This document shows positions 1 through 43,256 of a DNA stretch of 43,256 bases, piece after piece; within the stretch, counting starts at the first letter, position 1, and every line of letters begins with the position of its first letter. The translations under genes were made by a program, and so were the position numbers. This DNA is from a bacterium (GTDB lineage Bacteria > Bacillota > Clostridia > Oscillospirales > Acutalibacteraceae): assembly GCA_030535285.1 (NCBI GenBank), contig JAUMXX010000002.1, forward strand, positions 1 to 43,256, read 5' to 3'. Below the pieces are notes generated by a model, which had not been told where the DNA came from, searched no databases, and worked only from the letters and a program-made list of their open reading frames with translations.

Positions 1-3000
1 ATCACCGTCGCCACCTACATCTGTATACTGACCGTCAACAATACTGTCACGATAAGCATAACATCTGGCACCACCGGCACTATAACTCATGTCCCAACCC
101 GGACTTACAGGACTATCTTTAAACGAAGAACCATCAGCATTATGATAGTAGAAAGGATCATATAAGAATTCGTCGTTTAAAACGGTTAAATACCAAATTG
201 GATCATCTGTTTGCGGCCAGAGATAGACCGTCCAGTTACGTTCACGAAGATTTCCGTCATAAACAACATCACAGGCACCACTGAAGAAACCGCCGCACTG
301 ACCATTGTACCAATAATTATCAACAAAATAGATATTCTGACGCGGTCTTCTTATTGTTACTGTAAGGGTCGTTGTTTCGGGATCAACAGCCAACGGCCTG
401 TCAATCCTTATCCTATCACCCGGTAACAGCTCAACAACCTTACGTGTCTGACCGTCGCCCGGTCCGTACCTAACATATAACTGTCCATTCAAGAATTCTC
501 TTTCACTTACTTTTTGTACCTTGAATATTGTATTTAAACCGCTAGCATCCTTCATTGGAACCTGCTCCCCGGAAACAGGGTCGGTTTCATACGCAAACTT
601 CATTGTACCTGTATAAGCAGGGACCATATCAGCAACAAACAATTCACGGTTGTTGGTTGTGTTAGAAGTGAATTGACAGTCACCGTAATAGAATCCGTCA
701 CCCCACAAACCTGTAACACAATACAAGAAATCGGTGTTTTCGAACATTGAGGAATTCATACATCCCTCACTCCAGTTGATTTCATGTAAAGTTGTATTAT
801 TGAAATACCAATACTTAGACTGCTGACTTGCACGATCTAACATTATACCGCCATAACTATCATTGTATGAAGCGTAACGAACATCCTCAAACCTTACATT
901 TATTGCCTGATCGGCTACTAAAAAGCGTCCGCCGGCTTCAGCACGTACTAAACTCGTAAGGTAACCGGTGTTTTGATTGATAGGACTTCCGTTAATGTTA
1001 ATCTGTCCGCCGGTATAGTCAAATTCGAATCTTACATCTTCGAAATATAGGTTCTGCGCATCACTACCGACAAAATTAAGTGTAGTTTTTCTCCTCGAAC
1101 CGATAACAGAAATATCTTGCATGCCGGAATTTTTAGTGAAGTACAGCAAACTACTAGGCAAATCGCCAACCTGCCAGTAGGTAGGATTGAATATGATTTG
1201 TGTAGTTTCTTTTTCTTGACCCTTAAGAATAACATTTTCAGGGATTATTACCGGAGTCATCAATCTATAAATACCGGATGGGAGATAAACTGTTCCGCCA
1301 CCGTTTTCATGGGCAATATTACAAACACTTGATAATATCGGTGTGAAGTTCTGTGCGCCTTTACAGGTTGAACCATAATCAACAACATTATAAACCTTCG
1401 AAGCAAATGTACTTCTCAGATCGACATCAACCTTGAAATCAAACGGGATGGACCAGCAAGACGAATTACCATATCCACTGTAAACCCAAAGTTCATATTC
1501 GCCAACTGTAACGGTTTCAGGAATCGTAACATTGAATGAATATACTGATCTGACTTTTGTAATATCAATTCTTTCAGCAACAACATTACCCGACTTATCC
1601 TTTATGCAAACAGCAAGTTCTGTCTTTGCTCTTGCAAGATTTTGCTCGTCGGTAAGGCTTCTGTCATAGTCGGGGAACAAATTCTCACCGACAACAACCA
1701 GATTTCCGCCGGCAGTTGTAGTTTCACCATCATCACCTATTGTATACTCTACAAACGGCGCATTCAAATACAATGTGTTTGTAGTAGCAATCGGGTGTGT
1801 TGTTGTAACATCGTCATATGTTATCTTAACTGAATACATACCTTTAGCAAACGTCGGAGGAATTATAAACTTGACGCTTCTCTCGGTTGTTTGCAATATA
1901 TCTGCCTCAACTGCTTCGCTGTCATTCCAATACTCAGCAGTCGGGAGGATTGAAATATCATCAGAATCCAAAACACCTGCTGAACTATATGACTCACGAT
2001 CAGCGTAGCCATACTCAAGATTAGTTAAATCAACGGTGTTGGGAACCGGACAGATTTCAACCTTGTCTATATTATCACCAACATAATAACCATTAATCAA
2101 GGCAACATCACCGGGATTTAAGAAGGTGTTGCTTGTATAGAATACATGGGTCTCGCCTTTTTTGCGCTCATAATCAGGGTCTCGCTCTACATATAAGGCC
2201 TCATAATTATCATATATATAGTACTCTGAATTACTTACAACACATCCGTTAAGAACGTTAAGAGCATACGGTTTGCCCGTAGGAAGCGGCAGAGTTGACT
2301 TGACTCTATTGCCCTCAGCATCGGTAATTATTGTTACAACCGAATTCGTTTCATAATTAAAGGTTTGTTCGACATCAAGTGTTAAGATGACACCTTTCGG
2401 GAGAGTGTTGTAATAAAAGTAATGCACTTGAGAAGCATTGTAGTCATTTACAACGTTTCCTCTATATGGATATCCGTCATCGGCTGCAAATTCCCTGAAC
2501 GCCATATAAGTGAAGTTTCCGGAATCAGCGTAAGCACTAACAAACGCATAGTAATTCCAGTTATCGGTATTCATAGTCATAGTGAATTTACGAGAAACGA
2601 GCTTGTATCCATTTAATGCCATGTACTCATCTTTAACACCAAGCGCCGGGGTAATACCTTTAACTGCAAGTGCCATATTGTCAGGATCTTCAGCCGTAGG
2701 CATACTAATCCAGGCAGACTCTGTTCTGTAGGTATCACCAACATTTGCCCAGCGGCGTATACCGTTTTCAAAATCGTCTTTGAAAACATACGCCAGTTGA
2801 CCGCTTTCAGGGTCAATACGCTGTTCAACAGTAGCCGGATCTACAGGGTCGAAGGTTTGATCGGCACATTCCTGCGTTTCAAGTGCATCCTGCAACGGTT
2901 TAAGGAACGCCGGCATAAAGGGCAAATATCTCTTGGTCTTCTCATCATAAGAATTATAAGTATCTGCCACATCTTTTATTGCAGGTTCATCAAGCTTTGA

Positions 3001-5010
3001 AACGGTATTTTCATCCAGATATATAATATCGGGATATTTATCCATCAATTCCGAAACACGTCTGTGCTCGGGTGTATCTTTATATTTAAATGAGAAATCA
3101 TCGAAATAATAATCTCTGTTGATATCTCCTGCCCTGATAGCAAAATTCGTTGAAAGAGGATTTTTAAGACTAAGCTTTCCAAACGATTTAGAAACCGTAG
3201 GTAATCCAGTGGTAGCAAAGCCAACAAAAACACCGACATTATCATACATATTTTTAATAGCAAAGTGTACACCCTCATCAAGATAGGTGAGGTTAAAGGT
3301 ATACCATTTATTAATAGGTGTATCTAAAATGGTATTGGCCTCTTCTTCATAGTATATCGGTGAATATTGTACAGTACCTCCGCTACTTTCTTTACCATCA
3401 ACACAGGTTCTCGGTCTTGTAACAATACCAGTTCCGGCTGCACTAATCCTGAGCAAACTATAATTTTGATCATCAACATAATCATAGATAACGTCAAGCG
3501 ACTCGCTATTCTTAAGATAGGCCTTAAAGGTTACTTCATATAACTCATTATCCGCTTGAATATATGGAGACAACATAAATTTGGCACTTCCGTTATCAGA
3601 CCTAAACACAAGTATATCATTACTGTCATTTCCGTTACCCTTTACTGTGTTTGAGGAAACATACAAATTGTTCTTATTGTTTAGATTTACGGAATACAGC
3701 GGATCAATATGTGTTGGATTCTCAAAATCAAGATTTGTAACATCTGTACCGGAACTTGCAGCCGCCTTTAATAACTCCTCCAATTTAGCCTCGGCATCAA
3801 CAAGTTTCTGCAAATTGCTGATTTGATAACGTTCAATACCCGACAAACCATCAACAAACTTGCGGATGTACTCAAGTTTTTTTGCGTCATCAATTGTCAA
3901 CACATCTAAATCAGGGATTGCATCAATAATCATAGGATAACAAGCCGGTCCATACTCATAGAAAACAACATTGTCGACCATGGGCGAACCTGCAATTGTT
4001 CTTGAAGCGAACGCAACTTTACTGATCATATCAGAACTGGCCAACGCAAACTCAGCAGTAACAGTAGCAGAAGAAGCATTCAAACCACTGATTTTAAATA
4101 AATATACCTTATCGTATATATCATAGGTCATTTCAGTTGACAACCACTGACCCGACTTAAAGGAAACAGGATTGCCCAACACATCTACTAAAGATGTAAC
4201 ATTGCTTACATTCTGAATGAATTTTATAGGTGTTGTATCCTGATGCGTGCTGACAACCTTCTTCACGGTAGAACCGTCGATAAATATACCGGTCCAATTA
4301 TGGTCAGAAGTGTAATTAGTTACAAACAAACTCTCGGTTGTGGAATCCGAATTGTAATACCAATCCGCAGAAATATTGAATATTTCGGCATTTGAGCCTA
4401 AATAATCAGAGGTTACACTATTGATAAGATAGTGATCCTTAGTGTGATTAACATTCAGCTCTGCCTTTGTATTTGTAAAATTCTTTCTCATCGACAACGC
4501 ATGGTTTTTCAAATCAGGGGAAGGAGGTAAAATATCATCCTCTACTATACCCCAAAATCCATTTGCAGTAATATCGGTTGTGTTTTCTCTTTGACGTGTG
4601 TCCTGAGCCGTGGTTCTTTGCCCGGCCGCATTTGTATAGACAAGACGTGTTATCTTAGCCTCAACCTGCCAGGCCAACTCACCTTCAAAATTATCAACGA
4701 ATTTTGCGCCCGATTTAAGTTGGTTATAGACATCAATAAAAGCGTCTATTCTCGCATCGGTTGCGGAATTTCTTACAGTCTCGTCAACTGTAATATATTC
4801 ATTATAAATAATTTGAGCATCATTAAGGTCCTCGGCTATAAAAGGACCCGTTTTTAAAAAGTCTTCCATTTTTGTGACAGTTGATACTAATTCAGACGGC
4901 AATGTAGCAGCAAAAGCAGTCATGGGCAAAACGCACTCGATTACCGACACTGAAAGAATGGCAACTGTAAGCAAAACAGAAAGTACTCTTTTTATGCTAA
5001 TTTTTCGCAT
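1..5010 (-). CDS. Giant secreted protein with lectin-like modules and pectate-lyase-type beta-helix (C-terminus cut by window)
   Basis: The frame is open for 1670 codons from an ATG at 5010 to the window edge, so the C-terminus is missing. GGAGG lies at 5018-5022. Residues 1 to about 34 are a signal peptide (MRKISIKRVLSVLL then TAFA). Then come a helical FIVAR-like stretch (about 40-100), a concanavalin-type sandwich (about 107-350), another helical stretch, a second sandwich (about 425-643), more helices, and a third sandwich starting at DDFENG (about 738-938). Two Ig/IPT-like domains follow (about 950-1195), then from about 1203 a Pectate_lyase_3-type beta-helix (VYNVVDYG, GGGTVYLPSGIYRL). 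Such beta-helices are usually polysaccharide lyases or hydrolases. I cannot assign catalytic residues. It is the last visible gene of the surface/ABC operon and probably acts on or binds a glycan outside the cell. A sorting signal, anchor or dockerin may lie beyond the window. Confidence 0.9.
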   Translation of the reverse strand, partial: MRKISIKRVLSVLLTVAILSVSVIECVLPMTAFAATLPSELVSTVTKMEDFLKTGPFIAEDLNDAQIIYNEYITVDETVRNSATDARIDAFIDVYNQLKSGAKFVDNFEGELAWQVEAKITRLVYTNAAGQRTTAQDTRQRENTTDITANGFWGIVEDDILPPSPDLKNHALSMRKNFTNTKAELNVNHTKDHYLINSVTSDYLGSNAEIFNISADWYYNSDSTTESLFVTNYTSDHNWTGIFIDGSTVKKVVSTHQDTTPIKFIQNVSNVTSLVDVLGNPVSFKSGQWLSTEMTYDIYDKVYLFKISGLNASSATVTAEFALASSDMISKVAFASRTIAGSPMVDNVVFYEYGPACYPMIIDAIPDLDVLTIDDAKKLEYIRKFVDGLSGIERYQISNLQKLVDAEAKLEELLKAAASSGTDVTNLDFENPTHIDPLYSVNLNNKNNLYVSSNTVKGNGNDSNDILVFRSDNGSAKFMLSPYIQADNELYEVTFKAYLKNSESLDVIYDYVDDQNYSLLRISAAGTGIVTRPRTCVDGKESSGGTVQYSPIYYEEEANTILDTPINKWYTFNLTYLDEGVHFAIKNMYDNVGVFVGFATTGLPTVSKSFGKLSLKNPLSTNFAIRAGDINRDYYFDDFSFKYKDTPEHRRVSELMDKYPDIIYLDENTVSKLDEPAIKDVADTYNSYDEKTKRYLPFMPAFLKPLQDALETQECADQTFDPVDPATVEQRIDPESGQLAYVFKDDFENGIRRWANVGDTYRTESAWISMPTAEDPDNMALAVKGITPALGVKDEYMALNGYKLVSRKFTMTMNTDNWNYYAFVSAYADSGNFTYMAFREFAADDGYPYRGNVVNDYNASQVHYFYYNTLPKGVILTLDVEQTFNYETNSVVTIITDAEGNRVKSTLPLPTGKPYALNVLNGCVVSNSEYYIYDNYEALYVERDPDYERKKGETHVFYTSNTFLNPGDVALINGYYVGDNIDKVEICPVPNTVDLTNLEYGYADRESYSSAGVLDSDDISILPTAEYWNDSEAVEADILQTTERSVKFIIPPTFAKGMYSVKITYDDVTTTHPIATTNTLYLNAPFVEYTIGDDGETTTAGGNLVVVGENLFPDYDRSLTDEQNLARAKTELAVCIKDKSGNVVAERIDITKVRSVYSFNVTIPETVTVGEYELWVYSGYGNSSCWSIPFDFKVDVDLRSTFASKVYNVVDYGSTCKGAQNFTPILSSVCNIAHENGGGTVYLPSGIYRLMTPVIIPENVILKGQEKETTQIIFNPTYWQVGDLPSSLLYFTKNSGMQDISVIGSRRKTTLNFVGSDAQNLYFEDVRFEFDYTGGQININGSPINQNTGYLTSLVRAEAGGRFLVADQAINVRFEDVRYASYNDSYGGIMLDRASQQSKYWYFNNTTLHEINWSEGCMNSSMFENTDFLYCVTGLWGDGFYYGDCQFTSNTTNNRELFVADMVPAYTGTMKFAYETDPVSGEQVPMKDASGLNTIFKVQKVSEREFLNGQLYVRYGPGDGQTRKVVELLPGDRIRIDRPLAVDPETTTLTVTIRRPRQNIYFVDNYWYNGQCGGFFSGACDVVYDGNLRERNWTVYLWPQTDDPIWYLTVLNDEFLYDPFYYHNADGSSFKDSPVSPGWDMSYSAGGARCYAYRDSIVDGQYTDVGGDGD

Positions 5011-5083
5011 TGTTTAACCTCCAATCAGTTAAAGAAAATAAACATCACACTATAAATACATATAATAATATAGTTGTCATTGC

Positions 5084-6727
5084 TTAACCTGTTACTAAGC
5101 CGTCATAATATCTTCCCATATCAATCCAATCAACAATGTGTTGCGGAATGTTTTCATTCCAATTTCCACCGATATAGTTATCATAATCAAGTGTTCCATA
5201 ATCCGGATGGCTATGTGTGCCAAACGGATCTTTAACCGCTTTTACAATAATGTTATCAAGATATACTGAACTTTCAAAGGTTGCTATACCTATATTGCCT
5301 CGTCCGAGAACACGGGGATTAGTGCCAATTTTAACTGAAGAACCTATTTCAACAAAATTATGTCTTATCAGGTCTTTTTTATCATCAAAGGAAACCCTGA
5401 TTATATTATCAACAACCTTAACTGATAAAGTATGCCATTGTCCGTCAGCATAGTCATCAACAGTAACACTACCTAACTCATAGCCATTGGCAGTAATTCC
5501 ATTAGTAGCCTGGTTTTTATAATATAGTGCTAATTTGTTGCGGCCGCTTAAAACAGCAGAGTAATTTGAAATTCCGTATAATTCATTCTTCATATTTCTG
5601 ACCGCTAATTTAACAACCGCCTGAGAAGCATTGTCTGCAGCAGTGAACATAAAGTCCATACTTGCTATATAATCCGACATTTTCTCATTACCGGCATAAA
5701 AATTGTCTTCATCAAAGTCCATAAACCAGACCCTGTTACCGTATTCTATGCCCTCACGCTTTTCCTTAAGGGTAATAATATTTGCTTCATAAGGACCGTC
5801 CCAAATTGGATTGTTCTTTTCTTCTTTACCGGTTAGGATAGATCTATCAGTGAAAGATTCATAGAATAAAACATCATCTGTCATCGGCAATTCTTCTTCG
5901 AAGACAACATCCTTATCGGGATCTTCAACATTATCTCCCGGAGAATCGGGAACAACCGTACCATCAGCCGTTCCGAAACCGGAAAATGTCAATTCCTCAA
6001 AGCACATTGTAGATGTAACAGCTTTATTTCTTGAATAATTTGCGAAACCGGCGTAAAGCGGTCCATCTGATCTTATTTTAAGTTTCAGAGCCATTTCAAC
6101 CATTTTGCTGCTACCTTTAAGGAGATACGCGAAACCTATCTTCTGACCAACCTTTGTTATACGCAATCTAATAGGATACTTAACGTCAAATTCTACATAG
6201 GATGCAGTCGTCGCACCATCCTTAGAAGTTCTGTAAACTAACATAAGACGATTATCCGGTCTCACATGAAACATAACCTCAGGATCATTGGGTCCAAGTC
6301 CGGTTCTGATCATAAGGCCTGCACCTGCATCACTATGCAATTGATCTTTCGGATAATAATCTAGTATAGTTGCTTCCATAGTAAAATTATCATTATCTGT
6401 TCCCGCAACAGGAAACTCTTTATAAGCAAAAGTAACGTCATCGTTTGTATCCCAAACACAGAACGCGTTAGAAGAAAGCTCATACGTACCGTTATTAGCC
6501 GATGCATTTTTCAAGCTGCCTGAACAGTCGTATCCCGGCGTTCCGTAATTAACCTCGAGATTTGAGTTAATATTTACAAGGGTTAGGTCGGGATTGGTTT
6601 CATTAAATTCCGCAGCAGATACGGTAGTTGTTGGGAAGCAAAACAGCCCGACAATTAATGCCATAGTAAGTGCTGCACTGAGAACTTTGAATATATTTCT
6701 CTTTAACACCGCTGAATTCAACCTCAT
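5084..6727 (-). CDS. Secreted protein with two concanavalin-like beta-sandwich domains
   Basis: This encodes 547 residues with a signal peptide (hydrophobic segment about 13-38, ending VSAAE). Residues about 40-250 and 285-500 look like two lectin/LamG-type sandwiches: the first has GAGLMIRTG and LYAGFANYSRN, the second DDVLFYESF, DGQWHTLSVKV and VYLDNIIVKA. Between them is an acidic, proline-containing linker (DSPGDNVEDPDKDV). The last about 45 residues (from GTHSHPDYGTLDYDN) form a distinct tail rich in Asp, His and Trp that I do not recognise. It has no C-terminal membrane segment and no dockerin calcium loops. Its ATG overlaps the TGA of the cohesin gene (ATGA), so the two are translationally coupled, with GAGGTG as ribosome-binding site. 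A carbohydrate-binding role is inferred from the fold pattern and the neighbouring sugar transporter. No catalytic motif is seen. Confidence 0.85.
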   Translation of the reverse strand: MRLNSAVLKRNIFKVLSAALTMALIVGLFCFPTTTVSAAEFNETNPDLTLVNINSNLEVNYGTPGYDCSGSLKNASANNGTYELSSNAFCVWDTNDDVTFAYKEFPVAGTDNDNFTMEATILDYYPKDQLHSDAGAGLMIRTGLGPNDPEVMFHVRPDNRLMLVYRTSKDGATTASYVEFDVKYPIRLRITKVGQKIGFAYLLKGSSKMVEMALKLKIRSDGPLYAGFANYSRNKAVTSTMCFEELTFSGFGTADGTVVPDSPGDNVEDPDKDVVFEEELPMTDDVLFYESFTDRSILTGKEEKNNPIWDGPYEANIITLKEKREGIEYGNRVWFMDFDEDNFYAGNEKMSDYIASMDFMFTAADNASQAVVKLAVRNMKNELYGISNYSAVLSGRNKLALYYKNQATNGITANGYELGSVTVDDYADGQWHTLSVKVVDNIIRVSFDDKKDLIRHNFVEIGSSVKIGTNPRVLGRGNIGIATFESSVYLDNIIVKAVKDPFGTHSHPDYGTLDYDNYIGGNWNENIPQHIVDWIDMGRYYDGLVTG

Positions 6728-8739
6728 ACTAAAGGCACCTCACTTTCAAAAATAATCGGCTCAGCATTATTATCTCTATTATTCTTTTTAATCAAATAGA
6801 AATATGCCCACAGTAAAGAAGCAAGGCAAATCATTGATACACCTAAAATACCCATTAAAACATACGCGGTAATACCCATCTTACCTGTCATAACTTTAAC
6901 AAGGAAGTCACCTGTGTTAGCAGCAACAGTTTTAACAACCGTCTTTTCAACCGGATCAGACTGCTTGTAAACTGTTTTTGTAAGGGTAACCGTGTTAGTT
7001 ATTGTGGTAACCTCTCCACCTGCAGAATCATCAGATTCTGTGCTGTCAAATTCTAATGATTTCTCATACATCGCATTTACATTTTCAACCTGTTTTGCCA
7101 AAATCTCAAGCACATCTTCGTCTAAGAACTGAAGCACCTCGTACGCAATTGCTATCTCGGTTGCATCAGAAGCCGAAATTGTGTCTGGTGTCTGGCTTAA
7201 AATCCACTGGAATCTTGTAATGTACGCCCTTGCTTTATCTTCAGCAGGATTAGAATTATCTACGTTTTTATTTAATTGATAATAAAGTTCTAAAACACCA
7301 AGTTGTTCGTTATATTGGGAATACAAATCCGTAAACTGTTCAAAATTTATTATCAATGGATCAAGATCGCCTCTTGCAGATGTCAACCAATCACCCATAG
7401 CCAAAATATAAGGCAATTTATCACTGTTTGCAGGATCTGAATAATAGGTTAACGTTTCACCGTAACCTGCAAACCAATCTTCAAATTGTTTTTTAGCCAA
7501 AGCCTTAGTCAGTTCATTGATTTTTTCCTGAGTGCTATTAGCAAACCCCTGAGCATACTCCGAAAGTCCTTTTAATCCTTCAGTAGCTTTCTCAAGATAA
7601 ACAATAGCGTTTCCTTTTGCTCCTCCGGTAATAACTTCATTGACAGGATCACCGTTCTCGTCTTTACCAACATACTCATATTTATTTTCAGCTGACAATT
7701 GAGCAATTGTAGTAGGTGTTAGGTCGAAAACATACGGATACAACGCCTTATACTCATCAATTTCTTCCTGGGCAAATTTTGCTAAGAATTGATCAGCCAA
7801 ACCAGGATTTTGTTCCCGAATCGCATTAAAAAGTGAATCCACCTTTGATTTTTCGGTGTTCATTTGAACCCTTAAACCTGGATCAAGTTTATAAAACTCA
7901 ACATAAGCATCAACGATAGGCTCATACATATTTTCAGGGATTGAATCCGTTCCGAGTCCTAATGCTGCTGCATGTTTTGTTTTAAATTGGTTAATCTTTG
8001 CATCATTATCAGAACTTGGATTGTTAGCCTTTTCATAGGCCTCTTGGTATGCAGCTATTGCCAAAGTCAACACATTTGAATTAGTAACCATTTCCTTTTC
8101 GGTTGGACTTAATAAGGAATACGCGTCCATTGCAGCATTTATCTTTGCAAGACTCTCTTCGGTATATTCAACAGTGCCAATATTATTTATCAAAGCGATA
8201 ACATGATCGACAACAGAATTAGCGCCGATAACTATCGAACCCGATACATTTGCAACAGGCATCTTAAACTCCGTGCTTACTAGTTTACCCCCTACAACAG
8301 TAGAAGAATATGCTGTCTTAACTCTCATAGTAACAGTCTGTGTCGAGTTAGCACTTGCAGCAGGTAAAACATTAAATCTAAATGTTAAAATCTTATCACC
8401 TGCATTAAATGTTTGAGAGGTGGGCGAGGTCCAAATGATTTGGATTGTTCCACCGTTTTGTGTTGTAAAAATATCTTCTAATTTATCCGACTTCATTTCA
8501 ATTAATTTAAGACTCGTATCGGTGAAGCTTACCGACATCTCTAAGCCACTAATGTTCGGAATTTGACTTGAAGCGCAAAAATCAATTTCGTATGTTCCTC
8601 CCCTTTCAGCGTTTGAAACGCTTGTAGCGGAAAATGAAATGGTTTCACCGGCTGCCGAGACATTATAAGCCATCTGGCAACACAAAAGTGAAAATACCAT
8701 TATCACACAAAGAACACCACTTAGTATCCTTTTGCTCAT
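6724..8739 (-). CDS. Membrane-anchored cohesin-domain protein
   Basis: The chosen start is the ATG at 8739 (MSKRILSGVLCVIM), preceded by GGGGAG with 9-nt spacing. An in-frame ATG 39 bp upstream lacks a good site. It gives 671 residues. A signal peptide (1 to about 30) is followed by a cohesin-like domain (about 31-170) with the typical ISGLEMSVSFT, GDKILTFRFNV and VASP-like strands. A FIVAR-like helical module follows (IALINNIGTVEYTEE, about 177-240), then a long helical region to about 590. A Thr/Val-rich strand stretch (TITNTVTLTKTV) leads into one transmembrane helix (about 630-655) and a short tail. Cohesins classically bind dockerins, but none is visible here. Single-membrane anchoring rather than an LPXTG signal is odd for a scaffold. 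Its role is probably to display or tether a partner near the ABC importer. The domain call is from sequence pattern only. Confidence 0.8.
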   Translation of the reverse strand: MSKRILSGVLCVIMVFSLLCCQMAYNVSAAGETISFSATSVSNAERGGTYEIDFCASSQIPNISGLEMSVSFTDTSLKLIEMKSDKLEDIFTTQNGGTIQIIWTSPTSQTFNAGDKILTFRFNVLPAASANSTQTVTMRVKTAYSSTVVGGKLVSTEFKMPVANVSGSIVIGANSVVDHVIALINNIGTVEYTEESLAKINAAMDAYSLLSPTEKEMVTNSNVLTLAIAAYQEAYEKANNPSSDNDAKINQFKTKHAAALGLGTDSIPENMYEPIVDAYVEFYKLDPGLRVQMNTEKSKVDSLFNAIREQNPGLADQFLAKFAQEEIDEYKALYPYVFDLTPTTIAQLSAENKYEYVGKDENGDPVNEVITGGAKGNAIVYLEKATEGLKGLSEYAQGFANSTQEKINELTKALAKKQFEDWFAGYGETLTYYSDPANSDKLPYILAMGDWLTSARGDLDPLIINFEQFTDLYSQYNEQLGVLELYYQLNKNVDNSNPAEDKARAYITRFQWILSQTPDTISASDATEIAIAYEVLQFLDEDVLEILAKQVENVNAMYEKSLEFDSTESDDSAGGEVTTITNTVTLTKTVYKQSDPVEKTVVKTVAANTGDFLVKVMTGKMGITAYVLMGILGVSMICLASLLWAYFYLIKKNNRDNNAEPIIFESEVPLV

Positions 8740-8777
8740 ATACTCACACTCCCCTTTTTTATCATAAACCTGAAACA

Positions 8778-10406
8778 TTATGCCGCAGCATCTGAATTCG
8801 CAGCAATATACTCATCAACCTGCTTTTGAATGTTTTCCTTATATTCTGTCATTCCGGCAGTCTCACAATCCTTGATCATTTTCTCATAAGTTGTCTCAAA
8901 CTCTGCATCATTTTTAGTTGTCAACTTGCCGGCATTAGACCGTGCATTTTCAATGTTTGCGATAAGATCTCCTAATTTTGATGTATCAGGTCTGAATTTA
9001 TATAAAGGAGTTTTCCTTAATGTCGGTTTAACATTGAGCTGATAATTTAATGCATCTTCTACCTGCCCGGAAACAATATTGGGAGTGCGATATGTAAGAT
9101 AAACATTACCAACAACCCAATGGGGAATTCCATATATGCAGTTGCTATCAGCTTGTATAGTATAATCTACACCATATGCACAATCAGCATTTTCCTCAGT
9201 TCCGTCACCCAAGGTATAGTGATAGGTACCGTACTCTGCCGCATACTCGGAATCTTTTTCAAAACCATAAACTAAAAGATTCAAAAGATCATTTGCTTCT
9301 GTTCCGCGCTCAGAACGCAGCAAATCAATCAACTTGATTGCACGTCCGGGGTTATGAGAAGTAAACGGAATTGCAAGATATGTTGCCTCACTACCTATAG
9401 TCGATACACCATTATAACCCTGCTCTATTTTATCAAGATAAAGGGTGTATGATTCCGGCTCACCGTATTTATCCATATTAACCTTTATTCCACGCTCATC
9501 TGCCTGGATCCAGTTGTTAGTAAGGGTGAAATTAATCGGAGCCTTACGGGAACCGTTAATGTTGTTACCGGTTGTTACATAGTCAGCCTTGAGCCAACCT
9601 TTTTGATACCACGATTGGAGTAATTTCTGTACCATTTTTTCCTGAGGCAACTCATAATTGGCAATTACCTTAACATCATCGGTCCAAACGTCATACGACA
9701 AAAGGTCAGATACGCTTTCATATCCCCTGTTAACCAAAGCATAAAATACGGAAGTTTCAGGATTCCAGCCAACAGTATCAGTATCAACCAACTTTTTAGC
9801 GTGAAGCTCTGCCATATAACTATCTAATAAATCAATCATTTTCTGAGTTGTATGGTAGTTATTGTGGGCTTCACTTAAAAATGCATCGACATCAAAAGAG
9901 TCGTAACAAGAATAAGGAATTTCCAAACCTACCGACTGCTTTAACAACGGCTGTTGATTAGGAATTGCATATAATTCCCCGTCAACAGTTCCCGAATAAT
10001 ATGCATCAACCCACTCCTCGCGCTCGGCCTGAATATTAGGAGCATACATATCGATAAGTTTATTCAGTCCAAGATATGATCTGTTGGTTATAAGACTCTT
10101 CATATCAAAAGAATATCCGGTCCACGCAATATCAATCTGTTTTTTTGCTGCCATCCAGTTTGACCAGTTTTCTGCATTCAACTCAATAAAATCAACCGTT
10201 GTGTTTGGCAGAAGTTTTTGAAGATTCTTATTAAACTGCTTCCAAACGATCTCATCATCCTGGTGACCCAAGTGGGTTGTAGCCCAAACAAGTTCAACCT
10301 TTTTATCCGGATCGTCTTCCAAAGATGCCAACTTGGTTCCGCCACAAGCCGATACACTCAATGCTAAAACCAAAACCAGAACAAGTGCAAATAATCTTTT
10401 AACCAC
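8778..10406 (-). CDS. Extracellular sugar-type solute-binding lipoprotein (LipO/DUF3502-like)
   Basis: The protein has 542 residues from a GTG start (MVKRLFALVLVL) 8 nt after GGAGG. A TTG five codons upstream would sit on top of that site. The lipobox is ALSVSACGG, so Cys is lipidated and the protein is held on the outer face of the membrane. The body has the pattern of large family-1 binding proteins of complex-saccharide importers: ELVWATTHLGHQDDE near the N-terminus, IDIAWTGYSFDM, LYAIPNQQP, and a C-terminal part resembling DUF3502 (KPTLRKTPLYKFRPDTSK). It lies just downstream of two permease genes in the same operon, so it should deliver an oligosaccharide to them. Length fits the LplA/LipO group (about 500-560). 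The substrate cannot be read from the sequence. Confidence 0.9.
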   Translation of the reverse strand: MVKRLFALVLVLVLALSVSACGGTKLASLEDDPDKKVELVWATTHLGHQDDEIVWKQFNKNLQKLLPNTTVDFIELNAENWSNWMAAKKQIDIAWTGYSFDMKSLITNRSYLGLNKLIDMYAPNIQAEREEWVDAYYSGTVDGELYAIPNQQPLLKQSVGLEIPYSCYDSFDVDAFLSEAHNNYHTTQKMIDLLDSYMAELHAKKLVDTDTVGWNPETSVFYALVNRGYESVSDLLSYDVWTDDVKVIANYELPQEKMVQKLLQSWYQKGWLKADYVTTGNNINGSRKAPINFTLTNNWIQADERGIKVNMDKYGEPESYTLYLDKIEQGYNGVSTIGSEATYLAIPFTSHNPGRAIKLIDLLRSERGTEANDLLNLLVYGFEKDSEYAAEYGTYHYTLGDGTEENADCAYGVDYTIQADSNCIYGIPHWVVGNVYLTYRTPNIVSGQVEDALNYQLNVKPTLRKTPLYKFRPDTSKLGDLIANIENARSNAGKLTTKNDAEFETTYEKMIKDCETAGMTEYKENIQKQVDEYIAANSDAAA

Positions 10407-10457
10407 TGTGTTTACCTCCAAATTTGTCTTATATTAATCTGCTTTAAACAATATACA

Positions 10458-11330
10458 TTAACCCTTAACAGAGCCTATCGCCATACCTTTTGCAAAATAT
10501 TTTTGCACATAAGGAAATACTATAAACAACGGAACCATTGAAATAACACAAACACAATATTTCATTGTATTAAGTGGTAAATCGGATGAAATTCCCGCCA
10601 TTGCGTATGCTTCTGCAAGAAATTCTGCATTTTGTATGCTTCTTTGCAAAATATATTGAATGGTCCAATACTGTGAATGTTGCTCATCGAAGTATATAAG
10701 TGACTTACCGTAATCGTTCCAACCTCCTACAACAGCTAAAAAATAGAGCATTCCGAATATAGCCTTACTCATAGGAAGCATTATTTTCCAAAGGATTTTC
10801 ATTTCAGAGGCACCGTCTATAGATGCGGCCTCAATTATCTCTTCGGGAACATTATTAAAATTAGTTCTGAATAAAATCGCATTCCAGAAGCTAAATCCCG
10901 GTATAAAATAGATTAACGGATTATTGACAAGCTTAAACCAGGTTGCATTAACAATGTATCCGGCCATCATACCCGCACCTAAAAACATCATTACTACATA
11001 AAACCCGGTAATTACTCCCTTAAACTTAAAATTCGAACGGGTAAATGTATAGCCACCCATTGCTGTAATTACCAAACTGGCAACCGGTGAAACCAACGCA
11101 ATAAATATTGTCCAGATAACCGCCCTCACCAGAACTCCGACATTCTGGAATAAAATTGAATATGCTTCGAAATCAAACGACCTCGGTATTAATGAATAAC
11201 CGAATTGTGCAATATCACCTTCATCAGAAACTGAGATTGCAAGCACCAACAAAAACGGGATAATCATCAACAAGGTGTTAATTATAAAAAACAAATGAAC
11301 ACCTGAAGCAAAAATTTTACTGTTTTTCAT
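10458..11330 (-). CDS. Carbohydrate ABC transporter permease (MalG/YtcP type)
   Basis: It encodes 290 residues with about six transmembrane helices. The EAA loop that contacts the ATPase reads EEIIEAASIDGASEMKILW (about residues 162-180), followed by IMLPMSKAIFGMLYF. The ATG follows AGAGGTG with good spacing. The end KYFAKGMAIGSVKG is typical of the YtcP/LplC permeases, which work with LplB-like partners and large LplA-like binding proteins. It forms the translocation channel with the permease directly upstream (11-bp gap). No ATPase gene is present in the operon, as is common for this class, which usually shares an MsmX-like ATPase encoded elsewhere. Confidence 0.93.
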   Translation of the reverse strand: MKNSKIFASGVHLFFIINTLLMIIPFLLVLAISVSDEGDIAQFGYSLIPRSFDFEAYSILFQNVGVLVRAVIWTIFIALVSPVASLVITAMGGYTFTRSNFKFKGVITGFYVVMMFLGAGMMAGYIVNATWFKLVNNPLIYFIPGFSFWNAILFRTNFNNVPEEIIEAASIDGASEMKILWKIMLPMSKAIFGMLYFLAVVGGWNDYGKSLIYFDEQHSQYWTIQYILQRSIQNAEFLAEAYAMAGISSDLPLNTMKYCVCVISMVPLFIVFPYVQKYFAKGMAIGSVKG

Positions 11331-11341
11331 ATTTCACACCT

Positions 11342-12298
11342 CTAAAACATAGCTAAACTGCTATCATACTTTTTAACAAGCTGATTAATTCCGCGAACTA
11401 ACATCATACTGACAAGTGAATTGAGAATATTCATCGCAGTTCCTCGGCCAAAAGAATCTGTGCCGCCCTTCAACATTCTCAGCATGTACATACCAAAGTT
11501 ATCGGTTGTTGAACGTAACGAAGAAGAATTCAAGGTAAGACTGTACATAACATCGTAACCTGATGCCAAAATGTTACCAACCTGCGTAATCAAGCACATA
11601 GCAAGCATCGGCTTTAAAACCGGTATTGAAACATGCCAGATTTGCTTAAGTTTGCCCGCTCCGTCAATAGCAGCCGCCTCAAACAAGCAGGGGTCAATCG
11701 ACAGAAGACAAGAATAATAATAAATTGATGACATTCCGGAATCTTTCCAAAGGATAGAAATAGTTATAATAAATGGCCAAGCTATGGGCGTATCATACCA
11801 CAAAATAGGTTCTATCCCAATAAATTCAAGAAGTTGATTTGCTAAACCGTCATCATATGATAGCAAGGCAAAAACGATATATCCGATAATTGCCCACGAC
11901 ATAAAGGACGGTAATAACATTGTTGTCTGATAGATTTTAAAGGCTATTTTATTCCTAACTTCATACAACAACAACGCCACTAAAACACCCATAATAATAT
12001 TGAGGGTAATAACTTTTGAAATACTATAAAATACCGTATTTCTCAAGCATCTCCATAAGTCATCAGAGTAGAATAAGTTTTTGAACTGATCTAAGCCACA
12101 CCAAGGACTGCCGAAAATACCGTCAACATAGTTAAAATTCTTAAATGCCAAAAGCAAACCAAATAACGGCAAAACTCCAAAAAGAATCGTTAAAACGAGT
12201 CCCGGTAAATTCATTAACGTATAAGTTAGATTATTAACGAAATATAAACTTCTTGTTTTTTTATCTTTTGTTAAACTACTTTTGCCCGCCGCAACCAA
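11342..12298 (-). CDS. Carbohydrate ABC transporter permease (LplB/UgpA type)
   Basis: The chosen start is TTG at 12298 (MVAAGKSSLTKDKKTR), 8 nt after AAGGGG. An upstream in-frame TTG at 12319 lies before that site. The result is 318 residues with six predicted transmembrane segments. The ATPase-coupling loop reads CLFEAAAIDGAGKLKQIW, followed by HVSIPVLKPMLAM. The N-terminal segment LPGLVLTILFGVLPLFGLLLA and GLDQFKNLF are typical of LplB permeases. It is the heterodimer partner of the next gene and lies 21 bp downstream of the GLUG-like gene, so all are probably co-transcribed. Loss of the canonical ATG is shared with neighbouring genes of the locus, which use GTG or TTG. Confidence 0.92.
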   Translation of the reverse strand: MVAAGKSSLTKDKKTRSLYFVNNLTYTLMNLPGLVLTILFGVLPLFGLLLAFKNFNYVDGIFGSPWCGLDQFKNLFYSDDLWRCLRNTVFYSISKVITLNIIMGVLVALLLYEVRNKIAFKIYQTTMLLPSFMSWAIIGYIVFALLSYDDGLANQLLEFIGIEPILWYDTPIAWPFIITISILWKDSGMSSIYYYSCLLSIDPCLFEAAAIDGAGKLKQIWHVSIPVLKPMLAMCLITQVGNILASGYDVMYSLTLNSSSLRSTTDNFGMYMLRMLKGGTDSFGRGTAMNILNSLVSMMLVRGINQLVKKYDSSLAMF

Positions 12299-12319
12299 GA
12301 GAACATCCCCTTTACACAA

Positions 12320-13978
12320 TTACTTACTGCTGTAGATGTCTTCATACTCCGGTTGTTCAGGGGCATCTACATCTTGTTCTTCAGTTTCCTCATCAAATTG
12401 AACATCATCAATCAAGAAACCTTCATCGGAAACTGTACGGTTTTTATTTAAAAATCTGAAAATCAAAACTATAACAAATACACTTGCAGCCATCACTATC
12501 AATGTAAGCACCGCTAATGTGATAATGAGTACATTTTCAGCGGTAGTTCTTTTAACCAAAGACTCATTAATTATTGTTGTAGTACTGCCTTTTTCCTGAT
12601 TTGACTCAGCAATCTCTTCGGATTGTGCTTCCTCGGTCTTTTTATCTTCGGTTGTTGCTTCACCTGTCGTTGATGCATTACTGTCTGTAGTAGCTGCATT
12701 GTTTGAAGCTGTACCCTGAGATGCTGTTGTGGCTTTTCCTAAGTCAGCCTCGGTCTTTATCGGATTTAATCCGGCTATCTGAGGATATTTTGTTGCATCA
12801 GCAGGTACCGTCCATCCTGGAAGTTTAGAAAATACTGCTCTGATTTCAGCTAATGAAGCAGGCTGAAATCTCTGCTGCAGACCATTTGTTGCTGTAGATA
12901 TGTAACAATTCTTCTGCTTTCCTATATTCGACGGTGTATTGGGCGCTGTACCTTTACCATGTACTGCTGTTGAAGTCCAGCAGTTTTGCGATATATCTAT
13001 TGCTTCAGCATTTGCACTGAAACTTGAATTGGTTGCCAATCCTTCTGTGTAACAATTGATATATTTTGTTCCCCGGCTTCCATATCCGTCAAAACCGCCT
13101 ATGTTCATCCAGCCGCCTCTCTGGTTGCCGCTGTAAAAACATCCCTCATATATTGTATTAACCGAACTGCCGCAGAATCCCGCTGCGTTCCACAAAACGC
13201 CGCCTGTGCTTGATTCTGCGTAACTATAACATTTTGTTACCTTGCTCTGCTTATTTGTCGAAAGCAATACCTTCCCGTTGTTTCCGTCAGATGTTACCTT
13301 GTTGTTAGTCTGTCCTATCATAGTCGCTACAAAGTTTCCGCAATCACACTGTATCTTTCCGGTTACTCCGCAGTTCTCCATAGTGATTCCCACTGCTAAA
13401 CCGACAAATATAGCTGCTCCCTGTTCGTTTACTCCAAGTCTGGTTCCTTCTTTTCCTGCATCTCCCGAACCGCCCGGAATATTCACATATACATTTGCAT
13501 TTAAAATTACTATGTTGCTGAACGATGCATTATTTACACATCCGAACAAACCTGCTTCCCATCCCGAACTTCCGTCCGGTTTGTATAAAGCGTTGCTCTC
13601 TGCTACGTTCTTCCAACTATACTTTACACTCATCTTCAGATTCTTTATCGCATATATCGGCTTGCCCGATGCATCGGTATCACATGTAAGGCTTCCCGTG
13701 AACGGTGTCTTTATTGATCCGATCGGCTTGAAATTCGATATGCCCGACAAATCTACCGTTGCCGCCAATTTGTAGTTGGCAGAAAGATTCTTCCTCATAT
13801 TATTCAGCTGCTCTGCCGTCTTTACCAAATACGGATCACTCTTGCTGCCGCGTCCCTCATATTCTGCTGCTGTAACCGGCATCAATGTTATCACCGACAT
13901 CATCACAAAACACATCAATACAGCAAGTGTTAACGATGCTATCCTTAAAATAGCTTTGATTCCATTGCTTCTCTTCAA
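12320..13978 (-). CDS. Membrane-anchored GLUG-like surface protein, copy A
   Basis: This is a 552-residue protein from a TTG start (MKRSNGIKAILR) after GGAGGAG. The signal peptide is about 1-38 (ending MPVTAAE). The ectodomain (about 38-400) starts with SKSDPYLVKTAEQLNNM, the hallmark opening of GLUG/M26-N-like repeat proteins, and continues with beta-solenoid-like repeats containing several Cys (NCGVTGKIQCDCGNF, YEGCFYSGNQ). A Thr/Ser/Glu-rich stalk (about 410-465) follows, then one transmembrane helix (about 480-510) and an acidic tail ending YEDIYSSK. The first 465 residues are identical to the 14452-16059 product, but the anchor and tail are unrelated. It heads the operon with the ABC permeases. 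A role as a ligand-binding or adhesive surface protein is inferred; no enzyme motif is seen. Confidence 0.88.
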   Translation of the reverse strand: MKRSNGIKAILRIASLTLAVLMCFVMMSVITLMPVTAAEYEGRGSKSDPYLVKTAEQLNNMRKNLSANYKLAATVDLSGISNFKPIGSIKTPFTGSLTCDTDASGKPIYAIKNLKMSVKYSWKNVAESNALYKPDGSSGWEAGLFGCVNNASFSNIVILNANVYVNIPGGSGDAGKEGTRLGVNEQGAAIFVGLAVGITMENCGVTGKIQCDCGNFVATMIGQTNNKVTSDGNNGKVLLSTNKQSKVTKCYSYAESSTGGVLWNAAGFCGSSVNTIYEGCFYSGNQRGGWMNIGGFDGYGSRGTKYINCYTEGLATNSSFSANAEAIDISQNCWTSTAVHGKGTAPNTPSNIGKQKNCYISTATNGLQQRFQPASLAEIRAVFSKLPGWTVPADATKYPQIAGLNPIKTEADLGKATTASQGTASNNAATTDSNASTTGEATTEDKKTEEAQSEEIAESNQEKGSTTTIINESLVKRTTAENVLIITLAVLTLIVMAASVFVIVLIFRFLNKNRTVSDEGFLIDDVQFDEETEEQDVDAPEQPEYEDIYSSK

Positions 13979-13999
13979 TTTGATCTCCTCCGTAACTTA
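12582..13999 (-). repeat. 1418-bp direct repeat, copy A
   Basis: This segment reads base-for-base the same as 14663-16080 (offset 2081) wherever I compared it, and both the coding and the opposite-strand translations agree throughout. It begins about 21 bp before the TTG start, just ahead of the GGAGGAG site, and ends at the GGCAGTAC codons that close the stalk. Sequence outside both ends is unrelated. No terminal inverted repeats, target duplications or transposase are seen, so it is not an insertion sequence. Confidence 0.95.
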
Positions 14000-14152
14000 G
14001 AAGTTATTTATATAAATCAAACACAAACAGACTGCTTCTCAATAATTGTGAGTGCCATTTGTGAATTTTATATAAATAGATTCCTTATATTTTAGTGCAT
14101 AACAGACAATTTTCTACATAATTAAAAAACTGCTCCATGCTGATACAAATAC

Positions 14153-14218
14153 ATTATACAATTTGCACTAAAGTTTTTATAGAGTATTTATTGCTTTAAA
14201 ATATCTCAATATTGTTTT
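14153..14218 (-). promoter_or_regulatory. Putative activator-dependent promoter and operator of the main operon (P2)
   Basis: On the minus strand a TATAAT box (14153-14158) has no good -35. Upstream lie two direct repeats: AAAACAATATT (14208-14218) and AAAGCAATAAA (14187-14197), 21 bp apart. The proximal AAAGCAAT ends 31 nt before the -10, the same geometry as at 16131-16196. Two half-sites two helical turns apart and next to the -35 are typical of AraC/XylS activators. The leader to the start codon would be about 165 nt. Confidence 0.6.
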
Positions 14219-14297
14219 TTTGTTTCATTTTGAGAACAATATAATACCTTTTGGTTCATTCATTTGTACACTTTTATGAATTTTTGAAACTTTTTTG

Positions 14298-14323
14298 ATA
14301 GCAATATTACCAAAAGCAATATA
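14298..14323 (+). promoter_or_regulatory. Extra operator-like pair in the intergenic region
   Basis: ATAGCAATATT (14298-14308) and AAAGCAATATA (14313-14323) match the operator half-site with one mismatch each, but in the opposite orientation and 15 bp apart. They lie about 80 bp upstream of P2. The 470-bp gap 13979-14451 otherwise holds only P2, the leader and a terminator, and no gene. Confidence 0.35.
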
Positions 14324-14376
14324 ATCCGACATTATTTAGTTTAATTTTTAACGAATATTTTTGGTACTTTGTAACA

Positions 14377-14420
14377 AAAACCTATCCGGATGTTGATACA
14401 CACAACATCGGATAGGTTTT
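14377..14420 (-). terminator. Intrinsic terminator of the copy-B gene
   Basis: A stem of 11 plus 7 bp (AAAACCTATCC/GGATAGGTTTT and GATGTTG/CAACATC, one bulged G) with a 7-nt loop lies about 30 bp past the stop codon at 14452. On the minus strand it is followed by a T run. It separates copy B from the operon headed by copy A. Confidence 0.85.
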
Positions 14421-14451
14421 AATTTAAACATTTATTCAGATTTTCACGTGA

Positions 14452-16059
14452 CTATTCAGTGTCACTCTCCGCACCCTGAGGTGTTTCTTCTGCATCTGCG
14501 TCTGTTGCGGAAGCCGTTGCTTTTTTTGCGAATTTTACAGCCAAAACCACAACAAATATGCTCGCAACCAGGAACAAGACGGTTAGCACTAACAGAACAA
14601 TTAATACTATTTTTTCATTTAAAGTCATCGAAAGTGTCTTGTCCTCAATAACAGTTGTGATTGTACTGCCTTTTTCCTGATTTGACTCAGCAATCTCTTC
14701 GGATTGTGCTTCCTCGGTCTTTTTATCTTCGGTTGTTGCTTCACCTGTCGTTGATGCATTACTGTCTGTAGTAGCTGCATTGTTTGAAGCTGTACCCTGA
14801 GATGCTGTTGTGGCTTTTCCTAAGTCAGCCTCGGTCTTTATCGGATTTAATCCGGCTATCTGAGGATATTTTGTTGCATCAGCAGGTACCGTCCATCCTG
14901 GAAGTTTAGAAAATACTGCTCTGATTTCAGCTAATGAAGCAGGCTGAAATCTCTGCTGCAGACCATTTGTTGCTGTAGATATGTAACAATTCTTCTGCTT
15001 TCCTATATTCGACGGTGTATTGGGCGCTGTACCTTTACCATGTACTGCTGTTGAAGTCCAGCAGTTTTGCGATATATCTATTGCTTCAGCATTTGCACTG
15101 AAACTTGAATTGGTTGCCAATCCTTCTGTGTAACAATTGATATATTTTGTTCCCCGGCTTCCATATCCGTCAAAACCGCCTATGTTCATCCAGCCGCCTC
15201 TCTGGTTGCCGCTGTAAAAACATCCCTCATATATTGTATTAACCGAACTGCCGCAGAATCCCGCTGCGTTCCACAAAACGCCGCCTGTGCTTGATTCTGC
15301 GTAACTATAACATTTTGTTACCTTGCTCTGCTTATTTGTCGAAAGCAATACCTTCCCGTTGTTTCCGTCAGATGTTACCTTGTTGTTAGTCTGTCCTATC
15401 ATAGTCGCTACAAAGTTTCCGCAATCACACTGTATCTTTCCGGTTACTCCGCAGTTCTCCATAGTGATTCCCACTGCTAAACCGACAAATATAGCTGCTC
15501 CCTGTTCGTTTACTCCAAGTCTGGTTCCTTCTTTTCCTGCATCTCCCGAACCGCCCGGAATATTCACATATACATTTGCATTTAAAATTACTATGTTGCT
15601 GAACGATGCATTATTTACACATCCGAACAAACCTGCTTCCCATCCCGAACTTCCGTCCGGTTTGTATAAAGCGTTGCTCTCTGCTACGTTCTTCCAACTA
15701 TACTTTACACTCATCTTCAGATTCTTTATCGCATATATCGGCTTGCCCGATGCATCGGTATCACATGTAAGGCTTCCCGTGAACGGTGTCTTTATTGATC
15801 CGATCGGCTTGAAATTCGATATGCCCGACAAATCTACCGTTGCCGCCAATTTGTAGTTGGCAGAAAGATTCTTCCTCATATTATTCAGCTGCTCTGCCGT
15901 CTTTACCAAATACGGATCACTCTTGCTGCCGCGTCCCTCATATTCTGCTGCTGTAACCGGCATCAATGTTATCACCGACATCATCACAAAACACATCAAT
16001 ACAGCAAGTGTTAACGATGCTATCCTTAAAATAGCTTTGATTCCATTGCTTCTCTTCAA
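14452..16059 (-). CDS. Membrane-anchored GLUG-like surface protein, copy B
   Basis: This is a 535-residue protein from a TTG start (MKRSNGIKAILR) after GGAGGAG. Signal peptide, GLUG-like ectodomain and Thr/Glu-rich stalk are identical to those of copy A through residue 465 (QEKGST). The juxtamembrane segment (ITTVIEDKTLSMTL), the transmembrane helix (about 487-515) and the Ala/Asp/Glu-rich tail (ATDADAEETPQGAESDTE) are different. It is transcribed alone: operator-like repeats and a TATAAT box lie upstream, and a strong terminator follows. It probably shares its regulator with the main operon. Same ligand surface with two different anchors suggests separate complexes or localisation, which is inference. 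It could also be an assembly effect, so copy number should be confirmed. Confidence 0.88.
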   Translation of the reverse strand: MKRSNGIKAILRIASLTLAVLMCFVMMSVITLMPVTAAEYEGRGSKSDPYLVKTAEQLNNMRKNLSANYKLAATVDLSGISNFKPIGSIKTPFTGSLTCDTDASGKPIYAIKNLKMSVKYSWKNVAESNALYKPDGSSGWEAGLFGCVNNASFSNIVILNANVYVNIPGGSGDAGKEGTRLGVNEQGAAIFVGLAVGITMENCGVTGKIQCDCGNFVATMIGQTNNKVTSDGNNGKVLLSTNKQSKVTKCYSYAESSTGGVLWNAAGFCGSSVNTIYEGCFYSGNQRGGWMNIGGFDGYGSRGTKYINCYTEGLATNSSFSANAEAIDISQNCWTSTAVHGKGTAPNTPSNIGKQKNCYISTATNGLQQRFQPASLAEIRAVFSKLPGWTVPADATKYPQIAGLNPIKTEADLGKATTASQGTASNNAATTDSNASTTGEATTEDKKTEEAQSEEIAESNQEKGSTITTVIEDKTLSMTLNEKIVLIVLLVLTVLFLVASIFVVVLAVKFAKKATASATDADAEETPQGAESDTE

Positions 16060-16080
16060 TTTGATCTCCTCCGTAACTTA
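14663..16080 (-). repeat. 1418-bp direct repeat, copy B
   Basis: This is the second copy of the repeat at 12582-13999. The first differing bases are at 14662 (T against A) and 16081 (A against G). The tract covers ribosome-binding site, signal peptide, ectodomain and stalk only. Confidence 0.95.
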
Positions 16081-16130
16081 AGGTTAAATAGTTGACATTC
16101 ACGACACTACAATATCCTAAACCATTCTTG

Positions 16131-16196
16131 ATTATACCTTTTAAGCAGTTACTTTTGCACCACAAATATTGCTTTTGTATATAATAATATTGCTTT
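16131..16196 (-). promoter_or_regulatory. Putative AraC-type operator and promoter of copy B (P1)
   Basis: On the minus strand two perfect AAAGCAATATT direct repeats (16186-16196 and 16165-16175) lie 21 bp apart. Thirty-one nt after the proximal AAAGCAAT is a TATAAT box (16131-16136). The -35 is poor, consistent with activation. The half-site to -10 spacing equals that of P2 although the rest of the two promoter regions differs. The araC-type gene ends 27 bp upstream of the distal repeat. Confidence 0.65.
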
Positions 16197-16222
16197 GTTT
16201 TGTTAAAGAAACCACATATACT

Positions 16223-17056
16223 TTAAACCTCAAGGTTTTTTTGTTTAAAATTGCCATCATTATTCTTTTTAAACTCTAGCGGAGACATCCCTACCACCTT
16301 TTTAAAAATCTTGCAAAAGACGGTACTGCTTGCAAAACACAGCAAATCCGAAACTTCATATATTTTCATATCGGTGTTTAATAAAAGAAGTTTTGATTTT
16401 TCAATCTTCAATTCATAAACATATTCCATAATGGTTTTACCCGTCTGATTTTTAAACAAATGACAGAGATACGATTTGCTGATATGTACCTCTTTACAAA
16501 GTTCATCTAACGAAAACTTTATGTTTTGATTCAATTTGCTCTTAATTGTTCCTACTATATTAATAAGATTCTGTGACGAGTTGTGAGAAAACAACTCCGG
16601 TACTCCCTGTGTTTCGCGCTTTAAAGAAAACAATGTGATAATCAGTTCTATTATCTTAGCAACAAGTTCTGCAAAAACAAACTCAGAATCTAGTGTAATG
16701 ATATTATAACTATCTTTGAATATTTTATCTACTTTAATATAAGCAGTGTCAACTCCCCTCATGGTAAAACTCTGTATACCAAAGGTGAACAAAGGGTTTA
16801 GTTTATCAATACGGCAAAGATCCAAAACACCACGAAAAACGCTTTCATCAATCTCGAGTATATTATATGTACTGCCCGGTTCGAGTTTAAACTCACCGCC
16901 ACCGTATATATTTATTTTAAATTCACCCGATGCGATTCTGCTTTTATTGTTATCATCCTTTTCAATATTAACCCGTTGAACAAGATATATCATGTTATCC
17001 TTATCTTGAAAGGTGGTCTCAAGTTTATAATGATAAAAAACATTTATCAGATCCAT
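16223..17056 (-). CDS. AraC-family transcriptional regulator
   Basis: The chosen start is ATG at 17056 (MDLINVFYHYK) after GGAGTG. An ATG nine codons earlier has no site. The product has 277 residues. The N-terminal about 160 residues are a likely ligand-sensing domain without a recognised motif (GEFKLEPGSTYNILEI). The C-terminal about 100 residues are the double helix-turn-helix: SLDELCKEVHISKSYLCHLF, then KIYEVSDLLCFASSTVFCKI and the signature FKKVVGMSPLEFKK. It is the first gene of the minus-strand surface/ABC locus and the obvious candidate to bind the AAAGCAATATT repeats in front of both GLUG-like genes. The inducer is probably the imported saccharide. A weak match to the half-site (AACGCAATATA, 17138-17148) overlaps its own -35, hinting at autoregulation. 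Confidence 0.93.
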   Translation of the reverse strand: MDLINVFYHYKLETTFQDKDNMIYLVQRVNIEKDDNNKSRIASGEFKINIYGGGEFKLEPGSTYNILEIDESVFRGVLDLCRIDKLNPLFTFGIQSFTMRGVDTAYIKVDKIFKDSYNIITLDSEFVFAELVAKIIELIITLFSLKRETQGVPELFSHNSSQNLINIVGTIKSKLNQNIKFSLDELCKEVHISKSYLCHLFKNQTGKTIMEYVYELKIEKSKLLLLNTDMKIYEVSDLLCFASSTVFCKIFKKVVGMSPLEFKKNNDGNFKQKNLEV

Positions 17057-17116
17057 AATCTTCACTCCATTGCACAACAACAAAATAGCACTAAATAAAT
17101 ATTTTATGACAATATT

Positions 17117-17144
17117 ATTATATCACCAACAAACAAAAACGCAA
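17117..17144 (-). promoter_or_regulatory. Putative promoter of the AraC-family gene
   Basis: On the minus strand TTGCGT (17139-17144) and TATAAT (17117-17122) are separated by 16 bp, about 60 bp before the start codon. The -35 is imperfect and overlaps a degenerate operator half-site. Confidence 0.45.
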
Positions 17145-17265
17145 TATACATATTTTGTCAAACTTATTTTACGATCATTAAAGTGTATAGCCGACAAGAT
17201 TTTACACAACAAAGCTCCTATTTTTATAAAAAACACTGAAATTATTAAAATGCGCCAAAATTAAG

Positions 17266-17294
17266 TTGATAAATACAAATTACTGACGTATAAT
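17266..17294 (+). promoter_or_regulatory. Promoter of serC
   Basis: TTGATA (17266-17271) and TATAAT (17289-17294) are separated by 17 bp, a near-consensus housekeeping promoter. The leader of about 50 nt contains a short hairpin (GGGAG/CTCCC, about 17311-17330) before the GGAGGG ribosome-binding site. I see no known riboswitch. Confidence 0.7.
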
Positions 17295-17353
17295 TAATTC
17301 ATACATTTTGGGAGGCTGTAATTGCTCCCTTAAAAAATTTTGGAGGGATTTTA

Positions 17354-18442
17354 ATGAGTTACGATCGTATATTTAACTTCTCAGCAGGTCCGTCGATGTT
17401 GCCTGTATCGGTTTTAGAAAAAGCACGCGACGAGATTCTTAATTATCAAGGTTCGGGTATGAGCGTTATGGAAATGAGCCATCGCTCAAAGGTTTATGAC
17501 AATATAATAAAAGAAGCAGAAGCCCTTTTAAGAGAGGTAATGTCTATTCCGGACAACTACAAAGTTTTGTTTGTTCAAGGCGGAGCTTCTTTGCAGTTTG
17601 CCGCCGTTCCCATGAATCTTATGAAAACAGGAAAGGCCGACTATATTGTTACCGGTCAATTCTCAGGCAAAGCTTATAAAGAAGCTCAAAAATATGGCGA
17701 AATCAATCTGGCGGCAACAACTAAAGACGAAAACTTCGCCCGTATTCCCCGTCAGGAAGAGCTTAAGCTTAACCCCGATGCTGATTACGTACATATTTGT
17801 TTCAACAACACTATTTTCGGTACAAAGTGGGATTACATTCCCGACACCGGTGATGTGCCATTGGTCGCTGATATGAGTTCCTGTATCCTTTCAGAACCGA
17901 TCGATGTTTCAAAATTCGGTGTTATTTATGCCGGTGCACAGAAAAACGTCGCCCCTGCAGGTCTGACAATTGTTATTGTGCGTGAAGATCTGCTTCGTGA
18001 AGATTTGCCCGATTATGTTCCTACAATCTGTAACTATTCTGTTATGGCGGCAAATGATTCTATGTATAACACACCTCCGTGTTATCCGATTTATATTTGC
18101 AAGCTTGTTTTAGAGTGGATAAAGGAACTGGGCGGACTTGAAAAGATTAAGGAAATTAACTCCGGAAAAGCTGCCCTGCTTTATAACTGCCTTGAAAACA
18201 GCAAGCTGTTTACAAATCCGAATGCAAAAGAATGCCGTTCAATGATGAATGTAACCTTCAGAGCTGAGGACGATGAAATTAACGCAAAGTTTGTTAAAGA
18301 GGCTACGGCTGCCGGAATGTCAAATCTTAAGGGCCACCGTTCTGTCGGCGGTATGCGCGCATCAATCTACAATGCAATGCCGGTTGAAGGCGTTGAAAAG
18401 TTAGTAGAATTTATCGAAAAATTTGAGTCAGAAAACGTATAA
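17354..18442 (+). CDS. serC: Phosphoserine aminotransferase
   Basis: This PLP enzyme transfers an amino group from glutamate to 3-phosphohydroxypyruvate, the second step of serine synthesis. The 362 residues match the family length. Visible motifs are FNFSAGPSMLP at the N-terminus, MSVMEMSHRS (about 36-45), FVQGGASLQFA, and the PLP-lysine region YAGAQKNVAPAGL with Lys at about 197. The end has KGHRSVGGMRASIYNAMP. ATG follows GGAGGG. It stands alone between its own promoter and a terminator, without serA or serB next to it. Confidence 0.97.
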   Translation: MSYDRIFNFSAGPSMLPVSVLEKARDEILNYQGSGMSVMEMSHRSKVYDNIIKEAEALLREVMSIPDNYKVLFVQGGASLQFAAVPMNLMKTGKADYIVTGQFSGKAYKEAQKYGEINLAATTKDENFARIPRQEELKLNPDADYVHICFNNTIFGTKWDYIPDTGDVPLVADMSSCILSEPIDVSKFGVIYAGAQKNVAPAGLTIVIVREDLLREDLPDYVPTICNYSVMAANDSMYNTPPCYPIYICKLVLEWIKELGGLEKIKEINSGKAALLYNCLENSKLFTNPNAKECRSMMNVTFRAEDDEINAKFVKEATAAGMSNLKGHRSVGGMRASIYNAMPVEGVEKLVEFIEKFESENV

Positions 18443-18459
18443 TCCGGGTATACAAAACA

Positions 18460-18491
18460 AAAACTGCAGTGTTGAAAAACACTGCAGTTTT
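18460..18491. terminator. Bidirectional terminator between serC and the creatininase-family gene
   Basis: A 14-bp perfect stem (AAAACTGCAGTGTT and its complement) with a GAAA loop is flanked by A and T runs on both strands. It serves serC and the convergent gene ending at 18504. Confidence 0.92.
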
Positions 18492-18503
18492 TTATTATTC
18501 TTT

Positions 18504-19187
18504 CTATTTTAGCTTCTCAATCCATTTATTAATAACAATATCAAGTTCACGTTTGGCGTTTTCCTCGTTTGCATCAATAACGGTTTCATTCCAAAACGGC
18601 TCATTTTCAGAAAGCAAATCTTTACGTACAAGTTGCGGATACAGCGCCATAATAGCCTCTGTTTCACCTTTTCCGCCATGGCCGCCGAAACAGCCTGTAT
18701 CAAGTGTTGCCTTTTCGGTTATAAAACTACACCGGTGAGGTGTGGATTTACCATCAGTCCACCAACCGTTTCCGATTTCCTCACTAACCTCATACATAGA
18801 AAGTTTTAAGAAAACATTTTTAAGCATTATCATAATATTTTCCGGCTGATGATGAACTATAACGTATATCCTTTCAAAGCCCATCTGTCTATACGCCTTA
18901 AGTATCTCATAACAATGCTGTGAAAAGCAATCGACGCTTATATCAACCGTTCCTTTTTCCGGACCGGAAACCGCATATCCGCCAGGACTGTAAACAAACG
19001 GTGGAGCCACAACAATATCAACCTTTTTTGATATTTCATCAACAATACCTTTTGAGATGTACAAATCGGTTCCCAACGGCAACTGACTTCCGTGATATTC
19101 AACAGTACCCACCGGTATAAAAAGCGGAAGATTTTTCTCCCTTGCCGCCCTTAAATCTTGCGGACACATTTCCAAAAGTTTAGGCAT
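18504..19187 (-). CDS. Creatininase-family amidohydrolase
   Basis: The 227-residue protein belongs to the creatinine amidohydrolase family of cytoplasmic metal-dependent hydrolases (creatininase, formamide hydrolases). The N-terminal metal motif is clear: PVGTVEYHGSQLPLGTDLY gives the Glu, His and Asp ligands (about residues 29, 31 and 40). The second motif, usually NGHxEN, reads VHHQPEN here, so one residue seems inserted between the His and Glu ligands. FGGHGGKGETEAIMALYP matches the later HAGxxET-type motif. ATG follows GGGGGA. It lies 39 bp downstream of a small unknown gene and ends at a bidirectional terminator. Substrate is unknown; the altered motif argues against assuming creatinine. 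Confidence 0.85.
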   Translation of the reverse strand: MPKLLEMCPQDLRAAREKNLPLFIPVGTVEYHGSQLPLGTDLYISKGIVDEISKKVDIVVAPPFVYSPGGYAVSGPEKGTVDISVDCFSQHCYEILKAYRQMGFERIYVIVHHQPENIMIMLKNVFLKLSMYEVSEEIGNGWWTDGKSTPHRCSFITEKATLDTGCFGGHGGKGETEAIMALYPQLVRKDLLSENEPFWNETVIDANEENAKRELDIVINKWIEKLK

Positions 19188-19226
19188 TGTATCACATCCC
19201 CCGAATTAAAATATCTAAATTTAATA

Positions 19227-19514
19227 CTACTGCTTTCTCAACGCCCTTTCGAGCCAGATGGCTCCGACATCAATTGCGTTATAAAGGCCCTTCTTCTCAC
19301 TCTTTTTAATGACACGGTCCTTAATCTTAACGTCCGCATCCGTGCTCATAAGCTGGACCACAACCTTATCGGCAACCTCAAGTTCACCGACCGTCTTGGT
19401 TGACACAATTTGTAACATAACAACATATTCATCTGCCATATTCCCGTAATAAATTGTGTTGCCGTTTCTAACCATCGGTTTACCCTTATATTCTAAAAAT
19501 TTCTTTTCTGACAT
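19227..19514 (-). CDS. Small protein of unknown function
   Basis: The chosen start is ATG at 19514 (MSEKKFLEYKGKPMVR) after GCGGAGG, giving 95 residues. A start 13 codons earlier has no site. The sequence reads as a compact, mostly beta protein with a basic C-terminus (DVGAIWLERALRKQ). The middle has VVMLQIVSTKTVGELEVADK. It has no signal peptide, membrane segment or Cys. It is first in a likely two-gene operon with the creatininase-family gene. I do not recognise the family and assign no function. Confidence 0.75.
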   Translation of the reverse strand: MSEKKFLEYKGKPMVRNGNTIYYGNMADEYVVMLQIVSTKTVGELEVADKVVVQLMSTDADVKIKDRVIKKSEKKGLYNAIDVGAIWLERALRKQ

Positions 19515-19654
19515 TATAAGACCTCCGCTTCTATTGTCTTTTAATATTAACACAACTGTATAAAAATGTAAAGTATCGAAAACAATGCCGCACCCGTACT
19601 TTCAGTACCTAGTCGCACCGAAGCAATATCAAAACCCCTTCATGTATTGATAGG

Positions 19655-19762
19655 TTAGACTGATCTTGGGAAAATTTTGGCACCACCGTTTTCAATTTTA
19701 ATATCAAACGCCTTTCTCCCACAATCTTTATATGCGCTGCCAACGCCACGTTTGTTTTGCAT
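19655..19762 (-). other. Possible 35-residue ORF or gene remnant
   Basis: The 335-bp gap 19515-19849 holds one short frame (MQNKRGVGSAYKDCG to IFPRSV, 35 residues). It lacks a well-placed ribosome-binding site; an AGAGGTG lies about 26 bp upstream of the ATG. It may be a decayed gene or chance. Nothing else is seen in the gap. Confidence 0.2.
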
Positions 19763-19849
19763 ATTTATTCTAAACGATAGAATATTTGCACCTCTATAGG
19801 TTGTTTTTCAATAATTTTTGCATTTTTATTTAATATTTATACAAAACTA

Positions 19850-19878
19850 TTGCATTTTGATTCATAATGTGATAAAGT
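19850..19878 (+). promoter_or_regulatory. Putative promoter of the amino acid ABC operon
   Basis: TTGCAT (19850-19855) and TAAAGT (19873-19878) are separated by 17 bp, about 30 bp before the start codon. Each box matches four of six consensus bases. Confidence 0.45.
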
Positions 19879-19909
19879 ATATACAACAAATTTTTTTGGA
19901 GGGAAAAAT

Positions 19910-20710
19910 ATGAAAAAGTTTGCAGCACTTATTTTAGCAATATTGATGATCACGGTTATTTTTGCCGGATGTGGCAGTAGTGACGGTATTAAAATCGGTG
20001 TTCAGACCACCACCACCGGTGATATCTACGCTTCCGGCGACTTCGGCGAGGATGCGATTACACGTTATGACAACGGCGCTTTAGCAGTTGAAGCTCTAAA
20101 GAACGGCAAGGTTGATTGCGTTATTATTGATAACGAGCCTGCTAAGTCTTATGTAGCAGCCAACACAGACCTTAAGATTCTTGAAACCGAGTATGCGGTT
20201 GAAGATTATGCTATCTGCTTCCAAAAAGGCAGCAAATTAAAGGCCGACGTTGACGCAGCCCTCAAAGCTCTTATTGATGATGGATCTGTTAAGAAGATTG
20301 TTGATAAGTATATCAACGCTTCGGGCGAAGCTCTCGTAGGTGTACCGGTTACAGCAGTAGATACAGATAAACCCAATCTTGTTATGGCTACCAATGCTGA
20401 GTTCCCACCCTATGAATACATCGACGGTGACAAATACTACGGTATCGACGTAGAGGTTGCAAAGATTATTGCCGATAAACTCGGTTATGACCTTGTTATT
20501 GAAAACGTTGCTTTCGATTCTATTATTCCTGGTGTTCAGACAGGCAAATACTCAATGGGTATGGCCGGTATGACGGTTACTGAAGACAGACTAAAAGAAG
20601 TTGACTTCTCTTCTACCTATGCTACCGGTATCCAGGTAGTTATCGTAAAAGAAGGCGGCAAAATCAATGTTATTGAGGATCTTGATCCCTATTATCTTCC
20701 CAAAGAGTAA
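19910..20710 (+). CDS. Amino acid-binding lipoprotein with circularly permuted SBP domain
   Basis: This 266-residue binding protein of a polar amino acid ABC importer starts at ATG after GGAGGG; the lipobox is VIFAGCGSS. The order of segments is unusual. Residues about 25-130 carry what is normally the C-terminal half of an SBP_bac_3 domain: IKIGVQTTTTGDIY, ALKNGKVDCVIIDNEPAKSY, EDYAICFQKGSKL and VKKIVDKYI. A linker (about 131-150) then leads to the normal N-terminal half: NLVMATNAEFPPYEY, YGIDVEVAKIIADKLGY, DSIIPGVQTGK, GMAGMTVTEDRLKEVDFS. It stops after INVIEDL, exactly where the C-terminal half would usually begin. All parts of one domain are present once, so this is a circular permutation rather than a truncation. 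A terminator follows the stop. Confidence 0.93.
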   Translation: MKKFAALILAILMITVIFAGCGSSDGIKIGVQTTTTGDIYASGDFGEDAITRYDNGALAVEALKNGKVDCVIIDNEPAKSYVAANTDLKILETEYAVEDYAICFQKGSKLKADVDAALKALIDDGSVKKIVDKYINASGEALVGVPVTAVDTDKPNLVMATNAEFPPYEYIDGDKYYGIDVEVAKIIADKLGYDLVIENVAFDSIIPGVQTGKYSMGMAGMTVTEDRLKEVDFSSTYATGIQVVIVKEGGKINVIEDLDPYYLPKE

Positions 20711-20730
20711 TTAGTTTTCTCATAATAGAT

Positions 20731-20759
20731 CAGGGCGGATTTTCTTCCGCCCTGTTTTT
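20731..20759 (+). terminator. Terminator/attenuator between binding protein and permease
   Basis: A 9-bp GC-rich stem (CAGGGCGGA/TCCGCCCTG), 6-nt loop and TTTTT lie between the first and second genes of the operon. Partial read-through would keep the permease and ATPase below the binding protein. Confidence 0.85.
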
Positions 20760-20785
20760 AAGTTTATATGAAAGGAATGTTGCTC

Positions 20786-21571
20786 TTGGAATTACTTAAC
20801 AATATTTTTGCGTGGTTTGGTTGCGCGTGGAATTCAATAACCACCTTTTTTGTCAAGTTTTATGCCGACTTCCATCACGTAATGATTGAAGGTGGCCGTT
20901 ATAAGTTTATATTTCAAGGTTTGGAAAACACCTTTGTAATAACACTCGGTGCCTTGGCAATAGGTGTTGTTATAGGTATATTGGTTGCGGCAATCCGTAC
21001 ATCCTTTGATAAAAACAAGGAAACCTTGCAACTTCGCGGGGGTATAGGATATCAAATTTTACGGGTTTTGAATTCACTTTGTAAATTTTACCTTACCGTT
21101 GCACGCGGAACTCCGGTTGTTGTGCAACTGATGATAGCCTACTTTATTATATTTGCATCGGCAGACAACGGCGTACCTGTGGCAATATTTGCCTTTGGTG
21201 TCAACTCAGGCGCATACGTTGCCGAGATATTCCGTGCAGGTATCATGTCGGTTGATAAGGGACAGTTTGAGGCAGGACGTAGCCTGGGCTTCAACTATTT
21301 TCAAACAATGTGGTATATCGTAATTCCACAAATGTTTAAAGTTGTTTTACCTACACTTTGTAATGAGTTTATTGCCCTGCTTAAAGAGACCTCGGTTGCC
21401 GGCTATGTTGGCGTCACCGACCTTACAAAAGCGGGTAATACAATAGCAGGCCGCACATTCTCATATTTTATTCCCCTTATCTGTGTTGCGATAATTTATC
21501 TTGTAATGGTAGTAATTCTCTCTTGGCTTGTAGGATTACTCGAGAGGAGGTTGCGTAAGAGTGACCACTGA
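20786..21571 (+). CDS. Polar amino acid ABC transporter permease
   Basis: The HisMQ-type permease has about five membrane segments. I prefer the TTG at 20786 ([13 protein letters not shown]; 261 residues), 9 nt after AAAGGA; the ATG at 20768 lies on top of that site. Typical features are [17 protein letters not shown] near the start, [15 protein letters not shown], and the coupling loop [20 protein letters not shown] (about residues 168-187). The segment [13 protein letters not shown] is also family-typical. It forms the channel for the amino acid delivered by the permuted binding protein. Its end overlaps the ATPase gene by 11 bp. Confidence 0.93.
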
Positions 21572-22304
21572 TAATAACACAATTATTAAGGTTGAACAAT
21601 TGGAAAAATCTTTTGGGAAGATTAATGTACTTAAGGGAATCAACACCGAAATTAAAAAAGGCGAGGTTATTGTTGTTGTCGGTCCTTCAGGGTCGGGCAA
21701 ATCTACTTTTTTACGGTGTCTTAATCGCCTCGAAGAACCAACCGGCGGAAATATTTATTTCGAAGGCGTAAACATCACAGATAAAAACGTTAACATCAAT
21801 CTGCACCGTCAAAAGATGGGCATGGTTTTTCAACAGTTTAATTTATTTCCGCATATGACTGTGCTGAAAAATCTGATGATGGCACCCACCACGCTGTTGA
21901 AGACATCAAAAACCGTTGCCCGCGACAGAGCATTACAACTACTTGAACGTGTGGGACTTGGGGAAAAAGCAAATTCCTATCCGTCGCAACTTTCAGGCGG
22001 ACAGAAACAGCGCGTAGCTATCGTCCGTGCGCTTGCCATGGACCCCGATGTAATGCTGTTTGACGAACCTACAAGTGCTCTTGATCCTGAAATGGTAGGC
22101 GAAGTTCTTGAAGTAATACGTGAACTTGCGAACGAAGGAATGACAATGGTGGTTGTTACGCACGAAATGGGATTTGCACGAGAAGTTGCCAATCGGGTTT
22201 TGTTTATCGATGAAGGAATAATAATGGAGGATGCTCCACCGGAAGAATTTTTCGCAAACCCAAAATGTGAACGCCTTAAAGAATTCTTGGCTAAAGTACT
22301 CTAA
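21561..22304 (+). CDS. Polar amino acid ABC transporter ATP-binding protein
   Basis: This 247-residue GlnQ/HisP-type ATPase powers the importer. Walker A is GPSGSGKST (about 39-47), the Q-loop is [11 protein letters not shown], the ABC signature LSGGQKQR (about 142), and Walker [15 protein letters not shown]; the switch His is in VVTHEMGFA. It begins at GTG after GAGGAGG inside the end of the permease gene, an 11-bp overlap implying coupled translation. Substrate specificity cannot be told; GlnQ-like proteins serve glutamine, cystine, arginine and others. Confidence 0.95.
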
Positions 22305-22327
22305 AATAAAACAATTAAAATAATAAT

Positions 22328-22374
22328 CCCGGGACAGTTAGTGTATAACAATGACTGCCCCGGGGTTTCGTTTT
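22328..22374 (+). terminator. Terminator of the amino acid ABC operon
   Basis: CCCGGG and CAGT pair with ACTG and CCCGGG around a loop of 15 nt, followed by TTTCGTTTT. It lies 24 bp after the ATPase stop. Confidence 0.8.
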
Positions 22375-22430
22375 AATATATTTAATGAAATATTGCAACA
22401 CAATATGAAATAAAATAAATTCCTCTGTTC

Positions 22431-22469
22431 AAAAGTTGGTAAAATGCTGATTTTGGGTATAGAATAACC
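22431..22469. repeat. Imperfect 39-bp direct repeat, left copy
   Basis: It matches 23491-23529 at 33 of 39 positions, in the same orientation, 1060 bp apart. Core: CTGATTTTGGGTATAGAA against CTGATTTTAGGTATAAAA. The two copies bracket the DUF4304-like gene, and each is followed by an inverted repeat. Confidence 0.7.
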
Positions 22470-22485
22470 CTAATTTTGATACAAA

Positions 22486-22554
22486 TGCACCCCCTTTTGA
22501 GCAAAGGGGGTGCAAAGTCAATTTAGGGGGTGCATTTTGGGGTCAGGGGGTGCA
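22486..22554. repeat. AGGGGGTGCA array, 20-bp period
   Basis: AGGGGGTGCA occurs at 22505, 22525 and 22545, exactly 20 bp apart, and inverted at 22486-22495. The inverted copy pairs with the first direct copy to form a hairpin that may act as terminator for the minus-strand gene. The third copy lies inside the coding end of that gene. Confidence 0.8.
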
Positions 22555-23337
22555 AAGAGTAATCCCTAATTCTTGTGCCAACTCTTCAAGATATGTTAAG
22601 TGACCTTTATTGGCACAGTATGTCGTTACATACCCATTTTTAGTCGCAATAATTGTTTCGGTTTCATTCGTTTTAGCATTGTGGTAAATCATTCGCTCGC
22701 CTTTTTTAAGATAGGTCTTAGTTCCTTTTTCAAGGTCATGATTATATTCTGCAAGTGCATTTTGATAATAAGCATTAAACAAACGAGTTGCCTCAACGAT
22801 ATCCCCTCGTCTGCCAATAATCATTGCTTCTTCAAGTAGAATCAAATGATGGTTGAATTGATCAAAAAGTGTATATTCTATTCTGCGCTTTAAGATTGCA
22901 TCACGACTGTTGAGAATTCCAAAAACAGGAATAACATATTTTTTAAGACGTTCAACAATATCTTTTCCTATTTTGTAGGGATCTTTCTTCAAATCATAAA
23001 ATGTATCTTTACCGTCAACAAGTGAACCAAGGCGAGTGCGTATATTACATTCATATTCATGATAGTATTTCTTTAGGGGTTTTTCTATGCTGAATTTGCG
23101 TTCTACGCACTCGGGAACACGAATACCAATATTGACCCAAAGAATATCATATACGCTTTTTGACGGGCAACCATTTTGAAAATTAACTACTTGCGAAATG
23201 TCGGTATCAACAAAACGATGGAGAGTTCGACCATGTTTTCTAAAGCCTAACGGCTTCAAATATTCATACACAATCTTTTCGATGATATCTACAGATTCGG
23301 TTGATGAAAGATTGTTTTTTGCGAATATAGGGAACAT
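22543..23337 (-). CDS. DUF4304-like protein of unknown function
   Basis: This encodes 264 residues. The N-terminal half looks like DUF4304: VYEYLKPLGFRKHGRTLHRF, then VVNFQNG and ILWVNIGIRVPE. The middle is helical (LFDQFNHHLILLEEAMIIG) and the C-terminus ends ELGITLCTP. The last codons are formed by the AGGGGGTGCA repeat array, so the C-terminus may be extended or re-shaped by the repeat. No signal peptide or membrane segment is seen. Short direct repeats surround the gene and a tRNA-Ser gene lies 230 bp upstream, a setting that fits an inserted accessory gene. Function is unknown. Confidence 0.75.
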   Translation of the reverse strand: MFPIFAKNNLSSTESVDIIEKIVYEYLKPLGFRKHGRTLHRFVDTDISQVVNFQNGCPSKSVYDILWVNIGIRVPECVERKFSIEKPLKKYYHEYECNIRTRLGSLVDGKDTFYDLKKDPYKIGKDIVERLKKYVIPVFGILNSRDAILKRRIEYTLFDQFNHHLILLEEAMIIGRRGDIVEATRLFNAYYQNALAEYNHDLEKGTKTYLKKGERMIYHNAKTNETETIIATKNGYVTTYCANKGHLTYLEELAQELGITLCTP

Positions 23338-23384
23338 TATACCACCACCTTAAGTCTATTATGGCATAAAAGGCTCTGTATTTC

Positions 23385-23450
23385 AACGATTACCGCCTAT
23401 AAATGAACGATTATGCCAATAAATTAACGATTACCAATCTTTTAACGATT
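23385..23450. repeat. AACGATTA array, about 20-bp period
   Basis: AACGATTA starts at 23385, 23406 and 23426, and AACGATT at 23444 (spacings 21, 20, 18). The spacer has a loose CCxATAAAT pattern, so this is a diverged tandem repeat. It lies upstream of the DUF4304-like gene, in the position of its promoter. Confidence 0.75.
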
Positions 23451-23490
23451 TGAAGCAGGCTTAACAGTCAATTGGAGAATTTGTTTCCCA

Positions 23491-23529
23491 AAAAGTTCTC
23501 AAAATACTGATTTTAGGTATAAAATAACC
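23491..23529. repeat. Imperfect 39-bp direct repeat, right copy
   Basis: Partner of 22431-22469 (33 of 39 matches). Its end overlaps the terminator of the tRNA-Ser genes. Confidence 0.7.
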
Positions 23530-23560
23530 GTCATTCCGTTGTATTGAAATGACGGTTATT
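23523..23560 (-). terminator. Terminator of the tRNA-Ser pair
   Basis: A 13-bp perfect inverted repeat (AATAACCGTCATT) with a 12-nt loop lies directly after the CCA end of tRNA-Ser(GCU) on the minus strand. Confidence 0.75.
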
Positions 23561-23563
23561 CTT

Positions 23564-23654
23564 TGGCGGAGAAGGAGAGACTCGAACTCTCGCGCCGGTT
23601 ACCCGACCTACGCCCTTAGCAGGGGCGCCTCGTCACCAACTTGAGTACTTCTCC
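23564..23654 (-). tRNA. tRNA-Ser (anticodon GCU)
   Basis: The minus strand begins GGAGAAGTACTC and ends with encoded CCA. It has a long variable arm, as class II tRNAs do, the loop CTGCTAA with anticodon GCT, and the T loop GTTCGAGTC. It reads AGC and AGU codons. It lies 37 bp downstream of tRNA-Ser(UGA) and is probably co-transcribed with it. Confidence 0.97.
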
Positions 23655-23691
23655 AAATATAGTAACAATTATAATTGATTATTAATAAAAC

Positions 23692-23779
23692 TGGCGGAGA
23701 GGATGGGATTCGAACCCATGTGCCTTTTGGGCAAACGGTTTTCAAGACCGCCTCGTTATGACCGCTTCGATACCTCTCC
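23692..23779 (-). tRNA. tRNA-Ser (anticodon UGA)
   Basis: The minus strand begins GGAGAGGTATCGAAG and ends with encoded CCA. The anticodon loop is CTTGAAA (anticodon TGA), with a long variable arm and T loop GTTCGAATC. It reads UCN codons and is the first of the tandem serine tRNAs. Confidence 0.97.
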
Positions 23780-23917
23780 ATTTAATGCTGCTGTTTTTTA
23801 CAGCCTGATTATTTTAACACATCGCATTTTCTGTGTCAATACCTTAAATTAAAATTGCTCAAGCCGTCACATTTAGTATCTTCAACGCAATATTAGCATA
23901 TGCAATTTAAAAACCCT

Positions 23918-23945
23918 GTCCGGTCTGCAAAAATTGAGACCGGAC
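23918..23945 (-). terminator. Terminator of the lon-engB-lysA operon
   Basis: A 9-bp stem (GTCCGGTCT/AGACCGGAC) with a 10-nt loop is followed on the minus strand by AGGGTTTTT. It lies 25 bp past the lysA stop. Confidence 0.88.
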
Positions 23946-23969
23946 AAGGCAGAACTCTAACATATACCT

Positions 23970-25265
23970 TTAGACATCATTCCTGACAAGATCTTCAAAC
24001 GATTCTCTTTTTATAATAACCCTCGCCTGTCCGTCCTTGACCATCACTGCTGCAGGACGGCATATACGATTATAATTACTTGCCATCGAGTAATTATATG
24101 CGCCGGTTGCCAAAACCGCCAATATATCTCCTACCTCTACCGGTTGAAGTTTAACATTTTCCTGAATCAAATCGCCGCTTTCACAACACTTTCCTGCAAC
24201 TGTTACAATATCACTCTTTTGCTGCGACGCTTTATTTGCTATGAGCAGATCGTATTTTGAACCATAAAGAATATACCTTGGGTTGTCAACCATCCCACCG
24301 TCAATCGAAACATAGGTTCTGACATTCGGAATATTCTTCACAGCGCCCACTTTATAAAGTGTTGTACCTGCTTGTGCAATGATTGAGCGGCCCGGCTCAA
24401 TATAAATTTTAGGAGTCGGGAATCCGCACTCTAAACATTTATTCTTTATTACTTTTGATACCGAACCCATATATTCACCATACGGACGCGGTGAGTCGTC
24501 ATCTGTATATCTGATCCCAAAACCGCCGCCTAAATTGAGTTCACCCAAGGTTACTCCGGTTTCCTTCTTCATTTCAATCATGAAATCAAGCATAACCTCT
24601 GCCGCAAGACAGAATGGGTCAACATCAAAAATCTGAGAACCGATATGGCAATGCAAACCTATCAATTCTATGCCCGGATATTCACCCGATAATGCCTGCA
24701 AAACAGCCTGCTTTGCTTCGCCTGTTTCAAGCGCAAAACCAAACTTTGAATCTATCTGTCCGGTCCTGACAAAATCATGTGTATGTGCATCTATGCCGGG
24801 CTTTATTCTAAACATTATCCTTACCCGTTTGTTATATTGTTCGGCAATCCTGCTCAATGATTTAAGTTCAAAAATATTGTCTACAACAAAACAGCCCACA
24901 TTATTTTTGACCGCAAATTCTATTTCCTCTTGGGTTTTGTTGTTGCCGTGAAAAAATATATTTTCAGGTGAAAATCCCGCGCTTAAGGCGGTATAAAGTT
25001 CGCCTGCAGAAACAACATCAGCCCCTATACCTTCGCTTTGGGCAATACGGTATATTTCCTTGCAGGAAAATGCTTTGCTGGCATATAGAACCATTCCGTT
25101 GCCATCATAATTATCCTCCATGGATTTTTTGAAAGCCCTGATTGAACCTCTCACAACATTTTCATCATAAACATAAAGCGGTGTGCCGTACCTCTGGGCA
25201 AGTTCGGTTACGTCAGCCCCGCCAACACAAAAATTACCCTTTTGATTTATTTCATACTCCTGCAT
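23970..25265 (-). CDS. lysA: Diaminopimelate decarboxylase
   Basis: This PLP enzyme decarboxylates meso-diaminopimelate to lysine, the last step of lysine synthesis. ATG at 25265 (MQEYEINQKGN) follows GGAGG; this site overlaps the engB stop, so the two are coupled. The product has 431 residues. Key features are the PLP lysine in VLYASKAFSCKE (Lys64), GLHCHIGSQIFD, the glycine-rich LNLGGGFGIRY, EPGRSIIAQAG, and the second-barrel cysteine in GKCCESGDL. It is third in an operon with lon and engB. Confidence 0.97.
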   Translation of the reverse strand: MQEYEINQKGNFCVGGADVTELAQRYGTPLYVYDENVVRGSIRAFKKSMEDNYDGNGMVLYASKAFSCKEIYRIAQSEGIGADVVSAGELYTALSAGFSPENIFFHGNNKTQEEIEFAVKNNVGCFVVDNIFELKSLSRIAEQYNKRVRIMFRIKPGIDAHTHDFVRTGQIDSKFGFALETGEAKQAVLQALSGEYPGIELIGLHCHIGSQIFDVDPFCLAAEVMLDFMIEMKKETGVTLGELNLGGGFGIRYTDDDSPRPYGEYMGSVSKVIKNKCLECGFPTPKIYIEPGRSIIAQAGTTLYKVGAVKNIPNVRTYVSIDGGMVDNPRYILYGSKYDLLIANKASQQKSDIVTVAGKCCESGDLIQENVKLQPVEVGDILAVLATGAYNYSMASNYNRICRPAAVMVKDGQARVIIKRESFEDLVRNDV

Positions 25266-25266
25266 T

Positions 25267-25866
25267 CTATTCCTCCGACTGTCTTTGAGAAATTTCCTCA
25301 ATAATTTTCCTTATTTTATCAATACCTTCCCCGGTGTGCGCCGAAAACGGCACAAAGCAAACTCTATTCTCAAACATACCGAAATGTTTATTGAAAAATT
25401 CCATTCTTTCTGCAAGTTGAGTTTTATTTAATTTATCACTTTTGGTCAGAACCACCGTAAACTCAAAACCTTCATGGATTAAAAACTCAATCATCTGCTC
25501 ATCAAATTCGGTAGGATTGTGCCTTATATCTACAAGTTGAAAAACATGCTTTATGTTTCTTTCGGAATTAAAATATGTTTCCATCAAATCAGACCAGCGT
25601 TGACGTTCTGAAAACGCCACCTTTGCATATCCATAACCCGGGAGATCACACAGTCTCAGGTTCTCAAGCCGAAAGAAATTGATGGTTACGGTTTTTCCGG
25701 GTTTAGTGCTGACCCTTGCGATTGATTTGCGTGACAACACCTTGTTAATCAACGAAGATTTGCCGACATTCGAACGACCCGAAAAACATATTTCGGGCAG
25801 ATCGGATTGTATCAACTGCCTGTCGGTACCAACCGAGGTCTCAAAAAATACATTATTATAGTTCAT
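25267..25866 (-). CDS. engB: Ribosome biogenesis GTPase EngB/YsxC
   Basis: The 199-residue GTPase needed for 50S subunit assembly starts at ATG 25866 (MNYNNVFFETSV) after TTGGAG; upstream in-frame starts would overlap lon. Motifs: G1 GRSNVGKSS, G2 region STKPGKTVTINFF, G3 DLPGYGYAK, G4 TKSDK and G5 FSAHTGEG. The length matches the family (about 195). It lies 34 bp after lon, a gene order shared by many Bacillota. Confidence 0.96.
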   Translation of the reverse strand: MNYNNVFFETSVGTDRQLIQSDLPEICFSGRSNVGKSSLINKVLSRKSIARVSTKPGKTVTINFFRLENLRLCDLPGYGYAKVAFSERQRWSDLMETYFNSERNIKHVFQLVDIRHNPTEFDEQMIEFLIHEGFEFTVVLTKSDKLNKTQLAERMEFFNKHFGMFENRVCFVPFSAHTGEGIDKIRKIIEEISQRQSEE

Positions 25867-25900
25867 TTTTTCTCCAAACTTAAGCGTTGAAAAACCCTGA

Positions 25901-28279
25901 TTACGCCAACTCTTTCTGGGGTGCATAAACAACCCCGAGCAGTTTATTTTTAACCGAAACGTCTTTAACCAACGCCATTTTAATAATCTGGTCTATATTT
26001 TCCACCGGAACAAATTCTACATTTTGTTTTACAATATCGTCAACCTCGTCTAAATCTGCAACATTCTCTGCCGGGATAAAAACTGTTTTTATCCCCTCTT
26101 TATACGCCGCCATAGACTTTTCACGCAGTCCGCCGATAGGTAAGACCCGTCCACGCAGGGTAATTTCGCCCGTCATAGCAACATCACGCCTTACCGGAAC
26201 TCCCGTCAGACAGGAAACCAACGCTGTTGCCATTGTTACTCCGGCTGATGGACCGTCTTTTGGAACAGCACCCTCATCAGCGTGAATATGGATATCATTT
26301 TCTTTATAGAAATTACTGTTTATAGAAAACTTGTCCGCACGGCTTCTGACATAGGTCACTGCCGCCTTTGCAGATTCCTGCATAACATCGCCCAAAGATC
26401 CGGTGATTTCAAGTTTTCCGCTTCCCTTTACCGATACAACCTCAAGCCGCATTATAACACCGCCCACAGAAGTCCAGGCAAGTCCGTTTACTAAGCCGAC
26501 TTCGTCGCGATGATTGCCAACTGCCTTTTTAAACTTGGGTGTACCAAGAAATTCCCTTACCTTAACGGGCGTCACACACACTTTTTTTTGGCTATCAGCT
26601 ACTATTTCGACCGCAGCTTTACGGCAGATCGCCGCTATGCTGTTTTTTAATTTGCGTACACCGGCTTCATGTGTATACTCATCAATTACGGTATGTATTG
26701 CCTTATCACTCATACGGAAGTTTTTGCTGCTTAAACCAAACTCCTTAAGTTGCTTCTTTATTAAATGAGCTTTAGCAATATTAAACTTTTCTTCGCTTGT
26801 ATAACTTGAAAGTTCAATAACTTCCATCCTGTCAAGCAATGGGGTGGGTATTGTTGCCGTAGTATTTGCTGTTGTAATGAATATTACCTTACTCAAATCG
26901 AACGGTATCTCAATATAGCGGTCACAGAACTCTGAATTTTGCTCAGGGTCGAGCACCTCTAAAAGTGCCGCTGAGGGATCACCTTTATAACTATATCCCA
27001 ATTTATCAATTTCATCGAGCAGTATAACCGGATTACAACTACCTGCATTTTTAACAGCACTGATAATTCTGCCCGGCATAGCACCTATGTAGGTTTTTCG
27101 GTGTCCTCTGATTTCAGACTCGTCACTTATGCCACCCAAAGAGACACGCTCATATCTTCTTCCCATGCAATCGGCTATTCCTTTTGCAATTGAAGACTTA
27201 CCCACGCCGGGAGGTCCTACAAGACAGATTATCTGTCCCTTAACCTCAGGGGCCAAGGTATAAACCGCTAAAAACTCCAATATTCGCTGCTTCACCTTTT
27301 CAAGTCCATAATGGTCGCGGTCTAAAATCCTGCGTGATTCATCCAAATCAATCCTATGAATTGTTTCTTTCCCCCAGGGTAAATCCAGACAGGTATCAAT
27401 ATAGTTTCTTATAACCGAAGCTTCATGCGATCCGGCAGGCATTTTTGCAATTCGCGCTGCCTCCTCACGAAGTTTGGCCTTGTTTTTTTCACTCGTGTCT
27501 AATTCATCAATCTTTTTAGTATAGCCATCATCTTCACCGTCAGCAAGTTCATCATTTATAGCCTTAAGTTGCTCGCGAAGATAATATTCTCGCTGATTAT
27601 CGTCGATTTTGACCCGAACAGATTCTTCAATTTTAGAATCGATAACCAGAATCTGTTTCTCATAGTCAAGTACCTTCAAAACATACTTAATTCTCTTCAA
27701 AGGGCTTGTCTGTTCAATCACAGACTGTTTGATCTGGGTATCAACGGGAATGTTAGAAACAATGTAATCCGCAAGATGACCTACATCCTGCGCCGACATA
27801 ACTCCCATAATAACATCGGGCGGTATCTTGGCAGCCGCCTGCGCATAATCAGTAAAGAGTTCACGCGCATGCCTTAAAACCGCCTCTTTATAGGCAGCAC
27901 TCATTCGGCTTTTGCAATCATTTAAAACCTCGGTGTCAGCAAAAACAACCTCGTTTTTTCCGACGAGTTCTTTGCACCGAGCACGGCAGATGCCCTCAAC
28001 TAAAATCCTCACGCCTCCGTTACCGGGAGCACGGTGAACCTGTTTTATAGCCGCGACAACGCCTACGTTATACAGATCCTCCCTTTCGGGATTGTTCTGC
28101 GCGATGTTTTTCTGATTAACGAAAAAAATAGTTTTATTATTTTTAACAGCATATTCAACTGATTTTATTGACTTTTCCCTGATAACATCAAGGTGAGAGA
28201 TAATGTTTGGAAAAACCGAAAACCCCCTTAACGCTATCATAGGCATTAACCCACTGAATATACCTTGTGAACCGGACAT
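25901..28279 (-). CDS. lon: ATP-dependent protease Lon (LonA type)
   Basis: The chosen ATG is 28279 (MSGSQGIFSG), 8 nt after GGGGG; this gives 792 residues, normal for LonA. Domains in order: LAN substrate-binding domain (MPMIALRGFSVFPN to about 200), coiled-coil region, AAA+ module with Walker A GPPGVGKSS (about 355) and Walker B VILLDEID, then the serine protease domain with PKDGPSAGV (Ser about 676) and REKSMAAYKEG (Lys about 720). It degrades misfolded and regulatory proteins in the cytoplasm. It leads the lon-engB-lysA operon from a near-consensus promoter; no CIRCE-type heat-shock operator is seen. Confidence 0.97.
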   Translation of the reverse strand: MSGSQGIFSGLMPMIALRGFSVFPNIISHLDVIREKSIKSVEYAVKNNKTIFFVNQKNIAQNNPEREDLYNVGVVAAIKQVHRAPGNGGVRILVEGICRARCKELVGKNEVVFADTEVLNDCKSRMSAAYKEAVLRHARELFTDYAQAAAKIPPDVIMGVMSAQDVGHLADYIVSNIPVDTQIKQSVIEQTSPLKRIKYVLKVLDYEKQILVIDSKIEESVRVKIDDNQREYYLREQLKAINDELADGEDDGYTKKIDELDTSEKNKAKLREEAARIAKMPAGSHEASVIRNYIDTCLDLPWGKETIHRIDLDESRRILDRDHYGLEKVKQRILEFLAVYTLAPEVKGQIICLVGPPGVGKSSIAKGIADCMGRRYERVSLGGISDESEIRGHRKTYIGAMPGRIISAVKNAGSCNPVILLDEIDKLGYSYKGDPSAALLEVLDPEQNSEFCDRYIEIPFDLSKVIFITTANTTATIPTPLLDRMEVIELSSYTSEEKFNIAKAHLIKKQLKEFGLSSKNFRMSDKAIHTVIDEYTHEAGVRKLKNSIAAICRKAAVEIVADSQKKVCVTPVKVREFLGTPKFKKAVGNHRDEVGLVNGLAWTSVGGVIMRLEVVSVKGSGKLEITGSLGDVMQESAKAAVTYVRSRADKFSINSNFYKENDIHIHADEGAVPKDGPSAGVTMATALVSCLTGVPVRRDVAMTGEITLRGRVLPIGGLREKSMAAYKEGIKTVFIPAENVADLDEVDDIVKQNVEFVPVENIDQIIKMALVKDVSVKNKLLGVVYAPQKELA

Positions 28280-28317
28280 ATAATAAACCCCCATTATTCG
28301 ACATTAGGACTTGGTCT

Positions 28318-28346
28318 ATTATACAATAGGCGATTTATTTTATCAA
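28318..28346 (-). promoter_or_regulatory. Promoter of lon
   Basis: On the minus strand TTGATA (28341-28346) and TATAAT (28318-28323) are separated by 17 bp, about 40 bp before the lon start. Confidence 0.75.
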
Positions 28347-28398
28347 TATCAAAAGATTACTAAAAAAACCGGAAAAACAGACTGTTTCTACCACACTT

Positions 28399-28827
28399 TT
28401 ACAACGAAATGACCATGGGATAAATTTTTCTGTCATCCTCAAAAAAAATCTCTCCCTGCTGTTTAAAGCCGAGTTTTTGATAAAACCCTATGGCGTGCTG
28501 CTGTGCACCTACGACAACAGAACAAACCCCTTTTTCCGCCGCAAAATTCAGCAGTTGGCCAACTAAAAGCCTGCCATACCCGCCGGCCCTTTGCTCTGGC
28601 AACACCGCAATTTTACCGATTTTGCAACTATCTTCACCGGTCATATAAAATCGTGCGGTGGCAAAAGTTTTCTGATTGAAAGAAAGGGTTACGTAAAATG
28701 CTTGCTGTGTAAAACAGTCAAAAACCGTTTCATAGGTAAAGCCCTGCTCATTGCAAAACACTTCATACATTATCTTTTTGATATCCTCTGTAATTGTATC
28801 AAACCTGTTTACCTGAACCTGCTGCAT
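28399..28827 (-). CDS. GNAT-family N-acetyltransferase
   Basis: A 142-residue cytoplasmic acetyltransferase. The acetyl-CoA site is IGKIAVLPEQRAGGYGRLLV (about residues 70-89), and the C-terminal part has HAIGFYQKLGFKQQGEIFFE, usual for ElaA-like GNATs. The substrate is unknown. The ribosome-binding site is weak. It is flanked by lon upstream on the map and a lipoprotein gene, with no clear operon partner; a short hairpin (28365-28390) may end it. Confidence 0.88.
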   Translation of the reverse strand: MQQVQVNRFDTITEDIKKIMYEVFCNEQGFTYETVFDCFTQQAFYVTLSFNQKTFATARFYMTGEDSCKIGKIAVLPEQRAGGYGRLLVGQLLNFAAEKGVCSVVVGAQQHAIGFYQKLGFKQQGEIFFEDDRKIYPMVISL

Positions 28828-28884
28828 AATACTGGCCCGCTTTCCCGATTGCCGCCCGTTTTGGCGGATAGTGTCTGTTTATAA

Positions 28885-29487
28885 TTATTCTTGATTGGTA
28901 TCTTGCTGAGCATCCGGTGTAAATCTTGAACTGTCGGTTATCAGAACAGCCGACAAATACCCATTTTCAAAATAGAATCTTATGTCATATTTATCAAAGG
29001 AGTACATAATTATTTCGCAGTCGGGAGTTGACGGAAAGATAAAAAGTTCCGATGACGACGCCTGTACACTTACGGCCTTCCCAACCGTCGCAATTACATC
29101 CTTTTGCGTTGAAACACCTATTTGGAACCCAAAAACATCGTCAAAACATGCTATGGCATAAATAGCATCTCGCTCGTGATAAAACTTTGCCGAATTTGAC
29201 ATTTTATATGTATATGTCTTACCTGAGATGTCGCTCATCCCCTCATATTCGGGATCGTTTTTAAACTCCTCATCATAAAGTTCTTCGAGTTCACTTGCCC
29301 TCGTTTCAAGACTTATACTGTTGAAAATATCCAATCTTCCCTGCGCCACATAACTGCCGACATCAACACCGGTATCAACACCCAGCACCTCATCTTGTGC
29401 TTCTTTTCTGCCTGAATCGGCACAGGCAACCAGACAAAAAAGCAAAGCAAAACAACAAATAAGAGCAATAATCCTTTTTATACTCAT
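28885..29487 (-). CDS. Lipoprotein of unknown function
   Basis: The chosen ATG at 29487 (MSIKRIIALICC) follows AAGGA; the product has 200 residues. The lipobox is LFCLVACAD, so it is anchored to the outer membrane face. The mature part is an alpha/beta domain with EELYDEEFKNDPEYEGM, KTYTYKMSNSAKFYH and a final beta stretch YDIRFYFENGYLSAVLI, the latter resembling small secreted domains such as DUF4309-type proteins. That link is uncertain and I assign no function. The neighbours (GNAT and a mannosidase) give no clue. Confidence 0.75.
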   Translation of the reverse strand: MSIKRIIALICCFALLFCLVACADSGRKEAQDEVLGVDTGVDVGSYVAQGRLDIFNSISLETRASELEELYDEEFKNDPEYEGMSDISGKTYTYKMSNSAKFYHERDAIYAIACFDDVFGFQIGVSTQKDVIATVGKAVSVQASSSELFIFPSTPDCEIIMYSFDKYDIRFYFENGYLSAVLITDSSRFTPDAQQDTNQE

Positions 29488-29627
29488 AATTATAACATTC
29501 CTTTCTAAGAGCACTGCAAAACCAAGATTAACAAAACCCGTGTTTATGCTTTTCGTATCAAACACTTTAAAGTTGAAAACGTTATTTTATGTCTGAGGGC
29601 TTAAATTCTAAAAAGACACCGCTAACT

Positions 29628-32600
29628 TTATCTTACGATCTTTAACGTTACGATTTCAAAACTCTTAATATCCAACCTGATTTGATTGCCACAGCCAGCG
29701 ACTTCGGTCTGTTCGTTTTCAAGCATATCGCAAATTACAGCCTTTTTAAAATCGAATCCAAAAGTCAAAGTTGTCTCACAACGACAGTTGTCGGTTTCGT
29801 AAAGCCGAACGATAATATCATCACTGTCCTCTGCCTTTTTAACCGTCTCAACAATAATATTTTTTCTGTCACAACTTATAAACGAATAGTTATCATCCAA
29901 TTTACCGGACTGTCTGTTAACCTGCTTGCAAATAAGCGGCTGATTAAGGCCGTATGCCTGCTGCACAGTACCACCGCGACGGAAATCACCCTCGTGTGAG
30001 AACAGAGAATAGGTAAATTCATGATGTCCTTTATCGGCAACCTCATTCGGATATGTAGCGCATTTAAGCAATGTAAGACTCATATCGCTTCCCAACGTAC
30101 TGTAACCGTATTTACAATCATTTAAAATGCTGACACCGAATCCGCCGTCGGAAACATCAGCCCACTTATGCGCGCAAACCTCAAACTTGGCGTAATCCCA
30201 GGTTGTGTTTTCATGAGTGTTGCGCTCAATATTACCAAACTGGATATCATAGGTAGCCTTGCTTGCATTAATGTCTAACGGGAAGAACGCCTTGACCAGA
30301 TGATGCTCCTCATACCAGTCAATCGCAGTGACAAAATCAATACGTTTTAAATTCTCGTATAAGTACACCGTTTGCTGTATAACCGAATTTAAATATTTCT
30401 TTGTTATTTTTATTCCTGCCCTGACGCCATCGACAACCGGCTCAAATTCTGCATCATCAATTGTCCACATTTTTTGCTTATACCAATCGGTAATTTCCCA
30501 AGCATCGTAGCAGCGCGGGTCATCCTCGAAGATACGAATTTCATTAGCCCGTTGTCCCGTTTTAACAATCTCTCTGTTGCAACACTTGTCAAAAATCGAA
30601 ATCAAGGCACCGCTGTCATCAAACCTAAGGCTGTAATAGCTGTTTTCTATGCTGCGATCAGACACTTTAATAGTGTTTACATCACAAATTTGGTCAACAA
30701 CCCGCCAACCTAACGAGGGAATGTTTTCAACATAGACCGTCTTGCCGTCAACCTCAACACAACCGCTTCTTTCAAAGGGCAACGCATTGTAAACAACAAG
30801 GCCTCCATCTGTTTGTATGTTATTTACAACCGCAGAAAACTTTTCGTCTATAATCTCTCGTGAAGTTTCTAAAATTTCGGCATAATCACGATCACAATCC
30901 TCATACACCTGCCTAATTGAAGAACCGGGGAGAATATCGTGGAACTGATTAAGCAAAATAGTCTTCCAAGAGTCATTAATTTTTTGTTGCGGATATTCTG
31001 AACCCAGCAATTGTGTATTAATAGCACAAAGGGCTTCTGCCATCTGGTAAGAAAGTTCGCTCTTGCGATTGTTCTTTTTGTTTTTTGCAATGGATGTATA
31101 GGTACCCCTGTGCAACTCGAGATACAGTTCACCCACCCATTTCGGACAACGCTTTAACTGTTCACAATTTTTAAAGAAATTCTTCTTTGACTTGCTTATG
31201 TATTCACCGGTAGTAGAGATAACGGTTTTGGGGAATCCCGGAAGTCCGTATTTTAACCTGCGCTGATTTTCAAGCATTTCTTTAGTGGGTCCGCCGCCGC
31301 CGTCACCATGACCGAACGGTATAAACACCTCGGTGTTAAACTTCTTTTGCTGATAACGGTTAACTGTACCCCTGACAAAATCCGGAGTGATATCGCCTAC
31401 ATAAAGTGTCATGGTGTCACATCCGTCGTGTCCAACTATTCCCCTTGCAACAATGAAATCAGTAAAAATCTGACTTCCGTCAATTCCTTCCCATATAAAT
31501 GTGTCATAAGGCATCTTGTTGTATTCATTCCAACTGATTTTTGAGGTTACAAAGGTATCAACACCGCATTTATTAAGAATCTGCGGCATAGCAGCCGAAT
31601 AGCCAAACACATCGGGAAGCCACAGTGTTTTACTGTCGACCCCGAATTCTTGCTTCATAAAGCGCTTTCCGAATAAAATCTGACGAATTAAACTCTCGCC
31701 CGAAGTAAGATTACAATCACACTCAAGCCACATGGCACCCTCGACGTCCCATCTGCCCTGACGAACCATCTCTTTTATTTGCGCATACAGCTCGGGGTTT
31801 TCCTCCTTAACCATCTGATACAATATCGGCTGAGAAGACATAAATTTGTATTCGGGATACTGCTTCATAAGATTAATTACGGTAGCAAAACTGCGCTGAG
31901 CCTTTTCACGTGTTTGAGCAACCGTCCAAAGCCACGCAATATCAATATGTGTATGTCCTGTGCAATTAACGGTATACAAACTGTCTGCGCAAATGCCATT
32001 ATACAATTCCTTGTCCAGAAATTCACAGGCAGCCTCAACCGAAGCATAAAATTCATCGCTATACGGAACACGCATATCTACCATGTTTGTTGCAATTTCA
32101 ATTAGTTTGGATATTTGAGAATGATCTTCATGGATTTTATCGAGGCCCCTGCATGCATCAAACGGCACCTTTAGATCAAAAAACAATTTTTCTATCCGTT
32201 TGTCTAAACACAGAACCGACGGGATAAACCGCACCTCGTTTTCATGAGTGCCGATATAAAAATAAATATAAACATCACAATCGGTATCTGCCGGGATAAC
32301 AACCTGTGTATGATTAATATCCAAGCCCTGCAACATTTCCCCGTTTAAATAAAACATAGCCTGCGGATTTATTGCATCCCATTTACCCTCTTCACCGGTA
32401 ATTAACTGAAACACAACCTCTTGCTGCGGTTCAACCTTAGGTGAATGAAACGGAATATGAAACCAAAAATGTTGATCGAAACCCCCGATGCGTGTATCGG
32501 TATTAAACGGTTGCCATCCGTCAACAGGCGGAGTATTGCCCTGCTTATAACCGCTTTTTACATAAGTAATTTCGAGATTCATCCCAACTGCTTTATTTGC

Positions 32601-32654
32601 AAGCTGTCTCAACCTTGAGCACAGTTTTGCAGTTTTCTCTTCAATAAATCTCAT
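29628..32654 (-). CDS. Alpha-mannosidase, glycoside hydrolase family 38
   Basis: This 1008-residue zinc enzyme cleaves alpha-mannosides. It has the bacterial/GH38 layout: an N-terminal ancillary beta domain (about 1-200), the catalytic barrel with the zinc motif GHTHIDIAWLW (about 230-240) and the nucleophile Asp in WLPDVFGYSA (about 347), a helical bundle (LNQFHDILPGSSI), and C-terminal beta-sandwiches. There is no signal peptide, so it should act in the cytoplasm on imported mannosides. ATG follows GGAGG. It has its own promoter and no sugar transporter beside it; a link with the importer 20 kb away is possible but not shown. Confidence 0.95.
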   Translation of the reverse strand: MRFIEEKTAKLCSRLRQLANKAVGMNLEITYVKSGYKQGNTPPVDGWQPFNTDTRIGGFDQHFWFHIPFHSPKVEPQQEVVFQLITGEEGKWDAINPQAMFYLNGEMLQGLDINHTQVVIPADTDCDVYIYFYIGTHENEVRFIPSVLCLDKRIEKLFFDLKVPFDACRGLDKIHEDHSQISKLIEIATNMVDMRVPYSDEFYASVEAACEFLDKELYNGICADSLYTVNCTGHTHIDIAWLWTVAQTREKAQRSFATVINLMKQYPEYKFMSSQPILYQMVKEENPELYAQIKEMVRQGRWDVEGAMWLECDCNLTSGESLIRQILFGKRFMKQEFGVDSKTLWLPDVFGYSAAMPQILNKCGVDTFVTSKISWNEYNKMPYDTFIWEGIDGSQIFTDFIVARGIVGHDGCDTMTLYVGDITPDFVRGTVNRYQQKKFNTEVFIPFGHGDGGGGPTKEMLENQRRLKYGLPGFPKTVISTTGEYISKSKKNFFKNCEQLKRCPKWVGELYLELHRGTYTSIAKNKKNNRKSELSYQMAEALCAINTQLLGSEYPQQKINDSWKTILLNQFHDILPGSSIRQVYEDCDRDYAEILETSREIIDEKFSAVVNNIQTDGGLVVYNALPFERSGCVEVDGKTVYVENIPSLGWRVVDQICDVNTIKVSDRSIENSYYSLRFDDSGALISIFDKCCNREIVKTGQRANEIRIFEDDPRCYDAWEITDWYKQKMWTIDDAEFEPVVDGVRAGIKITKKYLNSVIQQTVYLYENLKRIDFVTAIDWYEEHHLVKAFFPLDINASKATYDIQFGNIERNTHENTTWDYAKFEVCAHKWADVSDGGFGVSILNDCKYGYSTLGSDMSLTLLKCATYPNEVADKGHHEFTYSLFSHEGDFRRGGTVQQAYGLNQPLICKQVNRQSGKLDDNYSFISCDRKNIIVETVKKAEDSDDIIVRLYETDNCRCETTLTFGFDFKKAVICDMLENEQTEVAGCGNQIRLDIKSFEIVTLKIVR

Positions 32655-32687
32655 AATTCTTCCTCCAATAACTACACTGTTTTGATA

Positions 32688-32716
32688 ATTCTACTATATT
32701 TTAATAAAATATTCAA
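32688..32716 (-). promoter_or_regulatory. Promoter of the alpha-mannosidase gene
   Basis: On the minus strand TTGAAT (32711-32716) and TAGAAT (32688-32693) are separated by 17 bp, some 35 bp before the start. The facing feoA side shows a TATAAT (32808-32813) without a good -35. Confidence 0.6.
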
Positions 32717-32863
32717 CCAAAAACCTCATAAAAACCAATTGTTCTAACAGCATTTGCAACACATAAAACAGTACGGTTGTATCTGTAACGCCTCAAACGC
32801 TTTTTCATATAATAAACAAGGGAAAAACATTCTAAAATTCTAATAAAAAGGCGGTTGAAAAAA

Positions 32864-33100
32864 ATGAATAAACTTTTACTTTCAAATCTGTCCGCGGGAC
32901 AAACCGCGAGAATATCACATATGAATTCATCAGGCAGCATTCGCAGAAGACTGCAAGATATCGGACTTATCGAGGGTACGCAGGTTGAATGTGTAGGAAA
33001 GAGTCCTTTAGGTGATCCGGCGGCATTTTTAATTCGCGGTGCGGTTGTTGCCTTGCGTTGCGAAGATTCATCGAAAATCTTGGTAAACAGAATTAGGTGA
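32864..33100 (+). CDS. feoA: Ferrous iron transport protein A
   Basis: A small cytoplasmic SH3-like protein of 78 residues that assists FeoB. I prefer ATG at 32864 (MNKLLLSNLSAG), placed 9 nt after AAGGCGG; a TTG three codons earlier is too close. The family pattern is RRRLQDIGLIEGTQVECVGKSPLGDPAAFLIRG in outline: a helix with LxDxGL, then beta strands, and VALRCEDS near the end. It lies 7 bp before feoB. No FeoC is seen. Confidence 0.94.
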   Translation: MNKLLLSNLSAGQTARISHMNSSGSIRRRLQDIGLIEGTQVECVGKSPLGDPAAFLIRGAVVALRCEDSSKILVNRIR

Positions 33101-33107
33101 AAGGACA

Positions 33108-35237
33108 ATGCAATCTGATTTAATTGCCATCGGCAAAAACCATAAGACCTCTTGTGCCGGCTCGACCACAGAAAACAAAACCGTAATCGCCCTTGCAGGA
33201 AATCCGAATGTAGGAAAAAGTACCGTATTTAACGGACTGACCGGACTTAAACAACACACGGGAAATTGGGCAGGAAAAACCGTTTCAAATGCCTTGGGTC
33301 AGTTCCGACAAAACGGAAACAACTATACCCTTGTTGATCTGCCCGGCACATATTCGATATTGTCTCACTCTCACGAAGAAAAAATAGCACGTGACTATAT
33401 CTGCTTTGGCGAGGCAGACGCCGTTGTGGTGGTGTGTGATGCCACCTGTCTTGAAAGAAATCTGATTTTAGTATTGCAGATACTTGAAATAACTCCAAAT
33501 GTTGTGCTTTGTATAAACCTAATCGACGAAGCCAACCGCAAAAAAATAATAATAGACACCGATTTATTATCAAGACTCCTTGATATTCCGGTTGTGTGCA
33601 CCAACGCGCGAAAGGGTATTGGTACACATGAACTCATAGAAAACGCACATAAGATTGTAAAAAACGAAAGAACTCAACAACAATATGTTTCCTATCCGAA
33701 TGCAATAGAAACACAGATACAGAACATAAGAGAAATATTAAATACAATCCCGCTCAAAAAACTGGATTCCAGATGGTTAGCCGTGAAACTTATCGAAAAC
33801 AACCCTGAACTTTTAAACTCTGCTTATGAGTATCTCGGCTGTAACCTCGCGCAAAATCCCGAACTGAAATCCGCCTTGGACGCAGCACGCGATCAATTAT
33901 CGGACAAAGGCTTTGACAATGACATTATTAACGATACTGTCGTGGCCAGCTTCGTGCTCTGCGCTGAACAAATATGCTCAAAATGTGTGCAATCCCCAAA
34001 AGGTTATGATCGAACCGACCGCAAAATCGACAAGATTTTAACCGGAAAAAAAACCGCATTTCCCATAATGGCGCTAGGGTTACTCGTCGTCTTTTATATC
34101 ACTATAAACGGCGCAAATTACCCCTCCCAAGTTCTGTCCGACTTGCTTTTTTCGGCAGAAATACCGTTTTACAATTTTCTGACTTATCTTAAATTTCCTG
34201 ACTTTATAAGCCGTATGTTGATATTCGGAGTATACAGAGTTCTGGCTTGGATAGTTTCGGTCATGTTGCCGCCGATGGCTATTTTCTTTCCGCTGTTCAC
34301 GCTGCTTGAGGACTCAGGATTTCTGCCACGAATTGCATACAACCTTGACAAATATTTCAAAAAATGCAACGCCTGCGGAAAGCAAGCGCTTACAATGTGT
34401 ATGGGTTTTGGATGTAATGCAGTAGGTATCACGGGATGCCGCATAATTGATTCTCCGCGTGAACGACTCATTGCGATTCTAACCAACAATCTCGTCCCCT
34501 GCAACGGAAGATTTCCGGCTCTGATTTCGGTTATAACAATATTTTTTATTGGTACCACGCCGCATCTTACAGACTCGCTTTACTGTGCAGTCATTCTGAC
34601 TGCCGTAATCTTACTTGGGATAGCGCTGACATTTCTTTCTTCTAAGCTCCTATCACATACCGTTTTGAAAGGAATCCCCTCATCATTCACTCTTGAACTT
34701 CCGCCCTATCGAAAACCGCAGATTCTAAAGATAATAACGCGATCAATTTTCGATCGGACACTTTTTGTGCTGGGACGTGCAGTAATGGTAGCAGCCCCTG
34801 CGGGACTCTTTATCTGGCTGCTCGCAAATACCTATATTTCGGGAGTGGCACTTATAGACTACTGCGTAAACATTTTGGATCCTTTAGGCAGACTGCTGGG
34901 GCTCGACGGCGTAATACTTCTGGCGTTTATTCTGGGTTTCCCCGCAAATGAAATTGTTATACCGATAGCAATAATGTGCTATCTTTCAAACGGAACACTG
35001 TCTGATATTTCAAACCTTGCTGCACTCAAAACCCTGCTTATAGACAACGGTTGGACACTGACAACCGCAATCTCCTTTATGCTGTTTTCCTTGTGTCATT
35101 GGCCCTGCTCAACAACCTGCCTGACAATCAAAAAGGAGACCGGAAGCCTCAAATGGACCCTGCTTGCCATGGCTTTGCCCACAATTGAAGGCGTGGTGCT
35201 GTGCTTAGTGTTCAATTTTGTAACATCCTTTTTATAA
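33108..35237 (+). CDS. feoB: Ferrous iron transporter FeoB
   Basis: The 709-residue membrane protein imports Fe2+. The N-terminal G domain has G1 GNPNVGKST (31-39), G3 DLPGTYS and G4 INLIDEA, where NLxD replaces the usual NMxD. A helical GDI-like region follows (about 170-270). The membrane part (about 315-709) has two gates: LEDSGFLPRIAYNLD, then ALTMCMGFGCNAVGITGCR, and later FILGFPANEIVIP. ATG follows AAAGGA. It forms an operon with feoA. The family is usually Fur- or DtxR-regulated, but I see no clear operator here. Confidence 0.96.
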   Translation: MQSDLIAIGKNHKTSCAGSTTENKTVIALAGNPNVGKSTVFNGLTGLKQHTGNWAGKTVSNALGQFRQNGNNYTLVDLPGTYSILSHSHEEKIARDYICFGEADAVVVVCDATCLERNLILVLQILEITPNVVLCINLIDEANRKKIIIDTDLLSRLLDIPVVCTNARKGIGTHELIENAHKIVKNERTQQQYVSYPNAIETQIQNIREILNTIPLKKLDSRWLAVKLIENNPELLNSAYEYLGCNLAQNPELKSALDAARDQLSDKGFDNDIINDTVVASFVLCAEQICSKCVQSPKGYDRTDRKIDKILTGKKTAFPIMALGLLVVFYITINGANYPSQVLSDLLFSAEIPFYNFLTYLKFPDFISRMLIFGVYRVLAWIVSVMLPPMAIFFPLFTLLEDSGFLPRIAYNLDKYFKKCNACGKQALTMCMGFGCNAVGITGCRIIDSPRERLIAILTNNLVPCNGRFPALISVITIFFIGTTPHLTDSLYCAVILTAVILLGIALTFLSSKLLSHTVLKGIPSSFTLELPPYRKPQILKIITRSIFDRTLFVLGRAVMVAAPAGLFIWLLANTYISGVALIDYCVNILDPLGRLLGLDGVILLAFILGFPANEIVIPIAIMCYLSNGTLSDISNLAALKTLLIDNGWTLTTAISFMLFSLCHWPCSTTCLTIKKETGSLKWTLLAMALPTIEGVVLCLVFNFVTSFL

Positions 35238-35300
35238 AATAGTTTTACAAAGACTCTTTTTAGTGTATAATTAATTCAGAACAACTATAGTGGGGGTCTT

Positions 35301-36218
35301 ATGAAAAGATATATTAAAGCAATTGTTGCAGGTGTTCTGCTTATAACATTTTTATGTGGATGTAATGCTGATCTTACTGACTTTCTGATTGAAACTTCGG
35401 TGCAAGACAATTTTGTAGAAGGTAAAACACTTATTGTTGACTTTTTCGATGTTGGTCAGGCCGACTGCTCATTGATCCGGTTTCCCGACAGAAGAACAAT
35501 GCTGATAGACACAGGAAACAGCGATGACGGTGATAATATTTCACAACATTTGAGACGGCTCGGTATAAATACAATTGACTTTCTGGTGCTTACCCATCCG
35601 CACGAAGACCATATCGGAGGTGCAGATGATATAATCGAAGATTTTAACATCGGAAAAATAATAATGCCTAAAATCAGCAAGAATGATATTCCCCAATCTG
35701 ATGTATATGAGGAACTTCTTGAAACAATCTATGACGAAAACTACCGCATAACCACCGCCGTTGCAGGCAGTAATATATCCGAATCCGAACAATATTCCAT
35801 CACCTGTCTCTCGCCCTGCTCGGACAATTACGGTTCGCTTAATAACTATTCTGTTGTTTTAATGATCCAATGCTTTGACACAAAATTTTTATTCACAGGT
35901 GACGCCGAAAGCGAAATTGAAAAAGAACTTCTGAATAAAAAGTCGGATATTGATGCCGACATTTTAAAGGTTGCCCATCACGGCAGTAACCTATCAACAA
36001 CCGAAAATTTTTTAAAACGTGTAACCCCTGAATATTCCGTTATTTCCTGCGGTGCGCACAATCGCTACGGTCATCCGGGAAACAAAACGATTTCTCGTTT
36101 AACAGAGTATAATTCAGAAATTTTTCGCACCGATATGGATGGAAGTATCCGGGTTGTCTGTACTGAGGACGAATATAGTATAAATAAGAATAATATCTGT
36201 CTCGACGGCGATAGATAA
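35301..36218 (+). CDS. ComEC-like metallo-beta-lactamase-fold lipoprotein
   Basis: A 305-residue protein with lipobox TFLCGCNAD, so it is predicted to sit outside the membrane. The hydrolase core begins LIVDFFDVGQADCSLI (about 48), with the metal motif LTHPHEDHIGGAD (about 97-109), then FLFTGDAE and LKVAHHGSNLSTTENFL, and SCGAHNRYGHP near the end. This is the soluble ComEC/Rec2-type nuclease domain without membrane helices. Extracellular DNA or phosphodiester hydrolysis is likely by family. ATG follows GGGGG. It lies 35 bp before the PgeF-like gene and is probably co-transcribed. Confidence 0.92.
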   Translation: MKRYIKAIVAGVLLITFLCGCNADLTDFLIETSVQDNFVEGKTLIVDFFDVGQADCSLIRFPDRRTMLIDTGNSDDGDNISQHLRRLGINTIDFLVLTHPHEDHIGGADDIIEDFNIGKIIMPKISKNDIPQSDVYEELLETIYDENYRITTAVAGSNISESEQYSITCLSPCSDNYGSLNNYSVVLMIQCFDTKFLFTGDAESEIEKELLNKKSDIDADILKVAHHGSNLSTTENFLKRVTPEYSVISCGAHNRYGHPGNKTISRLTEYNSEIFRTDMDGSIRVVCTEDEYSINKNNICLDGDR

Positions 36219-36253
36219 ACACCGGCTGTCAAACTTTACATCAAGGAGAAATT

Positions 36254-37081
36254 ATGATAAAGAGCAATACTCTTAACCTTGACGACTGCCAAGGACTTCA
36301 ATATATAACCTTCCCCCATTTCGATAAAACCGGACTTATACGGCACGCCTTTTCAACCCGTTTCGGCGGAGTCAGTCAAGGCATCTATCAAACTATGAAT
36401 TTTAGTTTTACAAACGGTGACGCTCGTGAAAACGTGCTTGAAAACTACAGAAGAATTTGCAACGCAATCGGTGTGGATTACCATAACTGTGTGCTCTCCT
36501 TCCAAACCCATACCAACAATGTGAGAATTGTAACCGATGACGATATAGGTAAAGGGATCTTCAAAGACCGTGATTATAACGATATTGATGCCCTGATCAC
36601 AAACATTCCCGGAATTGTCCTTGTGCTTCAATTTGCCGACTGCGTCCCATTACTTTTTCTGGATCCTGAAAAGAAGGTAATTGCAAATGCCCACGCCGGT
36701 TGGAAGGGTACGGTTTCAAAAATTGCAGAGAAAACTGTTGCATCCATGCAGAAAAAATTCGGATGCAATCCATCAGATATTTTAGTGGGGATCGCACCCT
36801 CAATAATGCAATGTTGCTTTGAGGTTGACCAACCGGTTTTTGAACAGTTTGAGCGCATAGACGGGGTAAATATTAACGATATCTGTATTTTTAAAGGCAA
36901 CGGCAAATACAATATTAACCTGCAAAAAACCAACTGCATTATTCTCGAAAACACCGGTATCCGCCCGGAAAACATTGTTGTCACCGACCTTTGCACCAAA
37001 TGTAACAGCGATACCTTCCATTCCCACAGAGCAACCAACGGCAAAAGGGGAAATAACGCCTCTTTTATCTCTCTTGTCTGA
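36254..37081 (+). CDS. pgeF: PgeF/YfiH-family multicopper oxidase-fold enzyme (purine nucleoside phosphorylase type)
   Basis: The 275-residue cytoplasmic protein belongs to the YfiH/LACC1 family (formerly annotated as laccase or polyphenol oxidase). Members act as purine nucleoside phosphorylases/adenosine deaminases or edit peptidoglycan precursors. The zinc ligands appear in LSFQTHTNNV (His), FADCVPLLF (Cys) and NAHAGWKGTV (His). RHAFSTRFGGVSQG near the start and SIMQCCFEVDQPVFEQF are family-typical. ATG follows AAGGAG. Which of the known activities applies cannot be told. Confidence 0.93.
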   Translation: MIKSNTLNLDDCQGLQYITFPHFDKTGLIRHAFSTRFGGVSQGIYQTMNFSFTNGDARENVLENYRRICNAIGVDYHNCVLSFQTHTNNVRIVTDDDIGKGIFKDRDYNDIDALITNIPGIVLVLQFADCVPLLFLDPEKKVIANAHAGWKGTVSKIAEKTVASMQKKFGCNPSDILVGIAPSIMQCCFEVDQPVFEQFERIDGVNINDICIFKGNGKYNINLQKTNCIILENTGIRPENIVVTDLCTKCNSDTFHSHRATNGKRGNNASFISLV

Positions 37082-37096
37082 CATATCAAAGGATAA

Positions 37097-37161
37097 AAAC
37101 AGACCGACTTTCGTAACGCCACAGCATTAAAGCTATGGTAAAGTACGACATCGGTCTGTTT
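37097..37161. terminator. Bidirectional terminator between pgeF and asnB
   Basis: An 11-bp outer stem (AAACAGACCGA/TCGGTCTGTTT) encloses a second short stem (TCGTA/TACGA). T runs lie on both sides. It serves the convergent genes. Confidence 0.85.
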
Positions 37162-37188
37162 CATTTTTAATAGTTGTAAGCTGCAAAA

Positions 37189-39024
37189 TTATTTACCGGT
37201 TTCGCCAAAAAACTGTGAGTGCCAGATTAAAAAAGAATACACCGTCCAAACCTTTCTACTGTTATCCCGCTTGCCCTGTTTGTGCTCATCGAGAAGTTTA
37301 AGAAGGATTTCGTTATTAAATAACTTCTTTGCAGTTTGCGACTCAAATTCTGTTCTTACAAGGTTATAATATTTTTCCTGCGCAAGCCAGACACGGATTG
37401 GCACCGGAAATCCGAGTTTCTTCTTTTGCGCGGTAAATTCGGGCAATGTACCCTCTGCCGCCTTACGCAAAGCAATTTTTGTATTCGAATGGGAAGTTCT
37501 GTGTTTTACCGGTACCCTTGACGCAATTTCCATAACCTTTTTATCAAGATACGGAACCCTTACCTCAAGTGAATTGGCCATACTCATGCGGTCAGCCTTC
37601 AACAAAATATCCCCGGCCAGCCAGGTGTTTATATCAATCAACTGCATCTTTGTTATATCATCGTGATGGTTTGCAAATTCATAAATAGGCCTGCAAACTT
37701 CGGTTGCCGACGCAAGACCCAGAGGTTTTTTGAGTAATTTCTCACGTTCCCTCTTAGAAAACATATTTGCGTTTCCTATATACCGCTCCTCTAACCGCTG
37801 CCCTTTTCTGACAAGGAAATTAAGCCCTCTCGTTTGTGGGAAAAGCACTGCTGTTTTTGAAACAATACGCTTTATGAAGAAGGGCAGTTTGCGATATATT
37901 CCCCCCGAAAGCGGTTCACTGTAGATTCGATAACCACCGAAAAGTTCATCGGCTCCCTCGCCCGAGAGAATAACCTTAACACTCTGTGACGCCAACTTGC
38001 ATACAAAATAGAGCGCAACTGCCGCAGGATCTGCCAGAGGTTCGTCCATATAATACTGAACCTTGGGAAACTCCTCAAAAAACTCCTCGGTTGTGATTAA
38101 CTTACTTATATTTTTAATTCCGATACTTTCAGAAAACTTTTTGGCATAATCAATTTCACTGTAACCGTTATCGGCAAATCCCACTGTAAAAGTTTTATCG
38201 ACATTTGCCGTGGCAACTATATAACTTGAATCTATACCGCTTGATAAAAATGAGCCAACCTCAACATCACTTATTTTATGCGCCTTAACCGACTCTCTTA
38301 TCGCCTCATCAATTTCTTTTGCATAGTGCTCAAGAGTTCCGTCAACCTCATTAAAATCCGCCTGAAAATATCTGTGGGTTTCCAACTTGCCGTCTTTATA
38401 CATAAAATAATGTCCGGGCTCAAGTCTGAAAACATTCTTTAAAAACGTTTCTTTCGTTACCGAATACTGAAATGACAAATACTGCTCAAGTGCTTCGTGA
38501 TTTAATTCCTTAACAAAACCGGGGTAATGTAAAAACGCTTTTAACTCCGAACCGAAAACAAGTTCCTCGCCAACAAAGGAATAAAAAAACGGTTTAATTC
38601 CAAAATAATCTCTCGCGCCGAACAATGTTTTGTCGGTCATATTCCAGATTACAAACGCAAACATACCGCGCAGCTTTGTAACCAGTGCCTCACCATATTC
38701 TTCATAGCCATGGATCAATACCTCGCTGTCGGTCTTTGTTTTAAAGATATGACCTTTTTTAAGCAGTTCTTCTTTTATATCCTTAAAATTATAAATTTCT
38801 CCGTTAAAAACCAACACCATCGTGCCGTCTTCATTGTATATGGGTTGATCACCCTCAGCCAGATCAATAATACTCAACCGTCTGAACCCCAACGCGATGT
38901 CGGAGTCGACATGCTTGCCCGATGAATCGGGACCGCGATGAACAATCGAATCCATCATTTTATCAATCGCATTTTCGGTGACGGCCTTTTCATTATTAAC
39001 GGTAAACCCAACAAATCCACACAT
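37189..39024 (-). CDS. asnB: Asparagine synthase (glutamine-hydrolysing)
   Basis: This 611-residue enzyme makes asparagine from aspartate, glutamine and ATP. The N-terminal class II glutaminase has Cys2 (MCGFVGF), HRGPDSSG, GFRRLSIIDL and FNGEIYNF. The synthase domain carries the pyrophosphate loop SFLSSGIDSSY (about 262-272), GEGADELFGGY and ADRMSMANSLEVRVPYLD. The length is typical of clostridial AsnB. ATG follows AGAGG. A sigma-A promoter lies just upstream, and it is convergent with pgeF. Confidence 0.96.
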   Translation of the reverse strand: MCGFVGFTVNNEKAVTENAIDKMMDSIVHRGPDSSGKHVDSDIALGFRRLSIIDLAEGDQPIYNEDGTMVLVFNGEIYNFKDIKEELLKKGHIFKTKTDSEVLIHGYEEYGEALVTKLRGMFAFVIWNMTDKTLFGARDYFGIKPFFYSFVGEELVFGSELKAFLHYPGFVKELNHEALEQYLSFQYSVTKETFLKNVFRLEPGHYFMYKDGKLETHRYFQADFNEVDGTLEHYAKEIDEAIRESVKAHKISDVEVGSFLSSGIDSSYIVATANVDKTFTVGFADNGYSEIDYAKKFSESIGIKNISKLITTEEFFEEFPKVQYYMDEPLADPAAVALYFVCKLASQSVKVILSGEGADELFGGYRIYSEPLSGGIYRKLPFFIKRIVSKTAVLFPQTRGLNFLVRKGQRLEERYIGNANMFSKREREKLLKKPLGLASATEVCRPIYEFANHHDDITKMQLIDINTWLAGDILLKADRMSMANSLEVRVPYLDKKVMEIASRVPVKHRTSHSNTKIALRKAAEGTLPEFTAQKKKLGFPVPIRVWLAQEKYYNLVRTEFESQTAKKLFNNEILLKLLDEHKQGKRDNSRKVWTVYSFLIWHSQFFGETGK

Positions 39025-39059
39025 TAAACAATACCTCTGATAAAAAATTAATCACTCAT

Positions 39060-39088
39060 ATTATATACTCTTTTTCTGACCTTGTCTA
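39060..39088 (-). promoter_or_regulatory. Promoter of asnB
   Basis: On the minus strand TAGACA (39083-39088) and TATAAT (39060-39065) are separated by 17 bp, 36 bp before the asnB start and after the stop of the comEA-like gene. Confidence 0.72.
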
Positions 39089-39101
39089 TAAATAAAACTT
39101 C

Positions 39102-39608
39102 TCATTCTGCCACTATACAATCTCTGATCTTCTCCAAGGTTGCTTTTCCTATACCGCGCACCTGTAAAAGTTCTTCAACCGATTTGAATTTTCCTACGCT
39201 CTCACGGTAACTTATTATTGCCTCCGCCTTAACCTCACCTATACCTTTAATGGTCATAAGTTGTTGCTTATCTGCAGTATTTATATTTATAATTTCCTGT
39301 GCCTTGGTTCTCGTTTCCCTGTCCTCAGATTTTGAGGATACGACATCATTTTGCACCGAAGATATTGCCAGAGAATTGGACTTAACGTAATCTGTTTCTG
39401 CCTTGTTTTCAGAAGAAAACACACTGTTTTGTGACACACCCAGAATAGAATTCGGTGATACATATTCGATTCCGGCGTCCCCATCATCTACAGAATATGA
39501 AATGTTAAAATATATAAGTCCTGCAACTAAAACGAAACACATACCTATTACCACATATTCCGCACGTGTAAACAACATATTTTTAATTTTTTGTGTCGTT
39601 TTGCTCAT
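39102..39608 (-). CDS. ComEA-family helix-hairpin-helix protein
   Basis: A 168-residue protein with one N-terminal membrane helix (about 15-34, VVIGMCFVLVAGLIYF), an extracellular linker, and a C-terminal double helix-hairpin-helix domain: INTADKQQLMTIKGIGEVKAE then VEELLQVRGIGKATLEKI in outline. ComEA proteins bind incoming DNA at the cell surface during competence. The usual partner comEC is not next to it; the MBL-fold lipoprotein at 35301 is ComEC-like but soluble. The start has only a weak ribosome-binding site. A promoter-like TTGTAA-17-TAATAT lies upstream. Confidence 0.9.
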   Translation of the reverse strand: MSKTTQKIKNMLFTRAEYVVIGMCFVLVAGLIYFNISYSVDDGDAGIEYVSPNSILGVSQNSVFSSENKAETDYVKSNSLAISSVQNDVVSSKSEDRETRTKAQEIININTADKQQLMTIKGIGEVKAEAIISYRESVGKFKSVEELLQVRGIGKATLEKIRDCIVAE

Positions 39609-39795
39609 TGTACTCGTCCAATCACCAAAAAGTTAAAACAATTAATATTAATATTATCATAAACCGCGTCATTTTACAAGAATCGACAATTTTTTAAATT
39701 TTAAAAACCTGCAAAAAAAATGACGTCGCCCTGCGGCCTGTGAAAACTGTGTAATTTACGGCATAAACCGGTCGCAATATGTTGTACTGATTGTA

Positions 39796-39824
39796 TTGAC
39801 ATAAAAAGGTAAAAATGGTATAAT
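39796..39824 (+). promoter_or_regulatory. Consensus promoter of the Mn2+ riboswitch/P-type ATPase unit
   Basis: TTGACA (39796-39801) and TATAAT (39819-39824) match both consensus hexamers exactly, with a 17-bp spacer. The transcript should begin near 39831, immediately before the aptamer. Confidence 0.93.
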
Positions 39825-39834
39825 CAGCATTAAT

Positions 39835-39920
39835 CGTGAGGGAGTAGTTCGCGTAAACACGTGGTAAATCAACATCATGGCCTTTTATGGTCTGGTTTGC
39901 CTTAATGAACGAGACTCATG
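39835..39920 (+). ncRNA. yybP-ykoY (Mn2+) riboswitch aptamer
   Basis: Basal helix CGTGAG (39835-39840) pairs with CTCATG (39915-39920). Between them are the conserved parts of the yybP-ykoY class: GGGAGTAG (first loop), a variable central stem with ATCAACAT, and AACGAGACT (second loop). This class binds Mn2+ and commonly controls Mn2+ exporters and P-type ATPases. Here it sits between a consensus promoter and a terminator in front of such an ATPase. Confidence 0.88.
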
Positions 39921-39926
39921 TCCGGC

Positions 39927-39981
39927 TTTTGCTGTACCTGAGTTTTAAAATCCGGATACAGCAAAACTGTGTCCGGATTTT
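39927..39981 (+). terminator. Riboswitch expression platform: antiterminator and terminator
   Basis: The terminator stem is AATCCGGATACAG (39949-39961) with CTGTGTCCGGATT (39967-39979), followed by a T run. TTTTGCTGTA (39927-39936) is complementary to TACAGCAAAA (39957-39966), which includes part of the 5' arm of the terminator. The two structures exclude each other, so ligand binding can switch transcription. By family, Mn2+ should turn it on. Confidence 0.88.
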
Positions 39982-40009
39982 GTATTCATAAAAAGAAAGG
40001 ATTGTTGTT

Positions 40010-42649
40010 ATGGACTACTATTTGCAAGAATCAGAAAAAGTAATCTCAAAATTTGATTCTTCACACCAGGGACTTTCTGCTGCTACGGCCGCTAAGCGTC
40101 TGGAAACCAACGGAAAGAATAAGCTAAACGAATCTAAAAAGACAAGTTTAATTGTTAGATTTTTAAATCAACTTGCCGATCCGATGATTATAGTTTTGCT
40201 GGCAGCAGCTATACTTTCAGGGATCACCTCTGCGTATTCAAACGAATCTTTTGCAGATGTTTTCATTATTCTGTTTGTAGTAATTTTAAACTCGGTACTT
40301 GGGGTTATCCAGGAAAGTAAGGCTGAGGAAGCCATTGAAGCCCTCAAACAGATGACAGCGGCAACCTCAAAGGTGCTGCGGGACGGACAAATTGTTTTGG
40401 TCAAGAGCGAGGATCTTGTTGTCGGTGATATCATCGTGCTCGAAGCCGGCGATGCTGTTCCGGCTGATGCCCGCATCATTGAATGTGCCTCAATGAAGGT
40501 TGAAGAAGCCGCCTTGACGGGTGAATCAGTGCCGGTTGTAAAAACAGCAGATGTGCTTGACGGGGACGGTGAAATTTCACTGGGCGACCGCAAGAACATG
40601 GTTTACATGGGCAGTGTCGTTGTTTACGGCAGAGGTACTGCTGTTATTTGTGCTACCGGTATGGATACCGAAATGGGCAAGATCGCCAATGCTCTGTCAC
40701 AAGCAAAAGACGAGGCCACCCCGCTTCAAATCAAATTAGCCGGACTCAGCAAAATTCTGACCTGGCTGGTTTTAGGCATTTGTGTTGTTATTTTCGGAGT
40801 GGGCATCTTAAAAGCAGGCTCACTCAACACCGGCGTACTGCTTGATACATTTGTCCTGGCAGTCAGTCTTGCCGTTGCGGCTATCCCTGAAGGCCTTGCG
40901 GCTGTTGTTACCATTGTTTTGTCAATCGGTGTTACAAGAATGTCAAAGCGTAATGCAGTTATCCGAAAACTTACTGCAGTTGAAACTTTGGGTTGTGCTC
41001 AAATTATTTGTTCTGATAAAACCGGAACTCTCACCCAAAATAAAATGACGGTCGTTGATTATGTTGGCTGTGACAAGCAACTGCTTGCAAAAGCGATGGC
41101 GTTATGTTCTGATGCCGAACTCAACGAAGAGAACAATACCATCGGTGAACCCACCGAATGTGCCTTGGTTGCATATGCATTGTCATGCGGCCTGCACAAA
41201 AACAATCTCAAAAATCAATATCCGAGAGTTGGCGAAGCCCCCTTCGACTCAATGCGTAAAATGATGTCAACCGTTCACTCAAACGGGAATAATTTTATTC
41301 AATTCACAAAGGGTGCTCCGGATGAAGTTCTGCAACGTTGCTCGCACGTTTTGACCGAAGACGGTTTGCAAGAACTAACCCCGGAAAGACGTGACAAAAT
41401 TCTTTCTGACAATAAAGCCATGGCAGATAAGGCACTGCGCGTATTAGCCGCTGCATACAAAGAATATGATTCCAAACCGGAAGACTGCAGCCCTCAAGTC
41501 CTTGAAAAAGACATGGTGTTTATTGGTTTGACCGGAATGATAGATCCTATAAGGCCGGAAGTTAAGGCTGCTGTTGACCAATGTAAAGATGCCGGTATCC
41601 GCGTAATTATGATTACCGGCGACCACATTGATACCGCGGTAGCAATCGCCACTGAACTTGGTATAATAAACGATTCTTCACAAGCTATTATGGGTAATCA
41701 ACTCAACAGCATGAGTGATGAACAATTGTATGACTCTATCAAGAATTATTCGGTTTATGCCCGTGTTCAACCCGAGCACAAGGTGAGAATTGTCGAAGCA
41801 TGGAAGAAACTCGGAATGGTCACGGCAATGACAGGTGACGGAGTTAATGATGCACCCAGTATTAAATCTGCCGACATCGGTATCGGAATGGGTATTACCG
41901 GAACCGATGTAACTAAAAATGTTGCTGATATGATTCTTGCCGACGACAACTTTGCAACTATTGTTTCGGCTGTAGACGAAGGCAGAAGAATCTATGCAAA
42001 CATCAGAAAATCAATTCAGTTCCTGCTCTCATCAAATCTCAGCGAGGTATTGTGCGTATTCTTTGCCACAATGCTCGGATTTACAATCTTACATCCGGTT
42101 CACATGCTCTGGATAAACCTGATTACCGATAGTCTGCCGGCTCTGGCACTGGGCATGGAATCGGGCGAAAAGGATTCGATGAAGCAACCTCCCAGAAGTT
42201 CGAAAGCCGGAATATTCTCGGGTGGTGTAGGATTTGATATCGGATATCAGGGTTTATTTGTTGCTATATTAACGGTCGCGGCATACTTTATCGGTCACTT
42301 CATTGAATCAGGCAGATGGGAAATAACTAACAGCCACGACGGCATAACGATGGCATTTTTGACCATGTCGATGGCAGAAATTTTCCAATCTTTCAATATG
42401 CGTTCACAACGCGGTTCGATCTTTACGCTTAAAAAACAAAATATGATTTTATGGGGAGCCGCTGTGTTAGCGCTTGTGCTCACAACCGCCGTTATCTATG
42501 TTCCATTCTTGAAAACGGCGTTCAAGTTCACAGCTATCAGCTTCACCGAATATACAATCGCAATGGCACTGGCAGTAGCAATTATCCCTCTTGTAGAGAT
42601 TGTTAAATTGCTCCAACGCATGCTTGCCAAAAGAAAACAAAGAGGTTGA
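40010..42649 (+). CDS. P2A-type cation ATPase (Ca2+/Mn2+ exporter)
   Basis: The 879-residue membrane pump has the actuator motif TGES (about 170), the helix-4 ion site AIPEGLAAVVTIVL (about 292), phosphorylation site SDKTGTLTQNKMT (Asp about 335), and hinge TGDGVNDAPSIKSADIG (about 607). Helix 6 has MLWINLITDSLPALALGME. This is the PMR1/SERCA-like P2A class, which exports Ca2+ and often Mn2+ from the cytoplasm. The yybP-ykoY riboswitch upstream points to Mn2+ as the physiological signal and probably the substrate. ATG follows AAAGGA. It is monocistronic, with a strong terminator 40 bp after the stop. Confidence 0.95.
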   Translation: MDYYLQESEKVISKFDSSHQGLSAATAAKRLETNGKNKLNESKKTSLIVRFLNQLADPMIIVLLAAAILSGITSAYSNESFADVFIILFVVILNSVLGVIQESKAEEAIEALKQMTAATSKVLRDGQIVLVKSEDLVVGDIIVLEAGDAVPADARIIECASMKVEEAALTGESVPVVKTADVLDGDGEISLGDRKNMVYMGSVVVYGRGTAVICATGMDTEMGKIANALSQAKDEATPLQIKLAGLSKILTWLVLGICVVIFGVGILKAGSLNTGVLLDTFVLAVSLAVAAIPEGLAAVVTIVLSIGVTRMSKRNAVIRKLTAVETLGCAQIICSDKTGTLTQNKMTVVDYVGCDKQLLAKAMALCSDAELNEENNTIGEPTECALVAYALSCGLHKNNLKNQYPRVGEAPFDSMRKMMSTVHSNGNNFIQFTKGAPDEVLQRCSHVLTEDGLQELTPERRDKILSDNKAMADKALRVLAAAYKEYDSKPEDCSPQVLEKDMVFIGLTGMIDPIRPEVKAAVDQCKDAGIRVIMITGDHIDTAVAIATELGIINDSSQAIMGNQLNSMSDEQLYDSIKNYSVYARVQPEHKVRIVEAWKKLGMVTAMTGDGVNDAPSIKSADIGIGMGITGTDVTKNVADMILADDNFATIVSAVDEGRRIYANIRKSIQFLLSSNLSEVLCVFFATMLGFTILHPVHMLWINLITDSLPALALGMESGEKDSMKQPPRSSKAGIFSGGVGFDIGYQGLFVAILTVAAYFIGHFIESGRWEITNSHDGITMAFLTMSMAEIFQSFNMRSQRGSIFTLKKQNMILWGAAVLALVLTTAVIYVPFLKTAFKFTAISFTEYTIAMALAVAIIPLVEIVKLLQRMLAKRKQRG

Positions 42650-42688
42650 TTGTCCTCTTGCAGCAGGTTTTAAATAAGTTCAAACACC

Positions 42689-42723
42689 AAAGAAAGCGAT
42701 GCATTTGTTGCATCGCTTTCTTT
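42689..42723 (+). terminator. Terminator of the P-type ATPase gene
   Basis: A 15-bp perfect stem (AAAGAAAGCGATGCA and complement) with a 5-nt loop and T-rich 3' arm. Confidence 0.92.
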
Positions 42724-42765
42724 ATCCAAAATTTACATTGTAATACCGAAAAACTGCATAAAAAA

Positions 42766-42789
42766 ACGAATCTCATATACAAGATTCGT
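42766..42789 (-). terminator. Terminator downstream of tRNA-Ala
   Basis: An 8-bp stem (ACGAATCT/AGATTCGT) is followed on the minus strand by a T7 run. It lies 160 bp beyond the tRNA-Ala end, so the transcript would include the structure at 42801-42895. Confidence 0.7.
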
Positions 42790-42800
42790 ATCTTCACTTA

Positions 42801-42895
42801 GTCAAGTTTCGACACCAAGCCAACCTTTTCAGCAAAGCCGCCAACCTAAGATTAGCACAAAACATTATAATCGCTTGTGTGTCGAGCCTTTTGAC
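42801..42895. ncRNA. Unexplained 95-nt inverted-repeat structure
   Basis: Three helices nest: GTCAA/TTGAC (42801-42805 with 42891-42895), TCGACAC/GTGTCGA (42809-42815 with 42879-42885) and CAAGC/GCTTG (42816-42820 with 42873-42877). They enclose 52 nt that hold two GGTTGGC motifs on the minus strand. No reading frame or known family is recognised. Confidence 0.35.
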
Positions 42896-42949
42896 CGGTG
42901 GAGCAAAATGCCCCAATCCAAACCGTTAAAGTTCAGATAATAAATAAAA

Positions 42950-43025
<76 letters not shown>

Positions 43026-43119
43026 ATATGCGTCGCAAATTACTATATCACAGAATAAATGAAAAAACAAGTACTTTTTCAGAATAAATAAAAATTGTAA
43101 TTATTTTGATTTCAAACCC

Positions 43120-43147
43120 TTGACATCTTAAAATAATTGGATATAAT
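43120..43147 (+). promoter_or_regulatory. Promoter of tRNA-Gln
   Basis: TTGACA (43120-43125) and TATAAT (43142-43147) with a 16-bp spacer, about 40 bp before the tRNA. Confidence 0.85.
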
Positions 43148-43185
43148 AACATTTGTCGGTCAATTTAATTTAAATAAATATACTT

Positions 43186-43256
43186 TGCGGAATTGTGTAA
43201 CGGTAGCACGACAGACTCTGACTCTGTTTGTCTGGGTTCGAATCCTAGTTCCGCAG
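43186..43256 (+). tRNA. tRNA-Gln (anticodon CUG), at window edge
   Basis: Acceptor stem TGCGGAA/TTCCGCA, anticodon loop CTCTGAC with anticodon CTG, T loop GGTTCGAATCC. The tRNA body is complete to the discriminator G at 43256. A CCA, if encoded, lies outside the window. It reads CAG codons. Confidence 0.93.

What the first reader, a model, noticed from the sequence alone, without database searches (positions are those of the whole stretch)
12582..16080. Two surface proteins with identical ectodomains but different membrane anchors
The 1418-bp tracts 12582-13999 and 14663-16080 appear identical, including synonymous positions, and start just before the ribosome-binding site and stop at the end of the stalk. 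The promoter regions on one side and the membrane helix and tail on the other are unrelated. This is the pattern of recent gene conversion or recombination limited to the exposed module. It could keep two differently anchored receptors on the same ligand, or supply a recombination substrate that would delete or swap anchors.
Basis: partly seen in the sequence, partly recalled or inferred. Interest (0 to 1): 0.75.

Follow-up and report, generated by a model that had tools for sequence, protein, structure and literature searches.

The report
Tandem surface-protein genes, ectodomains identical
A gut-type bacterium carries two side-by-side copies of a cell-surface protein gene whose exposed parts are letter-for-letter identical while their membrane anchors have drifted far apart, most likely because the cell recently copied one exposed part over the other, although a short-read assembler may have made the copies look more alike than they are.

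Summary
The 1418-bp tract at 12582-13999 is repeated exactly at 14663-16080. It covers the ribosome-binding site, signal peptide, ectodomain and stalk of two tandem minus-strand genes, 12320-13978 and 14452-16059. One claim fails. The membrane anchors are not unrelated: the stalk end and helix align at 18/46 identical residues, score 97 against 30.2±5.2 for shuffles. Only the last residues of the cytoplasmic tails and the upstream DNA differ. In both relatives found, one copy sits at the same place, at the head of the same ABC-importer genes. I infer a tandem duplication of a whole gene, old enough for anchor third-codon positions to match at only 41%, followed by recent homogenisation of the exposed part, most simply by gene conversion. 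A strong terminator-like hairpin lies between the genes, so expression differs more plainly than anchoring does. Exact identity is not independently verified. The genome is a fragmented draft without 16S rRNA, the repeat is longer than short reads span, and metagenome assemblers merge near-identical paths (PMC8021871). The tandem layout itself seems sound; exact identity and copy number need long reads. A neat but known kind of event.

The parts
12582..13999 (-). Identical tract, copy 1: ribosome-binding site, signal peptide, ectodomain, stalk
   Evidence: 1418/1418 identical to 14663-16080
14663..16080 (-). Identical tract, copy 2
   Evidence: these are the only two copies in the genome assembly
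12320..13978 (-). Gene 1, 552 aa, TTG start; signal peptide, ectodomain, stalk, one membrane helix, longer acidic tail; first gene of the ABC-importer genes
   Evidence: ORF and translation; position matches the single-copy gene in L010 and L057
14452..16059 (-). Gene 2, 535 aa, TTG start; same first 466 residues, homologous helix, shorter tail
12320..12581 (-). Anchor and tail of gene 1
   Evidence: homologous to the gene 2 anchor and to the L010 and G082 anchors
14452..14662 (-). Anchor and tail of gene 2
   Evidence: 55% nucleotide identity over 46 codons, 41% at third positions
14377..14420 (-). Intrinsic-terminator-like hairpin with U-run after gene 2
   Evidence: minimum free energy -24.5 kcal/mol, z -3.8; missed by the simple scan, whose rules differ
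14000..14376 (-). AT-rich upstream region of gene 1, presumed promoter region
   Evidence: position; promoter-like matches are at chance level
16081..16222 (-). AT-rich upstream region of gene 2, between it and the AraC-type regulator gene
   Evidence: position
11342..12319 (-). ABC importer permease 1 (BPD_transp_1)
   Evidence: Pfam; syntenic in L010 and L057
10458..11330 (-). ABC importer permease 2 (BPD_transp_1)
   Evidence: Pfam; syntenic
8778..10421 (-). Extracellular solute-binding lipoprotein (DUF3502 C-terminus)
   Evidence: Pfam; 37% identical to the L010 protein
6724..8778 (-). Single-pass surface protein; its L010 relative scores above the Pfam Cohesin cut-off
5084..6727 (-). Secreted laminin-G / 3-keto-disaccharide-hydrolase-like protein (below cut-off)
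   Evidence: 30% identical to the L010 protein
16223..17083 (-). AraC-family regulator gene, upstream of gene 2 and codirectional
   Evidence: Pfam HTH_18 and HTH_AraC

Best explanation
Two tandem paralogues of a single-pass surface protein that belongs to an oligosaccharide ABC-importer locus. A whole gene was duplicated in this lineage long enough ago for the anchor segments and upstream regions to diverge widely. Later, RecA-type recombination copied one gene's ribosome-binding site to stalk over the other (gene conversion), so the exposed parts are now the same or nearly so. The likely use is to supply one surface binding protein from two transcription units: gene 2 alone, ending at its own terminator, and gene 1 with the importer. 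Shown: the exact repeat as assembled, homologous anchors, single copies in two relatives, the hairpin between the genes. Inferred: conversion as the mechanism, its recency, separate expression, and glycan binding.
For: 1418 bp exact with no difference at 214 fourfold sites, against 41% third-position identity in the adjoining homologous anchor segment. One age cannot give both values. Anchors are homologous to each other and to anchors in L010 and G082, with paralogue anchors (39%) about as far apart as orthologue anchors (42-44% for gene 1). Single-copy gene at the head of the same importer genes in L010 and L057. No other copy in the assembly to act as donor. Terminator-like hairpin between the genes. 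Similar selective homogenisation is documented for Siglec-11/16 (PMC5701461); [quoted passage not shown]
Against: No second strain or species with both copies could be found, so concerted change between strains is untested. The genome is a fragmented draft lacking 16S rRNA, so exact identity may be assembler-made. The drop at the tract ends is abrupt.
Confidence: 0.6

Rival explanations
1. Assembly consensus: the tandem duplication is real but the two ectodomains differ at some positions. A metagenome assembler collapsed the parallel paths and wrote the same consensus twice; copy number may also be wrong.
For: 152 contigs for 1.34 Mb and no 16S rRNA found, as is typical of short-read drafts. 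metaSPAdes collapses larger bulges than SPAdes and uses strain paths to resolve repeats (PMC8021871). A perfect 1418-bp repeat exceeds short-read spans.
Against: The assembler and read type are not known. Some real high identity is needed for paths to merge, above all at both ends. The unique 663-bp segment joined to the tract at both ends argues that the tandem layout itself is real.
Confidence: 0.27
2. Recent partial duplication or domain capture: the ectodomain segment was recently copied onto another gene that already had its own promoter and anchor, so the two genes were not full paralogues before.
For: Sharp boundaries and dissimilar promoter regions.
Against: The two anchors are homologous to each other and to the anchor of the single-copy relatives, and no other gene of this family exists in the assembly. 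The recipient was therefore most likely a member of the same family, which amounts to conversion.
Confidence: 0.08
3. Young whole-gene duplication with very fast evolution of the anchors and upstream regions, without any conversion.
For: Tails and promoters can evolve quickly; no tool result supports it specifically.
Against: Third positions and the membrane helix itself are diverged near saturation while 214 fourfold sites next to them are unchanged. Selection on tails cannot explain that contrast.
Confidence: 0.03

Closest known systems
[quoted passage not shown]
   Same: Nearby paralogues with ectodomain sequence homogenised by repeated gene conversion and separate membrane/cytoplasmic parts
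   Different: Vertebrate immune receptors with known opposite signalling and measured shared ligands; here no signalling motif, ligand or second species is known
Concerted evolution of duplicated bacterial genes such as tufA/tufB and flagellin fla (PMC6053082)
   Same: Two genomic copies kept near-identical, attributed to gene conversion
   Different: There the coding genes are homogenised and shown across many species; here only the exposed module is identical and one genome is available
GLUG-motif (PF07581) and M26 N-terminal repeat surface proteins
   Same: Distant relatives of the ectodomain in the same bacterial family score above the GLUG cut-off
   Different: The window proteins themselves give no GLUG match at E 0.1, and the G082 orthologue is below cut-off

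Membership tests
Gene-converted (concertedly evolving) paralogue pair | A tract of identity, synonymous sites included, embedded in diverged homologous sequence | tested here: met
   0 of 1418 differences versus 45% nucleotide differences in the adjoining homologous anchor segment; as assembled, not verified by reads
Gene-converted (concertedly evolving) paralogue pair | Paralogues within a genome are closer to each other than to orthologues in other species | tested here: inconclusive
   True against L010 and G082 (37% identity), but these have one copy each, so a lineage-specific duplication gives the same result
Gene-converted (concertedly evolving) paralogue pair | Concerted change in both copies in several strains or species | not testable with these tools
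   No congener or second strain held
Paired receptors (Siglec/CEACAM-like) | Near-identical ligand-binding ectodomains with anchors or tails of opposing function | tested here: inconclusive
   Ectodomains identical; the anchors are homologous helices and no Pfam signalling domain was found in the tails
Paired receptors (Siglec/CEACAM-like) | Same ligand bound by both proteins | not testable with these tools
   Needs binding assays
GLUG-motif protein (PF07581) | Score above Pfam's gathering cut-off | tested here: not met
   No GLUG match for either window protein at E up to 0.1; G082 orthologue 15 bits against cut-off 20.5

The most novel reading that the evidence does not exclude
A bacterial counterpart of paired receptors: selection keeps two separately expressed surface proteins on one ligand by recurrent conversion of the exposed module only. 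The 1.4-kb direct repeats would also allow deletion of the 2081-bp unit, which would remove the terminator and gene 2's anchor and fuse gene 2's promoter to the importer genes.
Probability: 0.12. Interest if true: 0.6.

Novelty: new member of a known kind. Interest (0 to 1): 0.3.

Why it matters
If long reads confirm it, this is a clean small case in which conversion stops at the membrane anchor on one side and at the ribosome-binding site on the other. It is useful for asking why a bacterium would keep two separately expressed copies of one surface binding protein beside a sugar importer. It is also a reminder that exact repeats in draft metagenome genomes need read-level checks.

Tried and rejected
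An apparent raised GC at third positions of the tract, which might have hinted at biased conversion, was my frame error (two bases trimmed from the 5' end); in the correct frame it is 0.400, ordinary for the window. Structure prediction of the ectodomain with two sequences gave mean pLDDT 39.7 and was not used for fold searches. Solved structures: no relevant match. Viral contigs: no relative. Wider profile searches in the family and order gave one further full-length relative, G082, and no second tandem pair. A chimeric join of two strains as source of the tandem layout: judged unlikely, because the unique middle segment joins the tract at both ends.

Full report
OBSERVATION. A direct comparison on the diagonal of 2081 finds one exact run, 12582-13999 against 14663-16080, 1418 bases, and no other repeat of 25 bases or more in the window. 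The whole draft genome contains no further copy at DNA or protein level. Both tracts lie in minus-strand genes: gene 1, 12320-13978, 552 aa, and gene 2, 14452-16059, 535 aa. The tract starts 21 nt upstream of the TTG codons, taking in GGAGGAG, and covers the signal peptide, the ectodomain and the Ser/Thr/Glu-rich stalk, 466 identical residues in all. The 465 whole codons contain 214 fourfold-degenerate sites, none of which differs.

The anchors are not unrelated. Aligned, they give TTIINESLVKRTTAENVLIITLAVLTLIVMAASVFVIVLIFRFLNK and TTVIEDKTLSMTLNEKIVLIVLLVLTVLFLVASIFVVVLAVKFAKK, 18 of 46 identical, score 97 against 30.2±5.2 in shuffles. Both also align with the anchors of two relatives, while the helix of another surface protein in the same locus does not. 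At DNA level the 46 codons match at 55%, third positions at 41%. So the flank on this side is diverged homologous sequence. The extreme cytoplasmic ends and the upstream regions show no convincing similarity.

SURROUNDINGS. Downstream of gene 1 follow two ABC permeases, a solute-binding lipoprotein, a single-pass protein whose L010 relative has a Cohesin match above cut-off, a laminin-G-like secreted protein and a very large secreted protein with a pectate-lyase/rhamnogalacturonase-like domain. An AraC-type regulator gene lies upstream of gene 2 and reads the same way. L010 (Ruminococcaceae bacterium UBA5396) and L057 (genome G082, same family) have one copy of the gene directly before the same first permease. 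A strong hairpin followed by U residues lies just after gene 2, -24.5 kcal/mol, z -3.8, so gene 2 probably ends there and gene 1 starts a new unit with the importer. Promoter-like matches are at chance level and decide nothing.

WHAT IT IS. One gene became two by a tandem duplication of the whole gene. The relatives show the single-copy state, and the anchors have since diverged about as far between the copies as between genera. The exposed part must then have been homogenised recently, since one age cannot give both zero differences and near-saturated third positions. Gene conversion, or an equivalent recombination between the tandem copies, is the simplest mechanism. Direction of copying cannot be told.

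THE CAVEAT. The assembly has 152 contigs for 1.34 Mb, no 16S rRNA was found, and the few contigs looked at are short. A perfect 1418-bp repeat is longer than short reads and usual inserts. Metagenome assemblers collapse similar paths into a consensus (PMC8021871), and my inference is that such a consensus can be threaded twice. Exact identity is therefore what the assembly says, not a verified fact. The tandem layout is firmer: the unique 663-bp segment between the tracts carries gene 1's upstream region and gene 2's anchor and is joined to the tract at both ends, which a mixture of single-copy strains would not give. Copy number could be above two.

FUNCTION. The ectodomain has no Pfam or NCBIfam match. 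More distant relatives in the family score as GLUG-motif proteins and the nearer orthologue comes close. The structure prediction failed to reach useful confidence. From its place at the head of an oligosaccharide importer and beside pectin-type enzymes, glycan or cell-wall binding is likely but inferred. 'Same ligand, two anchors' is possible; 'same protein, two expression units' fits the sequence at least as well.

NOVELTY. Homogenised duplicates are known in bacteria (PMC6053082), and module-limited conversion with different tails is known in vertebrate paired receptors (PMC5701461). The case is tidy but of a known kind.

Noticed in passing
window 1-5010, minus strand: Very large secreted protein (over 1670 aa, cut by the contig end) with a pectate-lyase/rhamnogalacturonase-like domain; a homologue lies at the same importer locus in L057.
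   Followed up: partly
window 6724-8778 and L010:13509-15260: The importer locus encodes a single-pass surface protein whose L010 relative contains a Cohesin domain above cut-off, suggesting a dockerin partner or scaffold linked to a sugar importer.
   Followed up: partly
L010:4061-6409: GH95-like (fucosidase-type, recognised by eye only) glycosidase gene next to the same importer locus in UBA5396, a hint at the substrate.
   Followed up: no
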